From: Chloroherpetonaceae bacterium
GTDB lineage: Bacteria; Bacteroidota; Chlorobiia; Chlorobiales; Thermochlorobacteraceae
Direction of reading: 5' to 3'
DNA: 64,000 nt
Assembly (NCBI GenBank): GCA_025056565.1
Contig: JANWWA010000001.1
Span: 283,966-347,965, forward strand
Positions 1-64,000 of this stretch are shown piece after piece (position 1 is the stretch's first letter; every line of letters starts with the position of its first letter). The notes beneath the pieces were generated by a model that searched no databases, was not told the DNA's origin, and worked only from the letters and a program-made list of their open reading frames with translations. A program made the position numbers and the translations under genes.

Positions 1-776
1 CCTAAGACCGACGCCACAATCCAATAGACATAGCCGCCAATGAGCACGGCAAGCCCAAGCGAGACTGCAACGGTCATAGTGGTATAGATGACCATTTGCC
101 GCAGTGTCACCTCATCACCTTTTGCGATAGGCATCATTGGATAGTTCACTTTTTGGTAGTCTTCCTTGCATAGCATTGCCAGTGCCCAGAAGTGTGGTGG
201 TGTCCAGAAAAAGACAAGGAGGAAGAGCAGATAGGCTTCCAGTGCTACATTGCCTGTTACGGCGGCCCAAACGCCAATCGGTGCCATCGCGCCTGCCGCA
301 CCGCCGATGACGATATTCTGTGGCGTAGTGGGCTTGAGCCAAAGCGTGTAGAAAAAGCCGTAGAACAGAATCGTTGCAAGCGTAATAGTGGCGCTCAGCC
401 AATTAAATGCAGCGGCAAAAATCCCAACCCCTATTGCTGCAATTGCAACACTAAACCCTAAGGCTTGATTGGGCGTCAGTTTGCCCTGCGGGAGTGGTCG
501 ACGCAACCGAGTGCGCGCCATTTGGGCATCGATCTCACGCTCAAAGTATTGATTGAGCGCATTTGCTGCACCGCCTGTCAGATAGACTGCTAAGAGAATC
601 AATCCGAAGCGAAGCGGGTCTGTGAGCAGACTGCCTTCTAAGCACAATGCCACCGCCGCTGAAAACACGACCAGCAGCATAATCGTGGGTTTGGTCAGCA
701 GCAAGAGGTTCTTGACCACTTCTGCAACCGTATGCTTTCCAGCGTGCTCACTGGATATTGCTTGCTTCACTTCCAT
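1..776 (-). CDS. ctaB: Protoheme IX farnesyltransferase (heme O synthase), 3' end cut off by the window
   Basis: UbiA-family membrane prenyltransferase that adds a farnesyl group to heme B to make heme O for heme-copper oxidases. My translation from the ATG at 776 gives the family's first Asp-rich motif (NQYFEREIDAQMARTRLRRP, about residues 74-93) and the conserved WTPPHFWALA segment, with several hydrophobic helices. About 258 codons are present, against a usual length near 290-310, so only the last membrane segments are missing. The frame is open across the whole interval. Presence of this gene implies a heme O- or heme A-type terminal oxidase, i.e. oxygen respiration, which is unusual for classical green sulfur bacteria but fits aerobic relatives. 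The neighbouring oxidase genes, if any, lie left of the window. Confidence 0.93.
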   Translation of the reverse strand, partial: MEVKQAISSEHAGKHTVAEVVKNLLLLTKPTIMLLVVFSAAVALCLEGSLLTDPLRFGLILLAVYLTGGAANALNQYFEREIDAQMARTRLRRPLPQGKLTPNQALGFSVAIAAIGVGIFAAAFNWLSATITLATILFYGFFYTLWLKPTTPQNIVIGGAAGAMAPIGVWAAVTGNVALEAYLLFLLVFFWTPPHFWALAMLCKEDYQKVNYPMMPIAKGDEVTLRQMVIYTTMTVAVSLGLAVLIGGYVYWIVASVL

Positions 777-1270
777 ACTTCTATCAATGTCGCCTTATGG
801 CATTACAGACACTTTCATACCGAAAGGGTATGGCTTGAAATGTTCGCTCGAAAGGTTCTTTGAGGCAGCGGTGTTTGCAGCTTTTCTTGTCAGCCTGTGC
901 TGGCGCACTGTATTACTGTCTGACGTTTTTGGAATATGCACCTTGAAAAAATTTTCATCTTTGCAGTGCCAACAAAGTCAGCAGCTGAGGCATCACATTG
1001 CAGCAGCGAAAGCCAAGAATGAACGGTCAGGATGGCGGGCATCTCAGGTGCAATGCCAGTCAAGTTCTGCTTGACCGCATCGCCGATGTTGGAGAAGGAT
1101 TGCATACTACAATCGTTCATTTTTGTTTTGCCTCTCTGCGTGAAGCGATACTGCTGCTTCAAACCTGCACAGAGAAAGCTAGTGCGTTCATTTTTGGCGC
1201 TGGACAATGATAAGAAAAAATTTTAGGCTATGCAAGAAGTTGCAAAAAAATGCAGGGAAATTTTTCCGTG
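777..1270. other. Intergenic region upstream of ctaB, no confident gene
   Basis: Nearly 500 bases without a convincing gene. A minus-strand reading frame (about 1207 to 890) has an internal stretch beginning MQSFSNIGDAVKQNLTGIAP that looks mildly protein-like, but it has no ribosome binding site, no family I recognise, and its ends look random. Frames on the plus strand are poor. The part next to 776 presumably holds the ctaB promoter. No tRNA, terminator or riboswitch was recognised. Confidence 0.4.
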
Positions 1271-1678
1271 CTATTCTTCCTCGTCGTTCCAATTGTCCAA
1301 GCGCAGGCGCTCACGATGTTTGCGCAGTTCCGCACGGCGTAGCCTTGCGCGCGTCCAGTTTTGCGTGCGCACGAAGCGATAAATGCCGTAGAGCACCAGC
1401 ACTGCAGAAAGCGTCACGCCGTATTGCTCAGTGATAGGATTGCGTCCCAGCTGAAAATACACTCCTACAGAAAGCGTAAAGAACAGCAAGGAAAACCCAT
1501 AGCCCGTAATTTCTGTGAAAGTCAGTCCTCCAAGCAGCGAGCGATTCTGGTTGCGTGCTCGTAGTTTCTCACCGATGCTACCTTTCTGTGGCAGAATGAT
1601 TTTTTCTTCGTCTTGCTCAGGCGCTCCGTCCTCGTGAGCACTGCCATTTTGCCAAAGGTCGTCCTTTTGCCAGCTCAT
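1271..1678 (-). CDS. Small two-helix membrane protein, unknown function
   Basis: 135 residues. The first 45 are acidic and hydrophilic, followed by two hydrophobic segments (about residues 55-77 and 87-103) and a strongly basic tail (RARLRRAELRKHRERLR) that ends in acidic residues. This pattern suggests a cytoplasmic N-terminus, a membrane hairpin and a cytoplasmic charged tail. I do not recognise a family. It stands alone between ctaB and the plus-strand gcvT, with which it is divergent. Composition and codon use look like real coding sequence. It could be a small accessory or stress membrane protein, but nothing in the sequence says which. Confidence 0.6.
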   Translation of the reverse strand: MSWQKDDLWQNGSAHEDGAPEQDEEKIILPQKGSIGEKLRARNQNRSLLGGLTFTEITGYGFSLLFFTLSVGVYFQLGRNPITEQYGVTLSAVLVLYGIYRFVRTQNWTRARLRRAELRKHRERLRLDNWNDEEE

Positions 1679-1816
1679 TTTTCGCCCCCTTCCTTTGCTT
1701 GCTCTAAGTTAGACATTTAATCGGATTTGCGGCAACCTTTCTCTCCGAGCTATGCACAAACTTTTCAGAGATGTATGCGGTTGCAAGAAACTTGGCTATA
1801 CTTCCTCTCACACTAA

Positions 1817-1847
1817 TTTAAAACGCCCTAGTTTTTTCGTATCTTTG
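1817..1847 (+). promoter_or_regulatory. Candidate Bacteroidetes-type promoter for gcvT
   Basis: TTTA at 1817-1820, a 19-base spacer, then TATCTTTG at 1840-1847. This is one mismatch from the Bacteroidetes housekeeping consensus TTTG-N19-TAnnTTTG. It lies about 36 bases before the preferred gcvT start, so spacing is suitable. Found by eye; no transcription data. Confidence 0.5.
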
Positions 1848-1883
1848 TGCTTTCATTAACCATTGAAGGAAATTCTCCGCTCC

Positions 1884-3017
1884 GTGAAGCGCACGCCGTT
1901 ATACCGTGTTCATCAATCGCTGGGCGCAAAGTTTGTCGAGTTTGGCGGCTACGAAATGCCAGTTCAATACCGTAGCGTTCTTGAGGAGCACCACGCTGTG
2001 CGGCGCTCAATAGGCGTGTTTGATGTGTCTCACATGGGCGAGTTTGAGCTAATTGGCGAGGGTGCGCAGGCGTTTCTAAACGAGATGCTTACCAATGATG
2101 TTAGTCGCCTTGTGCCTGGGCGTGCCCAGTATAATGCGATGCTCTATGAAGGCGATGCCACCTATCCAGATGGCGGTATCGTTGATGACCTTATTGTCTA
2201 TTGCATTAGCGCCACCCATTTTCTCTTGATTGTCAATGCGAGCAACATTGAAAAAGACTGGGCGTGGCTTTGTCGCCACTTACCGCCGCGCCTTTCGCTC
2301 ATCAATCGTTCCGATGAGTATTCGCTTTTAGCGGTGCAGGGTCCCAACGCTGAAGCCACCCTGCAGAAACTCACGCTTCTCTCGCTTTCTGAGATGCGAT
2401 ACTACAGTTTTGCACACGGCGTGCTTGCAGGCGTGCCGATGTATGTTGCGCGCACGGGCTACACAGGGGAAGATGGTTTTGAGCTTTGCTTCGAAAATCA
2501 GTATGCAGAGCAAGTGTGGCAAGCCGTGTTTGATGCAGGGCGTGAGTTTGATATTATGCCCATCGGATTGGGCGCACGCGATACGCTGCGTCTTGAAATG
2601 GGCTATGCGCTTTACGGGCATGAAATTACTGACTTTACCAATCCTATTGAAGCTGGGCTTGGGTGGATTACGAAACTTCACAAGCCCACTTTCAAAGGCA
2701 AAGCCGCTTGCCTCTATGCCGCTGAACATTTAAGCCGAACACTGGTCGGGTTTGAACTGATGGGGCGCGTCATTGCCCGTCAAGGCTTTGAGATTTTCTC
2801 GCCAAATGGTGAGAAAATTGGCACGGTCTGTAGCGGCACGCTTTCTCCTACGCTCAACAAACCCATCGGCACGGGATATGTCCTGCTTGAGCATCGTGAA
2901 GCGGGTTCACGCATCTACATATCTATACGAGGGCAGCTACATGACGCTCAAGTAGTGCGTCTCCCATTTCTCTCAAAAGCACGACGGCAGGCTGCAGTGT
3001 CTGCCCAGAAGAACTAA
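1884..3017 (+). CDS. gcvT: Aminomethyltransferase, glycine cleavage system T protein
   Basis: T protein of the glycine cleavage system: it releases ammonia from the aminomethyl group held on lipoylated H protein and passes methylene to tetrahydrofolate. Family features run the full length: LGAKFVEFGGYEMPVQY near the N-terminus, GVFDVSHMGEFEL, the RTGYTGEDGFE segment, LGARDTLRLEMGYALYGHEI, and the C-terminal barrel. From the GTG at 1884 it is 377 residues, normal for GcvT, and begins MKRTPLYRVHQ as family members do. An upstream in-frame TTG at 1863 would add seven residues. An AAGGA stretch 13 bases before the GTG could be a weak ribosome binding site. gcvH and gcvP are not in the window. comB follows after 18 bases, so the two may share a transcript. 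Confidence 0.95.
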   Translation: MKRTPLYRVHQSLGAKFVEFGGYEMPVQYRSVLEEHHAVRRSIGVFDVSHMGEFELIGEGAQAFLNEMLTNDVSRLVPGRAQYNAMLYEGDATYPDGGIVDDLIVYCISATHFLLIVNASNIEKDWAWLCRHLPPRLSLINRSDEYSLLAVQGPNAEATLQKLTLLSLSEMRYYSFAHGVLAGVPMYVARTGYTGEDGFELCFENQYAEQVWQAVFDAGREFDIMPIGLGARDTLRLEMGYALYGHEITDFTNPIEAGLGWITKLHKPTFKGKAACLYAAEHLSRTLVGFELMGRVIARQGFEIFSPNGEKIGTVCSGTLSPTLNKPIGTGYVLLEHREAGSRIYISIRGQLHDAQVVRLPFLSKARRQAAVSAQKN

Positions 3018-3035
3018 ACCACAACGGCATCGTCA

Positions 3036-3803
3036 ATGAAAATTGATGTCTTCTTTACGCCAGAGGGGTTTGATGATGATTATTTGCGTGAGCGGCACGC
3101 CGTCGTCATTGATGTTTTGCGTGCCAGCACCAGCATCATTGTTGCCCTGCAAAATGGCGCCAAAGAAATTGCTCTTTACACGGACATTGAGGAGGCTCGT
3201 TCTGCCGCCAGCAGCCTCTTCAATGAACAGCCTCTTCTCTGCGGCGAGCGACACGGCAAAATCATTGAGGGCTTCGATCTTGGCAACTCACCCGAAGAAT
3301 TTACCGCCGAAGTGGTCGCTGGCAAGCCGCTCATTTTTTGCACCACCAACGGCACCAAAGCCGTGCTCAAAGCTCGGAGCGCAAAAACGACCACAATTGG
3401 CGCCTTTATCAACATCTCCATCGTCAAAGAATTTCTGGTCCGACCTGAAAACATTGATTACAATCTTGCGATTGTCTGCGCTGGCAAGGAAAATCGCTTC
3501 TCGTTAGAAGATGCACTCTGTGCGGGGCTTCTGGTCGATAAATTGCTTGCCGACAAAAAAGCGCAAGTCATCTCGCTTTCCGACTCTGCTCTCTCGGCAC
3601 GCATTCTCTATGAAAAGTTTCGTGGCAATGAACTTGCCGCCCTCAAAGAAAGTGAGCACGGTCGCTACCTCTCTACTATTGGCTTCTCCAAAGACCTCGA
3701 GTTTGCTGCCAAGCTCGACACCTCACAAGCCTTACCCATTCTTGAAGATGGGGTGCTGCGGCTCTACAAGCTGGAGACCAAAAAATTTAAGCGCGTTGAT
3801 TAA
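3036..3803 (+). CDS. comB: 2-phosphosulfolactate phosphatase (ComB family)
   Basis: 255 residues matching the ComB family: HAVVIDVLRASTSIIVAL near the N-terminus, LLCGERHGKIIEGFDLGNSP, and IFCTTNGTKAV. ComB is a magnesium-dependent acid phosphatase that makes sulfolactate from phosphosulfolactate, a step of coenzyme M synthesis in archaea. Many bacteria carry the gene without making coenzyme M, so the substrate here may be another sulfonate or a different phosphoester. No ComA or ComC homologue is visible. It lies 18 bases after gcvT, and a long inverted repeat follows it. The family call is firm; the physiological role in this organism is open. Confidence 0.9.
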   Translation: MKIDVFFTPEGFDDDYLRERHAVVIDVLRASTSIIVALQNGAKEIALYTDIEEARSAASSLFNEQPLLCGERHGKIIEGFDLGNSPEEFTAEVVAGKPLIFCTTNGTKAVLKARSAKTTTIGAFINISIVKEFLVRPENIDYNLAIVCAGKENRFSLEDALCAGLLVDKLLADKKAQVISLSDSALSARILYEKFRGNELAALKESEHGRYLSTIGFSKDLEFAAKLDTSQALPILEDGVLRLYKLETKKFKRVD

Positions 3804-3811
3804 ATTACGGC

Positions 3812-3919
3812 GCATCACAAGTTGAAGGCCATCGCGGTAAGTGTTTCGGGAGCGCCTTGCGTGCTTAGGCAGCACTTACCGCATCGTTTTTCAAACGCCT
3901 AAACTGTAACTTGTGATGC
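3812..3919 (+). repeat. Nested inverted repeat spanning the comB-ftsK gap and the ftsK start codon
   Basis: Outer arms GCATCACAAGTT (3812-3823) and AACTTGTGATGC (3908-3919) are perfect 12-bp complements. Inside them GCGGTAAGTG (3834-3843) and CACTTACCGC (3873-3882) are perfect 10-bp complements. The right outer arm contains the ftsK ATG (3916) and the alternative GTG (3913), so a folded transcript would bury the start. There is no T-run, so this is not an ordinary terminator. It could be a translational switch, a cruciform, or the remains of a small palindromic mobile element. Confidence 0.75.
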
Positions 3920-6786
3920 CAACTTCGGAAAGAGAGTCTTCTTCAGTCAGCCAGTCAAAGTCTAAACGCAAAGCGAAGCAAGCCAAACTAGCTTTTCTCT
4001 CTGCACTCTCGGCACGCCAGTCTGAGCTGCTTGGCGCCGCACTGATGCTTCTCTCACTGCTTTTGCTCATTGCTCTTGTCGCTTACTCGCCTGACGATGA
4101 TTCTGTCATTGAAAACGTCTCGCTCTTTGAGATCTTCACCGAAGTGGGGCGACTTGCCGCTTCAAAAGTGCGAAACCCACTAGGTTTCTTGGGTGCCAAG
4201 CTCTCTGGCGCACTGGTGTGCACCGTGTTAGGCTATCCGACTGCAATTCTGGTGCTGGCAGTTGGGTTTTGGGGCTGGTCGCTTTTTCGCCGACGTGCGC
4301 CTGACAAAGCACTGACCGTTACAATTTATGCTGTGCTGTTTTCTACACTCTTAGCCTCTCTCTTTGGCTTGACTCACTTCTCGTTCAGCCAAGTGATGTC
4401 GGGTGCTATTGGGCGATTTATCGCTACAGTGCTCTCGACCAGCGTTGGCACTTTTGGGGCGTGGGTGATTCTCCTTGCTTTGCTCGGCATTACACTTGTG
4501 CTCTGCATTGACCTTGATTTGCAGAAAACAACCGACCGCTTGCTTTACCTATTCCGCAACAAAGCCAGCGAAGCACAGATGCGATTTAAGGAGTGGCACA
4601 AAGCCCGAGCCGCTATGCGACAAGCTCAGCAGGCGGCTGAATCCAGTGAAGCAGGCGCTGAGTGCGACCGTGCAGCCAGCACGGCTGAATCTTCTCCAAT
4701 CACTGACACTGAAGCACCCGCTCCAACACCTCACCTCTCCGACGCCTTGTCGCAGCTCAGCGTTCCAATGTCCACCTCATCGGCTCAATTTGCTTCAGAG
4801 ACTGCAGCTTCGACTGAACACACTTCTGCTGCATCCGTTGCGCTGCCGTCTTCTACAAGTGACCTGCCGCTCATTGTCAAAAACACCTCAGAGCCTATGC
4901 CGTCTCTATCAGAGACTTCTCCTCAACACTCCGCACCCACTGCTCTTTCACTCGAGCCGCCCGTGCTTCGTGAAGAAAGCTGCGCCGATACTTCTCTACC
5001 ACTCGGAGACATACTCAGAGAGAGCGACAAAGAAGCCTTCGAAGCGTCTGCGGTTAAAACCTCTACCAACTGGGCTACGGCGCTCTTGACTCAGTCCGAC
5101 GATAGCATTGATGACATTTTGCAAGACTACTATTTAGGCCAGAAAAGAGGCAGCCTTGCTTCCCCTAACGATGCCACTGACCCTGCTTTCACTCATCACT
5201 CTGCCGCTCCCCTTGAACCAGAGATAACTTTAATTCAAGCGCCTGAAGAAGTCCCTGCAAACTTAGATGACCGTCCGCTTGAAGTGGAGACAAAGGAAAA
5301 ATTCACTTACCAATTTCCATCTATTGACTTGCTGCTTGACCCTGAACCAGAGCAAGACCCTGTCTCGCTCGAGGAGCTTGAGGAGCACAAGCGTCGGCTC
5401 TTAGAGAAACTGCGCATTTACAAAATTGAAATCACGCGCATTGAGGCTACAGTTGGCCCACGCGTGACGCTCTTTGAGCTGGAGCTTGCGCCTGATGTCA
5501 AGGTTAGCCGCATTGTGGCACTTCAAGATGACCTTGCAATGGCTATGGCGGCACGCGGCATTCGCATCATTGCACCTATTCCGGGCAAAAACGCTGTGGG
5601 CGTTGAGATTCCCAACCATAAGCCACGCATTGTGCGCATTAAGTCGCTTCTCAATAGCGAGAAGTTCAAACACTCCAAGTTCAAGTTGCCTATTGCGCTT
5701 GGCAAAACGATTGCCAATGAAATTTTTATTGATGACCTTTGCAAAATGCCTCACCTTTTGGTTGCGGGTGCAACGGGTTCAGGTAAATCTGTGGGCATTA
5801 ATACCCTTCTTACTAGCTTGCTTTACTTTTGCTCACCTGAGCAAGTAAAGTTCCTTTTGATTGACCCCAAGCGCGTGGAGCTTTTTCCATATCAGTGCCT
5901 TAAAGACCACTTTTTGGTCAAGTTCCAAGATTTGGAAGAGCAAATCATTACTGACACCAGCAAAGCGGTCTATGCGCTCAAATCAGTTGAAAAGGAAATG
6001 GACAATCGGTATGAACGCTTGGCTAAAGCAGGCGTGCGAAATTTGCAAGCCTACAATGAAAAGTTTCCGCAGGAGGCGTTGCCTTTCATCGTGGTGGTGA
6101 TTGATGAGCTGGCTGATATGATGATTACCGCAGGGCGTGAGGTAGAAGAGCCGATTGCTCGTCTGGCACAACTGGCGCGCGCAGTTGGCATTCATCTGGT
6201 TGTGGCTACGCAGCGTCCATCAGTCGATGTAATTACAGGCGTTATCAAAGCCAATTTCCCTGCACGCATTGCGTATCAAGTCGCTAGCAAAGTTGACTCT
6301 CGCACGATTTTAGATACAGTTGGCGCAGAGCAACTCTTAGGCAACGGCGATATGCTTTATTTGCCCGCCTCGCAGCCTAAACCTATTCGCTTGCAGAATG
6401 CACTGGTTACAACCGAAGAAGTAGAAGCGCTCACGGCGTTTATCGCCTCGCAGAAAGGCCCCAGTATGGCTTATCTCTTGCCTGCACCTGATATGAAAGC
6501 CTCAGGGAACGGGAAAAGCCAAGTGGGTTGGGACGATGATGACGAGGAGAGCACTGGTGAGCTTGATAAGATGTTTGCTGAAGCGGCTCGGCTGGTGGTG
6601 CGTCATCAGCAAGGCAGTGTGTCACTTCTGCAGCGGCGCCTTAAGTTGGGGTTCGGACGTGCCGCACGCATTATGGATCAATTGGAGCAATACGGTATCG
6701 TTGGTCCGCCCGATGGCAGCAAGCCGCGTCAAGTGCTCATTCAATCCGAAGCCGAGTTAGATGCGCGTCTGGAAAAGTTAGCATAG
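3916..6786 (+). CDS. ftsK: DNA translocase FtsK/SpoIIIE
   Basis: 956 residues. Septum-anchored ATP-driven DNA pump that moves chromosome ends through the closing septum and activates dif recombination. The N-terminal part has about four membrane helices (residues about 35-200), then a Ser/Thr/Pro/Ala-rich linker to about residue 430, then the motor. Walker A GATGSGKS is near residues 618-625, and a Walker B-like segment FIVVVIDELADMMI follows. The C-terminal winged-helix gamma domain (SVSLLQRRLKLGFGRAARIM) is present, so KOPS reading and XerCD activation are expected. ATG at 3916 is preferred over the GTG just before it. Both starts lie in one arm of the inverted repeat described above. Full length and intact. 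Confidence 0.96.
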   Translation: MPTSERESSSVSQSKSKRKAKQAKLAFLSALSARQSELLGAALMLLSLLLLIALVAYSPDDDSVIENVSLFEIFTEVGRLAASKVRNPLGFLGAKLSGALVCTVLGYPTAILVLAVGFWGWSLFRRRAPDKALTVTIYAVLFSTLLASLFGLTHFSFSQVMSGAIGRFIATVLSTSVGTFGAWVILLALLGITLVLCIDLDLQKTTDRLLYLFRNKASEAQMRFKEWHKARAAMRQAQQAAESSEAGAECDRAASTAESSPITDTEAPAPTPHLSDALSQLSVPMSTSSAQFASETAASTEHTSAASVALPSSTSDLPLIVKNTSEPMPSLSETSPQHSAPTALSLEPPVLREESCADTSLPLGDILRESDKEAFEASAVKTSTNWATALLTQSDDSIDDILQDYYLGQKRGSLASPNDATDPAFTHHSAAPLEPEITLIQAPEEVPANLDDRPLEVETKEKFTYQFPSIDLLLDPEPEQDPVSLEELEEHKRRLLEKLRIYKIEITRIEATVGPRVTLFELELAPDVKVSRIVALQDDLAMAMAARGIRIIAPIPGKNAVGVEIPNHKPRIVRIKSLLNSEKFKHSKFKLPIALGKTIANEIFIDDLCKMPHLLVAGATGSGKSVGINTLLTSLLYFCSPEQVKFLLIDPKRVELFPYQCLKDHFLVKFQDLEEQIITDTSKAVYALKSVEKEMDNRYERLAKAGVRNLQAYNEKFPQEALPFIVVVIDELADMMITAGREVEEPIARLAQLARAVGIHLVVATQRPSVDVITGVIKANFPARIAYQVASKVDSRTILDTVGAEQLLGNGDMLYLPASQPKPIRLQNALVTTEEVEALTAFIASQKGPSMAYLLPAPDMKASGNGKSQVGWDDDDEESTGELDKMFAEAARLVVRHQQGSVSLLQRRLKLGFGRAARIMDQLEQYGIVGPPDGSKPRQVLIQSEAELDARLEKLA

Positions 6787-6801
6787 TGCACCTTCTACCA
6801 G

Positions 6802-7497
6802 TTAGGCATCGTGGTAGATTTTTAGGACAGTATCACGCAGCTTAGAGCCTACAGTGGAGCAGGTAAAGTAAATTGCATCAGCCAGTTCTTCGGGTTTTAT
6901 CCACGACTTGTAGTCGGCGTTGGGCATAGCCGCACGATTTTGCGGCGTGTCAATGATGCTGGGCACAATGACCGATGCGCTCACCCCTCTTGCATTACCC
7001 TCTGCATTGAGCAATTCGGCTAATCGAAAGACCAGCGATTTGGAGAATCCGTAGGCCACTGCATAGCCGCCACTTTTCAAATCTAAACCTGCACGCGCCC
7101 CAATGAACACCAGATTGCCAAAGCCTTGCTGTATCATTTGCGCAAAGACGGGCTTTGCGGAAAAGAAGGCAGATTTGAAATTCAGCCGAATCATTTTGTC
7201 CAGCGCTTTATCGTCTGTCTCTGCAAGGCTTCCCATCGCAAAGCCACCAACCAGAAAAATGCCCGCATCAAGGCGCTGATGCTGCTGCACGATGCGCTGC
7301 ACCAGCCCGCGCATTGGCTCTTCGAGCGTTACATCGACGGTTTCGGTCTCCACGCTTGGAAAGGCTGCCAAAAAGGCTGAATTATCAATGCCGGGCTCAA
7401 GCGTGGCGACAATGTGATACCCTTCGGCAAGAAATTTTCGGACAACAGCGACACCCAAGTTGCCCGCTGCGCCAGTAATGAGTGCGATTTTTTTCAT
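6802..7497 (-). CDS. Short-chain dehydrogenase/reductase
   Basis: 231 residues from the ATG at 7497. The Rossmann glycine motif TGAAGNLG sits at residues 8-15 and the catalytic Tyr/Lys pair in YGFSK, so it should be an NAD(P)-dependent oxidoreductase. The usual NNAG is replaced by LVGG, as in some divergent SDRs. An in-frame extension to 7584 exists, but the start at MKKIALITG is where the family begins. Its ATG overlaps the lipase stop by four bases (ATGA), so translation is probably coupled. It is convergent with ftsK, 15 bases apart. The substrate cannot be told; a link with the lipase or the amidohydrolase upstream is only suggested by the operon. Confidence 0.85.
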   Translation of the reverse strand: MKKIALITGAAGNLGVAVVRKFLAEGYHIVATLEPGIDNSAFLAAFPSVETETVDVTLEEPMRGLVQRIVQQHQRLDAGIFLVGGFAMGSLAETDDKALDKMIRLNFKSAFFSAKPVFAQMIQQGFGNLVFIGARAGLDLKSGGYAVAYGFSKSLVFRLAELLNAEGNARGVSASVIVPSIIDTPQNRAAMPNADYKSWIKPEELADAIYFTCSTVGSKLRDTVLKIYHDA

Positions 7498-8519
7498 ACC
7501 GAGTATGCGGTTGATATTGCGCCAGTGCGCCGAGTTTGGTGAAGCGATTGCACATAACAGTTCCAGACACGAATCGCATAGCAAATCGGTGCATGGTCAG
7601 CCAAAAAGTCTGGCACAATTTGCAGCTCGCTAAATTCGGAAATTTTTTTCAAACTAAGGGGTGTGAGCGCTCTCAGCAGCCTTCTCCATTGCTGGCGCAA
7701 GTGCATCTTTTGCGATGGGTAGCGTGGCAGCGCCGTTTGCAGTTCATCACGCTCATTGATAAAGCAGAGCTTGCCAATATGCCGAAACCAGCGCACAGGT
7801 GGCACTCGTGTAACCACATCGGCGCCCAGCACCACGCGAAACGTATTCTGCGCAAAGGGATGTAACAAAAAGCGATGCAGAAAGCGCAAGTCCCCTACGC
7901 GTGGGGAGCCGAAAGTGTACAGTCCGTGCACCACCAGCGGAGAGCAGCGTGCCAGTTTATCTGCTGCAATTGTCGCCAACGCTGCCCCGAGACTATGTCC
8001 CGTGAGCCACAGTCGGCGCGGACGCTGTGCCGACAGCTCCGCAAGGTAGGCCGCCAGTTCGTCCCAGATGCTTTCTACCGCATCACGAAAGCCACGATGC
8101 ACTTTTGCACCTGCCCCGTCGCTTACAAGAAAGAAGTCAAAGTCTGTCATCAAGTCTTGCACGCTGTCCCAAAAGCTTTGCAGCTCTGTGCCACGAAAAG
8201 CAACCAGAATGGTTTGTTCCGTGTAAGCCACATAGCACCAGATACTTTGCTTGTGGAAGGGTTTGATTTTTGCACCTGTCTCGTGTAGGTCCGCTTCGTC
8301 AAACACCTTTTGAACAAAGGCGGTATCGGCGTAAGCCAGCAGTGCTGCTTCAGCCAGCCACCACGCATTACACAGGTCAAATGTGGTGGCATCTGGGTTA
8401 AAGCGGTGGGCTTTCCAGTTCTCAAAATAGCGGTGCTCATAGTTTGGAGGACAAAGCGCCGACAGGGTGTAAGGCGGCAGCGGTTTTTTCACGACATCGT
8501 CGAAGAAAGAAATTTCCAA
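7494..8519 (-). CDS. Class 3 (fungal-type) lipase family protein
   Basis: 341 residues of alpha/beta-hydrolase fold. The nucleophile elbow GHSLGAALA places Ser176 in the catalytic position. YTFGSPRVGD and GADVVTRVPP (Asp234) follow, and His247 in WFRHIGK is a fitting third member of the triad. VAFRGTE, the usual oxyanion-side motif of lipase class 3, is at about residues 106-112. No signal peptide is visible, so it is probably cytoplasmic, acting on intracellular acylglycerols or other esters. Its 5' end overlaps the amidohydrolase stop by 31 bases and its stop overlaps the SDR start by four, giving a compact three-gene operon. Confidence 0.87.
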   Translation of the reverse strand: MEISFFDDVVKKPLPPYTLSALCPPNYEHRYFENWKAHRFNPDATTFDLCNAWWLAEAALLAYADTAFVQKVFDEADLHETGAKIKPFHKQSIWCYVAYTEQTILVAFRGTELQSFWDSVQDLMTDFDFFLVSDGAGAKVHRGFRDAVESIWDELAAYLAELSAQRPRRLWLTGHSLGAALATIAADKLARCSPLVVHGLYTFGSPRVGDLRFLHRFLLHPFAQNTFRVVLGADVVTRVPPVRWFRHIGKLCFINERDELQTALPRYPSQKMHLRQQWRRLLRALTPLSLKKISEFSELQIVPDFLADHAPICYAIRVWNCYVQSLHQTRRTGAISTAYSV

Positions 8520-9703
8520 GCCAGATAGCTCATAAAGCCTGTGCCCACGCGCAGGGCTTCTTCGTCAATGTCAAACTGCGTGGAGTGAATGTTGTGCACA
8601 ATGCCACGCGCCGCATTGCCCACGCCTAATTGCCAAAATGTGCCCGGACAGACTTGCAGGAAGTAAGCAAAATCTTCTGCGCCCATAACTGGCTCAGCAT
8701 GCACAGCATGTTCTTCACCCAAGTATTCTTGCGCCGCTTTGAAGGCAAACTCCGTCATCGCTTTGTCGTTGATGAGCACTGGATACCCTTTGCGAATTTC
8801 AATTTCAGCTTCTACGCCCATTGCCTTGCCCGTAAAGTGCACGATGTCTTTTAGGCGCGTGTGTGCCAGTTCTCGCACCGTTTCGTCCATTGTGCGCAAG
8901 GTGCCCATCATGTGCACTTCGTTTGGAATGATGTTCGTGGCGCTGCCGCCGTGAATCGCGGTGATGCTCACCACAACGGGCGCAGCAGGCGGCATATTGC
9001 GACTGACAATCGTTTGCAGCGAGGTGACAATTTGCACCGCTGCCACAATCGGGTCGCTGGTGCGGTGTGGCGCTGAACCATGTCCACCTCTGCCTTTCAC
9101 GGTGATGTATAGCTCATCGGCTGCAGCCATCATGGCGCCTGCGTAGAAACCCACTTTTCCAACGGGCACTTGTGGCATGCAGTGTTGCCCAAACACAGCG
9201 TCAGGTGTGCGGTCTTTGAAGATCCCTGCTTCCAGCATTGGCTTTGCACCGCCCGGAATTTTTTCCTCTGATGGCTGAAAAATAAACTTCACCGTGCCTT
9301 GAAGATGCGCTCGAAGGGATGAGAGCACTTTGGCTGCCCCCAATAAGGTTGCGGTATGAGCATCGTGCCCACAGGCATGCATTCGTCCCTCAATGGCTGA
9401 GCGAAAGGCATGCGTCGTTTCCTCAGGCATGGGCAACGCATCAAGGTCCGCACGTAGCGCCACAACTTTGGAACTGCCGTTTGCCGCTGCCCCGTTGAGA
9501 TGCGCCACTACGCCTGTTTTAGCTACGCCACGCTGCACTTCAAGCCCCAACCCTTCCAAATACTCCGCTACAATGCCTGCCGTGCGCACTTCCTCGTAAG
9601 CCAGCTCTGGATAGCGATGAAACTCACGCCGAAGTGCCACCACTTCATCAAAAATCTTGTCCGTCTCCGCTGAAATTGCGGCTTTTATCTGTTCGGTGTT
9701 CAT
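8489..9703 (-). CDS. M20 family amidohydrolase (N-acyl-amino acid/hippurate hydrolase-like)
   Basis: 404 residues from the ATG at 9703. The metal-site motifs of the M20D subfamily are present: ALRADLDALPMPEET, HACGHDAHTA, QPSEEKIPGGA and GAEDFAYFLQ. They bind two zinc or similar ions and cleave N-acyl groups from amino acids or related amides. An in-frame extension back to 9781 exists but lacks family similarity, so the start at MNTEQIKA is preferred. No signal peptide. First gene of the amidohydrolase-lipase-SDR run; an acyl-amide or acyl-ester salvage role is possible but not shown. Confidence 0.92.
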   Translation of the reverse strand: MNTEQIKAAISAETDKIFDEVVALRREFHRYPELAYEEVRTAGIVAEYLEGLGLEVQRGVAKTGVVAHLNGAAANGSSKVVALRADLDALPMPEETTHAFRSAIEGRMHACGHDAHTATLLGAAKVLSSLRAHLQGTVKFIFQPSEEKIPGGAKPMLEAGIFKDRTPDAVFGQHCMPQVPVGKVGFYAGAMMAAADELYITVKGRGGHGSAPHRTSDPIVAAVQIVTSLQTIVSRNMPPAAPVVVSITAIHGGSATNIIPNEVHMMGTLRTMDETVRELAHTRLKDIVHFTGKAMGVEAEIEIRKGYPVLINDKAMTEFAFKAAQEYLGEEHAVHAEPVMGAEDFAYFLQVCPGTFWQLGVGNAARGIVHNIHSTQFDIDEEALRVGTGFMSYLAWKFLSSTMS

Positions 9704-9799
9704 TCTGCAACTTGCCGTTTGTTCATCGAAAAATGCCGTTGCTAGCAAGAACCGAGCGCGCTCACCCACCATCTTGCGCACTCTATTCTGCCCGCTAAG

Positions 9800-9830
9800 A
9801 TAAAATAAAAAGGGGGTAGAATCGCCCCCC
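9800..9830 (-). terminator. Rho-independent terminator after the T9SS gene remnant
   Basis: On the minus strand a GGGGG...CCCCC stem (arms 9825-9830 and 9812-9816) with an 8-base loop is followed by TTTTTATTTTATC. It ends minus-strand transcription from the broken gene at 9853-10531 before the amidohydrolase. Confidence 0.8.
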
Positions 9831-9852
9831 TGAGCTCATTTCCTTGATTTCG

Positions 9853-10531
9853 TTACTTTGCTAATATCATTTTCTTGGTCTCTGCAAACCGCCCTGCTCG
9901 CAGCGTGTAAAAATACACGCCACTCGGCAACCCACTCCCATCAAACATCACCTCATACCGCCCCGCCTCCTGACGAGCTGCCACCAACACCGCCACCTCC
10001 CGACCCAACACATCATACACCCGTCAACTCACCTCTCCCGACACTGGCACTGCATACCCAATCACCGTCCGCGGATTGAACGGATTCGGATAATTCTGCC
10101 TCAACTCATACCCCCTCGGCAAACCACCTCCACTTCAAAGCATTAGCAGTAGAGGGGATAGTCCATCGGGCAATGGAAGCAGAGGGGATAGTGACATTAG
10201 CGACTGTGAAGACGCCGCCTACAAAGAGGCTGCCCCCATACGCCGCAAGGGCATTGACCGTGCTATTGACCCCGTTTGCCGAGCCTGTGCCCCAACTGCC
10301 TGTGCCGCTTTGCGTCTCCGCCTCTGCCTTCGGCTTCACCATCGGTCGACCCTGTGCATCCAGCTGCAACGAAAACCCTTCAAGGCTGTATCCGCCGTCC
10401 CTATCTAAGCGCAGCGTGCCGTCAGGGTTTAGGATTTCTCTCACCGAAGGCTGTCTGGTGCTTTGCGCAAACAGGCACTCTGCGCCTGAGAGCAGACACA
10501 AACATGCCAGCAGTAAAGCCAGTCTTTTCAT
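9853..10531 (-). pseudogene. Remnant of a T9SS-exported protein (signal peptide, short repeat, sorting domain)
   Basis: From the ATG at 10531 the frame gives a signal peptide (MKRLALLLACLCLLSGAECL) and about 100 further residues, including GGSLFVGGVFTVANV. That is the kind of unit found many times in beta-propeller-like secreted proteins of this phylum. This frame stops at about 10106. In a second frame a type IX sorting domain follows (LPRGYELRQNYPNPFNPRT ... VYDVLGREVAVLV ... LPSGVYFYTLRAG), with one in-frame TGA after SGEVS near 10025. So there is a frameshift, a nonsense codon, and probably a large deletion of repeat units between the two parts. The gene is not functional as it stands, unless the assembly is wrong here. 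Confidence 0.8.
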
Positions 10532-10689
10532 ATTTGGGGCTATTTGGTTTTGGGAATTTGTTTTGTCAGGCAAGCGAAACGTAGCAAAGCACTTGCAACA
10601 CTTGCAAACTGTCAAGTGGATTGCTGAATCACTCATCAAGCAAGGAGTCAAGTAAAAGAGAGGCAAAAAGTGCCTGCGGCAGCGCCCCT

Positions 10690-10826
10690 CCCCTCTCCTT
10701 ACACAGGAAAGGGGCTGGAAGTATGCTCATCCTGTCCTGACCGCGTCAGAATGTCCCTCTCCTCGCAAAGGAAAGGGACACCGCTCCTCCCCTCTCCTTA
10801 CAAAGGAGAGGGGTCGGGGGTGAGGT
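10690..10826. repeat. Cluster of GC-rich palindromic repeats (three copies)
   Basis: Three related hairpins: 10690-10714 (CCCCTCTCCTT...GGAAAGGGG), 10752-10780 (TGTCCCTCTCCT...AGGAAAGGGACA) and 10789-10813 (CCCCTCTCCTT-ACA-AAGGAGAGGGG, perfect), the last followed by CGGGGGTGAGG. A fourth relative is at 17905-17976. They lie between the broken secreted-protein gene and the kinase-like gene. They look like a dispersed REP/MITE-like family; no transposase is present. Confidence 0.8.
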
Positions 10827-10895
10827 GGAAAGTTTGCAGCGAAGTGATAAATTGCACCGTTTTCCTTCTGACTTTATCGCAAAGGAGGTATCGCT

Positions 10896-11681
10896 ATGAG
10901 CAACTTTCGTTTTCCGCCAAAAGATTGGCTTGATTTGCCCAATTTTCTTTCCGTTGAGGAGTTTAAGAACTTGCCACCCAGCGCCAATACCTGTATCATC
11001 ATTGAGGGAATGCCTTATTCAGGTCGGCACACGCAAGCGCAAGTTATGAGCGAAGAGCTGAACTTGCCGAAGTTTGCTTTCTCTGAGTGGGTTACAAAGT
11101 ATCCGCCTGAAAATGACGAAGAGCGGCGAATTATTGCCGAGTGTTTGCAAAATAGCGTCTATTTGCCCGACCCCCTTCGCAACAAGGTCGCTGACTGGGC
11201 TTTGCATGAGTTTTACGACAAGCGCCACACCAGCGATGAATACTACAGCCGTCCGTTCATTATGGTTGGCTACCCGCGCACACTCGAGCAAGCCAAGCAC
11301 TTTCAGAAGTTTTTAGCACAGCGCCAGATTTATGCGCTTGTTGCTGTCATTGAAATTAACTCCAAAGAAGCACGGCGCCGAATGAGCGAAAGCACTGTCA
11401 AGCGCATCGGGCACGAAAGCGATAAGCTGCCCGAGGTGCAAAAGATTCGTCTCGGCGAATACTTCCTTAAAACGCACGGCTATCTCAAGTGGCTGCTCCT
11501 GATGGAAAAAGCCGTGAGCTTTAAGACTTGCTTAGACCGCTCTGAGTATGAGCAGCGTAAGCATGAGTTCTCCGAAGTCATTGACCGTGGCGAGTATGTC
11601 GTGCTCTCGCAACAAGATGTCTCGAATATGATTATGAAGTTTTTGGGAATGTTCCACTTTGTGCAGTATATCGGCGCATAG
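10896..11681 (+). CDS. Adenylate-kinase-like protein with an altered P-loop
   Basis: 261 residues. Overall order matches adenylate kinase: a P-loop position at residues 38-47 reading GMPYSGRHTQ, then GYPRTLEQAKHFQKFL, the counterpart of the adenylate kinase GFPRT motif. The canonical loop is GxPGxGKxTQ; here the second Gly is Tyr and the invariant Lys is Arg. The usual LID domain is short or absent, and the N-terminus carries about 33 extra residues. It may be a divergent NMP kinase or a non-catalytic nucleotide sensor. The start is firm: AAAGGAGGT at 10881-10889 lies six bases before the ATG. A PBP1C gene follows 50 bases later, so the two are probably co-transcribed. Confidence 0.75.
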   Translation: MSNFRFPPKDWLDLPNFLSVEEFKNLPPSANTCIIIEGMPYSGRHTQAQVMSEELNLPKFAFSEWVTKYPPENDEERRIIAECLQNSVYLPDPLRNKVADWALHEFYDKRHTSDEYYSRPFIMVGYPRTLEQAKHFQKFLAQRQIYALVAVIEINSKEARRRMSESTVKRIGHESDKLPEVQKIRLGEYFLKTHGYLKWLLLMEKAVSFKTCLDRSEYEQRKHEFSEVIDRGEYVVLSQQDVSNMIMKFLGMFHFVQYIGA

Positions 11682-11731
11682 CTTGCACAGAAGGCAGCGC
11701 CATGGCTTTCTAACTCAACTCCAAGCGAAGC

Positions 11732-14164
11732 ATGCGACGCATCTATGTGCTGTTGATGATTCCTCTGGCGCTGCCTGTGCTGTATGTGCTTTTGCCGCTC
11801 TCAAAGCATGAGCTTGCGCAGACGCTTCAACCCTCCATTCGCATCTATGACCGCAACGGACTTCTTTTGCGGGAAGTCCTCAGTGATGAATCTAGCGTGG
11901 TGCAGCGCGTCTCACTTAGAGAGTTGCCGCCCTATCTTCCCCAAGCGTTTATCGCTATTGAAGACAAAAATTTCTACTCGCACATCGGCATTGATTTCGG
12001 CGCGCTGCTACGTGCAGCGTGGCAAAATCTTACTGCACTGCGCGTCGTCTCTGGCGCAAGCACCATCACGCAACAGACAGCCCGCTTGATTTTGCGCGCA
12101 GAGCGCAGTTTGCTCGATAAACTCTGGGTTGTGCTTTTTGCTCTTCGGATGGAACTCTATCTTTCAAAGGACGACATTTTAGAGGAGTATCTTAACCGTG
12201 CGCCTTTTGGCAACCAAACCTTTGGGGTTGCTGCAGCATCGGAGCGATATTTTCAAAAGCCGCCTTCTCAACTCACGCTTGCTGAAGCCGCATTGCTTGC
12301 AGGCTTGCCACAGTCGCCTTCGCGCTACAATCCCTTTCACTCCTTTGCGACAGCCCGAAAGCGGCAAGAAGAAGTTTTGCGCCGACTGTTCGCCTTAGGC
12401 TTCATTAGCGAAAAAGAGCTGCATGATGCGCTCGAGCAACCTCTCTTTGAGCCAGCTGGTCAGCTTGCTTGTGCCAAGCGTGCGTTTCTTGCTCCCCACT
12501 TTGTGGATGCGCTTCTAATGCGTGGCATGGTGCCTTCTGCACCGCGTCCTGCTGCCGTCTACACCACATTAGATTTGCCGCTGCAAGAAGCCTGCGAGCG
12601 ATATGTGCGCGACCACCTTCGACGCTTGCGCTTTCACCACGTTACCAATGCGGCGGCTATCGTGATGGATAATCACACGGGTGATATTCTTGCAATGGTT
12701 GGTTCAGCCGACTATTTCAACAAGGAGATTAATGGGGCTTACAACGGCGCATTGGCAGCTCGCCAGCCCGGGTCTGCCTTGAAGCCGTTTGCCTACGCAT
12801 TGGCGCTTGAGAAGGGAATGACGGCTTCCACCCTTTTGCCCGATTTGCCACTTTCATTTCCCATTGAGGCGCCTCAGAACCCCGACGGCGTTCCTGAAAC
12901 CTTCTTTCCGCAAAACTTTGACAAAAAATTTCACGGTCCTGTGCGTCTGCGCCAAGCGTTGGCTTGTTCTTACAATGTTACCGCAGTGAAGGTTTTGGAG
13001 TATGTCGGCGTGGAAAATTTCTATGCCCTACTTAAATCGCTTGGTTTTACCACGCTGACTTCTGACCCTACGCATTACGGCTTAGGGCTGACCTTAGGCA
13101 GCAGCGAGGTTCGGCTGCTTGAGATGGTGCGGGCTTATTCGATTTTTGTGCGTGGCGGTCGGTTTCTGCCCGAGCGATGGGTCATGCGCCTTGTCCAACC
13201 CAATGGCGACACCATTTATCTTGCGCCTGCTCAGCCCAGCGAAAAGCGATACCTCTCGCCCGAGGTCAGTTACCTTGTGGCTGATATTCTTAGCGACAAT
13301 GCAGCACGCCGACCTGCCTTTGGCGCTAATTCCGTCTTGCGCTTCCCCTTTGCGACGCTTTGCAAAACAGGCACGACAAAGGACTTTCGCGATAACTGGA
13401 CCTTTGGCGCAACGGAAGACTTTACCGTTGGCGTTTGGGTCGGCAACTTTGACGGTTCGCCCATGCAGAATGTGTCTGGCGTCGATGGCGCTGGTCCTAT
13501 CATGCGGGATATTATGATGCACCTTTTCAAAACTTATCCTGACAGGCAAGGCTTTCAGAAGGCTGAGTTTGATATGCCTGCGACCATCAAGGTGCGCAAA
13601 GTGTGCCCACTTTCTGGCGACCTTGTGTGTGAGCATTGTCCCAGTGCAATAGAGGAAAAATTCATCTTTGACCACTTGCCTAAACGGCGATGCACCATTC
13701 ACCGCCTTTTTAGAATTGACACCCGCAACGGCGCACTGGCCACGCCGCACACGCCCCGAGAATTTGTTCGCGAAACGGTGTTTGAAGATTATCCGCCTGA
13801 ATATCGTGCGTGGGCAGCGGCACAGCATAGACCCCTTCCTCCCCGCATGTTCTCCTTGCTTGATGACTCGCTTCATTTGGCGCAAGATGCAGCGCCGCAC
13901 GAACCCAAAATCGCCTACCCTGTCTCAGACATGATGTTTGCACGCGACAAAGACCTGCGTGCCAATTTTCAAGCCATCGTTTTCAGAGCGCTTGTGCCGA
14001 ATGGGGCACACACAATTGAGTGGATTTTAGACGGCGAAAAGCTGGGCGAAAGCAACGCTGAAAAGCCAGAGTGGCTCTGGCCTATACGCACAGGACGGCA
14101 TCGCTTAGAAGCGATTGTGGATGGCCGGCGTAGCGCTCCTGTTACCTTTACCGTGATTGAGTAG
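11732..14164 (+). CDS. pbpC: Penicillin-binding protein 1C
   Basis: 810 residues. Bifunctional peptidoglycan synthase with an N-terminal membrane anchor (residues 3-23) and a glycosyltransferase 51 domain with catalytic Glu77 in EDKNFYSH and a second motif in ASTITQQTAR. The transpeptidase domain has Ser348-A-L-Lys351, Ser413-Tyr-Asn415 and Lys545-Thr-Gly-Thr548. The last 90 or so residues form the C-terminal domain typical of PBP1C (IEWILDGEKLG ... TGRHRLEAIVDG). It acts in the periplasm on lipid II. PBP1C is often next to an alpha-2-macroglobulin gene; here its neighbours are the adenylate-kinase-like gene and a small unknown. All active-site residues are intact. Confidence 0.95.
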   Translation: MRRIYVLLMIPLALPVLYVLLPLSKHELAQTLQPSIRIYDRNGLLLREVLSDESSVVQRVSLRELPPYLPQAFIAIEDKNFYSHIGIDFGALLRAAWQNLTALRVVSGASTITQQTARLILRAERSLLDKLWVVLFALRMELYLSKDDILEEYLNRAPFGNQTFGVAAASERYFQKPPSQLTLAEAALLAGLPQSPSRYNPFHSFATARKRQEEVLRRLFALGFISEKELHDALEQPLFEPAGQLACAKRAFLAPHFVDALLMRGMVPSAPRPAAVYTTLDLPLQEACERYVRDHLRRLRFHHVTNAAAIVMDNHTGDILAMVGSADYFNKEINGAYNGALAARQPGSALKPFAYALALEKGMTASTLLPDLPLSFPIEAPQNPDGVPETFFPQNFDKKFHGPVRLRQALACSYNVTAVKVLEYVGVENFYALLKSLGFTTLTSDPTHYGLGLTLGSSEVRLLEMVRAYSIFVRGGRFLPERWVMRLVQPNGDTIYLAPAQPSEKRYLSPEVSYLVADILSDNAARRPAFGANSVLRFPFATLCKTGTTKDFRDNWTFGATEDFTVGVWVGNFDGSPMQNVSGVDGAGPIMRDIMMHLFKTYPDRQGFQKAEFDMPATIKVRKVCPLSGDLVCEHCPSAIEEKFIFDHLPKRRCTIHRLFRIDTRNGALATPHTPREFVRETVFEDYPPEYRAWAAAQHRPLPPRMFSLLDDSLHLAQDAAPHEPKIAYPVSDMMFARDKDLRANFQAIVFRALVPNGAHTIEWILDGEKLGESNAEKPEWLWPIRTGRHRLEAIVDGRRSAPVTFTVIE

Positions 14165-14239
14165 CGCTGGGCATACCTACACTTTTTGCTTTCTCTTACC
14201 AGAGTTTTTGTGCAGTTTATCATCTTAACGGAGCCAACT

Positions 14240-14680
14240 ATGACCGAGAGAAACGACCGAACTGAAAAAGTCATTGAGCTGCTCATGAAGTATCTGGACG
14301 AAGATGCCTTCATTGAGCTTGCTCGCATTTCTGCCGATATGGAACGCCGTCTTGCTGAAACTCCCAATCCCACGATGGAACGCGTGCAGCAGACAATTGC
14401 CGATTTTTTCCGTCAGCGCGGCGAAGACGACACATTTATCCGCAACTGGCTCTTGCAAGCTGAGCAGCACTGCCAGAGCTATGGCTTGCCGAGCGAGGCG
14501 ATTCCTGCCGCTATGCTTGCAGACTTTGGGCTTTTCCGCTATATGGAATTTTTGTATGCGCACGGCATGTCAGAAGAAGAAATTATGGATGTATTTGCGA
14601 ATGCTGCAGAAGAGCGGTATGAACTACGCATCAACGGTATGGTGATTCCTACCAAAGAGCCGCCCAAATCTTCATCTTAG
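14240..14680 (+). CDS. Small hypothetical protein
   Basis: 146 residues from the ATG at 14240, with GGAG seven bases upstream. The protein is acidic, apparently all helical and soluble, with no signal peptide or membrane segment. Recognisable stretches are VIELLMKYLDEDAF, IADFFRQRGEDDTF and LYAHGMSEEEIMDVF. I do not recognise a family. It lies 75 bases after pbpC on the same strand. Coding quality looks good. A longer frame from 14186 is open but the extra residues look untranslated. Confidence 0.65.
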   Translation: MTERNDRTEKVIELLMKYLDEDAFIELARISADMERRLAETPNPTMERVQQTIADFFRQRGEDDTFIRNWLLQAEQHCQSYGLPSEAIPAAMLADFGLFRYMEFLYAHGMSEEEIMDVFANAAEERYELRINGMVIPTKEPPKSSS

Positions 14681-14750
14681 GCGTGAGCAAAGCGTAGTGT
14701 GTTCTCTGATGGGGCATTGCCGTGCCGCGATTTTACGCATTGCATGCGCA

Positions 14751-15572
14751 CTACTTCGGATACGCTTTTAGCAAGAATGAGAGTTTCTCACACATTGCCT
14801 CATATCGCTTTCGCTTACGCTGCTCAATTTCTTTTAGGAGCAATTTGAGCTGGCGTCGCTCATTTGTGCCTTTGCCTAAAAGCTCTTCTCGAAAAGTGCG
14901 CACCCGTCTTTCAAGTTGGTAGAGGTCATGCCACTTGCCAAGCAGTGAATTTAGGTCTTCTAATTCTCTGTGATGACGGAACGCAAAGGTCTGAGACACA
15001 GGCACCACTTCCAACCAGTAGAAAAGCCGCTTTAGCTCCTTGCGCAATTCGTGCAAAGCCTCAGCATCACGGCTCGAGGCGGGCATTTTCACGTTTTCCC
15101 ATAGCGCTTGCACTTCATCTTGCATGGCCTGCACCGTCTGCGCCGAAAGCATCTTGCCTAAGCCTTGTGGCTCAGCCAGCAGTAGCCACTCATTTTCCGA
15201 AATAGGTAGAAGCGCAAACATTTTGCGTAGGTATCGCGCGCTTGCTTGCAGCGCAATCTTCAGATACGCTTCAAACAGTGGGAATCGATACTCCAACTGT
15301 CGGCTGAATGTTTGGAGCAACTGAGTTGCATTGTAGGCATCGCGGCATGCACCGGCTGTGCGATAGAGTGTGGCAAACGGCGCAACCGAGACCCTCAGTG
15401 ATGTATGCATCACTTTATCTGCCAACCTTGCATAGCTACGCAATTTCTTCATTGCAACCCTTGCATCGTGAATCGCAGGGTGGCTTAGGCGACGCTCAAG
15501 AAGCGCAACTTTCTGGTGAAAACGCTCAGCCTCTTTTTGCCAGTGCGGCAGAAGTGAAGACCCATTGCTCAT
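14751..15572 (-). CDS. CHAD domain protein
   Basis: 273 residues forming a single CHAD domain, the helical bundle with conserved His and basic residues that binds inorganic polyphosphate. Two internal repeats are visible: IHDARVAMKKLRSYARL near the N-terminus and LHELRKELKRLFYWLE in the second half. No CYTH (triphosphatase) domain is fused, and none is next to it. It probably associates with polyphosphate granules. It is divergent from the TonB receptor gene, with about 210 bases between. Confidence 0.9.
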   Translation of the reverse strand: MSNGSSLLPHWQKEAERFHQKVALLERRLSHPAIHDARVAMKKLRSYARLADKVMHTSLRVSVAPFATLYRTAGACRDAYNATQLLQTFSRQLEYRFPLFEAYLKIALQASARYLRKMFALLPISENEWLLLAEPQGLGKMLSAQTVQAMQDEVQALWENVKMPASSRDAEALHELRKELKRLFYWLEVVPVSQTFAFRHHRELEDLNSLLGKWHDLYQLERRVRTFREELLGKGTNERRQLKLLLKEIEQRKRKRYEAMCEKLSFLLKAYPK

Positions 15573-15701
15573 CGTTTAGCCCTCCAGAAGAAAAGGAATC
15601 TAATGCTTGCATATCCACCTTCAAAGTTTTTGCTCCCTCATCTGTGAGCTTTGACTACGCTTAGGCAAGCGATTTGGAGAGAATTAACTTTTTTATTAAA
15701 G

Positions 15702-15714
15702 TAGACTAAGTCTA
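15702..15714. promoter_or_regulatory. Candidate iron-repressor operator upstream of the TonB receptor
   Basis: TAGACTAAGTCTA, a 13-bp palindrome about 70 bases before the receptor start and followed by AATAAG. The same palindrome in the other orientation lies upstream of flavodoxin (21169-21181), and both share the TAAG flank two bases further on. This suggests one regulator, most simply a Fur- or DtxR-type metal-dependent repressor. Confidence 0.6.
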
Positions 15715-15782
15715 AATAAGTGAAAACATTGTGCAGCTTGCATCGGCTTTGCGTGCAGTGCACAAAGATATCCAGAAAGGTT

Positions 15783-17891
15783 ATGCAGCATATTAGTCTA
15801 TGGGCATCTTGTAGCATTTGCGTGATACTTGCTTGCGCAGTTTCTGCAGCTGCACAAGCTCAGCCTGATTCTTTGGCAATAGACTCGCTGAACACGCACA
15901 GTGCCAAAGAAGTGGTCGTCACGGCAACGCGCTCAGAGAAAGAGTTGGAGGATGTGGCGCTGCCCGTAACGGTGATTTCAAAAAAACGCATTGAGCAACA
16001 AGGCGCGATGCGTCTGAGCGAAGTCCTTGAGGAACAAACGGGACTGGTGATTATGCATGACCATGGCACGGGCGTGCAAATGCAAGGCTTTTCACCCGCT
16101 TACACGCTCATTCTCATTGACGGCGAACCTGTCATTGGACGCACCGCTGGCACGCTGGAACTTACACGCTTTACAGTCGCCAACATCGAGCGCATTGAAA
16201 TTGTCAAAGGTCCATCGTCTTCGCTCTTTGGCAGCGAAGCGCTGGGCGGCGTCATCAACATCATCACCAAACAAGCCGAAGAGCCGTTCAAAGCAAAGCT
16301 GAACACGAGATATGGCACGTTCGACGCTGCAGACCTTAGCGCGATTCTGGAAGGCTCAACGGGCAATCTTTCTGCCTCGCTCATCATCAATCGCAATAGT
16401 TCAAGCGGTTACGACCTTACGCCCGAAACCGAAAGCCGCACTACGCCTGAATTTTACAACTACACACTCAACCCGAAACTCTGCTACAAATTCAGTGACG
16501 CTACGACGCTTGCGCTTGCAGTGCGCTGGCTTGTAGAGTCGCAGCGTGGCATTGCACAGTCAGGCATGCGTCTTGTTGATTCCAAAGAATCGCTTCTCGA
16601 TTGGAACGCTTCGGCAAACTTCACGCACAAATTTTCGCCCTTCGTGAAAACCAGTCTGCGCCTCTATGGCTCGCGCTACGACAATCGCTTCACCAATACA
16701 TTCCGCGACGACGGTAGCGTCTTTTTCTCAGGCGCATTTGATCAACGAATGCTAAAAATTGAGTCGCAAACCGATTGGGTGATAGGCGTCAGTAACATTC
16801 TCACCATTGGCGCAGGCTACATTGATGAAGGCGTCGCCGCCGATAGAATCGCAGGCGGCTCTCGCGCAATGAACACTGCCTACCTCTATGCGCAAAACGA
16901 ATTCATTCCGTTTTCTTGGCTCAATCTTACCGCCAGTTTTCGCTTCGATAGAAACAGCGATTTCGGCTCGCAACTCTCGCCGCGCATCGCCGCGCTCTAC
17001 AAGGCAACCGAATGGCTTTCCATTCGCGCCTCCGTTGGCAGCGGGTTCAAAGCGCCCACATTCCAACAACTTTACTTGGACTTCACCAATGCCGCAGCGG
17101 GTTACAGCGTCTTTGGCTCAACCAACGTGCGCGAGTCGTTTCGACGTTTGCAAGAGCAGGGTTTGATTCAGGGCATCTTGCTTGACCCCAGTCAATTAGA
17201 GCCAATTCGCGCCGAAAGCTCACTTGCCTTCAATGTGGGCGCAGATATGTCGCCCGCAAAATTCCTTTCGTTCAAGATCAACGTCTTTCGCAACAACGTG
17301 CGCGACTTAATTGACACGCAGCCTATTGCAGTGCGCACGGGCGGTGGAAACATCTTCACCTACTTCAATCTCAACCGCGTCTTTACCGAAGGCATTGAGA
17401 CAGAACTCGCCGTGAAACTGTTTCCAAGTCTCACGCTTTCGGCGGGTTATCAATTCGTCAATGCCAAAGACGAAGGCGTGCTCGAGAAAATTCGCGCAGG
17501 CAGAATCGGTCGCACCGCAGGCGATGTCTTGAATCCCGTTTTCGTTCCGATTACTGAATCACAGTATGGCGGTCTCTTTGGTCGCTCGAACCATCTCTTG
17601 AATGTGAAACTGCTCTACGAAAACGAAGAGATGGGACTCAGCGCGTTCCTTCGCGGCGTGATTCGCTCGCGCTATGGTTTCCAAGACCGCAACGGGAACT
17701 TGATTTTAGACGACGATAGCGAATACGCGCCCGGCTACGCGATTTGGGACATCACGATAAACCAAAAACTCTGGGCGGGCTTTAGCGCGCAGATAGGCGT
17801 AGACAACATCTTCAATCAAACTGACCCGTTCTACACGCCCTTCTTGCCCGGACGAATTTGGTTCGTGGGCGTGCGTTGGGAGAGTTTCTAA
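15783..17891 (+). CDS. TonB-dependent outer-membrane receptor, probably for heme (HmuR/BtuB-like)
   Basis: 702 residues from the ATG at 15783. A signal peptide ends near AAAQAQ, then a plug domain opens with EVVVTATRSEKELEDV and contains RIEIVKGPSSSLFGSEALGGVINIITK in two overlapping motifs, then a beta-barrel ends in the aromatic residue of WESF. Unlike the second receptor at 56155 it lacks a carboxypeptidase-regulatory-like front domain, as is usual for small-ligand receptors. An upstream GTG at 15720 would add 21 residues but lies next to the putative operator, so I prefer 15783. The HmuY gene downstream points to heme as the ligand. The whole frame is intact. Confidence 0.9.
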   Translation: MQHISLWASCSICVILACAVSAAAQAQPDSLAIDSLNTHSAKEVVVTATRSEKELEDVALPVTVISKKRIEQQGAMRLSEVLEEQTGLVIMHDHGTGVQMQGFSPAYTLILIDGEPVIGRTAGTLELTRFTVANIERIEIVKGPSSSLFGSEALGGVINIITKQAEEPFKAKLNTRYGTFDAADLSAILEGSTGNLSASLIINRNSSSGYDLTPETESRTTPEFYNYTLNPKLCYKFSDATTLALAVRWLVESQRGIAQSGMRLVDSKESLLDWNASANFTHKFSPFVKTSLRLYGSRYDNRFTNTFRDDGSVFFSGAFDQRMLKIESQTDWVIGVSNILTIGAGYIDEGVAADRIAGGSRAMNTAYLYAQNEFIPFSWLNLTASFRFDRNSDFGSQLSPRIAALYKATEWLSIRASVGSGFKAPTFQQLYLDFTNAAAGYSVFGSTNVRESFRRLQEQGLIQGILLDPSQLEPIRAESSLAFNVGADMSPAKFLSFKINVFRNNVRDLIDTQPIAVRTGGGNIFTYFNLNRVFTEGIETELAVKLFPSLTLSAGYQFVNAKDEGVLEKIRAGRIGRTAGDVLNPVFVPITESQYGGLFGRSNHLLNVKLLYENEEMGLSAFLRGVIRSRYGFQDRNGNLILDDDSEYAPGYAIWDITINQKLWAGFSAQIGVDNIFNQTDPFYTPFLPGRIWFVGVRWESF

Positions 17892-17904
17892 TGCAGTTGG
17901 CATG

Positions 17905-17976
17905 CCTCACCCCCGATTCCGACTCTGGTCGGAATCGTTCTCCTCTCCTTTGCAAGGAGAGGGGTTAGGGGTGAGG
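17905..17976. repeat. Palindromic repeat with two internal hairpins
   Basis: Outer arms CCTCACCCC (17905-17913) and GGGGTGAGG (17968-17976) enclose hairpin GATTCCGAC/GTCGGAATC (17915-17936) and hairpin CCTCTCCTT/AAGGAGAGG (17942-17962). The second hairpin matches the repeats at 10690-10826. It sits between two genes of the heme island and could fold as a three-way junction. Confidence 0.8.
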
Positions 17977-18037
17977 TCTAAGCAGATTGCCAAACATCTC
18001 TTGCAGCAATAGCTAACAACTCAAAACGACAATCACA

Positions 18038-18517
18038 ATGACAAATGCGATTTCAACTTGCCGCATTCAACTCTCGCTCCTGTGGCTCTTGATGGTCGTG
18101 GGCATGATGCTCCACTTCGACTATCACGTGAGCGGCATTTTCTACGGCATTGACCTCAAACGCCCAAACGCAACGGGTGAATTTCCGCCAACGATTTGGC
18201 TCGTTCGCTTCGTCTTTCAGATTGCGCCAATGATGGCAGTTACATTTCTGCTCTTCTTTGAAGTGCAGTGGTTTCGTGTGGCACACTTTGGCGTGAGCGT
18301 TCTCTACACACTTGCCCACGCTTCGCACCTCATTCGTGAGTTTGAAAAGCCCGATATGTCGCAAATGAATTTGCTCTCTCTGGTTTTGGTTGTGAGCGTG
18401 CTTTTGAATGTGGTCTCGTGGCGATGGCTCAAAGAAGGCAAAGGTCAAACGCTTAAAGCTGAAAGTCCAGAACTGAGGGAATCTAAACTTGCAAAAGAAT
18501 CAGCAACCGTGAGTTAA
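18038..18517 (+). CDS. Four-helix membrane protein in the heme locus, unknown function
   Basis: 159 residues. Four hydrophobic segments lie at about residues 10-27, 48-75, 80-98 and 110-128. They are followed by a charged tail rich in Lys and Glu. His26 in LHFDYH and a His-containing segment (LAHASHLIREF) sit near membrane edges and could bind heme or metal, but this is only a guess. I recognise no family. It is in the same direction as the receptor and HmuY and lies between them, so a role in heme passage or sensing is suggested by context. A strong hairpin follows the stop after 18 bases. Confidence 0.7.
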   Translation: MTNAISTCRIQLSLLWLLMVVGMMLHFDYHVSGIFYGIDLKRPNATGEFPPTIWLVRFVFQIAPMMAVTFLLFFEVQWFRVAHFGVSVLYTLAHASHLIREFEKPDMSQMNLLSLVLVVSVLLNVVSWRWLKEGKGQTLKAESPELRESKLAKESATVS

Positions 18518-18522
18518 GCGAC

Positions 18523-18566
18523 GCACAAAACAAAAAGCGAAGCGCGCGTGCAGGGCGCGCTCCGCT
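18523..18566 (-). terminator. Intrinsic terminator facing antisense to the hmuY gene
   Basis: On the minus strand a 12-bp stem (arms 18555-18566 and 18536-18547, 7-base loop) is followed by TTTTGTTTTGTGCG. In minus-strand RNA all pairs form, including one G-U. In plus-strand RNA the same position is an A-C mismatch and no T-run follows, so the structure favours the minus strand. It would end a transcript coming from the protease gene at 19764 across hmuY. Confidence 0.7.
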
Positions 18567-18715
18567 GAAACGCAAAAACGTGCAAAGAACCCGCATCGCG
18601 GATTGGCTAAACGCAAAGGGGCTTCTTGCAGAGGGGCTTGCTGACCCGTCTCTCGTTTTTGCGAAAGGAAATTACAAACGAAAATCTTGAAACGAATCTA
18701 AACTCAGTAGGAACT

Positions 18716-19333
18716 ATGAAGTTCAACATTTTCCGATTGATAGGGTTTGCTGCATTCTCAGCTGCGCTGGTCTCTTGTGGTGGTTCAGGCAGCGGTGGAA
18801 CCAGTCCCAGTCAGCCAGCGGAACTGCCTGTGCGCATTGTGCGCAATTTACAAGCCGATACCGCCAACACGGGCAGATTTACCTTCTTTTCGCTGCGAGA
18901 TAGCTCCATTGTGCCCAACTCCGATTCAGCCACCACTCGCTGGGATATTGCCTTTCGCGCCACGACAGTCATCATCAATGGCGGTCCCATTCGCTTTGGT
19001 CGTGGTGGTGCAATCGTTCTAACAGGCACCGATTTCAATGCGCTTGCAGAACTACCTGAAACAGGTTGGCGCGTGGACTCTTCGGCAGCAAGTCTTGCAA
19101 TTCCCGTTGGCAGCGACCGTGCGTGGTATAACTACAACCAAGCCACCAACGTGATTTCGCCGATTCCGGGTGTCGTTCTGGGGATTCGCACGGCAGACGG
19201 GCGATTCGCCAAACTGCAAATTCTGAGCTACTACCTTGGTGCGCCACAAAATCCTGACGGGTTCAGAGACCGCGCAAGGGTCTATACCTTCCGCTATGTC
19301 TTTCAGCCCGATGGTTCGCGGCGCGTGAAGTAG
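18716..19333 (+). CDS. HmuY family heme-binding lipoprotein
   Basis: 205 residues from the ATG at 18716, with AGGA just upstream. The N-terminus is a lipoprotein signal with lipobox LVSC followed by a Gly/Ser-rich linker. The body matches HmuY: TFFSLRDSSIV, then TRWDIAFRATTVIINGG and RFGRGGAIVL, the WDIAF...NGG...GGA signature. HmuY of Porphyromonas is an outer-membrane-anchored hemophore that takes heme from host or environmental proteins and hands it to the TonB receptor HmuR. The receptor at 15783 is the likely partner. The heme-ligand residues of HmuY vary between species and I cannot assign them here. Convergent with the protease gene, five bases apart. Confidence 0.85.
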   Translation: MKFNIFRLIGFAAFSAALVSCGGSGSGGTSPSQPAELPVRIVRNLQADTANTGRFTFFSLRDSSIVPNSDSATTRWDIAFRATTVIINGGPIRFGRGGAIVLTGTDFNALAELPETGWRVDSSAASLAIPVGSDRAWYNYNQATNVISPIPGVVLGIRTADGRFAKLQILSYYLGAPQNPDGFRDRARVYTFRYVFQPDGSRRVK

Positions 19334-19338
19334 AAGCA

Positions 19339-19764
19339 TCAGAGGCAGTCAATCACCCATTTTCCTTCGTTGGCAGGATTGGGAATTACTTTCTGTTCTT
19401 TGGCATCAATGAGCAAATCCATCGCTTCCAGCGCAAGGTAGCCCAGCAGGGGCGGCGTGCCATCATCGGGAAGTTCCATCACGTCGAGATTCGCGTCGCG
19501 GTCAAAAATCTTGATGTTTACGGGGCTGAAAATGCTGCGCTTCACAATCCCGTTTGCCGTGCGCACATCTTTCTCTTTTTGCTTTACCAGTCCAAGCGCT
19601 TCAATCATTCGCTTCGGCAGGCAGATGTATGCAGCACCTGTGTCAACCACAAACTCGACCTCCAGCGAGCGAACCTTCTCGATGGGCAACTTGCCTTCTT
19701 GGGCTTGGACAAGGTCAGCGCTGTTTTGGAGAAAAGCGGTTTGCTTCACTCGTCCCATTTCCAT
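19339..19764 (-). CDS. Retropepsin-like aspartic protease (clan AA)
   Basis: 141 residues from the ATG at 19764. It has one catalytic motif, VEFVVDTGAAYICLP, and the later hydrophobic-Gly motif LLGYLALEAMDLLID, as in single-domain retropepsin-like proteins that act as dimers. There is no signal peptide, so it should be cytoplasmic. An in-frame ATG at 19809 would leave only nine bases to the divergent DUF6607 gene; the start at MEMGRVKQT matches the family better. It is the only minus-strand gene inside the heme island, tail to tail with hmuY. The substrate is unknown. Confidence 0.82.
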   Translation of the reverse strand: MEMGRVKQTAFLQNSADLVQAQEGKLPIEKVRSLEVEFVVDTGAAYICLPKRMIEALGLVKQKEKDVRTANGIVKRSIFSPVNIKIFDRDANLDVMELPDDGTPPLLGYLALEAMDLLIDAKEQKVIPNPANEGKWVIDCL

Positions 19765-19818
19765 TGTCGTCTCTTTGAATTTTGGTTCTAACTCGTCAAC
19801 TTCAAACATCGTTACGCT

Positions 19819-20826
19819 ATGAAACGCTTAACCGTCTTTTCAATGCTACTCATTTTTGCTGGTTCACTTTTTGCGCAAGCAAAGAAACCTGCGTCAAAAT
19901 CTGACTTAGCGAAAGCTAAAGATGCTGCCGCAATGAGCAAAAAAGAACAAGACAAACAAGCCATCAAAGCGATGGCGGGCACATACTTTGTAGATTTTCG
20001 CTATGCAGAAACCTTCGCTGAAGACCCCGACTACAAGCTCAAAGAGCCGTATCGCGCCAGCGGCTTAGAATGCATCGTGATTGATGAAGAGACAGATAAC
20101 AAAATCTCGCTCCTTCATCTCTTAATTGTAGAAGATTCCAAAGGCGAAAAATCCATCATTAAGCACTGGCGCGAAGATTGGATTTATGAATGCACAGATC
20201 TCTACTCTTTTGACCACAATCTTACTTGGCGATATCGGAAACTCTCACCTGAAGAAGCAAAAGGCAGGTGGGTGCAGAAGGTTTACTCGGTCGATGACAG
20301 TCCGCGCTATGAAGGCATTGGCACATGGGTTCATGTCGACGGGAAGCATTACTGGGAATCGGAAGCTGATGCGCCGCTCCCGCGCCGCGAATACACGAAG
20401 CGCAGCGATTACAATGTGCTTCGCCGTCGCAACCGGCATATTCTCACAGACTACGGTTTTCTGCACGAACAAGATAACCTCAAAATCGTTCGCACAGCGG
20501 GTGCACCTGACACCGTGCTGGTAGCAGAGAAAGGGCTGAATATGTATAAGCGCGTTGAGGATGCCACGATGGGCAACCCTGCAAAAGAATGGTGGGACAA
20601 ACACCGACCGTTCTGGCGTGAAGTATTGGCTGTCTGGAACGATATCTATGCACAGCAGCGCGACATTGCTTTCAAGGAAAAAGATGGCGATGGCAAACTG
20701 GCTGCAGCTTTGTTCAAACTGGATGAAGAAAGTTTCAAGCAGGGCAGAAAACCAAGTGATGTTCGTGCTGAAATTCGCTCTCTCATTGAGCAGCATTTTC
20801 ATGCAGTGCAGGTTGGCGCAAGGTAA
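19819..20826 (+). CDS. DUF6607 family secreted protein
   Basis: 335 residues with a signal peptide (MKRLTVFSMLLIFAGSLFAQ), so exported to the periplasm or beyond. The rest matches the DUF6607 pattern as I remember it: YAETFAEDPDYKLKEPY, IIKHWREDWIYE, VYSVDDSPRYEGIGTWVH, PLPRREYTKRSDYNVL and FLHEQDNLKIVR. The family has no known activity. It is rich in conserved Trp, Tyr, His and acidic residues, which would suit a ligand-binding or hydrolytic pocket. Its place directly after hmuY, apart from the antisense protease, suggests a task in heme or iron handling; this is inference from context. Complete and intact. Confidence 0.85.
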   Translation: MKRLTVFSMLLIFAGSLFAQAKKPASKSDLAKAKDAAAMSKKEQDKQAIKAMAGTYFVDFRYAETFAEDPDYKLKEPYRASGLECIVIDEETDNKISLLHLLIVEDSKGEKSIIKHWREDWIYECTDLYSFDHNLTWRYRKLSPEEAKGRWVQKVYSVDDSPRYEGIGTWVHVDGKHYWESEADAPLPRREYTKRSDYNVLRRRNRHILTDYGFLHEQDNLKIVRTAGAPDTVLVAEKGLNMYKRVEDATMGNPAKEWWDKHRPFWREVLAVWNDIYAQQRDIAFKEKDGDGKLAAALFKLDEESFKQGRKPSDVRAEIRSLIEQHFHAVQVGAR

Positions 20827-20827
20827 T

Positions 20828-21112
20828 ATGCAAGCTGTTGAGGACGTCTTGAAAGTGATTGAGCAGTTGCGGCTATTTCTTATGCTCGTAGCGTTTGCAC
20901 TTAGCGTAGTGGGTGGCAGCGGCGTTTTGCTCTATCTTGCGTTGCTCCGAAGTGTGCTGACAAAAAACCAGTGCTGCCGCTCCTCCTACGCTGCAAACCA
21001 AGTGCCGCCAAATGATCTTGCATGGCGTAGTAAATCGTCTGGGTCAAACATTTCGGAATGCCACCTATATCAGTGTAGCCAGCACTTTTTCTATGGTTTT
21101 TCATTGAATTAG
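20828..21112 (+). CDS. Possible small membrane protein, C-terminal part doubtful
   Basis: An ATG one base after the DUF6607 stop opens a 94-residue frame. Residues 1-46 look real: an amphipathic start (MQAVEDVLKVIEQLRLF), one membrane helix (about 17-40) and basic residues. After LTKNQCC the sequence is rich in Ser, Cys and Gln and looks random, as if a frameshift had occurred. It could be a truncated single-helix protein translated together with DUF6607. No family is recognised. Confidence 0.35.
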   Translation: MQAVEDVLKVIEQLRLFLMLVAFALSVVGGSGVLLYLALLRSVLTKNQCCRSSYAANQVPPNDLAWRSKSSGSNISECHLYQCSQHFFYGFSLN

Positions 21113-21168
21113 CACGCCCCTTTTAAGGCACTAAGTCACTCTTGGAAAATTCAATTTTTACTCTTAAA

Positions 21169-21181
21169 TAGACTTAGTCTA
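21169..21181. promoter_or_regulatory. Candidate iron-repressor operator upstream of flavodoxin
   Basis: TAGACTTAGTCTA, the reverse complement of the palindrome at 15702-15714, centred 28 bases before the flavodoxin ATG. Read on the minus strand it is TAGACTAAGTCTA followed by TTTAAG, against AATAAG at the other site. Flavodoxin is a classic iron-repressed gene, which supports an iron-dependent repressor. Confidence 0.62.
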
Positions 21182-21202
21182 ATTAAAAAAATTTATCACA
21201 CT

Positions 21203-21727
21203 ATGGGTTACATCGGGCTTTTCTACGGGACGCAGACGGGCAACACGGAGCTTGTTGCTCAGAAAATCCAGCAAGAGTTGGGTGCAGACCTTGTCGATCT
21301 CTACAATGTCAAGCATGCGACGGCGGACGATATGGCGCAATACAGTATCCTCATTCTTGCTGCGCCGACTTGGTATGATGGAGAGATGCAGGCTGACTGG
21401 GAAGATTTTATGCCACAGCTCGAGTCGCTTGATTTTACGGACAAGTATGTCGGCTTCGTTGCGCTGGGCGACCAAGTTGGCTACTCGCAATACTTCGTGG
21501 ATTCTATCGGCGTGATTGCTGACGCCGTCGTCTCGCGTGGCGCACAGGTCTTTGGGCTTTGGCCCCGTGATGGCTACCAGTTCGAGTCTTCAAAAGGACT
21601 CTATGACGACAAACACTTTTGGGGACTTGTTCTTGACTTCGAGAACCAAAGTAACCTCACCGACAAACGCATCAAGCAATGGTGCATGCAAATCCGTGAA
21701 GAACTTGGCATTGAAGCAAAACCGTAG
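21203..21727 (+). CDS. fldA: Long-chain flavodoxin
   Basis: 174 residues. FMN-binding electron carrier that replaces ferredoxin when iron is short. The phosphate loop is GTQTGNTELVAQK at residues 9-21. APTWYDGEMQADWEDF gives the first aromatic FMN contact, and FVALGDQVGYSQYF with the following Tyr region gives the second. The insertion near the C-terminus makes it the long-chain type. The partner is plausibly the FNR at 51968. A candidate repressor box is just upstream, and a second gene follows 18 bases downstream with a good ribosome binding site. Confidence 0.95.
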   Translation: MGYIGLFYGTQTGNTELVAQKIQQELGADLVDLYNVKHATADDMAQYSILILAAPTWYDGEMQADWEDFMPQLESLDFTDKYVGFVALGDQVGYSQYFVDSIGVIADAVVSRGAQVFGLWPRDGYQFESSKGLYDDKHFWGLVLDFENQSNLTDKRIKQWCMQIREELGIEAKP

Positions 21728-21745
21728 AGAAAGGAGCGTCTAAAT

Positions 21746-22093
21746 ATGCATCAACACGCAGTGTGCCTATTTGAGACGGAGCATGGCGCTATTTTTTTCT
21801 GCAAAGATTGCGGCACGATTCACTTGGAGTTTGGCAATGTCATCTTGGAATTTACGATGCAGGGCTTTGAGACATTCTGCGACAGTCTAAACACAGTAGA
21901 TTTTGCCAAGTGCGAGCAGATGAATCACAGCTATCTCTACCGCCGCAAGCTCATCTTGTCGTTTGAGCGTGCCTCTATTAAGGCCGCTTTCTATCTCCAC
22001 GAAATTCATCAGCTTCAAGAACTGGCGCGCGGGGCTGCTTTTATGCTCGCACAGCGTCAGCTCTGCGAGGCTGCACAGGCACGGCTGAATTAG
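21746..22093 (+). CDS. Small cysteine-containing hypothetical protein downstream of flavodoxin
   Basis: 115 residues. The N-terminal third has a CKDC pair in IFFCKDCGTIHLEFGN, followed by a helical part (ELARGAAFMLAQRQ). It resembles short uncharacterised Bacteroidota proteins that I believe are filed as DUF6686, but I cannot verify that. AGGAG lies nine bases before the ATG. It is 18 bases behind fldA and probably in the same transcript, so it may also be iron-repressed. The two cysteines alone are too few for a normal iron-sulfur or zinc site unless the protein dimerises. Confidence 0.7.
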   Translation: MHQHAVCLFETEHGAIFFCKDCGTIHLEFGNVILEFTMQGFETFCDSLNTVDFAKCEQMNHSYLYRRKLILSFERASIKAAFYLHEIHQLQELARGAAFMLAQRQLCEAAQARLN

Positions 22094-22104
22094 TCTCTCC
22101 GGTT

Positions 22105-22214
22105 TGTTCTTTCTGTTCTTTTGTCCTCCGTTCTGTTGCTGTTGTTATAGACGCTGTTCTTTTTAGTGTGATGTCTGTTCTTTCACTTGTTGAAGTTGCT
22201 ATGCTGTGTTCTTT
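22105..22214. repeat. Five direct copies of TGTTCTTT upstream of the PepSY gene
   Basis: TGTTCTTT starts at 22105, 22114, 22155, 22176 and 22207. The last four are 41, 21 and 31 bases apart, close to 4, 2 and 3 helical turns, so they would face the same side of the DNA. The interval is T-rich, which raises the chance of coincidence. It may be an array for a transcription factor. Confidence 0.5.
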
Positions 22215-22232
22215 CTGAGCATACTACGACGA

Positions 22233-22276
22233 GGGCGCTCTGATGCACTCTCTGCATTAGAGCCCCTGTCTTTTTT
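22233..22276 (+). terminator. Intrinsic terminator or attenuator before the PepSY gene
   Basis: Stem of GGG, CTCT, G-U and ATGCA paired with TGCAT, AGAG and CCC (22233-22265, CTCTC loop, two-base bulge), then a T-run at 22271-22276. It ends the flavodoxin transcript. It lies 30 bases before the PepSY start, so it could also act as a leader attenuator. Confidence 0.7.
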
Positions 22277-22305
22277 CCGTGCAACACCAATCATCTCCGT
22301 AAACT

Positions 22306-23487
22306 ATGAAGAAAAATTTGATGAAGGGGCTTACTGCCAAAGTTTTTTCGCTCCACTCTTGGCTTGGGGTTTTCGCAGGCACCTTTATGATTGTAATCGG
22401 CCTGACAGGCTCACTCATTGTTTTCTCTGATGAACTTAACGAATTGATTTATCGTGAGCAAGCCTTTATTGTGCCAGAAGGTGAGCCAAAATCATTTGAT
22501 GCTTTGCTATCTGCACTATACCAGCAATATCCTGACGCAAAAGTCTTGCGTCTTACAAAAAGTGACTCGCCCAAGAAAGCCTACACCGCCGTGATGCAAC
22601 TTGGCAAAGAACGGCTTTACACATACCTCAACCCATACACGGGTAAAGTTACTGGACAAATTGAAGTGCACTCACGTCTCACCAATTGGCTTTTGCGGTT
22701 GCACTTTACGCTACTTATGCGTCCTTTCGGCGATGGCATTGTGGCGCTCGTTGGTTTTTGCTTCATTGGACTTTCGCTCACAGGACTTTGGATTCAGCGC
22801 AAGTCGCTTTTCAGTGTCTACACGAAACCTATTCGCTGGAAAGCAGGCACAAAAGTCGCTTCGCATGATTTTCATTTACTCATTGGCTCAGCCTCCGTTT
22901 TGTTCTGCCTTGTGATGTCTATTACTGGGTTCTATATGATGCTTTACATCTTTGACCCTGAGTGGTGGCAAAGACAATTTGTAGCACGCTCATCAGAGCA
23001 AAAGTCTCAGCCTATTGTGCTTTCGCTCTCCACTGATTCGCTGATGAATGTTGCCAGAGGACTCATCTCAGACTTTGAACCTAAAAGTCTCATTTTGCCA
23101 CAGAATGAAAAAGCCCCCATTCGTGTCTTGGGATATGCTACCTCCTCAAACCCTTTCTACAATGAACTCAGCAGCTATGTGAATTTTAAGCAAGATGGCA
23201 CAGTGCTAAAGGTGCAGGACATCCGCACTGCCAGTTTTAGTGAGAAAGCTGATATGATGCTGCGTTCTATTCACTTTGGGCAGTTTGGTGGCATATTCGT
23301 AAAAATCATCTACTCGCTTGGCGGTTTTACACCTGCGATTCTCTCTGTTACAGGCCTTGTGCTTTGGTGGAAACGCCGAAGGAAGAACATATCTGTAATG
23401 CAACCGCAGCCATCGCCGAAGCCTACAGCTCTTCCGCTTAAACTTGCACCAGTAAAGCCAGCTGCGGCAACTCGTAAGCCTAGCTAA
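22306..23487 (+). CDS. PepSY-associated membrane protein (PiuB-like)
   Basis: 393 residues with four membrane helices: about residues 15-40 (HSWLGVFAGTFMIVIGLTGS), 140-165, 190-215 and 340-365. A PepSY-like periplasmic region lies between the first two. The family is often annotated as iron-regulated membrane protein or PepSY-TM and occurs beside siderophore and heme receptors. Some members are thought to reduce ferric siderophores at the inner membrane. His residues next to the helices (HSWLG, RLHFTLL, SHDFHLLIG, SIHFGQFGG) are suited to bind two hemes. The gene sits at the right end of the iron/heme island. The C-terminal tail is rich in Pro, Lys and Ala. Confidence 0.88.
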   Translation: MKKNLMKGLTAKVFSLHSWLGVFAGTFMIVIGLTGSLIVFSDELNELIYREQAFIVPEGEPKSFDALLSALYQQYPDAKVLRLTKSDSPKKAYTAVMQLGKERLYTYLNPYTGKVTGQIEVHSRLTNWLLRLHFTLLMRPFGDGIVALVGFCFIGLSLTGLWIQRKSLFSVYTKPIRWKAGTKVASHDFHLLIGSASVLFCLVMSITGFYMMLYIFDPEWWQRQFVARSSEQKSQPIVLSLSTDSLMNVARGLISDFEPKSLILPQNEKAPIRVLGYATSSNPFYNELSSYVNFKQDGTVLKVQDIRTASFSEKADMMLRSIHFGQFGGIFVKIIYSLGGFTPAILSVTGLVLWWKRRRKNISVMQPQPSPKPTALPLKLAPVKPAAATRKPS

Positions 23488-23636
23488 GTGCTCATCAGAA
23501 AGCCGCACTGCTTAGCTGCATCTTTTTGGTAAGGCTTACTGCGCTAGGTATTCCACTATTGCCGTGTGCTCCAGTCTGACGCACAGGAAGTGAGATTTGA
23601 AGTGATTCTGTATTTTTGGGCATCAACACTTTCATT

Positions 23637-23972
23637 ATGCCCAAGATTGCACTTTTCATCACGGATTTGCTTTTCCAAAGTCAAGTGCGTGTTGCCATGC
23701 AAGGCAGTGATGCGGAGCTCATGTTTGTTAGCTCGCCCGATGCACTGCCCGCAGACACAACACCGACGCTTGCTGTCTTTGACCTTAGTTCTGGCAATCT
23801 TGCATTACTACGCGCATTTCGGGAGAAGTTTCCCGCTGTGCCGACTTTGGCTTTTCTGCCTCATATCCACACTGACCTCAAGGCACAAGCTGAAGCCTTA
23901 GGCTGCACTCGTGTTCTCTCTCGCTTTGAGTTTTCCAAAAACATTCGCCAGCTGCTTACCTCATTGCAATGA
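23637..23972 (+). CDS. Small receiver-like protein, probably not a standard response regulator
   Basis: 111 residues from the ATG at 23637. The alternation of strands and helices resembles a CheY-like fold. VFDLSSGN sits where the phospho-accepting Asp is expected, and LGCTRVLSRFEFSKNIRQLL forms the end. The usual acidic pair at the start is missing (IALFITDLLF has only one Asp) and the conserved Lys of the fifth strand is replaced by Ser-Arg. It may be a pseudo-receiver used for protein binding. It is followed by the methionine sulfoxide reductase gene after 63 bases. Confidence 0.6.
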   Translation: MPKIALFITDLLFQSQVRVAMQGSDAELMFVSSPDALPADTTPTLAVFDLSSGNLALLRAFREKFPAVPTLAFLPHIHTDLKAQAEALGCTRVLSRFEFSKNIRQLLTSLQ

Positions 23973-24035
23973 ACGTTTTGACAAGCTCTTGCCGTTCAGG
24001 CAAAGTGCGTAGAGATATGAAAAACCACAACCAAT

Positions 24036-24542
24036 ATGATGTTTGAACTGACTGATACATCTAACTTAACTAAGACTGACCTTTACAAAACCCTTACAAT
24101 GCAGCTTTATCACCTTCTCGAAGGTGAGCACGACTTTATTGCCAATGCTGCTAACTTTTCTGCCCTCTTATACCACACGATGCCCGACCTTAACTGGGCT
24201 GGTATTTACCTCTACAAGCAAGGCGAGCTGGTCTTAGGACCGTTTCAAGGCAAACCGGCTTGTACGCGCATTGCACTCGGCAAAGGCGTTTGTGGCACTG
24301 CCGCTGAGCGTAAGAAAACCATTATCGTGCCGAATGTGCACGAGTTTCCTGGGCATATCGCGTGCGATAGCGCCTCGAACTCTGAAATTGTGGTGCCAAT
24401 GATAAGAAGCGGTCAGCTCATTGGCGTGTTAGACTTGGATAGCCCACTTTTGGCACGCTTCGATGAAGAGGACAAAGCTGGCTTAGAAAACTTGGTTGAG
24501 GTCTTTTTGGCTTCTACTCTTGGCCAGCAGCAGACATCATAA
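24036..24542 (+). CDS. msrC: Free methionine-(R)-sulfoxide reductase, GAF type
   Basis: 168 residues. GAF-fold enzyme that reduces free L-methionine-(R)-sulfoxide. The three catalytic or resolving cysteines are Cys76, Cys86 and Cys110 in PACTRIALGKGVCG and GHIACDSASN. Their spacing of 10 and 24 is the same as in the Escherichia coli enzyme (84, 94, 118). LNWAGIYLY and GVLDLDSP are also family signatures. Thioredoxin is the likely reductant. Its last six bases overlap the end of the convergent ThpR gene. Points to routine exposure to oxidants. Confidence 0.93.
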   Translation: MMFELTDTSNLTKTDLYKTLTMQLYHLLEGEHDFIANAANFSALLYHTMPDLNWAGIYLYKQGELVLGPFQGKPACTRIALGKGVCGTAAERKKTIIVPNVHEFPGHIACDSASNSEIVVPMIRSGQLIGVLDLDSPLLARFDEEDKAGLENLVEVFLASTLGQQQTS

Positions 24543-25157
24543 AAGCGGCACAGTGCATAGCGATATGTCAGCCAAAGGTGTGTAAATTGGTCCCTGTGGC
24601 GTTAGGCGGCTCTCAATCAAAGTGAAGGAACTCACTGGCTGGCAGCCGAGTATCGGGTTACCTGCTTTTTGGAGCGCAAGTCCAAGGTCTTTGCTGTAGC
24701 GTCCATCTCGCACACGTCCCAGCGTCAAGTGCGGCGAAAACGGGCGCGCTGACTTTGCAAATCCATGCTCTGCAACTTCCTCTTCAAGCCTTGCTGCCAG
24801 CGCTGCGAGCTGTTCTTTGCCTTCCTCAATGCCGACCCATATCGTCTCAGGACGCCACAGCGACGGAAAAGCCCCTAGGCCGGCTACCGTGATGTTGAAC
24901 GCGGTCATACTCGCCGCTCGTCGGCAGGCTTGCTCCAGTGCCAGCACGGCTTCCATCTTCACCTCGCCTAAGAATTTGAGCGTAAAGTGCAGATTTTGCC
25001 GCTCTACCCATTTGACGGCTTGCGCTGGACAGTGCTGCATGAGGTTCTGCTGCAGTGCTTCGGCTCGCTCCCTCAATGGTTCACTGAGCCAAATACCTAC
25101 AAATGCGCGAATTTTGAGAGAGTGGGCACGCGCAGCACTTTTTAACTTGGTTTGCAC
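24537..25157 (-). CDS. thpR: RNA 2',3'-cyclic phosphodiesterase (LigT/ThpR)
   Basis: 206 residues of the 2H phosphoesterase family. The two HxT motifs are LHFTLKFLG (about residues 57-65) and SPHLTLGRVR (about 141-150), which together form the active site that opens 2',3'-cyclic phosphates on RNA ends. The start codon is GTG at 25157. The usual length for the family is 180-200. Divergent from the M1 peptidase gene with 64 bases between, and convergent with msrC by a six-base overlap. Confidence 0.9.
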   Translation of the reverse strand: MQTKLKSAARAHSLKIRAFVGIWLSEPLRERAEALQQNLMQHCPAQAVKWVERQNLHFTLKFLGEVKMEAVLALEQACRRAASMTAFNITVAGLGAFPSLWRPETIWVGIEEGKEQLAALAARLEEEVAEHGFAKSARPFSPHLTLGRVRDGRYSKDLGLALQKAGNPILGCQPVSSFTLIESRLTPQGPIYTPLADISLCTVPLL

Positions 25158-25221
25158 AAGATTTTCTGAAATTTTTAACTTCTTTTTTCAAACTGTAACT
25201 AATCAAATTAACACAAATTCA

Positions 25222-27333
25222 ATGAAACACAGGGTATTTATTTCGCTGTTGCTGAGTTGGTGCATCGTAGGGGCTATTCAAGTCGCTTGGGCACAGCGCT
25301 GGATTAACGCCGCTTACGATAGCACCCGCACCAATCGCTCCATTTTCCGGCCCTTAGAGGATGCGCCTACACCAAATGAATACCGCACGGCAAGCGGTCG
25401 CCCCGGATACCGATATTGGCAGCAGCGCGTCGACTACGACATCAAAGCCACACTCGACACGGTCGAGCACAAAGTCATCGGTTCAGAGCGCATTACATAC
25501 TACAACAACTCACCTGACGAACTGCCCTTTCTCTGGATACAGCTTGACCAAAACCTTAACTCCATAGAGCACAGCCGCACCTATCAATCGCGCCCTGCGC
25601 TCCCGTCCAAAATTGGCGAGCGATTCCGTCGCTTTATTGACATTGATAACTTTGATGGCGGCCACAAGGTTACGCGGGTGCAACTTGTTGATGCAAAAGG
25701 TAAGCTCATTGATGCCAAAACCTATATCAACGGCACGATGATGAAGGTAACGCTTTTGCAACCTCTAAAGCCCAAAGAAAAAGTGCAGTTGGAAATTGAC
25801 TGGTCATATCGAATCCCTGACAACGGTCGTGGCGCTAAGGAGCTTGTACGTGATGGCTGGCTGTATGAAATTGCGCAATGGTTTCCACGCCTTTGTGTCT
25901 ATGATGATGTCAATGGCTGGCAAACTGACCAATACTTAGGCACAGGCGAGTTTTATCTTAATTTTGGCAACTATAATGTGGAAATTACTGTGCCATGGAA
26001 CCACATCGTTCAAGCTACTGGCGTTTTGCAAAATCCAAATGAAACGCTGACGGCAGAACAGCAGCGCCGCCTAAAGGAGGCTTTCCAGTCCGAGACCCCA
26101 AAGTTTATTATTCGCCCCGATGAAGTGATGAAACCTGAAACCCGTCCTAAGCAAAGCGGCACGATTACTTGGAAGTTCAAGGCGGAAAATGTGCGCGACT
26201 TTGCTTGGGTGTCTTCTAAGACATATGTTTGGGATGCTGCTGGATTCAAATATGAACCAAATGGTCGGGTTATTGAGTGTCATTCCCTCTACCCTCGTGA
26301 TGCGATGCCACTTTGGGACAAAGTCTCGACCAAAGCCATCATTCAAACAATGAAAACCTATGGGCGAATGGCGTTCCCATATCCGTATCCAAAAGCGGTT
26401 AATGTGCACGGACCCGTCTTTGGAATGGAATATCCAATGATTTGCTTCTGCGGTGCCCGACCTGCCCCTGATGGGTCTTACACGGAGCAGTTAGAAAATG
26501 CGCTGGTCGCCGTTACGATCCATGAAGTTGGGCACAACTGGTTTCCGATGATTGTCGCCACAGATGAGCGCAAGTATGGCTGGCTTGACGAGGGCTTGAA
26601 TACTTTCTTAGAATACTACGCTTGCTTAGAATGGAATCCAAATTTTCCTGTGCGGCGCGGTCCAGCCAAGCTGATTGTGCCCTATATGCGCGACCCGAAT
26701 CAAGTGCCGATTATGTCGCACTCTGATATTGTGCCAGACGGCACATATGGTAACAATGCCTACTCTAAGCCTGCGGCAGGACTGGTAATGCTGCGTGAAA
26801 ATATCCTGACTCCACAAGTCTTCGATGAAGCTTTCCGTGACTACGCCCAAACTTGGGCTTTCAAACACCCTCAACCGCATGACTTTTTCCGAATGATAAA
26901 TCAATCAGCTGGAGAAGACCTCTCGTGGTTCTGGCGTGGTTGGTTCTACACCACGCATTACAATGATCAAGCCATCGTCGAGGTTACGCAGCAACTGTCC
27001 GACTCTTTGCTTCCAGGCAGCGCTGCTACAAAAGGCAAATACTACTACCGCGTCAAGGTGAAGAACAAGGGTGGGCTTGTGCTACCGCTTGAAATGGAGG
27101 TTACATATGCCGATGGCTCGAAGGAGACAATGAAAATGCCGATAGATATTTGGCGAAAAGATGAAACTGAGTTTATCAAAGGCTTCTTCAGCAACAAGGA
27201 AGTAGAAAAAATTGTGATAGACCCCAGAGAAGTGTATGCTGATGTTGACCGCAGCGACAATGTTTGGGAACGCAGTAAAGCCAAGCCCGCCACGGTGCAG
27301 CCAAAAGAAGAACGCCCAACAAGACCGAATTAA
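25222..27333 (+). CDS. Secreted M1 family metallopeptidase
   Basis: 703 residues. A signal peptide (MKHRVFISLLLSWCIVGAIQ, cleavage near AWA) sends it to the periplasm or outside. The zinc site is His434-Glu-Val-Gly-His438 with Glu457 in WLDEGLN, exactly the HExxH-x18-E spacing of M1. The substrate-binding motif GMEYP replaces GAMEN, as is common in Bacteroidota members. It should remove N-terminal residues from peptides. The C-terminal part lacks a T9SS sorting domain. The reading frame is open far upstream of the start, but the signal peptide fixes the ATG at 25222. Confidence 0.92.
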   Translation: MKHRVFISLLLSWCIVGAIQVAWAQRWINAAYDSTRTNRSIFRPLEDAPTPNEYRTASGRPGYRYWQQRVDYDIKATLDTVEHKVIGSERITYYNNSPDELPFLWIQLDQNLNSIEHSRTYQSRPALPSKIGERFRRFIDIDNFDGGHKVTRVQLVDAKGKLIDAKTYINGTMMKVTLLQPLKPKEKVQLEIDWSYRIPDNGRGAKELVRDGWLYEIAQWFPRLCVYDDVNGWQTDQYLGTGEFYLNFGNYNVEITVPWNHIVQATGVLQNPNETLTAEQQRRLKEAFQSETPKFIIRPDEVMKPETRPKQSGTITWKFKAENVRDFAWVSSKTYVWDAAGFKYEPNGRVIECHSLYPRDAMPLWDKVSTKAIIQTMKTYGRMAFPYPYPKAVNVHGPVFGMEYPMICFCGARPAPDGSYTEQLENALVAVTIHEVGHNWFPMIVATDERKYGWLDEGLNTFLEYYACLEWNPNFPVRRGPAKLIVPYMRDPNQVPIMSHSDIVPDGTYGNNAYSKPAAGLVMLRENILTPQVFDEAFRDYAQTWAFKHPQPHDFFRMINQSAGEDLSWFWRGWFYTTHYNDQAIVEVTQQLSDSLLPGSAATKGKYYYRVKVKNKGGLVLPLEMEVTYADGSKETMKMPIDIWRKDETEFIKGFFSNKEVEKIVIDPREVYADVDRSDNVWERSKAKPATVQPKEERPTRPN

Positions 27334-27357
27334 ATGATAATGTAATTCTAAGCCCAT

Positions 27358-27819
27358 ATGGGAAAGCACGCTGTGATTCAGATGGGCGGCAGTCACCGTC
27401 GCTGTCGCCTATCTGGTCAACGCACTGAGAACTTTTACACAAAAGTTTATGAGCTTGTGCGCCGTGTGCCGCCCGGCTTTGTTACCACATATGGAGCCAT
27501 TGCGGCAGAGCTAGGCACGCGTGCTTCAGCCAGAATGGTTGGCTATGCTTTGCATGCTGCCGTTGGCTCTGATGTACCCGCCCACCGCGTTGTGAATCGC
27601 TTTGGCGCACTAACTGGCAAGCACCACTTCGGTCACCCCGACCTAATGAAACAACTTCTGCTCGAAGAAGGCGTTACCTTCAATCCCGATGACACAGTGA
27701 AAATGGAGCAGCATTTCTACGATTTCAATCAACGCTCGACAAGGCTCTCCCAGCGTATTCAGCACCCAAAAACATCTCGCAGACCTTCGCATAACTACGC
27801 AAAGCAGAAACGGAAGTGA
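27358..27819 (+). CDS. Alkyltransferase-like protein (MGMT family without the active cysteine)
   Basis: 153 residues. The DNA-binding domain of O6-alkylguanine alkyltransferase is present (YELVRRVPPGFVTTYGAIAA, ARMVGYALH). The active-site motif PCHRV is replaced by PAHRVVN, so it cannot accept an alkyl group. Such ATL proteins bind O6-alkylguanine in DNA and flag it for nucleotide excision repair. The C-terminal tail is long and basic. The first 20 residues (MGKHAVIQMGGSHRRC) are atypical, so translation may start at ATG 27382 instead. It follows the peptidase gene by 24 bases on the same strand, probably by chance. Confidence 0.88.
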   Translation: MGKHAVIQMGGSHRRCRLSGQRTENFYTKVYELVRRVPPGFVTTYGAIAAELGTRASARMVGYALHAAVGSDVPAHRVVNRFGALTGKHHFGHPDLMKQLLLEEGVTFNPDDTVKMEQHFYDFNQRSTRLSQRIQHPKTSRRPSHNYAKQKRK

Positions 27820-28031
27820 AGTGCGCCTTGAACGCATTTTACTCCGTTACAACTGAGAAACACTGACCTCTACCTCAGCCCTACGCCATGGGAACGATTG
27901 CAATTCGGTCAGGGATTTATTAGGGCTATCCAGTGCCAGACTGTGTAACCCTTGCCGCCTAACGCAGTGCGCGGCGCGTTTCCTTTCGCAGGGTTCGTTG
28001 ATAAACCGTTTGGAGAGATTGGAGAAGAGCA

Positions 28032-29897
28032 ATGTTTGTCTTTTCATTCTTGCAATCGTTCTGGCGAAGGCCGATTGCTGCCGGCGTAGATAAGCCGCTT
28101 AGCCTGAAAGAAGGCTTTGCTGCATTACGCTACCTGCCTAGACTTTTCAAATTGGTTTGGCAGGTCGACTCAAGGCTCGTGGTGGCTGACCTTCTCATTC
28201 GGCTCTGCCGTGCCGTGACACCATTAGCTATGCTTTATGCCTCAAAATACTTAACCGATGAAGTCGTTCACTTAATTCAGACTGAAGGTGACAGAGACTT
28301 CTCGAACCTGATACTGTGGATTGCGGTGCAGCTTGCTCTGACTGTGCTAAATGATGGTCTGGGACGTGCAAATGCTTGGACAAACGGGATGCTAGGCGAT
28401 AAAGTTGTCAATGACACATCTGTCAAGCTCATGCAGCATGCCGCTACGCTGGACTTAGAAAAATTCGAGGATGCTGAGTTTTACAATAAGCTTGAGCGAG
28501 CACGCAATCAGGCAGGCACTCCAGTTTGGCTTATGGCAGAAGTAGCTGGGCAATTGCAGCAACTTCTAACGGTCGTGATGTTAGCTGCAGGGCTGATTGT
28601 CTTTGAACCTTACTTAGTGCTATTAGTAGCTGTAGCGCTTGTGCCTGCATTTTTGGGTGAGTCACACTTCAACGGACAAAGCTATTCACTGGCGCATAGC
28701 CGCACGCCTGAACGGCGTGAGCTGGATTACCTGCGTCATATTGGCGCTAGCGACGAGACCGCAAAGGAAATTAAGTCATTCGGCTTATCGGATTTTCTAA
28801 TTTCTCGCTTTAAGGAACTGTCCGAGAAATTTTATCGAGAAAATAAATCCTTAGCGACGCGCAGAGCATTTTGGGGCACAGTGTTTGCCGCAATTGGTAG
28901 TGCTGCATACTTTTTTGCTTACTTCCTCATTGCTCTCGAGACTGTGCGTGGGCGTATCACATTAGGCGACTTGACTTACTTTACTGGCGCATTTTCAAAT
29001 ATGCGCTCACTTTTGGAGGGTATTCTCCTACGCTTTCCAGTGGTGATGGAAGGCTCGCTTTACCTAAGAGACCTTTTTGATTTCTTCGAGCTAAGGCCTC
29101 GCATTGTGTCGCCGCCGAAACCGCGTCCTGTGCCTGTACCTATCAGAAGAGGCTTTGTGTTTGAAAATGTGAGTTTCAAGTATCCCCATAGCGACCGATG
29201 GGCACTGCGCAACTTATCGTTTGAGCTTCGTGCAGGTGAAAAACTGGCACTGGTCGGCAAAAACGGCGCTGGTAAAACCACGATTACCAAGTTGCTTTTG
29301 CGGCTCTATGAGCCAACCGAAGGTCGCATCTTGCTTGATGGTTACGACCTGCGTGAATACTCACCAGAAGAGTTGCGCAAACGCATCGGCGTGATTTTTC
29401 AAGACTTCATTCGCTACCAGATGACTGCCGCCATCAATATTGCAGTCGGTGAAATCGAGCTACGACACAATCAGCAACGAATTGAATGGGCAGCTGCACG
29501 CAGCTTGGCACATTCCATCATTGAAAAATTGCCCCATCGTTATGAGCAACGCATTGGGCGACGCTTTGCAAATGGGGTCGATCTCTCGGGCGGAGAGTGG
29601 CAAAAAATTGCCCTTGCACGCGCTTATATGCGCGATGCAGAACTGTACATCTTAGATGAACCGACCGCCGCTCTCGATCCAGAAGCCGAGTATGAAGTGT
29701 TTCATCACTTTGTTACGCTCACGCAAGGCAAAACCGCTGTTTTGGTTGCTCACCGATTCTCGACAGTGCGAATGGCAGACACGATTCTCGTGCTCGAGCA
29801 AGGCAAACTGCTGGAAATGGGCTCACACGATGAACTTATGCGCAAGGGTGGACGGTATGCTGAACTTTTCTCCTTGCAGGCAAGAGGATATCAATAA
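28032..29897 (+). CDS. ABC exporter, fused membrane and ATPase domains
   Basis: 621 residues. The first 350 form a six-helix type IV exporter transmembrane domain. The ATPase domain has Walker A GKNGAGKTT (about residues 413-421), signature LSGGEWQKIALARA, Walker B YILDEPTAALDP and the H-loop VAHRFST. It works as a homodimer in the inner membrane. The substrate is unknown: similar proteins export lipids, peptides or drugs. GGAGAAG is positioned just before the ATG. The gene stands alone, with about 210 bases before it that hold no recognisable gene or RNA. Confidence 0.92.
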   Translation: MFVFSFLQSFWRRPIAAGVDKPLSLKEGFAALRYLPRLFKLVWQVDSRLVVADLLIRLCRAVTPLAMLYASKYLTDEVVHLIQTEGDRDFSNLILWIAVQLALTVLNDGLGRANAWTNGMLGDKVVNDTSVKLMQHAATLDLEKFEDAEFYNKLERARNQAGTPVWLMAEVAGQLQQLLTVVMLAAGLIVFEPYLVLLVAVALVPAFLGESHFNGQSYSLAHSRTPERRELDYLRHIGASDETAKEIKSFGLSDFLISRFKELSEKFYRENKSLATRRAFWGTVFAAIGSAAYFFAYFLIALETVRGRITLGDLTYFTGAFSNMRSLLEGILLRFPVVMEGSLYLRDLFDFFELRPRIVSPPKPRPVPVPIRRGFVFENVSFKYPHSDRWALRNLSFELRAGEKLALVGKNGAGKTTITKLLLRLYEPTEGRILLDGYDLREYSPEELRKRIGVIFQDFIRYQMTAAINIAVGEIELRHNQQRIEWAAARSLAHSIIEKLPHRYEQRIGRRFANGVDLSGGEWQKIALARAYMRDAELYILDEPTAALDPEAEYEVFHHFVTLTQGKTAVLVAHRFSTVRMADTILVLEQGKLLEMGSHDELMRKGGRYAELFSLQARGYQ

Positions 29898-29933
29898 CCT
29901 TGCCACATTCGGTTGCTAATCAGCCATCTGGCG

Positions 29934-30671
29934 TTAGTACAGTCGCCTCCCTCCATCGACTGTAATTACCTGACCAGTGATATACTCACTTTCAGCTAAA
30001 AAAAGCATTGTTCTGACGATGTCATCGGGCGTACCGAGTCGTCTGAGTGGAATTTTCTGGAGAATGTCTTGTTCATACTGCTTGTCACGGTCAGGGTGTA
30101 AAAGAATCGTGCCGGGTGCGATTGCATTAACAAGGATTTTAGGCGCAAACTCCTTTGCAAAAACTTTTGTCAGGTGCACCACTCCTGCTTTTGAGACCGT
30201 GTAAGGTGCGTAGCGTCGCCACACAAGGTCTGCCGCCACATCTGCCATCGTGATAATCCTTGATACAAATGGTTGCGCTTGCATAAGGCGTGCAGCAAAC
30301 TGCATTGTGAAAAATGTGCCTTTGAGGTTGGTATCCACGAGACTATCCCAGTCCTTTTCAGTCACTTCTGGTAGTGGCGTTGGGAAAAAGTTCGATGCAT
30401 TCGCAATGCACAAATCCAGCCGAGAGAAGCGTCGCTCAAAGAACTTAAAGGCGTGCTCCAGCGAGCGTACCTTAGAGACATCACAACGAACCATTTGCGA
30501 TTTAGGTGCGAATTTTCGCAGACATTTGAGCGTTTGGCGTGCTTCTAGTAGCGACGTGCGATAGGTAAAGCATACACTGTATCCCCGTTCTGCGAGTGCT
30601 ATCGCCATCGCCCTGCCTAACCGACCTGCTGCACCAGTAATAAAGCAGACTTTTTCAGACTCCGCCTCCAT
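29934..30671 (-). CDS. SDR oxidoreductase (FabG/pteridine-reductase-like)
   Basis: 245 residues. TGAAGRLGRAMA is the cofactor loop. IANASNFF is the NNAG counterpart, YTVSK holds the catalytic Tyr and Lys, and ITGQVITVDGGRRLY is the C-terminal signature of classical SDRs. The serine that normally precedes Tyr by about 13 residues is not obvious: the segment reads IITMADVAADL, with Ala and Asp there. That resembles pteridine reductase-like members. It starts five bases after the antiporter stop, so the two are probably one transcript. The substrate is not predicted. Confidence 0.87.
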   Translation of the reverse strand: MEAESEKVCFITGAAGRLGRAMAIALAERGYSVCFTYRTSLLEARQTLKCLRKFAPKSQMVRCDVSKVRSLEHAFKFFERRFSRLDLCIANASNFFPTPLPEVTEKDWDSLVDTNLKGTFFTMQFAARLMQAQPFVSRIITMADVAADLVWRRYAPYTVSKAGVVHLTKVFAKEFAPKILVNAIAPGTILLHPDRDKQYEQDILQKIPLRRLGTPDDIVRTMLFLAESEYITGQVITVDGGRRLY

Positions 30672-30676
30672 TTCAT

Positions 30677-31966
30677 TTAGAAGAAAAGAATCTGCACCAG
30701 CACAAAGAGTGGCAAGAGCACCACCAGCGAAAACTTATACATATAGGCAAAAAAGTCTGGCATTCTGACCCCATTTTCTTCTGCGACCGCTTTAACCATA
30801 AAGTTCGGTCCATTGCCAATGTAAGTTAAGCTGCCAAAGAAAACGGCTGCTACAGAAATTGCTTGCAGCACTTCAGCTGGCACGCCAGCCACCATCTCTG
30901 GCGCATTCATCGCCAGCCCGACCGCTAAAGAGTAAAATGTGAGTGCAGTGGGTGTATTATCCAAGACGGCACTCAGCGCACCCGTTGCATAGTAGAATTG
31001 CATCGTGTCCGATACACCCAGAGATTTTGCATTAGCTTCAAGATAGAGAATACATGGCACCATCGTAATAAAAATGCCTAAGAACAAGTAAGCCACTTCC
31101 TCAATTGGCGCCCAAGTAAAGTTATTACCTTCGCGAATCTCTTTTTTCGTGGTCACTAACGACAGTCCTGCAAAGCTTGCAATCACAACTTCTCGGAGAA
31201 ACTTTGCCGCAGGCACTTCTTTGAAGGTCGGCACATACTGCTCATTGAGGTATGCTACAGACAACACTACTCCTAACAGCCAAACGAAGTTGATTAGCCC
31301 GCGCACACGAATCGGCGTAATTTCCGTTACATCACGACGAATGGCTTCAATCGGCTCACGGTCATAGAAGTATGTATCGACACCAAAATATATCAGGAGC
31401 AGAAGCAGGTTGACCATTAACCACTGTGGCAGCAGTTGCAGAAACCAGTCGAAAGGCACGCCACGCAGGTAAAGAATAAAAAGCGGTGGGTCGCCGAGCG
31501 GAGTTAGCAAGCCCCCACAGTTTGCTACAGCCCCAATAAAAAACAGCACAGTGTGGACTTTGAACATTCGTTCTTTATTAGTCTGTAAAATTGGGCGAAT
31601 CAGTAAGGTTGCCGCACCAGTTGTGCCAATAAATGATGCCAGCACCGCACCAATCGCTAAAAATGCCGTGTTAATAATCGGCTTTGCCTCAATGTCTCCT
31701 GTGACGCGAATGCCGCCTGTAATCACAAAAAGTGAACCCAAGAGAATGACAAACGGCACATAGTCAAAGATGAGCGCATGTTCCAACTCATGCCAATGCC
31801 CCGTCGCAATCAGATATACCACAATGGGCAGAGATAGTGTTACTGCAATAATGAGTTTATTGCGATTATGCTCCCACCAGTGGTTGTAGGCAAGCGGAAA
31901 CACCGCAATTGCACCGAGCATCAACACAAAGGGCGTCAGAGACCAAGCTGGAACACTGTAAGCCAT
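30677..31966 (-). CDS. NhaD-type sodium/proton antiporter or related ion transporter
   Basis: 429 residues from the ATG at 31966, with 10-12 membrane helices. It shows features of the ion transporter superfamily: IGTTGAATLLIRP, CGGLLTPLGDPPLFILY and LSAVLDNTPTALTFY, with Asp in the membrane motifs. NhaD proteins exchange sodium or lithium for protons and help in saline or alkaline habitats. An in-frame start at 32014 would add 16 residues. The citrate/arsenite branch of the same superfamily is the alternative. It leads the two-gene unit with the SDR at 29934 and is divergent from queC. Confidence 0.85.
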   Translation of the reverse strand: MAYSVPAWSLTPFVLMLGAIAVFPLAYNHWWEHNRNKLIIAVTLSLPIVVYLIATGHWHELEHALIFDYVPFVILLGSLFVITGGIRVTGDIEAKPIINTAFLAIGAVLASFIGTTGAATLLIRPILQTNKERMFKVHTVLFFIGAVANCGGLLTPLGDPPLFILYLRGVPFDWFLQLLPQWLMVNLLLLLIYFGVDTYFYDREPIEAIRRDVTEITPIRVRGLINFVWLLGVVLSVAYLNEQYVPTFKEVPAAKFLREVVIASFAGLSLVTTKKEIREGNNFTWAPIEEVAYLFLGIFITMVPCILYLEANAKSLGVSDTMQFYYATGALSAVLDNTPTALTFYSLAVGLAMNAPEMVAGVPAEVLQAISVAAVFFGSLTYIGNGPNFMVKAVAEENGVRMPDFFAYMYKFSLVVLLPLFVLVQILFF

Positions 31967-32254
31967 AATTTTTCTGCTTGATTTTAGTAGAAGGAAAACT
32001 GATGCAGTCAGCACAGAGATTGGTCAGCAGCGCCTAAAGATAGCACCGCCTCGTGGTTCTCTGCAACGGCGCTAAAACTTTTAATGTTTCGGTAACACTG
32101 CTTTTCTGCACAAAGTGAGCTTGCGCACACTGTTCTTTCTACCTCAGCTGTCACTTAGCATACACCTGCTACTTTCTCTTCAGACTTTTCTAGCCCTGAT
32201 TTCTTCTGACGCTGCGAATGTGTAACTTTACAAAAACTTAACGCAGATTGAACT

Positions 32255-32953
32255 ATGCTAGCGGTTACGCTTCTTAGTGGCGGTATGGATAGTCTGGTTA
32301 CCACCGCAATTGCCAAGCATTTAGGCTATGAATTGGCAGCGTTGCACCTCAACTATGGGCAGCGCACGGAGCGTCGTGAATTGCAAGCCTTTCACGATAT
32401 TTGCGACCACTACCGCATCTCTCGCCGCTTGGTTATCGATGCAAAGCATCTGGCACAAATTGGCGGGTCTTCTCTTACTGACCCTTCTATCCCCGTCAGC
32501 CTTGCCAATCTCAAAAACCGTGAGATTCCCACTAGCTATGTGCCTTTCCGCAATGCCAACATTTTAGCAATGGCAACCAGTTGGGCTGAAGTCATTCGTG
32601 CTAATAAAATTTTTATCGGTGCGGTCGAGGAAGACTCTTCTGGATATCCTGACTGCCGCAAAGAATTTTATGCTGCCTTCAACACCCTGATTCATTTGGG
32701 CACAAAACCAACCACACACATTGAGGTAGTTACGCCCGTCATTGACATGAAAAAGTGGCAAATTGTGATTCGTGGCATGGAGCTGGAAGCGCCGTTTGAA
32801 CTCTCTTGGTCTTGCTATCAATCCAACGATATTGCATGCGGCGTGTGTGACAGTTGCGCCTTGCGACTGCGTGCATTTGAACAAGCAGGTATTCGTGACC
32901 CAATTGAGTATGCCGTGCGCCCCAGCTACATCAGCTACGGTGAATCGCTTTAG
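32255..32953 (+). CDS. queC: 7-cyano-7-deazaguanine synthase
   Basis: 232 residues. It makes preQ0 from 7-carboxy-7-deazaguanine using ATP and ammonia, a step to queuosine in tRNA. The PP-loop SGGMDS is at residues 8-13. Zinc ligands are Cys187, Cys195, Cys198 and Cys201 in [31 protein letters not shown] is the other family signature. queD, queE and queF are not nearby. I looked in the 288-base upstream gap for a preQ1-type riboswitch and saw none. The last 23 bases overlap the convergent SDR. Confidence 0.95.
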
Positions 32954-33782
32954 GTTCAGGCACTTGCGTCAGTGCCGCGCTAATTTCCCACAGCCGCTTG
33001 GCATCTTCGAGATTGTATGAAGCTGGTGAGGATGGCACAGCACGCTTGTTATCAAAGTATTTGCCCGTTATGCCTTCCACTTCTGGCGAAGAAGCCAGAT
33101 ATACAGACGTCTCTGCACCTTTTTCAGGACTGGCAAGAAAAATCCCTGCTAGAGTGTTGAACAGCCCAAAGTTGCGAAACAGCTTCGTGCTAATTACACC
33201 TGGGTGCAAGCAATTTGCGGTTACGCCTGTGCCAGCCAGTCGTCTTGCCAACTCATATGTGAAGAGCACATTTGCCAGTTTGGATTGACTGTATGCACGC
33301 CAAGCACTGTAGCTTTTTTCTCCCTGCAGGTCATCAAAGTTGATTGATGCACCGAAATGTGCCGCTGATGAGACGTTCACGATTCGCGACGGTGCAGCCG
33401 CTTTGATTTTATCCAAGAGCAGATGCGTCAGCAAAAAGTAAGCAAGATGATTCACGGCAAAGGTCATCTCAATACCGTCTGGCGAGAGTTTGCGCTCGTT
33501 TTCTATCACCCCTGCGTTGTTAATTAGCACATCTATCTTGGGACAGGTCAGTTTGATCTCCTCTGCCACACGGCGAATCTCTGCTTGCGATGCAAGGTCC
33601 GCTGCAAATGTGCTTAGTTTTGCTTCTGGCACGGCACGCAGTATAGCGGCTTTTGCTTCCTCAGCTTTTGCAGCAGTGCGGCAAACCAGCCCCACTTGTG
33701 CCCCCATTTTCGCTAAGGCTTTGGCAGTCTCAAAGCCAATACCTGAGTTTGCACCGGTCACAATTACAATTTTTCCCTGCAT
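32931..33782 (-). CDS. SDR oxidoreductase, retinol-dehydrogenase-like
   Basis: 283 residues. [15 protein letters not shown] is the cofactor loop, NNAGV the second motif, [10 protein letters not shown] holds the catalytic Ser, and YSQSK the Tyr and Lys. Length and the motif [16 protein letters not shown] match the retinol dehydrogenase/WWOX-like branch, which in bacteria has mostly unknown lipid-like substrates. It starts 20 bases after the RlpA stop. Its end overlaps queC by 23 bases on the opposite strand. Confidence 0.88.
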
Positions 33783-33802
33783 TGATTACGCCTATTAGCC
33801 TA

Positions 33803-34288
33803 TTAGTTTGCAAGCACTTCTATTTTTACGCGCACGACACCAGCTTGAATCATATCGATCTGACGCGCTGCAGCAGGCGACAGGTCAATAATTCGCCCTT
33901 TGCAGTTTGGTGGCAGGCGGTCGTTGATGCGCACAATTACACTTTTCTGGTTTGTTTGATTCGTCACACGCACGCGTGTGCCAAAGGCAAGACTTTGGTG
34001 TGCCGCAGTCAGTGCCTCTGCATCAAACACTTCTCCACTGCTCGTTCTGCGTCCCTGAAATTCTGCTGCGTAGTAGGAGGCAAACCCTTCTTCTACGGAA
34101 AGCACCCTCTCCGCTGCTCTGCCACTTGCCTGTATTTTGGGCAAGGCTTCTGTATCAGCGGTTGCACGCAAACTCGGCGTCGCAGGGCTTGGCGTGGCAG
34201 TAAAGCGTGCCACTGAGCGGCACCCGACCGCATTCAGCCCCACTGTGCTGAGCAATAGCACTATTAGACCTGCACGAACACTATGCAC
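33803..34288 (-). CDS. rlpA: RlpA-like septal lipoprotein (double-psi beta-barrel)
   Basis: 161 residues from the GTG at 34288. The N-terminus is a lipoprotein signal (LIVLLLSTVGLNAVGC), then a linker, then the double-psi beta-barrel: GFASYYAAEFQGRRTSSGE, LAFGTRVRVTN, VIVRINDRLPP and IIDLSPAAARQI. The catalytic Asp of RlpA lytic transglycosylases lies in RINDR. It acts on peptidoglycan at the outer membrane side. There is no SPOR domain. A longer frame from 34369 is open but overlaps the MFS gene by 61 bases and gives a poorer signal peptide. With the GTG start the gap to the MFS gene is 20 bases. Confidence 0.85.
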   Translation of the reverse strand: MHSVRAGLIVLLLSTVGLNAVGCRSVARFTATPSPATPSLRATADTEALPKIQASGRAAERVLSVEEGFASYYAAEFQGRRTSSGEVFDAEALTAAHQSLAFGTRVRVTNQTNQKSVIVRINDRLPPNCKGRIIDLSPAAARQIDMIQAGVVRVKIEVLAN

Positions 34289-34308
34289 TGATGTAATTTT
34301 TCTTTGCG

Positions 34309-35499
34309 TTACACATCGCTCGAAACAATGTGTGACACTTTTGCACACGCAAATTTCTTGATTAGCCACCCTGCAATAAGTAGTGCAGCAAGCGGATACA
34401 TTACGGAGAACAGGTAAATCTGCTCCAAGTCAAAATATGCACGCAGCGGTGCAATTCCGTAAGCGGCTATTCCAATTCCCAGCATCACACACGCACTCAT
34501 TAGTCCGCTTGTCGCGGCTGCCTGCTCAGGAAAGTATTTCATTGCGAGACTGACATTAAGCGGGAAAAATGCAGAACACCCAAGTCCTGCGACGAAAAGG
34601 GAGACCAGCAACACGATTTCACTCTCGCTGTAAAATGCTAAGAGAAATGCAATGGCTATTACAGGCAAGTGGCTTAGGTAAATTTTCTCTGCACCCACTC
34701 GGCGGGAGACAGCCGAAGCGGCAATACGTCCCAAAGTGAGCGCCAGCCAAAAGAGTGAAAGCCCTGATTGTGACGATGTGTCAGACAGTCCCTTTGCTTC
34801 CCTTAGAAAAATGACCGACCAGTTTGCAAATGTTGATTCACACAACGCATACAGCACCGCCACAACGCAAAAGAGCCAAAGTCCAAACGGAACTCCCAAA
34901 GATACTTTTCTCTCTGCTTGCCGTATAGGCATTCTCACCCGTAATGGCAGTGAATGCGCTTTTGCAGCCAGCCAGCTCATTAGTGCTGCCACAGCTGTAG
35001 GGTAAGCCACCCAACTTGCTATGTGTTCAACCCAGCTAAGTAAGAGTGGTGCAAGCGTTGCCCCTGTGCCAAATGCCGCATGGACAAAAATGATTGCTGC
35101 ATCGCGGTGCAGCGGGAAAAATTGTGTCGGGTAGAAATTCACTGCGGCACCTGTATAGCCGAATCCAACGCCTAAGACTGCAATTGACCACAACAGCACC
35201 TTGTAGCTTTGCAGTGGAAAGCTCAGCGCCAGAAGTCCTTGCGCCACCGCGTAGCTTACGATTCCCACTACCAGCAGTGTTTTCAGAGCCATGCGGTGCA
35301 CTAGCCACGTGGCACTGAGCGAACTAACGATTGCACAAGTAATCATTGGCAGGTAAAGAAACCCATACTCTGCATCACTTAGCCCGTGATGGCTCTTAAA
35401 GAGAGTGGCGCTAGCTGGAAATGCCACATTTCCAATGCCTTGAAAGAACGCTACGGCATAGACCACTGCAATTTCTGCGCGCTGGTAAGCCCCTGTCAT
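34309..35499 (-). CDS. MFS transporter
   Basis: 396 residues with 12 hydrophobic segments and the layout of the major facilitator superfamily. There is a cytoplasmic loop after helix 6 (AKAHSLPLRVRMPIRQAERK), and FFPLNVSLAMKYFPEQ and GIGNVAFPASATLFK are typical of sugar- or drug-porter-like members. The family call is firm; the substrate is not. FucP-like sugar:proton symporters and efflux pumps both fit. First gene of a run with rlpA and an SDR. Confidence 0.87.
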   Translation of the reverse strand: MTGAYQRAEIAVVYAVAFFQGIGNVAFPASATLFKSHHGLSDAEYGFLYLPMITCAIVSSLSATWLVHRMALKTLLVVGIVSYAVAQGLLALSFPLQSYKVLLWSIAVLGVGFGYTGAAVNFYPTQFFPLHRDAAIIFVHAAFGTGATLAPLLLSWVEHIASWVAYPTAVAALMSWLAAKAHSLPLRVRMPIRQAERKVSLGVPFGLWLFCVVAVLYALCESTFANWSVIFLREAKGLSDTSSQSGLSLFWLALTLGRIAASAVSRRVGAEKIYLSHLPVIAIAFLLAFYSESEIVLLVSLFVAGLGCSAFFPLNVSLAMKYFPEQAAATSGLMSACVMLGIGIAAYGIAPLRAYFDLEQIYLFSVMYPLAALLIAGWLIKKFACAKVSHIVSSDV

Positions 35500-35639
35500 A
35501 AAGCCATCTTCAACATCGGCGTTGTAAAATACCTGCTTCTTGCCTTTTGTTGTCGCTACTGGTGAGAGAGCAGGCAGATATTAGATATTCATTCCTGAGC
35601 CGCAAATTTTTTACCTGCTCACAGCGTAGCGTGATGCCC

Positions 35640-35674
35640 GCTGCAAAACGAAATAGGGAAGCTTTCGGCTTCCC
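35640..35674 (-). terminator. Hairpin terminator after dxs
   Basis: GGGAAGC (35656-35662) and GCTTCCC (35668-35674) with a five-base loop; on the minus strand TATTTCGTTTTG follows. The T-run is weak. It lies 24 bases after the dxs stop. Confidence 0.55.
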
Positions 35675-35697
35675 CTTTCGCACAACTTTTTCTACTT

Positions 35698-37650
35698 CTA
35701 CTCTGCCACTGCTTGCAGCTCTTCTGCATTGAGAAATGCCAGCACGCGTCGGCAGATGCTTTCTGGGTCTAAGCCCACTTCTTTGTGCAGTTCAGCAGGC
35801 TGACCGTGGTCGATAAATCGGTCTGGCAGACCAATCACCAGCACTCTATTGCTGTAACCTTTCTCTTGCAGGTATTCCAAGACTGCACTACCGAATCCCC
35901 CTTTGATGGTATTTTCTTCCACTGTGACGAGTCGCTCATACTTTTCGCAAAGTTCATCAATGAGCGCCGTGTCGAGTGGTTTGACGAAGCGCATATTTGC
36001 CACTGCCGCCGAGATACCCTGTTCAGCCAGAAGGTCAGCCGCTTTCATGGCATGATTGGTCATTACGCCAATGCCCAAGAACGCAATATCTTCGCCGTTG
36101 CGCAGTAGCTCACCCTTACCAATCTCCAGTTGCCTGAACTCCTTGCGCATCGGCACGCCTACAGCATTGCCACGCGGGTAGCGCACTGCGATGGGTCCTG
36201 CGTCATACTTTACAGCTGTATAAAGCATATCGCGCAGTTCTTGTTCGTTCATCGGTGCCATAATCACCATATTCGGTATTAGCCGCAGGTATGACAGGTC
36301 AAATGCACCGTGATGTGTTGGACCATCTGCGCCCGCTAAACCGCCTCGATCCATTGCAAAAACCACATTCAGGTTCTGCAGTGCAACATCATGAATAATT
36401 TGGTCATATGCGCGTTGCAAGAAGGTAGAGTAGATAGCCACCACGGGTTTCATTCCTTGGGTTGCCAGTCCTGCAGCGAAGGTTACAGCATGCTGCTCAG
36501 CGATGCCCACATCGAAGAAGCGTTCTGGGATTGCTTTCTCCAAAATCTTGAGCGAGGTGCCTGATGGCATAGCAGCTGTAATCCCAATGATGCGCTCATC
36601 CATTCTGGCCAGCTCTGTAATCGTATTGCCAAACACATCTTGGTAGAGCGGTGGTGCATTTGGGTTGGGTGCTTTGAGCGATTTGCCTGTGATTTTGTCA
36701 AAAGCAGAGCTTTGTGCATGCCACTTCAACTGGTCTTCTTCAGCTGGCTTAAAACCTTTGCCCTTGATGGTAACAATATGCAAGAGTTTTGGGTGGGGCA
36801 TTTCGCGCAACTCGCGCAGTAGCTCAACAAGGTGAATTACATTATGCCCATCGACTGGACCAAAGTAGCGAAAGCCTAAGGCTTCAAAGAATTGTCCGGG
36901 CGTCAGCGCTGCTTTCAGTCCCTGCTCGAGGCTGCGGATAAATTGCCTTGCGCGCTCCCCAAGTTCGTTATCCATTCGGCTTAGGAGTTCCCAGATGTCA
37001 CGCCGAATTTTGTTGTAGGTTGAATTTGTGGTGAGGTCTGTGAGATATTCTTTCAGCCCTCCTACGTTTGGGTCGATTGACATACAGTTATCGTTCAGCA
37101 CGACGAGTACATCGGTCTTCAGATGCCCAATGTGATTCAGCCCTTCAAATGCCATTCCGCCTGTCATCGCCCCATCGCCAATGACTGCTACGATTTTGTA
37201 GTCGGCTTTTTTCAGGTCGCGCGCCACCGCCATCCCTGCTGCAGCTGAAATTGATGTCGAAGCATGCCCTACGCCGAAGGTATCATAGATGCTTTCGCTG
37301 CGCTTTGGGAAACCTGAAATGCCTTTGTATTGCCGATTAGTGTGGAAAACCCCTCGTCGCCCTGTCAGAATCTTGTGCACGTAGGCTTGATGTCCTACGT
37401 CCCAAATGAGCTGGTCTTTGGGCGTGTTATAGACATAGTGCAGCGCTACCGTGATGTCTGTCGCACCCAAGCTCGCACCAAAGTGTCCGCCGTATTGCGA
37501 AACAAGGTCAATGACAAACTCACGGCATTCTTGTGCAATAGCAGGAAGGTCGGAAATAGGAAATTTCTTTAGATCGTCGGGCGAATTGATGCGCGACAGA
37601 TACTTGCCGTAATTGACAAGATCCTCTCGAGGCTGTATGTGCTCTATCAT
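35698..37650 (-). CDS. dxs: 1-deoxy-D-xylulose-5-phosphate synthase
   Basis: 650 residues. First enzyme of the MEP route to isoprenoids: it joins pyruvate and glyceraldehyde 3-phosphate using thiamine diphosphate. Visible motifs are GDGAMTGGMAFEG with the Asn-containing VLNDNCMS that bind TPP-Mg, YGGHFGASLGATDI at the N-terminus, the transketolase motif DRGGLAGADGPTHHG, and the C-terminal transketolase domain. Full length. Isoprenoids feed quinones, carotenoids and, if present, bacteriochlorophyll side chains. It stands alone, and the GbsR-type gene upstream on the same strand is 109 bases away. Confidence 0.97.
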   Translation of the reverse strand: MIEHIQPREDLVNYGKYLSRINSPDDLKKFPISDLPAIAQECREFVIDLVSQYGGHFGASLGATDITVALHYVYNTPKDQLIWDVGHQAYVHKILTGRRGVFHTNRQYKGISGFPKRSESIYDTFGVGHASTSISAAAGMAVARDLKKADYKIVAVIGDGAMTGGMAFEGLNHIGHLKTDVLVVLNDNCMSIDPNVGGLKEYLTDLTTNSTYNKIRRDIWELLSRMDNELGERARQFIRSLEQGLKAALTPGQFFEALGFRYFGPVDGHNVIHLVELLRELREMPHPKLLHIVTIKGKGFKPAEEDQLKWHAQSSAFDKITGKSLKAPNPNAPPLYQDVFGNTITELARMDERIIGITAAMPSGTSLKILEKAIPERFFDVGIAEQHAVTFAAGLATQGMKPVVAIYSTFLQRAYDQIIHDVALQNLNVVFAMDRGGLAGADGPTHHGAFDLSYLRLIPNMVIMAPMNEQELRDMLYTAVKYDAGPIAVRYPRGNAVGVPMRKEFRQLEIGKGELLRNGEDIAFLGIGVMTNHAMKAADLLAEQGISAAVANMRFVKPLDTALIDELCEKYERLVTVEENTIKGGFGSAVLEYLQEKGYSNRVLVIGLPDRFIDHGQPAELHKEVGLDPESICRRVLAFLNAEELQAVAE

Positions 37651-37759
37651 AGTGTTTTTAGTGTTTCAGGATTGACTGCAAAGTGTCCGTTTTTTAAGCA
37701 AAGGGCAGCTAAGCTAAAAATTCACTTTACTTCGTAAAAATTCCCTTCTGTCATGACGC

Positions 37760-38272
37760 TCACTTGAACAGTTTAGCGAAGAAGCTAAAGAACCAACTCT
37801 CATCCGACTTGACGACCTTTTCGAGTGCTGCATCTATATTCTTTGCGAATCTTTCTACGTCCCTTACGATTGTTCGGAAGTTATCGTAGTCATCGCTGCG
37901 TTCTGGGCTTACCTGTTTCAGCTCGGCGATGACTTTGAGCAGCGGTTCAAGCTCACGCTTGCGGCGTTCTCGAGCAATCATTTTCGCCGCCTCAAAAATG
38001 TTCTTTTCTGCTACGAAGAACTCTTTTCGTTCACCCGGTTTATGCTCACGCTTTACCAGTCCCCAGTCAATTAGCTCGCGTAGGGTCATATTGACGTTGC
38101 CGCGCGAGACGCCCAGTGTTTGCATAATGTCTTCAGCACTGAGCGGCTCGACCGATACCAGCAGCAGCGCATGAATCTGCGCCATCGTGCGACTAATTCC
38201 CCAGTTTGACCCCAAAGCTCCCCAAGCCTGAATGAACTTCTCTTTTGCCTCGCTCAGTGTTAGTTTTTCCAC
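37760..38272 (-). CDS. GbsR/MarR family transcriptional regulator
   Basis: 170 residues starting at GTG 38272. A winged helix lies at about residues 35-80 (LLLVSVEPLSAEDIMQTLGVSRGNVNM... in two parts), with the recognition helix in SRGNVNMTLRELIDWGLV. The C-terminal half is a charged dimerisation helix, ending in an aromatic-rich tail (WFFSFFAKLF). GbsR-type regulators often control osmoprotectant, multidrug or membrane-related genes. A 10-bp inverted repeat just upstream is a likely operator, perhaps for self-control. TAAATTTG ends only about five bases before the start, so the mRNA may be leaderless or nearly so. Confidence 0.87.
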   Translation of the reverse strand: MEKLTLSEAKEKFIQAWGALGSNWGISRTMAQIHALLLVSVEPLSAEDIMQTLGVSRGNVNMTLRELIDWGLVKREHKPGERKEFFVAEKNIFEAAKMIARERRKRELEPLLKVIAELKQVSPERSDDYDNFRTIVRDVERFAKNIDAALEKVVKSDESWFFSFFAKLFK

Positions 38273-38291
38273 AACACAAATTTACTGTTCA

Positions 38292-38317
38292 AAACTTTCA
38301 AAAAAAATTGAAAGTTT
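38292..38317. promoter_or_regulatory. Inverted repeat, candidate operator of the GbsR-type gene
   Basis: AAACTTTCAA (38292-38301) and TTGAAAGTTT (38308-38317) are perfect complements with six A between. It sits 20 bases before the GbsR start and about 110 bases before the divergent surface-protein gene, so it could control both. Confidence 0.6.
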
Positions 38318-38426
38318 CGTCTTCAAGTTCCCGCCACTTTCATATTGATTTAACAGTTACTTAACTCAGCAGCCAGTATTTTTGAGCACTTAAACACGTC
38401 TTTGCACTCACTAAACACACCTCGTT

Positions 38427-40386
38427 ATGAAACATATCCTAAGATTTACTTGTTTTGCACTGGCGCTTTTCGCTACTGAGCGTGCAGCAGCGCAACTTTC
38501 GCCTACAGTTCTTGGCTCTTGGGGCACAGGCATTTATCGCAGTGCTGACCCACGCTCTGCGGAAATTTTGGCATATGATCCTCCCTCTCGCCGCTTGTTT
38601 GTGGTAAATAGTGTGAGCGACAATGTGCTGGTCTTGGATTTCAGCAATCCTGCTTCACCCCGTCTCATTGACTCCATTCGTTTCACTACTGGTTCGCCGA
38701 ACAGCATCGACATTCGCAATGGCATTTTAGCCGTTGCGGTAGATTCCACCAACCGTCAAGCATCGGGTAGAGTCTTTTTCTATCGTGCTGCGACTGCTGG
38801 CGCCACCAGCTCACCGCTGGCATCAGTGCAAGTCGGTGCACTGCCCGACATGCTTACCTTCACGCCAGATGGCCGATTTGTTCTTGTTGCCAATGAAGGC
38901 GAACCGAACAACTACAATGCTGGCAACATTGACCCTGAAGGCTCGGTGAGCATCATTGAAATTCCTGCTGCTGGTGCGCAAGCTATCACGCAGGCAAATG
39001 TGCGCACTGTAGATTTTCGCTCGCTCAATGGGCAAGAAACGGCACTGCGCGCACGTGGCGTGCGCATTTTCGGACCGCGCGCAACGGCGGCGCAAGACTT
39101 AGAGCCCGAATACATTGCTGTTCAAGGCGACACTGCTTATGTGGTCTGCCAAGAAAACAACGCAATTGCACTGGTGCGCATCAGCACGGCATCGTTCATT
39201 GGCATTCGCGGCTTGGGATTGAAAAACCATAACTTAGCTGGCTTCGGTCTTGACCCCAGCGACCGAGATAACGCCATCAGTATTGCACCGCGTCCTGTGT
39301 TCGGTATTTATCAGCCCGATGGCATTGCCGCATATAGCGTTGGCGGGCAGACTTTTCTCGTTACCGCCAACGAAGGTGATGCACGTGATGCTTACGCTGG
39401 CACCAATGAGCCAGAGACACGTGCAGGCGCTCTTAGCATTCGCTTAGACCCTACCGTATTTGGAGATACATCACGCACTACGGGGATTCGCCGTGATTCA
39501 CTTTTAGGACGCCTGCAGATTTCCGTTGCGATACCTGATACCACACCGACTGGTCTCTACCGCAGTTTGCAGTGCTTTGGTGGTCGCTCATTCTCAATTT
39601 TCCGAGTTGATCGTGATACGCTGGTTCGTGTCTATGACAGCGGTGAGGACTTCGAGCGCATTACCGCTGAGCGGTTTGCCGCTAACTTTAATGCCAATAA
39701 CACGAGTAATGACCGTGATAACCGCAGTGATGACAAAGGACCTGAGCCGGAAGACATCAAAATTGGTCGGGTCGGTGATAGCCTCTATGCGTTCATATGC
39801 GTTCATCGGCTTAGAGCGCATTGGCGGTGTGATGATTTACAATATCACTTCTCCGACTGCGCCTCGCTTCGTGGCATACATTAACAATCGCAATTTTGGC
39901 GTAACCCCTAGTGCGAGCACTGTGCTGGTTGGCGCGGCAGCTGGACCTGTTGCCGCTGACCGCGTCGGTGATTTGGGAGCAGAGGGATTACTGTTTATTC
40001 CGGGAAATCTGAGTCCCAACAACCGTCCCTTGCTTGTGGTTGCAAATGAAGTAAGCGGCACTGTTACGACCATTCAACTGAGTGCAGTTGCCTCTGTGGA
40101 GCGCCTGCCTGATGCGATGCCACATGGCTTTGCATTAGAACAGAACTATCCGAACCCGTTTAACCCGACCACTCACATCAAGTATTCCTTGCCGCAAACC
40201 GCACAAGTGAGCTTGAAAGTCTTTGACATTCTGGGTCGGGAAGTCGCAACGCTTGTGAGTGCGCGTCAAGCTGCTGGCGTCTATGTGGCAACGTTCAATG
40301 CAGCCAACTTGCCCAGCGGAATGTATTTCTATCGCTTGCAAGCAGGTGCATTTAGTGAGACGCGCAAAATGACGCTGGTGAAGTAA
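38427..40386 (+). pseudogene. Choice-of-anchor-I cell-surface protein with T9SS sorting domain, frameshifted
   Basis: Read across the frameshift this would be a protein of about 650 residues. The signal peptide is MKHILRFTCFALALFATERA. A beta-propeller-like body carries LVANEGEPNNYN and FLVTANEGDARDAYAG, the hallmarks of choice-of-anchor-I proteins. The C-terminal type IX sorting domain has FALEQNYPNPFNPTTHIKY, VFDILGREVATLV and GMYFYRLQAG. After DSLYAF (about 39800) the frame breaks because ten bases, TATGCGTTCA, are present twice in tandem. Removing one copy restores YAFIGLERIGGVMIYN. As it stands the first frame runs to 39884 and lacks the sorting signal. It may be a true mutation, an assembly error, or a phase-variable switch. 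Confidence 0.85.
39786..39805 (+). repeat. 10-bp tandem duplication that breaks the surface-protein frame
   Basis: TATGCGTTCA at 39786-39795 is repeated exactly at 39796-39805. The protein reads in frame on both sides if one copy is taken out. Confidence 0.95.
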
Positions 40387-40407
40387 GTCGTCTTTCGTTG
40401 GATGGAG

Positions 40408-40435
40408 AAGTGCTCTTTTGGGAGCACTTTTCTTT
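40408..40435 (+). terminator. Rho-independent terminator after the surface-protein gene
   Basis: AAGTGCTC (40408-40415), loop TTTTGG, GAGCACTT (40422-40429), then TTCTTT. It is 22 bases after the stop codon at 40386. Confidence 0.85.
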
Positions 40436-40497
40436 CCACTTGGCACGACGCTTTCGGCAAACTTCTCATCTGTTCCCAAAAGAGTTAGGCTGCGCCT

Positions 40498-40527
40498 AAA
40501 CCATAGGGGCGAGTTTTTACTCGCCCC
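40498..40527 (-). terminator. Terminator after the Wzc-type kinase gene
   Basis: On the minus strand GGGGCGAGT-AAAA-ACTCGCCCC (40506-40527) is followed by TATGGTTT. The long stem is convincing and the T-run is weak. It is 12 bases from the stop at 40540. Confidence 0.7.
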
Positions 40528-40539
40528 GTGCCTTTCGAT

Positions 40540-42945
40540 TTACGACTTAACCCCACTGAGTCGGTCAGAAATCACTTCAAAAAGGTTTTTCTTTCTTGAA
40601 GCGCCTTTGGATTCGTAGTAGTAGTTGTAGTAGCGATAATACTTGTAGTAAGAGCCATATGCTTTGTTCAGGTCAAAGTTGTTGAGCACATAGCCTAAAA
40701 TTGGTGCGTCGACTTTCATTAGCGCTTGTTTGGTGCGTTTTGCCAGCTCAAACTGAGTTTGTCCTGCTGCAAGAATCACTACAACCCCATCGGCATGTTG
40801 CGACAAAACCTGTGCATCAGTTACAGCCAGCACAGGTGGGCTATCAAACAGAATGATGTCAAACTGTGCCTTCATGTCTGCCAGAAAATCCTTCATTCTC
40901 GGCGCACCCAGCAGCTCCGATGGATTTGGCGGGATTGTGCCAGATGTAATAATGCTTAAGTTTGGCACGGGTGCTGTCCGCAGGACTTCTTCAATCTTCG
41001 AGCGTCCAACCAAGTAGTTTGTTAAGCCCGGCTCTTTGCTATACCCAAAAATGGAATGAATAACTGGGCGACGCAGGTCTGCATCAATCAGCAAGGTTTT
41101 CTGCCCGCCTTGCGCCAGCGTAATTGCAAGGTTTGAAATTGTTGTGGATTTACCTTCCTTCGGCGAGGAACTTGTTATGACATAAACTTTTCCTGCACTA
41201 CCATTTTCCTTTGCATTGTAAGAACTTGAAAAGAGAATAGCTGTTCGCAGCGAGCGATAGGCTTCTGAGACAGCACTCTTCGGGTCGAGGTGCGTTACAA
41301 GGTGCGAGGCAATTTTTTTGTATTCTGCTTCGGGCCCTTCAATCACTTTCACGCTGGTGCCAGATTTGTCGCGCACGGTATCGTCAAACGTTTCAATGAC
41401 GGGAATTGTAGCCAGCAGTGACCCCAGCTTTTCTGCTTGCTCTGGTGTGTGAATGTTTTTATCGAGAAACTGAATGAGCATCACAACCCCTATGCCAAGT
41501 GTCAGTCCTACAACAATACTCAGTATGATATTGACTTTTCTATTTGGACCGACGGGGAAGGGGTTTGGTATAGCCCAGTCAATAATTTCAACGCCGCTTG
41601 GAACTTGCTCCTCTGCAATCAGCGCCTCTTGGTATCGTTTCTCCAACAGCGAGAAAAGCTCCTCCAGCGTTTTATTGTTGCGCTGCAATCGTGCAAACTC
41701 AATGTTTTTGCCCGGTGTTTTCAGAAACGCTTTGTCATATTCTTCTGCTAGCTCTTTGTATGCTTTGAGACGCGTCTGCACAGCCACGATTTGCAGCTCT
41801 GTCTCCAGCTTCTTTTTGTATAGCTCACGGAAATACTCTGTGTTGTTCGTGTTCGCCAAGCCTTGCTTAACCTGTCGGTCGTAGGCTTGTTGGAGCTTTT
41901 TCTTGTAGGCTTCAATTTGGTCTTCGTATTGCTTCACACGCTCTTGCGCGCTCAGGTTATACTGTGTGCCGGGGTCTGCCAGTGCGCGGTCCCGTTCAAA
42001 TTCCAATCGTGCAATCTCTGCCTGAAACTGCTTGGCATAGGGGTCAATGGTCGCTTGCACTGCAGAGTTGGAAAGTTTCGGCTGTAAAGCTGCCAGCTCT
42101 TCATTATAAGCCTTGAGCGAAGCATTCAGTGCATTGAGCATCACGGTCGCTTCGTCCATTTGTGCAATAGCCTGCGAGTGCCGCTGAATCATTCTCGTCG
42201 CTTCCTCATTGAGTGCTACGACGCGATTTTGCTCCATAAAGGTTTGCAAGGCTCGCTCACTTTCTGCCAGTTGCCGCTTCTTCTGTGCCAGTTGGTCTTC
42301 AATAAATTGCCTGAGCACTCGTGCCGCATTGTTGGCTGACCGACGCTTTCGTTCCTGAAAAACCTCTGCAATCGCCCGCGACACAGTGGCTGCGTCCTCT
42401 GGATTTAGTGCGCGAAAGCCAATTGCAATGATATTGCTTCCCGGCACCTTAGAAGGCTGCACAAACATTCCCATTCGCACGCGCCCAGCAATCTCATCTA
42501 CGCTTGCAATCTTTCGCTCAGCATTCAAAATAATGTCCAGTGTGTCGCGCTTCTCGGCTGGGTTTTTGTAGACAGTTTGCAGGAGTTTATAGGCCACTTC
42601 TTCTGACACTGTGCGGCTTTTTAGAATTTCAATGTCGTCCACATTTGACTCGCGCTGCGAAAGGTCTAAGCTGATGACCACCGATGCTGTGGAACGGTTG
42701 TTGTTGACCAGCACAGTTGTAACCCCCTCATAAATGTCTGGCTGCGCCCGATTGATGAGATAACCTGCAAATACCGACGTCAGAAACACCGTGAGAATAA
42801 TCCACTTTCCTTTTGCAAACGCTCTCAGGTAGGCGTAAAACACATCGGCGTTGCTTTCATCTTCTTGCAGCATTTGCTGCAGCTGCTTGTAGTTTAGCGG
42901 TGTTTCGTTTGGCATTCTATATCCGTTTGATGTCGTGCGATCCAT
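40540..42945 (-). CDS. Wzc-type polysaccharide co-polymerase and tyrosine kinase
   Basis: 801 residues in one chain. Wzz domain with a first membrane helix at about residues 48-66 (WIILTVFLTSVFAGYLINRA), a long periplasmic coiled coil, a second helix at about 490-512, then the bacterial tyrosine kinase. The kinase has Walker A SSSPKEGKSTTISN, the A' motif LLIDADLRRP and Walker B FDIILFDSPPVL. The C-terminus has ten tyrosines in a row-like cluster (YGSYYKYYRYYNYYYESKG), the autophosphorylation tail. It controls length and export of capsule or exopolysaccharide. No Wza-type export protein is in the window. An alternative start is ATG 42915. Confidence 0.93.
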   Translation of the reverse strand: MDRTTSNGYRMPNETPLNYKQLQQMLQEDESNADVFYAYLRAFAKGKWIILTVFLTSVFAGYLINRAQPDIYEGVTTVLVNNNRSTASVVISLDLSQRESNVDDIEILKSRTVSEEVAYKLLQTVYKNPAEKRDTLDIILNAERKIASVDEIAGRVRMGMFVQPSKVPGSNIIAIGFRALNPEDAATVSRAIAEVFQERKRRSANNAARVLRQFIEDQLAQKKRQLAESERALQTFMEQNRVVALNEEATRMIQRHSQAIAQMDEATVMLNALNASLKAYNEELAALQPKLSNSAVQATIDPYAKQFQAEIARLEFERDRALADPGTQYNLSAQERVKQYEDQIEAYKKKLQQAYDRQVKQGLANTNNTEYFRELYKKKLETELQIVAVQTRLKAYKELAEEYDKAFLKTPGKNIEFARLQRNNKTLEELFSLLEKRYQEALIAEEQVPSGVEIIDWAIPNPFPVGPNRKVNIILSIVVGLTLGIGVVMLIQFLDKNIHTPEQAEKLGSLLATIPVIETFDDTVRDKSGTSVKVIEGPEAEYKKIASHLVTHLDPKSAVSEAYRSLRTAILFSSSYNAKENGSAGKVYVITSSSPKEGKSTTISNLAITLAQGGQKTLLIDADLRRPVIHSIFGYSKEPGLTNYLVGRSKIEEVLRTAPVPNLSIITSGTIPPNPSELLGAPRMKDFLADMKAQFDIILFDSPPVLAVTDAQVLSQHADGVVVILAAGQTQFELAKRTKQALMKVDAPILGYVLNNFDLNKAYGSYYKYYRYYNYYYESKGASRKKNLFEVISDRLSGVKS

Positions 42946-43034
42946 CGTCTCTTCGGCTCTTCGTTTTTGCGAGTTTTTTATTCACTCGAACTTGAAATTT
43001 ACTACTTCTTTTTTGCTTTTGAGCAACGCCTTGC

Positions 43035-44099
43035 TTATGCCACTGGTTTTTCGCTTGCAATTGCTTGTTCTGCACGGACGCCCGCTTCTTCTTTTGCCTG
43101 TGCAAGGAACGCTATCATGCCTAAGCTGGCATTTGTTAAAGTTTGCAGCGCAAAGGTAATCAAGGCAAAGCCAGATGCTTCTACACGCGCCACATCAAAG
43201 ACTTTTTCCAGCGTGATTTGACAGGCATATTGGTAAGTCCCCGCACCTGCTGGCGTAATCAGTTGTCCGAAGCCTGAAATGCTTAGCGTCGTGAGGGCTT
43301 CCATGACGCCCAGTGCATAACGTTCCTGCATTGAGAGCGCATAAAATGGTAGCAGCATTCCAAGTAGGTAAAGCACCCAGATAACTAGCGACGAGGCAAC
43401 AATTTCTGCATACTTGGCACGATTTTTCAACGAGGCTGTGCCTTCTATGAAGGCCCGTAAAGCATTGGCAATACGCTCTGCCCACTTCTTCGAGCGCTTC
43501 GCCAATACTGTCTCCGCCCAGCCTGCGATTTTCTCAGGGTAGAGCGACAGTATTGCAAACGCAGTAAGCAGCGCTACCGATGCCAGCAAGATGAGGTAGG
43601 TTGCAATCTCAAATGACACATTCAATCCCCAAAGCTTTACTTCACCAAAGGCGCCGTTTATCTTTGTGCGAAAAAAGAAAGCAGAGACGGCTAAAAGAAA
43701 CGCAAACATCAGCGTATCCAAAATGCGCTCAATCACAACAGAAGCCAGCACTTTTTTGGCGTCGAGCTTTTCTTGGCGTGCAAGGTTTACTGACTTCGTT
43801 ACTTCTCCAACTCGTGGCAAGACCATATTGACCGCATAGCCAATCATTGTTGCGTAGAAGAGATTCAGTAGGCTCATTTTTTCTTTGACCGTAGAAAGCA
43901 AAACGCCCCAGCGCCACGCCCGAATGATGTGGCTTAGCACCATTATTGCCACTGTGACAGTTAGCCAGCTGTAATTTGCTCCTGTGATCATCTGCCAGAG
44001 CTTTTCAAGGTCACTTTGTGTAAAATCTTTGAAGGCTAGCCAAAAGAATACACCTGCTATAACGAGCGAGACGCTATACTTGATGATTTGTTTGAGCAT
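43035..44099 (-). CDS. Flippase-like membrane protein (lysylphosphatidylglycerol synthase TM-domain family)
   Basis: 354 residues with about eight membrane helices. Family signatures are IIRAWRWGVLL, GYAVNMVLPRVGEVTK, SVVIERILDTLMF and GFGQLITPAGAGTYQY. This is the UPF0104/AglD-like group, in which some members carry lipids or lipid-linked sugars across the membrane. It lies 19 bases after the GT2 gene and 89 bases before the Wzc gene on the same strand, which makes a task in envelope glycan handling likely. The substrate is unknown. Confidence 0.88.
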   Translation of the reverse strand: MLKQIIKYSVSLVIAGVFFWLAFKDFTQSDLEKLWQMITGANYSWLTVTVAIMVLSHIIRAWRWGVLLSTVKEKMSLLNLFYATMIGYAVNMVLPRVGEVTKSVNLARQEKLDAKKVLASVVIERILDTLMFAFLLAVSAFFFRTKINGAFGEVKLWGLNVSFEIATYLILLASVALLTAFAILSLYPEKIAGWAETVLAKRSKKWAERIANALRAFIEGTASLKNRAKYAEIVASSLVIWVLYLLGMLLPFYALSMQERYALGVMEALTTLSISGFGQLITPAGAGTYQYACQITLEKVFDVARVEASGFALITFALQTLTNASLGMIAFLAQAKEEAGVRAEQAIASEKPVA

Positions 44100-44118
44100 T
44101 GATGTATCTATTAAGCTC

Positions 44119-45183
44119 CTATCGGCCTAGCAGAACTTTTCTTAGAACCACTAAGCCACCTGAGTGCTTGAAAATGTCACGGTCGCTTTGTGTGCGCGTT
44201 TTTTGCACGGCTCGACGTTTGGCAATGTTCTTTATAAAGTGCTGCACATTCCACCAGAGCGCCCGCCAGACATAGCGCACATACTCGCTAGCATAGCGCT
44301 GGTAGTAAATCAGCGCAGCCAGTTCCAGCAACACCCTAACTGGCAGCAGCCATAGCAAGCGCGACCATGACGCATTCTTGATAATCATCATCAGGTTGTT
44401 TCGGTGATTGAGGTAGATTTTTCGGGGATTGCCTGCTGCCAGTGTTGCCCCACCATAGTGATAGACCACCGCCTTTGGCACGCTAACAATGCGGTAGCCT
44501 GCAATTTTTAGTCGCCAGCATAAATCAATTTCTTCCATATGGGCGAAAAAATCATCATCGAAGGCACCGACCTGCTCAATGGCTTTTCGCCGCACCATCA
44601 TTGCCGCCCCTGAAGCCCAAAAAATATCCCGAGATTCATCATACTGACCATGGTCAGGTTCAACTGCATTGAAAACTCGCCCCAATGCATATGGATAGCC
44701 CAGCATATCCAGCATTCCGCCTGCCGCCCCAGCGTAGTCAAATACTTTTTCGCCCCGTAGCTTGGCTTGCATGGAGCGCAGCTTGGGCTGCAAGGCCGCA
44801 ATCCTTTCATCACTCTCTGCCACCTCAACCAAGTGCTCAATCCAGTCGGGTTCTTGCTCTGTGTCGTTGTTGAGGAAAATCACATACTTCCCTTCTGTGT
44901 GCCGAAAGCCAAAATTGCATCCACCTGCATAGCCCAAATTTCGCCCTGCACTGATGACTCGAATGCTACGATACTTCTCCAGTGCTAGCTTGATACTTTC
45001 GTCAACTGTGCCGTTATCGACAATTGTAACTAAGAAGTTTGCGTAGCGGGTTTTCTCCAGCGAGGCTAAGCACTTGTCTAAAATTTCCACACCGTTGAAG
45101 TGCGGGATAATCACATCTACGCTTGGCAGCGTCTTGTGTTCGCTTTTTTTCTTGCGGCTATGTTTTTGAATCGTGTCTATCAA
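44119..45183 (-). CDS. Glycosyltransferase family 2 (rhamnosyltransferase-like)
   Basis: 354 residues. GT-A fold: VDVIIPHFNGVEILDKCL at the N-terminus, GRNLGYAGGCNFGF, the metal-binding NNDTEQEP (DxD counterpart), WASGAAMMVRRKAIEQVGAFDD and the catalytic region FFAHMEEIDLCWRLK. One hydrophobic segment near residues 280-300 probably anchors it to the inner membrane. The pattern is that of WbbL-like enzymes, which add rhamnose or another deoxysugar to a lipid-linked glycan. First of three adjacent envelope genes (GT2, flippase-like, Wzc). It is not a good match to carotenoid glucosyltransferase. Confidence 0.9.
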   Translation of the reverse strand: MIDTIQKHSRKKKSEHKTLPSVDVIIPHFNGVEILDKCLASLEKTRYANFLVTIVDNGTVDESIKLALEKYRSIRVISAGRNLGYAGGCNFGFRHTEGKYVIFLNNDTEQEPDWIEHLVEVAESDERIAALQPKLRSMQAKLRGEKVFDYAGAAGGMLDMLGYPYALGRVFNAVEPDHGQYDESRDIFWASGAAMMVRRKAIEQVGAFDDDFFAHMEEIDLCWRLKIAGYRIVSVPKAVVYHYGGATLAAGNPRKIYLNHRNNLMMIIKNASWSRLLWLLPVRVLLELAALIYYQRYASEYVRYVWRALWWNVQHFIKNIAKRRAVQKTRTQSDRDIFKHSGGLVVLRKVLLGR

Positions 45184-45233
45184 ATTATCTACACATTAAA
45201 CTTGCTTACGCAAACAAGCAAAGCTAAAAAAAC

Positions 45234-47030
45234 TTAGGGACTCTGCCTACTTGTTGAGACGCTGGGTGAAGCAATAGGCGTTTGCATTGATTCTCGACTC
45301 AGCTGATTGTAAATGAATAGTCCTGCTGCAATGCCGGTCATCAGCAAAAATAATCCGAAAAGAATTTGTCCGAAAATGAGTTTCCCCACGCCAAAGAGCC
45401 ATGCATAAATCATTACCACACCGAAAAACCAATTCACTAGCTGTGAAAACAGGTTCTCTTCAACCTTTACTTCAGGCATTTGCTTTGCGATGTACCGCCA
45501 TAGCCAGCCTCCCACGCGCACTTTCGCATAGAATGCTTTTAGGTGCTCTATGCTCTCAGGTTTGGTAAGGAATGTTACAGCTATCGTGACCGAAATGGTG
45601 ATGCTCACAATCACGAAAAGTGACTCTGGAAAGGCTAAGCTGGTTAGCATCCGCACCCCTGCATATGCCAGAAACGGCGTCACCATTGAGGCGATTTCCG
45701 ACCATGCGTTAAGTCGCCACCAAAACCAGCGCATAATGAGCACAAATCCAGTTCCCGCCCCACATTCGAGCAAAAATGCCCATGCACCAGAGATGCTTTC
45801 TAAGACAAAAAAAGTGATAAACAGCGATAGAAGCATAATTCCTACCGTTGCCATGCGTGCTACACGCACATAATGTGATTCCGTTTCACTTGGCTTAAGG
45901 AGCCGCTTGTAGAAGTCATTCAAAAGGTAACTTGCGCCCCAGTTTAGGTGTGTCGAAAGCGTAGACATATAAGCAGCTAAAAACGCCGCAAAGAGCAGTC
46001 CTTTTGCGCCATCTGGCAATACATCTCGCATCACATACACAAACCCATCTTCTTTTTGATTTAGTGGCAAAAGTGGGAACATTACTACGCTCACCAGTCC
46101 AACCAGAATCCACGGCCATGGTCGCACGCAGTAATGCGCCACGCTAAACCAAAGCGTTGCCAGCAATGCGTGCCGCTCATCTTTGGTGCTCATCATTCGC
46201 TGAGCAATATAGCCCCCTCCACCGGGCTCGGCTCCTGGATACCATGATGCCCACCATTGCACACCCACCATCGCCAAAAAGGCACTCACCGTTAGCTCCA
46301 AGGCACCCCCTGCTCGTGCATCGGGCGCAATCTCTACCAAAGTCGGTAGAAATTGAAACATCCAGTCAGGCAACTTTTGCAGCAGTCCTCCACCATCTGT
46401 TACCTCTGGTCGATTAAGTGCAATCACGGCTAAGGCAATACTGCCCGACATCGCAATTACAAACTGAATTGCATCCGTTACCGATACGCTCCACAGCCCT
46501 CCTAGTCCAGAATACAGCATGGTTAGCAAAGCAATCGCTACAATTGTCCACTCGGCATTCCACTCTGGTAGGAGGATCTTGATAATCTTATACATTGCCA
46601 GATTCACCCAACCGATGATAATGCTATTCATCACCACACCAAAGTAGACAGCCTTAAAACTGCGGAGAAACAGGGCTGGCGTGCCGCTGTATCGCAGTTC
46701 AATGAACTCTAAGTCGGTCAGCACCTGTGCCCGCCGCCAGAGCCGTGCAAAGAAGAATACGGTCATCATACTGCCTGCCACAAACGACCACCACATCCAG
46801 TTGCCTGCAATGCCATTTTTTGCGACCAATCCTGCCACCGCTAAGGGCGTATCAGCTGCAAAGGTTGTCGCCACCATTCCTGTGCCAGCTAACCACCATG
46901 GGAGCTTTCTGCCTGAGAGGAAAAACTCTGATGTGCTCCCAGAGGCTCGCTTTGAAAACCATATCCCAATGCCTGCACTGAGAGCAAGGTATACGGCGAT
47001 GATGGCAAAGTCGAGTGGTGATAGATGCAT
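45234..47030 (-). CDS. Sodium:solute symporter family protein
   Basis: 598 residues with about 13-15 membrane helices. The SSS family core is visible: FFLSGRKLPWWLAGTGMVATTFAAD in two parts near residues 36-60, YSGLGGLWSVSVTDAIQF, WYPGAEPGGGGYIAQRMMS, and FAAFLAAYMSTLSTHLNWGASY. It moves a solute with sodium. The Gly/Pro-rich loop EPGGGGYIAQR is typical of an SSS branch in Bacteroidota whose substrate is not settled. Fifty bases separate it from the GT2 gene, so it may or may not be in the same transcript. Confidence 0.9.
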   Translation of the reverse strand: MHLSPLDFAIIAVYLALSAGIGIWFSKRASGSTSEFFLSGRKLPWWLAGTGMVATTFAADTPLAVAGLVAKNGIAGNWMWWSFVAGSMMTVFFFARLWRRAQVLTDLEFIELRYSGTPALFLRSFKAVYFGVVMNSIIIGWVNLAMYKIIKILLPEWNAEWTIVAIALLTMLYSGLGGLWSVSVTDAIQFVIAMSGSIALAVIALNRPEVTDGGGLLQKLPDWMFQFLPTLVEIAPDARAGGALELTVSAFLAMVGVQWWASWYPGAEPGGGGYIAQRMMSTKDERHALLATLWFSVAHYCVRPWPWILVGLVSVVMFPLLPLNQKEDGFVYVMRDVLPDGAKGLLFAAFLAAYMSTLSTHLNWGASYLLNDFYKRLLKPSETESHYVRVARMATVGIMLLSLFITFFVLESISGAWAFLLECGAGTGFVLIMRWFWWRLNAWSEIASMVTPFLAYAGVRMLTSLAFPESLFVIVSITISVTIAVTFLTKPESIEHLKAFYAKVRVGGWLWRYIAKQMPEVKVEENLFSQLVNWFFGVVMIYAWLFGVGKLIFGQILFGLFLLMTGIAAGLFIYNQLSRESMQTPIASPSVSTSRQSP

Positions 47031-47183
47031 TTCTTGGTTTTTTGTTGCTTTGTCCCGCTGTCAAAATAGAAAATCGCAGTTTTGCATACAACGCACTCAG
47101 GAGCGCAGGTCTCTTACTGCTTTTCACTCTTTTCTGCGCAGAAAAACACCCTTGACCACTGCCTCTTGCTGCCTCGATTTGCC

Positions 47184-47957
47184 TCAATCGCTCAGGGTTC
47201 TTTGCAGTCCAAGTTGCTCGCGAAAGCGGTCCCAGCGGCGATTGATAGAGAGCTTCCCTTCCAGCAATGTGTGGAAGCCCTCGAACTGCCGATTTAGCAC
47301 TTGCTCACGCAGCCAGTCTAAATGCTGCTCTGTCTTTTCCTGCATTTTCAGCGTGAGCATCTTGACACTTGGAAAATTTTCTCGGCTAATCAAATCAGGG
47401 GGCTGAAAAGAAAGAAATAGCTCTGGTTTTTGCTCCTCGAGATACTCAATGCGGGAGACCACTGACGCCAGATACACGCTCCGACTTTGCGTAACAATTT
47501 TTTCCACAATTTTTGCTGTGCCTGTAAAGAAGCGTAGCGGCCGCTTATCTACGTGCTCAATAATGCCCTGCGGGAAAATCCATAATGCATTCTGTTTGGG
47601 TGAGGGTTCGAGCAGCTTGTCTACGGCATAATTGATACTCTCAATTGCTTGGCGTGGATTTTCTCGCACAATAGAAAATGCCCCTAAGCGCGTAAAGAAT
47701 TGGTAACGCACCAATTGCTTGTGCTCAATGATAATGTAAAGATTTTGTTTGAAATAGGCTTCAGTACAAAGCTGTGTCCAGAATCCGTCCCACCAGTATG
47801 CATGGTTGCAGTAGAAGATGATTGGAATGGACAGATTCATTGTTTGGAGTGCCTCTGTGCCTTTGGTGCGCACTTTATCGAAGTATTTGCGTAGCTGTGC
47901 CCGAGAGTAGTATCGAAACCAAAGAGTGTAGAGTGCGCTGCGGCGAACTTTCAGCAT
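47184..47957 (-). CDS. Lysophospholipid acyltransferase family protein
   Basis: 257 residues. The PlsC-type active site is His52-x4-Asp57 in CNHAYWWDGFW, and the acyl-acceptor motif is IFPQG (about residues 128-132). No clear membrane helix is present. Most relatives transfer acyl groups to glycerolipids. In green sulfur bacteria a member of this fold (CruD) acylates glycosylated carotenoids, so that role is also possible. TAAATTTG, which fits the -7 element, lies at 47995-48002 on the minus strand, about 40 bases before the start. Confidence 0.85.
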   Translation of the reverse strand: MLKVRRSALYTLWFRYYSRAQLRKYFDKVRTKGTEALQTMNLSIPIIFYCNHAYWWDGFWTQLCTEAYFKQNLYIIIEHKQLVRYQFFTRLGAFSIVRENPRQAIESINYAVDKLLEPSPKQNALWIFPQGIIEHVDKRPLRFFTGTAKIVEKIVTQSRSVYLASVVSRIEYLEEQKPELFLSFQPPDLISRENFPSVKMLTLKMQEKTEQHLDWLREQVLNRQFEGFHTLLEGKLSINRRWDRFREQLGLQRTLSD

Positions 47958-48027
47958 TGAAATTTTTGCCTTAGGTCTCTCGTTTTAGAGTGCGCAAATT
48001 TACTTGTCACAATCAAACTATTAGACG

Positions 48028-48336
48028 ATGGTAGTTCATCTGTCCCCTGAGGAAGTGCTCGCTAAAATGGAGATGAATCCAGACCTTATCCTTTTAGACG
48101 TGCGCACACCAGAGGAGTTTTATCGGCGGCGCATTCCCACTGCTATCAACATTCCGCTCGATGAACTCTATCATCGCTACGGTGAACTCGACCCAGAGCA
48201 AGAGATTGTTGCGCTTTGCGAGCATGGCATTCGTAGCCTCTCTGCCAGTGGTATGCTGGTGCAACTTGGCTTTACAAAGGTGTTCAATATGACGGGCGGC
48301 ATGTCGCGCTGGCTACATCGCACGATTTCAGGATAA
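48028..48336 (+). CDS. Single-domain rhodanese-like protein
   Basis: 102 residues, one rhodanese domain. LILLDVRTPEEFYRRRIPTA and AINIPLDEL are the N-terminal marks. The active loop CEHGIRS carries the catalytic Cys at about residue 64, and TGGMSRW is the C-terminal mark. It transfers sulfane sulfur to cyanide, thioredoxin or another acceptor. No signal peptide, so it is cytoplasmic. Convergent with the DUF4905 gene, 19 bases apart. Confidence 0.92.
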   Translation: MVVHLSPEEVLAKMEMNPDLILLDVRTPEEFYRRRIPTAINIPLDELYHRYGELDPEQEIVALCEHGIRSLSASGMLVQLGFTKVFNMTGGMSRWLHRTISG

Positions 48337-48355
48337 ATGCTCCGTTCCGCAAGTC

Positions 48356-49267
48356 TCAGGAAAACAACTCTACCGCACAGAGCATGTTTGTTTCTTTTAC
48401 ATAATACAGCCGATTTTGCCGCATAAAGAAGCCATCCACCAAGAGCCCACTCATTTGCGCTCCCAAAATATCTTCGTAGATGATTGCTTGTTTTTCGTCC
48501 AGCACGAAAAGCTTGTAGTTTAGCGCTTGCACACGCAGTCCTGCTTGGTTGGTCACCCACTGTGCTGTCTGCTCGTGATACCCCAGAATGGTTTTACCTT
48601 GATAGGTTAGAACATCGAACCCTGCGACCACGCGCGCTGCGCCTGTTTGCATTTGTGCTTGTTTTGCCACAATTGCGTAGTTCGGCGATTGCTCCGTGAT
48701 GTGTTCAGGCAGGGTGATGTTCTGTTCTTCCAGCAAGTTCGGTGCTCGCTCTCGCAGTGCATTCACGGCTGCTGTGTTCTGTCCAAAATCTTCAATTGCC
48801 TCTCCTGTGAGTGGATTGAGCGATAGAAAGGCACGCTCTGCGTAGCCATCGACTAGCACATTACGCACTGCCAGCAGTTGGTCATCTACAATACAGAGAT
48901 AGCTTACATCAGGGCGTACCCAGCGTAGCGTTTTCGTTAGCGGGTCAAACGCCCAAATGCCGAGATGCTCAGGCACATTTGGGCTGTAGTAGCCATGAAA
49001 CAAAACCAAGCCACGATAGACTGTTTCCATCCCAACCCACCAGCCGTCGCCCACTGGTCTGGCCGCCGCATCGGCGAGCACGAAGTTATCCCAAATGAGC
49101 TTCCCTGTTTCCGTATCGAGCAGAAAGAAAGAGACTTTGCGTGCACCGCGTTCTCGAAACTCTCCAATGAGGTAATGCGGGTCTAGAAACAGCGCACGCC
49201 AAATCAGCCCATTTGGCTTGTGAAATTGCCAGATAGGTTTTAGTCGCTTCTTGAACAGTCCCAGCAT
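48356..49267 (-). CDS. DUF4905 family protein
   Basis: 303 residues. I recognise the pattern of the DUF4905 family, known mainly from Bacteroidota and Chlorobiota: PIWQFHKPNGLIWRALF, GKLIWDNFVLAD, GWWVGMETVYRGLVLFHGY and IWAFDPLTKTLRWV. Repeated W-containing blades suggest a small beta-propeller. No signal peptide is visible, so it should be cytoplasmic, and no activity is known. Last gene of the FNR-HDGYP-DHH-methyltransferase run, six bases after the methyltransferase. Confidence 0.8.
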   Translation of the reverse strand: MLGLFKKRLKPIWQFHKPNGLIWRALFLDPHYLIGEFRERGARKVSFFLLDTETGKLIWDNFVLADAAARPVGDGWWVGMETVYRGLVLFHGYYSPNVPEHLGIWAFDPLTKTLRWVRPDVSYLCIVDDQLLAVRNVLVDGYAERAFLSLNPLTGEAIEDFGQNTAAVNALRERAPNLLEEQNITLPEHITEQSPNYAIVAKQAQMQTGAARVVAGFDVLTYQGKTILGYHEQTAQWVTNQAGLRVQALNYKLFVLDEKQAIIYEDILGAQMSGLLVDGFFMRQNRLYYVKETNMLCAVELFS

Positions 49268-49273
49268 ACCCTT

Positions 49274-49954
49274 TTACTCCTTTCGTGTTAGTTCATAGAT
49301 GTCCATCGGTTGCATTCTGCCTAACAAGCACAGTGGCTTGATGATGTGCGACACCGCAAAACCGTTCTCAATGGCTAACGCTGGAAACTGGCTGCACATT
49401 TCACGACGCGGTGTGGCAATCAGTGCCAGTCCATCTGGCTTGAGCACCTTGTCAATTGCTGCCAGCACCGCTATTAGATTTCGCCGTTCATAGAGCACAT
49501 CAGCTGCCAGCACCACATCAAATTTCTCGGTCAGTGTGATGTCGTTCCAATCCAATCGTGCAGTTCGAAGCGATACACCGTTAGCGTGCGCATTTAGTTC
49601 AATAAACGGCAGAGCCTCGACCACGTAGTCGGTAGCCAGCACCTCTGCGCCTGCCTTTGCTGCCACAACGCTGACGACCCCTACGCCTGCTCCCAACTCC
49701 AGACATTGCTTGCCTTGAATCTGGCAATCTTCAAGCAGATATTCTGCCAACACAAACGACGCTGGCCAGATTTCTGCCCAATAAGGCATTATATCGGCTG
49801 CGATATATTCCTCTGGCAAAGTGTCTAAGAGGTCATAACTGCTGGCAACGCTAAAGAAGACAAAACGATGTCGACCAATGAAGTAGGTTGCTTGCGAGAG
49901 CGCATATTGCGACGCAAGCCGCTCTTGCAGCGCTTGATGTGATGTGTGCAGCAT
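49274..49954 (-). CDS. SAM-dependent methyltransferase (METTL/protein-lysine type)
   Basis: 226 residues. Class I fold with the SAM loop CLELGAGVGVVSVVAA, acidic strand LATDYV, and LAADVLYERRN after strand four. PYWAEIWPASFVLAEYLL at the N-terminal end is typical of the PF10294-like group that includes protein-lysine and nicotinamide methyltransferases. The target is unknown. It lies 26 bases after the DHH gene and six before DUF4905. Confidence 0.85.
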   Translation of the reverse strand: MLHTSHQALQERLASQYALSQATYFIGRHRFVFFSVASSYDLLDTLPEEYIAADIMPYWAEIWPASFVLAEYLLEDCQIQGKQCLELGAGVGVVSVVAAKAGAEVLATDYVVEALPFIELNAHANGVSLRTARLDWNDITLTEKFDVVLAADVLYERRNLIAVLAAIDKVLKPDGLALIATPRREMCSQFPALAIENGFAVSHIIKPLCLLGRMQPMDIYELTRKE

Positions 49955-49980
49955 TTAGGAATGAGGGGTTCTTTGCAGGC

Positions 49981-50865
49981 TTAACGTGTTAGGTAAGTCA
50001 GCAGTTCCTTCACGATACGGTCTGCGTCTTCTGCTTTTACTTTGGTGCTCCCAACCGTCTTGTGGCCGCCACCACCGTATTTTTTCATCAGCTCGCCCAC
50101 ATTGACATTTGCGGTGCGGTTGAAGATGTTATATCCGACGCCAATTGAGACCATCCCTGGGCGCTCGCGATCTGGCGTGATACGCATTGACAGATTGGTT
50201 GCTGCTTGAAAAGCATATACAAAGTAGCGATTGCCATTCGGCAGGCTATCGCCATAACTTCTTAGGTCTGTTATCAGCACATTTTTCTCTACGCGCGAGT
50301 TCTTACGAATGGCCTCACGGAATTTAAGGTCATCTTCACGGAACTTTTCACACCGTGCTTTCACTTCGGGGTCATTCATTATCTCTGGCAGCGTCTTGTC
50401 TTTCAGAAGGTCAATGAGACGCTGCCAGTAGGGCTCATCTTCGTGAAACTTACCATCAATGGTCATTGAGAGCAGAAGGTAACCGTCAGGCGAGAGAACT
50501 TCATCGTAGGTCAGGTCTGCGGAATCAATGCGGTCAGTCTGACGCAGCAGTTCATCATACTTTGTCAGATGCGGAAAGTTCGGCAAGTAGTAGTCATAGA
50601 CCACGCGTGCGGCGGACGGCGCTGCCTTGAAGGCGCCCTTGAACTCCTTTGGTCGCACATTTGAAACATGGTGGTCGAACCACATTGCGCAATTCGGGTG
50701 ATATGGCAAATTTGTGATGATGTCATTTGGATAGACTTCCACTTCCCTATCTTGCACAAACTTTGGTTCGACGAAGCGTACTTTGTCAATTTCTTCCGTG
50801 TTTTTCAAGATAACGGCGCAGACTAATCCGTCTAAATCGGCACGAGTCAGAATGTTGTATTTCAT
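49981..50865 (-). CDS. DHH family phosphoesterase
   Basis: 294 residues. The N-terminal DHH domain binds two metals: TRADLDGLVCAV (DxD-like motif, residues 7-18), the DHH triad in WFDHHVSN, and DRIDSAD. The C-terminal DHHA1 domain has GGGGHKTVGS. Relatives include NrnA (which degrades pAp and pGpG), cyclic-di-AMP phosphodiesterases and proteins annotated as exopolyphosphatase. Its place six bases after an HD-GYP gene makes a nucleotide-messenger role attractive, but this is inference. No fused sensor or CBS domain. Confidence 0.88.
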   Translation of the reverse strand: MKYNILTRADLDGLVCAVILKNTEEIDKVRFVEPKFVQDREVEVYPNDIITNLPYHPNCAMWFDHHVSNVRPKEFKGAFKAAPSAARVVYDYYLPNFPHLTKYDELLRQTDRIDSADLTYDEVLSPDGYLLLSMTIDGKFHEDEPYWQRLIDLLKDKTLPEIMNDPEVKARCEKFREDDLKFREAIRKNSRVEKNVLITDLRSYGDSLPNGNRYFVYAFQAATNLSMRITPDRERPGMVSIGVGYNIFNRTANVNVGELMKKYGGGGHKTVGSTKVKAEDADRIVKELLTYLTR

Positions 50866-50871
50866 AGCCAG

Positions 50872-51954
50872 CTATTGATGCTCGTATGGAATCGGTTGAA
50901 TTTCTGAAAATGGCTTATCCAGTTCACCTGAGATAATCATTTCCTGAAAGACGCGCATCAAGTTTGGATCCCACTTATGCTCTTGGGTTTCTTGGCTCAT
51001 AATTGCTAAGCATTCCTTGACATCCAGTGCACGCTTATACGGTCGAACTGTCATCAAAGCATCGTAGAAATCAACGATGGCGATAATGCGAGCGGTGATA
51101 GGAATAGCGGTGCCAACCAGTTTATCGGGATAGCCAGAACCGTCCCAGCGCTCTTGATGCCCACGTATGATGGGCAAGACATGATGCAGCGACTTGAGCG
51201 GCTTGCAGATATTTTCTCCCGCTTCGGGGTGAATTTTCATTATCTCGTATTCTTCAGGCGTAAGCTTACCGGGCTTGAGGAGAATAGAATCTGGCACAGC
51301 AATTTTGCCAATGTCATGAATGACTCCACCTTTGCGCACAGCGTCAATATCCCACTCACTCAGGCCGATCTTCTTTGCTAGCTTCATTCCGTAGTCTGAG
51401 AGGCGGTGGCAATGTCCGTTGGTGTAAGGGTCTCGTCCTTCAATCGCCAGTGCCAGCGAGAAAATCACTGTTTCCGCATTTTCAAGCTGGTCAATATACA
51501 TCTTGGTCTTAAGCAAGGCACGGACTTTGGTGATCAGTTCCACGCGATTAAACGGCTTGCCCAAGAAATCATCGACGCCAACTTCCAGTGCCTTCACCTT
51601 GTTATCAAAGTCAAAAAGCCCTGTGAGCATAATCGTCGGAATGAGGCGCGTATCGACCGATTCTTTGAGCTTTGCCACCATATCGACGCCGTTCATTTTT
51701 GGCATCAGCATATCGGTGATAATGAGGTCAGGTTTTTTCTGGCTAACGGCCTCAAGGGCTTCGAAGCCGTTGGTCGCCATACGCACCGTGTAGCCCTCGC
51801 TGCGAAGCGTCTCTTCCAGCAGCTTGAGGATAATCTCTTGGTCATCGACAATAAGAATGTCTGCCAGAGGGCGGTCGTTTGGTCTGGTCAGACCATTCTT
51901 TGGGACCGTGCTTTGTAACACATCAGGCATAATCGCAAGCAGATTTAAGTTCAT
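50872..51954 (-). CDS. Response regulator with HD-GYP output domain
   Basis: 360 residues from the ATG at 51954. Receiver domain ILIVDDQEIILKLLEETL with the phospho-accepting Asp in IITDMLMPKMNG, then an HD-GYP domain. IHDIGKIAVPD holds the HD pair and GHQERWDGSGYP holds the GYP motif, reading HQE where many members have HHE. ARIIAIVDFYDALMTVRPYK is the last signature. It should hydrolyse cyclic-di-GMP when phosphorylated. No histidine kinase is near, so the partner is elsewhere. It starts 13 bases after the FNR stop and ends six before the DHH gene. In-frame extension to 52041 would overlap FNR. Confidence 0.92.
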   Translation of the reverse strand: MNLNLLAIMPDVLQSTVPKNGLTRPNDRPLADILIVDDQEIILKLLEETLRSEGYTVRMATNGFEALEAVSQKKPDLIITDMLMPKMNGVDMVAKLKESVDTRLIPTIMLTGLFDFDNKVKALEVGVDDFLGKPFNRVELITKVRALLKTKMYIDQLENAETVIFSLALAIEGRDPYTNGHCHRLSDYGMKLAKKIGLSEWDIDAVRKGGVIHDIGKIAVPDSILLKPGKLTPEEYEIMKIHPEAGENICKPLKSLHHVLPIIRGHQERWDGSGYPDKLVGTAIPITARIIAIVDFYDALMTVRPYKRALDVKECLAIMSQETQEHKWDPNLMRVFQEMIISGELDKPFSEIQPIPYEHQ

Positions 51955-51967
51955 CAAAATAGCTCGT

Positions 51968-53038
51968 CTAAGCAGGCTGATGCTGCTTGTCTTCCTTCTT
52001 GTCGTCTTTGCTGCTGCTGTGTCCTGGGAAGAAGGTCGCATGCGGGTCTATCACGGTTTTGGCGTGATTGACCGCAATAGCTGCTTCGCCGAACCCAGTT
52101 GCAATGAGCTTGAGCTTTGCTGCGTGCCATGCAATATCGCCAGCGGCATAGACGCCCGGAATGTTCGTCTGCATCTGAGCATTGACCACAATGCCATTGT
52201 TGTGAATCTCTAAGCCCCAGTCCTTAATGGGACCCAGATTGGTATGAAAGCCCAAGTTGCAGAGCACTGCTTGAACTTCAATCGTTTCTTCCTCTTTTGT
52301 TTTGTTGTTAAAAATCGTAGCGCTGCGAATTTGTCCATTTTCACCTTGAATCGACTTCAGCTCCCAAAATGTTCGGATAGGAATGCCCATCTCACGCACC
52401 TTTCGGACACTGTCCTCATGCGCCACAAACTTATCGCGGCGATGAATGAGCAACATGTCGGTTTTGTCGCCCAACGCCATCGCCCAGTCCATTGCTGAGT
52501 CGCCGCCACCGATTACCAGAATTTTCTTGCCGTAGAACATGCTCGGGTCTTTGACGAAGTAGTAAAGCCCCTTGCCTTCCCACGGTGCAATCTCAGGGGA
52601 CTCGAGCTTACGAGGTGTAAATGCGCCGACACCTGCAGCAATAAGCACCGTCTTTGACCAATAGACGCGCCCATCTTCAACAGTGAGCTTCAATAAATCA
52701 TTTTCTCGCTCGAGCTTCTCGACACGCGATGAGGTAAGAATCTCAGGATTGTACTGTGCGCATTGTTCATAGAGACTTTTCACCAAATCTTCTGCCAGCA
52801 CTTTAGGGTAGCCTGCTACGTCGTAAATGTTTTTCTTCGGATACAGCGCCGTTAGCTGGCCTCCAATCTCGGGCAGGCTTTCCAGAATGCGCACGCGCAT
52901 TGAGCGAAGCCCTGCATAGAAGGCGGCAAACAGTCCTGTCGGCCCTGCACCGATAATCGTTATGTCTGCCACATCAGGCGAGCCATTTTGCGCAAGTTGC
53001 CCGTTGCTGGAGCCGTTGGGTGTTACTGATACAGACAT
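51968..53038 (-). CDS. Ferredoxin-NADP reductase, thioredoxin-reductase-like type
   Basis: 356 residues from the ATG at 53038. FAD motif IIGAGPTGLFAAFYAGLR, NADPH motif VIGGGDSAMDWAMAL and C-terminal FAD motif GVYAAGDIAWHAAKLKLIATGFGEAA (quoted in part: AAGDIAW). The CxxC of thioredoxin reductase is absent. This is the homodimeric FNR described from Chlorobium tepidum and Bacillus, which moves electrons between ferredoxin or flavodoxin and NADP. The tail (HSSSKDDKKEDKQH) is charged and variable. It leads a five-gene minus-strand run. Flavodoxin at 21203 is a possible partner. Confidence 0.93.
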   Translation of the reverse strand: MSVSVTPNGSSNGQLAQNGSPDVADITIIGAGPTGLFAAFYAGLRSMRVRILESLPEIGGQLTALYPKKNIYDVAGYPKVLAEDLVKSLYEQCAQYNPEILTSSRVEKLERENDLLKLTVEDGRVYWSKTVLIAAGVGAFTPRKLESPEIAPWEGKGLYYFVKDPSMFYGKKILVIGGGDSAMDWAMALGDKTDMLLIHRRDKFVAHEDSVRKVREMGIPIRTFWELKSIQGENGQIRSATIFNNKTKEEETIEVQAVLCNLGFHTNLGPIKDWGLEIHNNGIVVNAQMQTNIPGVYAAGDIAWHAAKLKLIATGFGEAAIAVNHAKTVIDPHATFFPGHSSSKDDKKEDKQHQPA

Positions 53039-53427
53039 TCGTATGTCGAAATTTACTTTTCTTGAAGCGGCAAAGCCGAGAGTTTTTGAGTTGTTAAGGG
53101 AAAGAAGATAACGCATTTTCCATCAAAGTAAAAACACAGGTCAACTGCCTCAACACATAGCCCCTCTCTGAGTTTCCCTATCGTTTGGGCAACAGGTGTG
53201 CCTTACCGTGCCGGAATCAGGGAGGATAGCTTTCCTCACTTGCCACTCCATCTGCTTTACCTGCACAGTGTAGCACAGTATATTTCTGCCAAGAGTCAGT
53301 TGCTCCACGCCCTGTTGGCCAATTTGATACACTTTCCAGCACGTTGTTATCATGATGCGCAAAGGGTTAAAGTATTTCTTGCTCTGCTTTTTCAGGCGTG
53401 CTTAATTCTATCTGGACACACAAAGCT
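53039..53427. other. Intergenic region between FNR and the peptide transporter permease
   Basis: About 390 bases between divergent genes. Reading frames are short and overlap on both strands. A small hairpin GAGGA/TCCTC lies near 53222-53237. I saw no clear promoter consensus, RNA gene or repeat; both flanking genes must have their promoters here. Confidence 0.5.
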
Positions 53428-54933
53428 ATGCACACTCACATATCGCACAGAGACGCATCCACTGATACGCCGCAGCCCCCGTCTCAGAATCTCTCTTACA
53501 GGCTCTCAGTTCTCGATAGTCTGCTAGTTGGTCTTGGCTTAATTCGCCTTGGCAAGCGTTTTTCGGGCTTTTTAGCGATGAGCGCCACTGCCTTCTTTCT
53601 CTTTCTCATCGCTTACAAGTTTTCTCTTTTCATCGGTGGCTTGGAGTCTTTTGGGCTATCGCTGCTTTTGGCAGTTCTTTCTTGGAAAGATTTTGTGGAC
53701 ACCTTCTCAAGCGACGTGCTCGAATTTTGGGTCGCCTCACTTTACTTAGCGACTGCGCCTATTTTCATTGCAGTTTGGGCACATCGTGCGTCTCGAAAAA
53801 CTGTAGTAGAGCGCACAATGCAACGCAGCGGGCGAAGTCTCTGGCAACTGGCTTGGCGCTCCTTCTGCAAGCGCACCGTTGCACTGGTTGCTCTTGTCAT
53901 TACAGGCGTGCTTTACTCAGTTGCGTTGCTTGCTCCCTTCTTAGCTCCGTATGAGCCTAACGACCAGCAAGATTTCACGGTTACGGCATTCCAGCCCCCT
54001 CTCTCGACGCTGACTGCGCTTCGGCTCAAGGCGCAAAAGACTTTTTCTATCCCCCTGCGAGCAGATTCTACGCTGTCATCACGGCTGACCAACCGACTGA
54101 TTGAGCGCAACTGGTGGCTTCGCTTGCGTGGCGACACCGAGCAAAAACTTTTCGTCACTGACTATCGCCTTGAGGGCGAGACCGTCTTTATTCAGCAAGA
54201 TTTTCGCACGCGCACGTTCCAGCGCCGTGAACTGGCAGACGGCGATTTCGTCATGCGCAAGTTTTATCTGCTCGGCACAGACCAGTATGGACGAGATATT
54301 TTCAGTCGGATTATCTACGGCTCTCGCATCTCGCTCTCCATAGGGTTTCTTGTGGTGTTTATTTCTATCACCATTGGCACTGTGCTGGGTATCACAGCAG
54401 GCTATTTTGGCGGCTTTATTGACAACCTGATTATGCGCACGGTTGATGTGCTCATTGCTTTTCCACGCATCTTTCTCATCTTGATTGTGATTGCACTTTT
54501 CGGCAACTCCATTTTTCTCATCGTGCTTACGATTTCGCTTACAGGCTGGATGAATGTGTCGCGTATTGTGCGCAGCCAAGCGCTTTCGCTGAGGGAGCAA
54601 GATTTTGTGCAGGCTTGTCGTGCGCTGGGTTTTTCTGATGCGCGCATCATTTTTCGTCATCTTGTTCCAAATGCGCTCACGCCTGTTATCGTGGCGGCAA
54701 CGCTTAGCATTGGCAACATCATTCTGGTTGAAGCGGCGCTATCGTTTTTAGGCTTAGGCGTGCAACCGCCAACTCCGAGCTGGGGCAACATCATTAGCGA
54801 AGGGCGTGACAATCTCCTTAGCCACTGGTGGATTTCTACTTTTCCCGGCCTTGCAATTGTGCTGACTGTGGTCTGCTTTAATCTCGTCGGCGATGGGGTG
54901 CGCGATGCTTTAGACCCACGCCAGCGGGATTGA
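53428..54933 (+). CDS. ABC transporter permease, OppC/DppC family
   Basis: 501 residues from the ATG at 53428. It is longer than usual OppC (about 300). The first 130 residues carry two or three additional hydrophobic segments, and a non-conserved 110-residue region follows the helix at about 153-180. The permease core is typical: LGTDQYGRDIFSRIIYGSR, the ABC-loop motif EAALSFLGLGVQPPTPSWG, and DGVRDALDPRQRD at the end. It would form half of a peptide or nickel importer channel. OppA, OppB, OppD and OppF are not adjacent, which is unusual. A 10-residue upstream extension (MLNSIWTHKA) is open. Confidence 0.9.
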   Translation: MHTHISHRDASTDTPQPPSQNLSYRLSVLDSLLVGLGLIRLGKRFSGFLAMSATAFFLFLIAYKFSLFIGGLESFGLSLLLAVLSWKDFVDTFSSDVLEFWVASLYLATAPIFIAVWAHRASRKTVVERTMQRSGRSLWQLAWRSFCKRTVALVALVITGVLYSVALLAPFLAPYEPNDQQDFTVTAFQPPLSTLTALRLKAQKTFSIPLRADSTLSSRLTNRLIERNWWLRLRGDTEQKLFVTDYRLEGETVFIQQDFRTRTFQRRELADGDFVMRKFYLLGTDQYGRDIFSRIIYGSRISLSIGFLVVFISITIGTVLGITAGYFGGFIDNLIMRTVDVLIAFPRIFLILIVIALFGNSIFLIVLTISLTGWMNVSRIVRSQALSLREQDFVQACRALGFSDARIIFRHLVPNALTPVIVAATLSIGNIILVEAALSFLGLGVQPPTPSWGNIISEGRDNLLSHWWISTFPGLAIVLTVVCFNLVGDGVRDALDPRQRD

Positions 54934-54973
54934 CAGCTGCTCATCATCACTCTCTGGAGGTCATGACTATCCG

Positions 54974-55133
54974 ATGAGCTACAAACTGGCGCTATCAAGC
55001 AAAGAAAGTGCGCGTGTTTTTCTTTGAGAAGCGGCTTGACACCTACGCCCTATGGGAGTTTGGGTTTAGTGATCCGATGGACTACAACAGCATTATGCTT
55101 TTGCAGCGCGCAAGGTTTGAGATACAAAGTTAG
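54974..55133 (+). pseudogene. Possible frameshifted short gene remnant
   Basis: Two frames join near 55014. The first begins MSYKLALSSKESARVF; the second continues FFEKRLDTYALWEFGFSDP and ends at a TAG at 55131-55133. The second piece has a protein-like look, with aromatic and charged residues well spread. I know no matching family. It may be the tail of a decayed gene or chance. Confidence 0.25.
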
Positions 55134-55182
55134 CCTACTCGTACAAGAAAACCGCAGTATGCCCAGTCCTGACAGCGGTTTG

Positions 55183-56064
55183 CTACTTCACTTTCTCTGC
55201 GAAGAGAATAGCTCGTGGCGACTGAGCGGCATCAAACGGGGAGCCGTCGTAGTTACCCAAAATCTCACGAACTTTGAATCCTGCTTGCGTGAGCATCTCT
55301 GCCAGCTCGGTTGCTGTGTAGAGCCGCACGGACTCCGTAAAGCGCTTAAGATTGCCGTTTTCAGACACCGTTACGGTTTTCTTAATTCTATCGCCGACGA
55401 TTTTTCGCTCCTCGCAAATCAGCATGCCGTCCACAACGCGCTGTGTTAGGGGCTTGTAACTTTGGCGCACTTTCTCGGCATTGAAAAAGTCCAGCACATA
55501 GATGCCGCCTTGTCTCAGCGCCCGCCTCACATTCTGCACGACACGCCGGTCGTCTTCTGAGTTGTCGAAGTAACCAAAGCTCGTAAAAAGCTGCACCACA
55601 AGGTCATACTCCTCCTCAGCTGTCAGCGCCCGCATATCTTGTTGCAAGAAGGTGAGCCTGACGCTGTGTTTTTCTGCCACACGCTTAGCTTCCTGCAGCA
55701 TAAAGCTTGATAGGTCACTGGCTACTACATCGCACCCTCTTTCGGCAAAGGCCACAGCGTGCCGCCCTGCTCCGCAAGCAATATCCAGGACCTTCGGCTT
55801 CGGCTGCGTTTCTTTCAGTCCCGTGCGGCGCAGAATCATCTCGACCGTTTCTTCCGCTTCCTTAAAATTCCGATGCTCGTACAGCTTGAGATATATCGGG
55901 CTACTAAACCAAGCGCTAAACCACTCATAGCTCAGCGTCTCAGGACTGGGCTGCGCTTCGGCAAGAAAATTTTGTGCTGCAGAAGCTTGGTTTTTTGACA
56001 CTTGCCCTTCAATGTGTGTTTCTTTGGAAGTGTTTAGCTCAGTTGTTTCGGGAAAAGTTTGCAT
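55183..56064 (-). CDS. SAM-dependent methyltransferase, class I
   Basis: 293 residues. The SAM-binding segment is VLDIACGAGRHAVAFAERG, followed by VVASDLSSFML, LQQDMRALTAEEEYDLVVQ and GGIYVLDFFN. Length and the C-terminal region (RLYTATELAEMLTQAGFKV) match small-molecule methyltransferases of the Methyltransf_25 group. The first 45 residues are hydrophilic and probably disordered. Target unknown. It is 90 bases downstream of the TonB receptor on the same strand, so a shared transcript is possible. Confidence 0.88.
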   Translation of the reverse strand: MQTFPETTELNTSKETHIEGQVSKNQASAAQNFLAEAQPSPETLSYEWFSAWFSSPIYLKLYEHRNFKEAEETVEMILRRTGLKETQPKPKVLDIACGAGRHAVAFAERGCDVVASDLSSFMLQEAKRVAEKHSVRLTFLQQDMRALTAEEEYDLVVQLFTSFGYFDNSEDDRRVVQNVRRALRQGGIYVLDFFNAEKVRQSYKPLTQRVVDGMLICEERKIVGDRIKKTVTVSENGNLKRFTESVRLYTATELAEMLTQAGFKVREILGNYDGSPFDAAQSPRAILFAEKVK

Positions 56065-56154
56065 TTGTTCAAAAAAAGTTTGAACGCCTAACTGCTACGA
56101 CCAGCCACTTTGTTCCCGACACAACGAAACTGTCCTACGCAAGTTGCAGCACCG

Positions 56155-58737
56155 CTAAAATGCGGCGCTGATACCCAAAGTCGGCACGATGGGCAACATT
56201 CCGTTGACATAGCGGATTACGCTTGGCACTTGACCTACTGGCACGTCCCACTCCACATCGTGGTTGTATCCAATCACATTGGTGCGGTTGTAGAGGTTAA
56301 TGATATCGAGATAGAAATCCCAGCGTGCGCCCCAGAACTCCGTATGTGCTGTCAGTCGTACATCTAAACGATGATATTCAGGCAAGCGTGCAGCGTTGAT
56401 ATTTTCTTCGCCCCCGAAATCCAGCGAGAACATTGTTCGCCCGAAGAGCGGATCTTCTTGCACGACATACTGCCCATTTGGGTTGCGAATGATGCGTGGC
56501 TGCAAGCCAATTGCCAGCGTAATAGGGAATCCACTGCCGTAACGCCAGCGCACCGCCAAATCAAGCCAGTCATTGAATTTGTAGCTACCGACAATGTTTA
56601 TCGTGTGTCGCTGATCGAAGTTGAAAGGAATCGTTAGTCCATCACGGTAGCGGTTAGCAAACGCTAATGCATAGCTGAACCAGCCGCTAAATCGGTCTTG
56701 CGACGACACAAGGCGCTTTTCGAGCAATAGTTCCACACCATATGCTTCACCGCGTCCATCATTTACAGGGATTGCCGAGAGCACTTTGCGTCGCTCTGGC
56801 GTAGGCGTTGACCAGTTGCGTACATTGTAAGCATCGCCACCCAAGAAGCGAGATGTATAGACCAGTTGCTCTTCTTTACGCTGCACAATAAGGTCATCAA
56901 AGAGCTTGTAGTAGGCTTCGGCTTTAAAGAGCCACTTGTCATCGAGCCATCGGTCAACGCCTAAGACAAAATGCATTGCGCGCTCTGCACGAAGGGAGCG
57001 AATATGCTCAGGGTCGCGTAGGTCAATAAATTGCTGCTGGTCAATGAGCTTTTCATAGCCGGGCGATTGCACATAGATGCCCCATGCGCCGCGCAATGTG
57101 GTGCTTTCATCAAACGCAAACGAGAAATTTAGTCGTGGCGACAGGTAGAGCTTTTCAATAATTTGGTAGTAATCTACTCGCACACCGGGCTGAACAAAGA
57201 GCTTGCTGTCGACCACTTCAAAGCGGTTTTGCAGGTAGAAGTTGGCTCGAAGGTAGGACTGCTGCTGGCTTACGGTTGTGTCAAGTGGCAAGGCCCCCAC
57301 TCTGCCAGAGGCTTGTGCAGCCAGAAAACCTGCCCGCAATTGTTCATTCGGTCGGAGATAGAAGAAAATAGATGTTGTCATAATGTCCACGCCTGCACCG
57401 ACCTCCAATAGGTTTTCTCCCCACCTTAGAGACACATCTTCCCTAAAATTCCATTTCTCAAAGCCAAAAGCATTTTCTGACTGCAAGGTTGCAGCTGCCA
57501 ACTGCAACACAGCCAGCGGGTTAGCTTGCAGGGCACTGTCGAGCTTATCTTGCGGATAGTTCAGGCGGTCAACGAAATTGCCTGCAAACCGTGACGACCC
57601 ACCGTTTTTATACCAAGACACAGTGAGCTTACTTAGCGTGTTTGCATTCGGACGAAAGTGCCACGACAGCCCTGCTACATCGTTGCTGGTTATGTTGCCT
57701 ACGTTGAGGCTATCAGGTTGGTCTTGATTGCGCGCTGCGCTGATTACATCAATGCCATCACGCCCTAAAATGCCTGTAAATTGCAGTCGATGTTGTGGCG
57801 CCAGTTGACATGCCAAGCGAAGTTGCACATCGGCAAAGTTAGGGAACGCTGTATTGCCCTCTACCAAGCGTGCGCTCCGCAAAATTGGACCGACAATAAG
57901 GTCGTAGTAGGTGCGGCGTGCAGACAATAGCCACGACCCTTCTACGCCAAATGGTACTTTGCCTTCCGCCACCACATTTGCATCGGTGATATTTGCGTTG
58001 ATTTGCGCTGTAAAAAATCGGTCGCGAATGCCATCACGGTTGCTCACGTCCAGCACTGCTGACAGCCTATCACCATACTTCGCAGGAAACCCACCTGTGA
58101 TGAGGCTAATGTCTGCAATCGTCTCTGGGTTGAACATACTAATTGTGCCGTAGAGTCGATACGGGTTGAAGACTTCAATATCATCCACCAGCATCAAGTT
58201 CTGGTCGGGTCCAGAGCCACGAATGTAGAGCTGTGATGAAAAATCATTGGCAGCCAGTACGCCCGGAACCGCTTGCAGCCCACGCAACACATCTTCCACA
58301 CCACCCGCTAAGTTTTTCACCTGTTTAGGCTCGAGCTTGTAGAGACTGGTGCGCACATCTTCTTTTGGCTGGCGGTAGTTTTCAGCCGTTACTTCAATTT
58401 CGCTTGTCTCCACGCTGCCCTCTACCATTTCCAACACCAGCCAGAGGGTTTTGCCTTCCTCCACTACAATCGTGCGCGACAGGGACTTATAGCCTACAAA
58501 ACTGGCTTTGAGCACATATTCGCCAGCTGGGACATTCTCAATGCGGAATCGACCATCGGTTTTGGTGATGGCGCCGAATGCCGTGCCTTCAAGGCGAATC
58601 ACGACACCTACCAATGGCTCCTTACTTGTCGCATCTACCACTTTCCCACTAATTGTGCCCGACGCCAGCACAGCAGTATGAAGACTCGAGAACCACGCAA
58701 GCAGCAGGGAGAGCTTTACTACCTTTCTCGGATTCAT
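56155..58737 (-). CDS. TonB-dependent receptor with carboxypeptidase-regulatory-like front domain
   Basis: 860 residues from the ATG at 58737. After the signal peptide comes a carboxypeptidase-regulatory-like domain (TISGKVVDATSKEPLVGVVI ... YVLKASFVGYKSL, about residues 30-110), then a plug (VEDVLRGLQAVPGVL, SQLYIRGSGPDQNLMLVDD), then a long beta-barrel ending in an aromatic Phe (LGISAAF). This is the layout of CirA/SusC-related receptors of Bacteroidota and Chlorobiota. The ligand is not predicted. No SusD-like partner is next to it, so a glycan role is less likely. Alternative starts are ATGs at 58752 and 58776. Confidence 0.92.
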   Translation of the reverse strand: MNPRKVVKLSLLLAWFSSLHTAVLASGTISGKVVDATSKEPLVGVVIRLEGTAFGAITKTDGRFRIENVPAGEYVLKASFVGYKSLSRTIVVEEGKTLWLVLEMVEGSVETSEIEVTAENYRQPKEDVRTSLYKLEPKQVKNLAGGVEDVLRGLQAVPGVLAANDFSSQLYIRGSGPDQNLMLVDDIEVFNPYRLYGTISMFNPETIADISLITGGFPAKYGDRLSAVLDVSNRDGIRDRFFTAQINANITDANVVAEGKVPFGVEGSWLLSARRTYYDLIVGPILRSARLVEGNTAFPNFADVQLRLACQLAPQHRLQFTGILGRDGIDVISAARNQDQPDSLNVGNITSNDVAGLSWHFRPNANTLSKLTVSWYKNGGSSRFAGNFVDRLNYPQDKLDSALQANPLAVLQLAAATLQSENAFGFEKWNFREDVSLRWGENLLEVGAGVDIMTTSIFFYLRPNEQLRAGFLAAQASGRVGALPLDTTVSQQQSYLRANFYLQNRFEVVDSKLFVQPGVRVDYYQIIEKLYLSPRLNFSFAFDESTTLRGAWGIYVQSPGYEKLIDQQQFIDLRDPEHIRSLRAERAMHFVLGVDRWLDDKWLFKAEAYYKLFDDLIVQRKEEQLVYTSRFLGGDAYNVRNWSTPTPERRKVLSAIPVNDGRGEAYGVELLLEKRLVSSQDRFSGWFSYALAFANRYRDGLTIPFNFDQRHTINIVGSYKFNDWLDLAVRWRYGSGFPITLAIGLQPRIIRNPNGQYVVQEDPLFGRTMFSLDFGGEENINAARLPEYHRLDVRLTAHTEFWGARWDFYLDIINLYNRTNVIGYNHDVEWDVPVGQVPSVIRYVNGMLPIVPTLGISAAF

Positions 58738-58909
58738 CTTCAGAGAGAGCATTTTCAGACGCAATTCCTGCACCAAATTACCGATACCCTAACTTGGGGC
58801 AAACTTTTTCCAGCTGCCAAAACATTCTGTGCTCACCAGAAATTCCACACCCGACGTTACACCGTAACTGCCACAACTTCAGTCTTTTTTGTCTACTTTC
58901 CAGAGAGAT

Positions 58910-61042
58910 TTAAGCTGTATCACGGCGACCCAAAATACTTTCTGCAAGGAGCCCGATTGCAGCCAGCGCCAAGAGAATTTTCCAAATGCCAAAACCGTAG
59001 CGTGAGTTTTGTAGCATTGAATCCACTTCTTCGAGCCGCTCTGCAACACTGGTGAAGAAAAAATTTCTCTTTTCGAGAGCCACTAAATTCGCAAAGCGGT
59101 AAATCATGTCAGGCGAAAGCGTTTGCACATCGGATTCTGATGTAGCGATGTTGAATGCCAGTTTCATTACCAGCACCGTATCCAACCCCTTACGCGAGAA
59201 GACTTCGTAGATACCCACTTCATTGAAGACGCTGGGCTCCAGCAACAAGCGACTTTCACTATGGCGACGATTCAGTGACGCAAAGAAGAATTTGCCACTT
59301 GGCTTCCGCACCAGCGCCTCCTCACCTGCAAGCACTGGCACGCTCACTTCACTTAGCTCTCCGCAGGTGAATTGGTAGTTTCGGCTATGCGCCTTGGCAC
59401 TCGAGTAAAGTGCTGCGCGAAACATCAGCGGAGCAAACAAAGGCTGCAGCACCAGTGAAGTGTGCTCAGGTTTTGGCAATGCTGCAAACAGCAGTACTAA
59501 ACCAGACTGGTAGCGTGTAACCGTGAGAAACGCCTTGCCTGTCGCAGAACGCATTACCGCCTCACTTTGCCCCGTGGGAAGAATTTCCGCTGCGGCGTAG
59601 AGTAAGAACGGCTCTTCTATTGCTGCACTTTGGGCTTTACGGCGTGAGATGTCACTTTGGAACACTCCTTCAAACAGAGGGTGTCGGTAGTCAATCTGCT
59701 CAATAGAAAGTGGTGCTGCCTGTGACACGCTTGGCATTGGAATCAGTTGTCCTGCGTTCATTGGAGTCAGCACTGCATTCAGCGCCCCAAACTCAGGGCT
59801 TTCTGGGCGTGCAAATACTACCAGTCCCCCACCTTGCTGCACAAATTGCTGAATGCGGGCTACGGCTGAGCTTGAGACGGTGCCAATGCCACAGAGCATC
59901 AGCACATCGAACTTGGAGAAGTCTTGGGCATCTAAGGCGGGCTCTGGCACAAGCGTTAGCTCAAAAAAATCTTTGTTCTGCAAACTCTCCAGCGCCAAGC
60001 GCAAAAATCTTGCGTCCGCTTCGTTCCGATAGGCAATCAGCACTCGCAGCTTTTCAGGCACGAAAAATGTAAAGTAGCGATGATTGTCGGCCTCGAGTGC
60101 GTCGTTTTCTATTCTTAATTCTCCTGACAAAAATCCTTGCTGAGTTGGGGTTGCCGTCAGCACCGCTGAAGTCGAGCGATTAGCGGGTAACTCTACAGCA
60201 GTTTCTGCTGAGAGTTTGCCTGCCAGCCAAAGTGAGACGCTTTCTGTCTGGCTAGATGATACACCAAACTGCTGCAGCGTGGCTTCAACGCGCACAGGCT
60301 TATTTGGCTCAAGAATCTTTGTGAGCAGCTCTGCATTTGTCAGCGCCGCATTTTGCTTTCGACTTGCTGCCACACTCACCGCATAGAGCTTGAAATCAAA
60401 ATTGTATTGATACTGGCGAGAAGAATCTCGGCGCAGAAAATCGCTTGGTTGAAAGTCAGAGATAACATACACCTCTCGATTAAAGTGCTGGCTTGTTGCT
60501 AAGGCAGACATAGCGTGCAGGAGACTTTCCTCTGCTGAGAAAGGCAGCGCAGATAGCTCAGCTGTGGCAATTTGGCGCTTTGCTTCTGAGAGAGCCAGTC
60601 GCTCAGGCTTGGTATGATGACCGATGGAGAGGAAAATCTCGTCTTGCTCAGAAAAGTGCTCTAAAATTTTCAATGCTGCCGCTCGCGCTTGTTTCCACTG
60701 GTCACCTCCGCGTGGGTCGCTATATCCCATAGACGGGGAATTATCCAGCACAATCACGGCGCTGGTTTTGGTATGTGTTCCGAAGCTCGAGCCTGCTAAA
60801 TAGCCCGGCACAATCGGCTTTGAGAAAGATGACACCAAGAAAAAAACCACAAGGCTACGAATTAATAGCAATAGCCACTGACGCACTTTGAAGCGCTGCA
60901 ATGCACTTTGCTCGAGCTGACGCAGTAGCACAAGCGAGCTAAACTCGAGCTGCGTGCGTCGCCGCAGGTTGAGCAGGTGGAGCAAAATTGGCAAGCTGGC
61001 TGCCAGCAGCCCGAAAAGCATTGCTGGATTGAGGAAGATCAT
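58910..61042 (-). CDS. BatA/VWA-domain membrane protein
   Basis: 710 residues. It begins with the BatA N-terminal double helix: MIFLNPAMLFGLLAASLPIL, LLNLRRRTQLEFSSLVLL and a second helix at about residues 57-72. A von Willebrand A domain follows with MIDAS-like DNSPSMGYSD (Asp-x-Ser-x-Ser, about residues 99-108) and VISDFQPSDFL. A long extracytoplasmic part leads to a last helix near 690-705. Such proteins are common in the phylum and are thought to be envelope or aerotolerance-related. No MoxR ATPase or DUF58 gene is next to it. Confidence 0.88.
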   Translation of the reverse strand: MIFLNPAMLFGLLAASLPILLHLLNLRRRTQLEFSSLVLLRQLEQSALQRFKVRQWLLLLIRSLVVFFLVSSFSKPIVPGYLAGSSFGTHTKTSAVIVLDNSPSMGYSDPRGGDQWKQARAAALKILEHFSEQDEIFLSIGHHTKPERLALSEAKRQIATAELSALPFSAEESLLHAMSALATSQHFNREVYVISDFQPSDFLRRDSSRQYQYNFDFKLYAVSVAASRKQNAALTNAELLTKILEPNKPVRVEATLQQFGVSSSQTESVSLWLAGKLSAETAVELPANRSTSAVLTATPTQQGFLSGELRIENDALEADNHRYFTFFVPEKLRVLIAYRNEADARFLRLALESLQNKDFFELTLVPEPALDAQDFSKFDVLMLCGIGTVSSSAVARIQQFVQQGGGLVVFARPESPEFGALNAVLTPMNAGQLIPMPSVSQAAPLSIEQIDYRHPLFEGVFQSDISRRKAQSAAIEEPFLLYAAAEILPTGQSEAVMRSATGKAFLTVTRYQSGLVLLFAALPKPEHTSLVLQPLFAPLMFRAALYSSAKAHSRNYQFTCGELSEVSVPVLAGEEALVRKPSGKFFFASLNRRHSESRLLLEPSVFNEVGIYEVFSRKGLDTVLVMKLAFNIATSESDVQTLSPDMIYRFANLVALEKRNFFFTSVAERLEEVDSMLQNSRYGFGIWKILLALAAIGLLAESILGRRDTA

Positions 61043-61128
61043 ACTGGCTCAATGCAAAATTGCGGACTTTTGCTGCACACACTCTGCTGCCACATATCCC
61101 AGTTACTTTTTTGAATTGGCTGCCGCTC

Positions 61129-62358
61129 TTAGACTTCACTTTCTGCGTGTGCATAAGCTGCCCGAAACATTGCTTCATACTCCGGTGAGAGCACGATACC
61201 GCGTCGCTTCATGACAATGCGCGCCACTTCTAAGGCTTTTTCCAAATCATACCGCACAAACCCTTCAGCACCCCCCCACTGAAATGAACCGATTGTTTTG
61301 GGCGGAAAGCCTGCACCAAAAATGTTCGAACTCATCCCCACCACTGTGCCCGTATTGAACATCGTGTTAATGCCTGACTTGGAATGCTCACCCATAATTA
61401 GCCCAAGAAATTGCATCTTGGTATCTATCTCCTTGCCATTTACTTTCATTCGAATGGTGCTGTAGTTGTTTTTGAGGTCGGAGGTGTTGGTGTCAGCGCC
61501 CAAGTTGCACCAGCTCGAAATGTAGGAATGTCCTAAGAAACCCTCGTGCTGCTTATTGGCGTAGCGCTCTACGATGCTCCCTTCAATTTCGCCGCCTACT
61601 TTGGCATACGCACCGACATAGACATAGTCGTAAATTTTTGCACCGATTTTGACCGTTGCGCCCTTACCTACATAGACGTAATTCATCAGCACAGCGTTAG
61701 GCAACACTTTGGCATCAGGCGCTACATACACATAGCCGTCGGTGGCATCTAAGACGGCTCCTGCACGAATCTCAGCGCCTTCTCCTACAAAAATGCGCGC
61801 TTCATTGACAAGGCATGCACGCGGATGCACCGTGCCACGAATCGTGCCAAAGTCCTCGCATAGCACAGCTTCTCGGCGAAATTCTTCAGGGTGCAGGCGC
61901 ACCAAGTCCCACATAAATGCCACATAGCGGCAGTCTACCTGCGAGCTTGGAAATCTCTCTGCAATCACCTTCGCCTCAATGAGATCGGGCAGGCCGTCTG
62001 GGAAAATCTCGCTTGCTTTGCCACGAAATGCTACCAGCTGCCCACCGTTGAAATAGGCTTTACCATGCTCAAACACACCACTCAGCACTTTTTGCGCAAA
62101 GACACGGTCACAAATCACCCTGCCGTTGATGAACAGCGTATCGTCTTCAAACTGGTTAATGGCGCGCTCTGGGAACACCGTGCGCCAATACGGCACCAGT
62201 TGCCTACGCATTTGCAGACTAAGTGGCATAGAGGGCAGCGCGTGTTCAAATTTTTCACGCAAGGTGCGCATTCCAAGCGTGAGTTCATAAATTGGCTTTA
62301 GATGCAAAAGTGGCTGAAACTTCAGCACGGCTTCGTCTTCAAAAAGCACAAGGTGCAT
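61129..62358 (-). CDS. GlmU-like sugar nucleotidyltransferase family protein
   Basis: 409 residues from the ATG at 62358. MHLVLFEDEAVLKFQPLLHL at the start and RTLREKFE replace the usual GxGTRM loop. The C-terminal two thirds is a left-handed beta-helix of hexapeptide repeats (YVYVGKGATVKIGAKIYDYV quoted in part: VYVGKGATVKIG; also VYVGAYAKVGGEIEGS). This family is common in Bacteroidota and Chlorobiota and annotated as putative sugar nucleotidyltransferase. It may use an acyl or nucleotidyl donor. Longer in-frame extension to 62541 has no family likeness. Confidence 0.85.
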   Translation of the reverse strand: MHLVLFEDEAVLKFQPLLHLKPIYELTLGMRTLREKFEHALPSMPLSLQMRRQLVPYWRTVFPERAINQFEDDTLFINGRVICDRVFAQKVLSGVFEHGKAYFNGGQLVAFRGKASEIFPDGLPDLIEAKVIAERFPSSQVDCRYVAFMWDLVRLHPEEFRREAVLCEDFGTIRGTVHPRACLVNEARIFVGEGAEIRAGAVLDATDGYVYVAPDAKVLPNAVLMNYVYVGKGATVKIGAKIYDYVYVGAYAKVGGEIEGSIVERYANKQHEGFLGHSYISSWCNLGADTNTSDLKNNYSTIRMKVNGKEIDTKMQFLGLIMGEHSKSGINTMFNTGTVVGMSSNIFGAGFPPKTIGSFQWGGAEGFVRYDLEKALEVARIVMKRRGIVLSPEYEAMFRAAYAHAESEV

Positions 62359-62618
62359 AGTTGCGATTTTATGTGCTGCCAAAATAGAGAAGGAATAAGG
62401 TGCCTTGCAAGGCGCTTTTCCATTTTGTCCTGCATCACGTGCACAGTTGAGGGCAGCGGCGAGAACTGAGAAGCCGAAGCAAGTTGCTTTGTATTCTCGC
62501 CTCTGTAGGCAGACGGCTTGTCTGAGCACCCTACTCCACATTGTGTGATTCGCACAACCTTGCGCAACTTATGCCTCCTGACCCATCAAAAGTAGCGGTG
62601 TAGTCGGCAGAAATCACC

Positions 62619-63617
62619 TTAGGCGACCGCTATTACATTCAGCGATTGTGGCACTACCTGCACACTTACCGTTCCAGAGACTTGCTCAAAGACTTCACCA
62701 TCCAAGTGCATTGACTCAGGTCGCAAAAGATGAATATCCGCCGCTTTAACTTTGGTATAAATTACTTGCGAGGTGTAGATATGCTTGCCACGCAGAAAGG
62801 CATACACCCATTTCGGAAGTTGCCATATCGGAAATTCTTTCAAGATACAGATGTCCAGCCAGCCGTCGTTCATTTCTGCCTCAGGTGCAATCCAGAATTT
62901 GCCACCTTCCCGCTTGCCATTGCCAATCATAATTGAAAAGACTTGTTCGTAGCAGGTTTGTTGCCCTGTCGGCGTAGTTAGTTCAATCGTCATTGGTGCT
63001 GCACGATGGGTTCTGCCAACCCACCATAGCGCGTAGAGGTAGATAAGGTCGCCGCGCAGGTATCGTACTGATTTAGCCACACGAGCAATCTCGCCCGTAA
63101 AGCCAATGCCCATTGAGTTTAGAAATGCACGTTGGTACTTGCCTCTCTGACTTTGAAACAGCACAGCACCTGTATCAATTGTCTGCACACGTTGGTTTAG
63201 CACTTTTCTTACAGCATTGTCCAGTGGCAGTCGTCTTGGGGCGGTATTGCCCGAAAGGTTGCTATAAAAATCATTTCCTGACCCCAGTGGAATGCAGCCT
63301 AATGGGGTCTCAGAGTAGATGAGCGATTGTGCCACTTCGTTGAAAGTGCCATCGCCACCACAGGCTACTACAACTTCTACTTTTCTGCGTGCCGCTTCTG
63401 CAAACGCTGTTGCATCATTAGGTTGTGTCGTCAGCTGAATGACCGTATCAATCTGATTGGCTTTCAGCACCGCCTGCAATGGCTTGACCCATCGTCTCGC
63501 TTTACCACGATTGGCAGCAGGGTTAAAAATAAACCAGTATCGCTGATGCAGTGGCTCAGGTGTTGTCTGTGGCAGCGGCGACTTCTCCAGAGCCAGATTT
63601 GCTTGACTGTAGCTCAT
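62619..63617 (-). CDS. Diacylglycerol kinase-like lipid kinase (YegS/DgkB family)
   Basis: 332 residues. YWFIFNPAANRGKARRW near the N-terminus, the catalytic-site motif CGGDGTFNEVAQSL at about residues 86-99, and PLGSGNDFYSNLS follow the family order. SMHLDGEVF is the C-terminal mark. It phosphorylates diacylglycerol or a related lipid using ATP, supporting phospholipid turnover. The first 25 residues are low-complexity and may not be needed. Followed by 260 bases without a recognisable gene before the GlmU-like gene. Confidence 0.93.
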   Translation of the reverse strand: MSYSQANLALEKSPLPQTTPEPLHQRYWFIFNPAANRGKARRWVKPLQAVLKANQIDTVIQLTTQPNDATAFAEAARRKVEVVVACGGDGTFNEVAQSLIYSETPLGCIPLGSGNDFYSNLSGNTAPRRLPLDNAVRKVLNQRVQTIDTGAVLFQSQRGKYQRAFLNSMGIGFTGEIARVAKSVRYLRGDLIYLYALWWVGRTHRAAPMTIELTTPTGQQTCYEQVFSIMIGNGKREGGKFWIAPEAEMNDGWLDICILKEFPIWQLPKWVYAFLRGKHIYTSQVIYTKVKAADIHLLRPESMHLDGEVFEQVSGTVSVQVVPQSLNVIAVA

Positions 63618-64000
63618 AGCAGCGTTGTGTCAAAGGTTTATCTCTGAAAATGTTGTGGCTTAGGCGACCAGTGCAACTGACAACTTTACAAACTTGCGGA
63701 AGGTAGAAAGCTTAGCGGTGTTTGCAAAATCCGCAGAACACTGCACCATAGCGCTTTTGGTCGCTTTGCGTGCCTGTGCACCTTGCAAGTGATTTGCCTA
63801 TGCTGTTTTTGAAGCCTTAGCGTCTGGCAATTCGTTCAAGCAAGACCCTGCACGCCTAAGCTCCAAGTGAAATTTTCTCGCAACTCACGCTTTGAATCTG
63901 TATTTTCGCTCTATGTTGTATTGACACCATCAAATAAAGCGGGAGCATAGGTCTCTCTGCCTCATTCACTCAATGCAGCTTGGTGACTTCTTGCACTATG
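63618..64000. other. Intergenic region at the right edge, possibly the start of a plus-strand gene
   Basis: No complete gene. An ATG at 63973 opens a frame (MQLGDFLHY) that is still open at the end of the window, and TTTG-N17-TATGTTG lies about 40-70 bases before it, a loose match to the promoter consensus with short spacing. This is too little to call a gene. No RNA gene or repeat seen. Confidence 0.35.

Follow-up and report, generated by a model that had tools for sequence, protein, structure and literature searches.

Do the two proteins of unassigned function that lie among the genes of a hot-spring phototroph's haem/iron island, one of the DUF6607 family and one with four transmembrane-length helices (4-TM), themselves belong to a haem or iron path? 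The initial annotation had proposed that they do, with a TonB receptor and HmuY as the recognised parts. We examined the island in the window, which is the whole stretch of 64,000 nucleotides analysed, and compared it with DUF6607 loci from other genomes.

Gene content of the island

A haem/iron gene island was confirmed in this Thermochlorobacter-related hot-spring phototroph. Protein comparison places the genome with Candidatus Thermochlorobacter, as its nearest named loci are those of that genus and its family (protein identity 74–76%). In what follows, the locus pairs L104/L003 and L105/L002 (genomes G387 and G079) are not independent; G387 is a same-genus relative of the window genome. 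The six genes first listed, for receptor, 4-TM protein, HmuY, DUF6607, flavodoxin and PepSY, were borne out in coordinates and common plus strand, five of them by profile, the 4-TM protein having no Pfam family. That list had overlooked DUF6686, two Fur-box-like palindromes and a clan AA aspartic-protease-like gene on the minus strand (19339–19809) between HmuY and DUF6607. This last gene occupies the same place in G387, is missing there in G079 and probably stands outside the haem system. A GC-rich hairpin repeat (17905–17980, assigned to no strand) separates the receptor and 4-TM genes; its core has a second copy at 10789–10810 on the minus strand. Rfam and tRNA searches gave no match, nor did a defence-system library searched with four of the island's proteins.

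DUF6607 and the RhuH haemophore family

The DUF6607 protein (19819–20826, plus strand) matched Pfam PF20311 at 6.5e-108. A profile built from 41 DUF6607 homologues matched PDB entry 8XJC at 1.6e-114, and phmmer with the window protein alone matched the same entry at 8.5e-79 over residues 40–307. An AlphaFold2 model (pLDDT 91.7) was aligned to 8XJC by Foldseek at 8.4e-33, with a TM-score of 0.91 over the target. A lipocalin or CpcT-like lyase, considered at first, was dropped after the 8XJC match. The entry is RhuH, a haemophore of the duck pathogen Riemerella anatipestifer published in 2025, which binds haem with a Kd of 3.44e-11 M, is secreted in outer-membrane vesicles and strips haem from haemoglobin (PMC11967795). 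Its iron ligand, His96, has been tested by mutation, and Arg143, Tyr144, Arg170, Arg183 and Gln198 touch the haem propionates in the haem-bound state, which is a model backed by the H96A mutant (PMC11967795).

His116 of the window protein aligns with RhuH His96 and is invariant in 81 of 81 homologues. Arg163, Tyr164, Arg190, Arg203 and Gln218 correspond, in that order, to the five propionate-contacting residues, and each is likewise invariant (81/81). Judged by sequence and model, DUF6607 is a member of the RhuH haemophore family, and haem capture by the window protein is well supported by these alignments. The proposal that DUF6607 is a haem part was right because the homology to RhuH includes invariant haem-contact residues; the accompanying statement that the family has no assigned role has been overtaken by the 2025 publication. 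A literature search by name found, in the library covered, no paper using DUF6607 or DUF6686.

The N-terminus carries a signal-peptide-like stretch without a lipobox, which would also suit a periplasmic haem chaperone or store acting behind the receptor. The 15 loci outside Mucilaginibacter that have DUF6607 and no HmuY nearby are consistent with that placement. We consider it rather unlikely, given the vesicle secretion of RhuH and its capacity to take haem from haemoglobin (PMC11967795), and an exported or surface-held haemophore is the reading that we carry forward. RhuH homologues have been reported mainly from Weeksellaceae and Flavobacteriaceae (PMC11967795). We also found DUF6607 loci in Cytophagales, Sphingobacteriales, Saprospirales and Thermochlorobacter relatives, and the occurrence of RhuH-type loci outside Flavobacteriales is new here.

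HmuY, the TonB receptor and their probable control by Fur

The HmuY-family lipoprotein (18716–19333, plus strand; open reading frame 18626/18716–19333) was confirmed by its match to PF14064 (7.4e-10; 39.6 bits, cut-off 27 bits); it also gave a profile match to 3h8t (5e-9), and its lipobox Cys21 is invariant. DUF6607 also lies near HmuY far more often than by chance, so that neither the profile search for HmuY nor its linkage to DUF6607 refuted the initial annotation, which had named both as tests. HmuY was found within 3.3 kb of DUF6607 in 33 of 48 DUF6607 genomes and 17 of 20 genera, against a chance of about 0.3% per genome, itself a rough figure; with family f5 left out, the count was 29 of 30 genomes. 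Among 80 fetched DUF6607 loci, HmuY was present within 4.5 kb in 43 (32 of 39 genus labels) and in none beyond 6 kb, and TonB receptors were concentrated within 2 kb. Mucilaginibacter was the main exception, with HmuY near DUF6607 in 2 of its 24 loci. In a sample of 148 genomes, HmuY occurred in 8 of the 9 with DUF6607 and in 32 of the 139 others (Fisher p=1.2e-4).

The TonB-dependent receptor (15783–17891, plus strand) occupies the HmuR/RhuR position and matched the Pfam plug (1.4e-21) and barrel (6.3e-37). Its reading frame is open from GTG 15720, and a start at ATG 15783 yields a signal peptide. The best NCBIfam scores came from models of BtuB-like, haemin and haemoglobin receptors, none of which reached its cut-off; the curated TonB-hemin model gave 149.9 bits against a cut-off of 316.85. 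Among 52 receptors of DUF6607 loci, no His was conserved in half or more.

His and Met are both absent from the mature window HmuY, and neither is conserved among 18 short HmuY proteins encoded in DUF6607 loci. In the HmuY proteins studied to date, the iron of haem is ligated by a pair of His or a pair of Met (PMC11967795); the window protein thus lacks canonical haem ligation, a feature new here. Like HmuR-HmuY of P. gingivalis, the island pairs a TonB receptor with a PF14064 lipoprotein. The Porphyromonas parallel drawn at the outset is only partly apt, since the island HmuY has none of the His or Met ligands of its P. gingivalis counterpart; its segment between the two aligned halves is also shorter. 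We know of no counterpart of the island's other genes in the P. gingivalis hmu locus. In R. anatipestifer, RhuA is reported to be unable to draw haem from haemoglobin (PMC11967795). The rhuH | rhuR-rhuA layout matches that of family f14, where DUF6607 is divergent from receptor-HmuY in all 20 genomes, and by this analogy RhuA may be the HmuY equivalent.

An HmuY without these residues, a receptor that scores best (below cut-off) against BtuB-type models and a PepSY protein related to a ferrisiderophore reductase could all be read as signs of another ligand, such as a ferric siderophore, a corrinoid or a chlorin from dead phototrophs, for which DUF6607 and HmuY would have been kept. The habitat is poor in animal haemoproteins and, to our knowledge, the hot-spring phototroph has no obvious source of haemoglobin, which counts against the haem reading. 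Nonetheless, DUF6607 keeps without variation every residue by which RhuH contacts haem, among them the iron ligand, and the affinity of RhuH for metal-free porphyrin is about a million-fold lower than for haem (PMC11967795). We therefore regard import of a different ligand as improbable and retain haem as the ligand.

Two copies of the 13-base palindrome TAGACT-N-AGTCTA were found, at 15702 and 21169. They lie within Fur-box-like features, neither assigned to a strand, located 5' of the receptor (GTAGACTAAGTCTAA, 15701–15715) and 5' of the flavodoxin (ATAGACTTAGTCTAA, 21168–21182). With at most one mismatch allowed, TAGACTNAGTCTA occurs twice in the window against 0.04 expected, and the exact palindrome has two sites in the whole genome, both inside the island. 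Enrichment across the genome was not shown: the pattern written backward as a control returned 5 sites against 3, and it is the position and conservation of the sites that carry the argument. In G387, the receptor gene is likewise preceded by the exact 13-mer. In other Bacteroidota, TTAGANTNANTCTAA with at most two mismatches was present in all 26 divergent receptor/DUF6607 promoters, compared with 1.4 in shuffles, a test that is partly circular because the consensus was drawn up after frequent words had been seen in the same 26 promoters. The window palindromes were found before that consensus and fit it with one mismatch. The FUR profile has two matches in the genome; a DtxR-type operator was rejected, as PF02742 (Fe_dep_repr_C) has none. 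With motif and predicted Fur genes both present, we infer that Fur regulates the island.

In R. anatipestifer, one Fur-box promoter serves both rhuH and rhuR-rhuA (PMC11967795). That system and the island have in common the DUF6607 family and fold, all haem-contact residues, a neighbouring TonB receptor and a Fur-box-like promoter. The Riemerella genes are divergent, whereas the island runs receptor, 4-TM, HmuY and DUF6607 on one strand; the island also adds 4-TM, flavodoxin, DUF6686 and PepSY, and belongs to the Thermochlorobacter lineage. Its assignment as a variant of the RhuH-type haemophore locus is well supported, with two candidate new parts.

Candidate further parts and a proposed model of the locus

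The 4-TM protein (18038–18517, plus strand) was modelled (pLDDT 77) with four transmembrane-length helices at residues 7–31, 52–71, 77–101 and 107–141, and a PDB fold search with the model gave nothing significant. A genome search indicated that the protein is a stand-alone form of the C-terminal domain of PepSY_TM proteins of ~680–730 residues, in which Pfam covers the N-terminal part only. The domain is thus a separate protein in the island and fused to PepSY in other Bacteroidota, and this link, drawn from sequence, is new here. One such fusion, in G321, lies ~5 kb from the DUF6607 end of a DUF6607-DoxX-HmuY-receptor run. His26, His30, His94 and His97 are invariant among close relatives, and His26 and His97 are common to the stand-alone and fused forms (in an alignment without the out-of-frame L098 row). 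These two may form a bis-His haem or metal site.

The PepSY_TM protein (22306–23487, plus strand; Pfam 4.6e-54) is a predicted inner-membrane protein related to FoxB. It matched the FoxB structure 7abw by phmmer (2e-9) with His aligned, and PepSY_TM lies near DUF6607 in 11 of 80 loci. FoxB holds two haems, each by two conserved His (PMC13038864). As with the FoxB/PepSY_TM ferrisiderophore reductases, there is a PepSY_TM region, aligned His and a TonB receptor nearby; in contrast, the island protein is a distant match in sequence. The long-chain flavodoxin (21203–21727, plus strand) scored 216 bits against NCBIfam flav_long and begins, in G079, ~14 bp after DUF6607 on the same strand. Both genes placed to the right of DUF6607 by the initial annotation were confirmed by profile, but the linkage of flavodoxin is limited to the window's family.

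DUF6686, a small protein (21746–22093, plus strand; PF20391, 3.9e-15), lies within 4.5 kb of DUF6607 in 25 of 80 loci, spanning 13 genus labels. It is directly 3' of DUF6607 in genomes of families f14 and f5, and elsewhere adjoins HmuY, PepSY_TM, receptors and a ferritin-like gene. Four genomes of the window's family have an additional DUF6686 gene, with exact Fur-like boxes 5' of it. DUF6686 is a recurrent, probably Fur-regulated partner, which is new here.

Might 4-TM, flavodoxin, DUF6686 and PepSY be bystanders that share iron control alone? Flavodoxin adjoins DUF6607 only in the window's family, and any 4-TM match is found in 10 of 395 genomes, both of which suit such an explanation. We nevertheless judge it the less probable account. 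In Siphonobacter, DUF6686, 4-TM and DUF6607 follow in that order in a single run with overlapping or abutting frames, and a Saprospirales contig has a 4-TM frame overlapping its DUF6607 and receptor frames alike. Furthermore, DUF6686 stands beside DUF6607 in several families, and the fusion of the 4-TM domain to PepSY elsewhere argues in the same direction. A 4-TM relative was present in 8 of the 80 DUF6607 loci, from four lineages and always close. The proposed haem or iron role of 4-TM is made plausible by its homology and tight linkage, but it recurs in just these 8 loci; the tie to iron comes more from the PepSY_TM C-terminal homology than from linkage.

The island is likely to serve haem/iron acquisition under Fur control, in the manner of RhuR-RhuA-RhuH. 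When iron is scarce, Fur would come off the palindromes that precede the receptor and flavodoxin genes. DUF6607, which matches RhuH residue by residue at the haem contacts, would act as a secreted or surface-held haemophore with haem held in its barrel via His116. The HmuY-family lipoprotein and the TonB receptor would then take over the haem for import across the outer membrane, as conserved linkage and the Riemerella and Porphyromonas systems suggest; this direction of haem flow and the role of a ligand-free HmuY are presumptive. At the inner membrane, 4-TM is most likely a redox or docking subunit that works alongside PepSY_TM; its His26 and His97 probably ligate haem b or a metal, and the two proteins may supply electrons by which iron is freed or reduced. 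Flavodoxin may serve as an iron-sparing electron carrier under the same control. The parts of 4-TM, flavodoxin and PepSY in the haem path are thus putative. A more specific version, in which 4-TM is a haem-b electron-transfer subunit forming with PepSY_TM and flavodoxin a reductase that frees iron from DUF6607-delivered haem, the ligand-free HmuY does no more than dock the haemophore and DUF6686 is a dedicated small partner, is one that we consider quite doubtful.

The locus raises the question of how an HmuY that lacks both His and Met can function in a haem path, and it offers two further candidate parts of that path, a PepSY-type 4-TM domain and DUF6686. An unnamed Pfam family, DUF6607, is now tied to the RhuH haemophore, and RhuH-type loci are found in many Bacteroidota and in the Thermochlorobacter lineage, rather than mainly in Weeksellaceae and Flavobacteriaceae.

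The 4-TM domain, fused and free-standing

PepSY_TM proteins with an additional C-terminal 4-TM domain are encoded at four loci in other Bacteroidota (L097:12369-14417, L102:6065-8131, L109:7598-9661 and L108:7347-9527). Two small proteins, of 113 and 100/101 residues, precede the fusion in L102 and L109; a Pfam scan assigned neither of those before the L102 fusion to a family. A divergent 4-TM paralogue (L098:8546-8929), followed by a small lipoprotein-like ORF, lies elsewhere in genome G000 (G000:C2). The core of a GC-rich hairpin repeat occurs twice in the window, at 10789-10810 and within 17905-17980, where the repeat separates the receptor and 4-TM genes.

Neighbours of DUF6607

FMN_bind domain proteins directly adjoin DUF6607 in some genomes (L060:10860-11417; L101:8117-8644), and DoxX-family proteins lie within 4.5 kb of it at 12 loci under eight genus labels (L060:6401-6847 among them). 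Mucilaginibacter DUF6607 loci (e.g., L020 and L026) mostly lack HmuY, which is nearby in just 2 of 24; DUF6686 is nearby in 8 of the 24.

DUF6686

DUF6686, found in the window (21746-22093) and at L119–L122, is a recurrent neighbour of HmuY, DUF6607, PepSY_TM, TonB receptors and ferritin. Within the window's family, an exact copy of the Fur-box-like palindrome lies upstream of a second DUF6686 copy.
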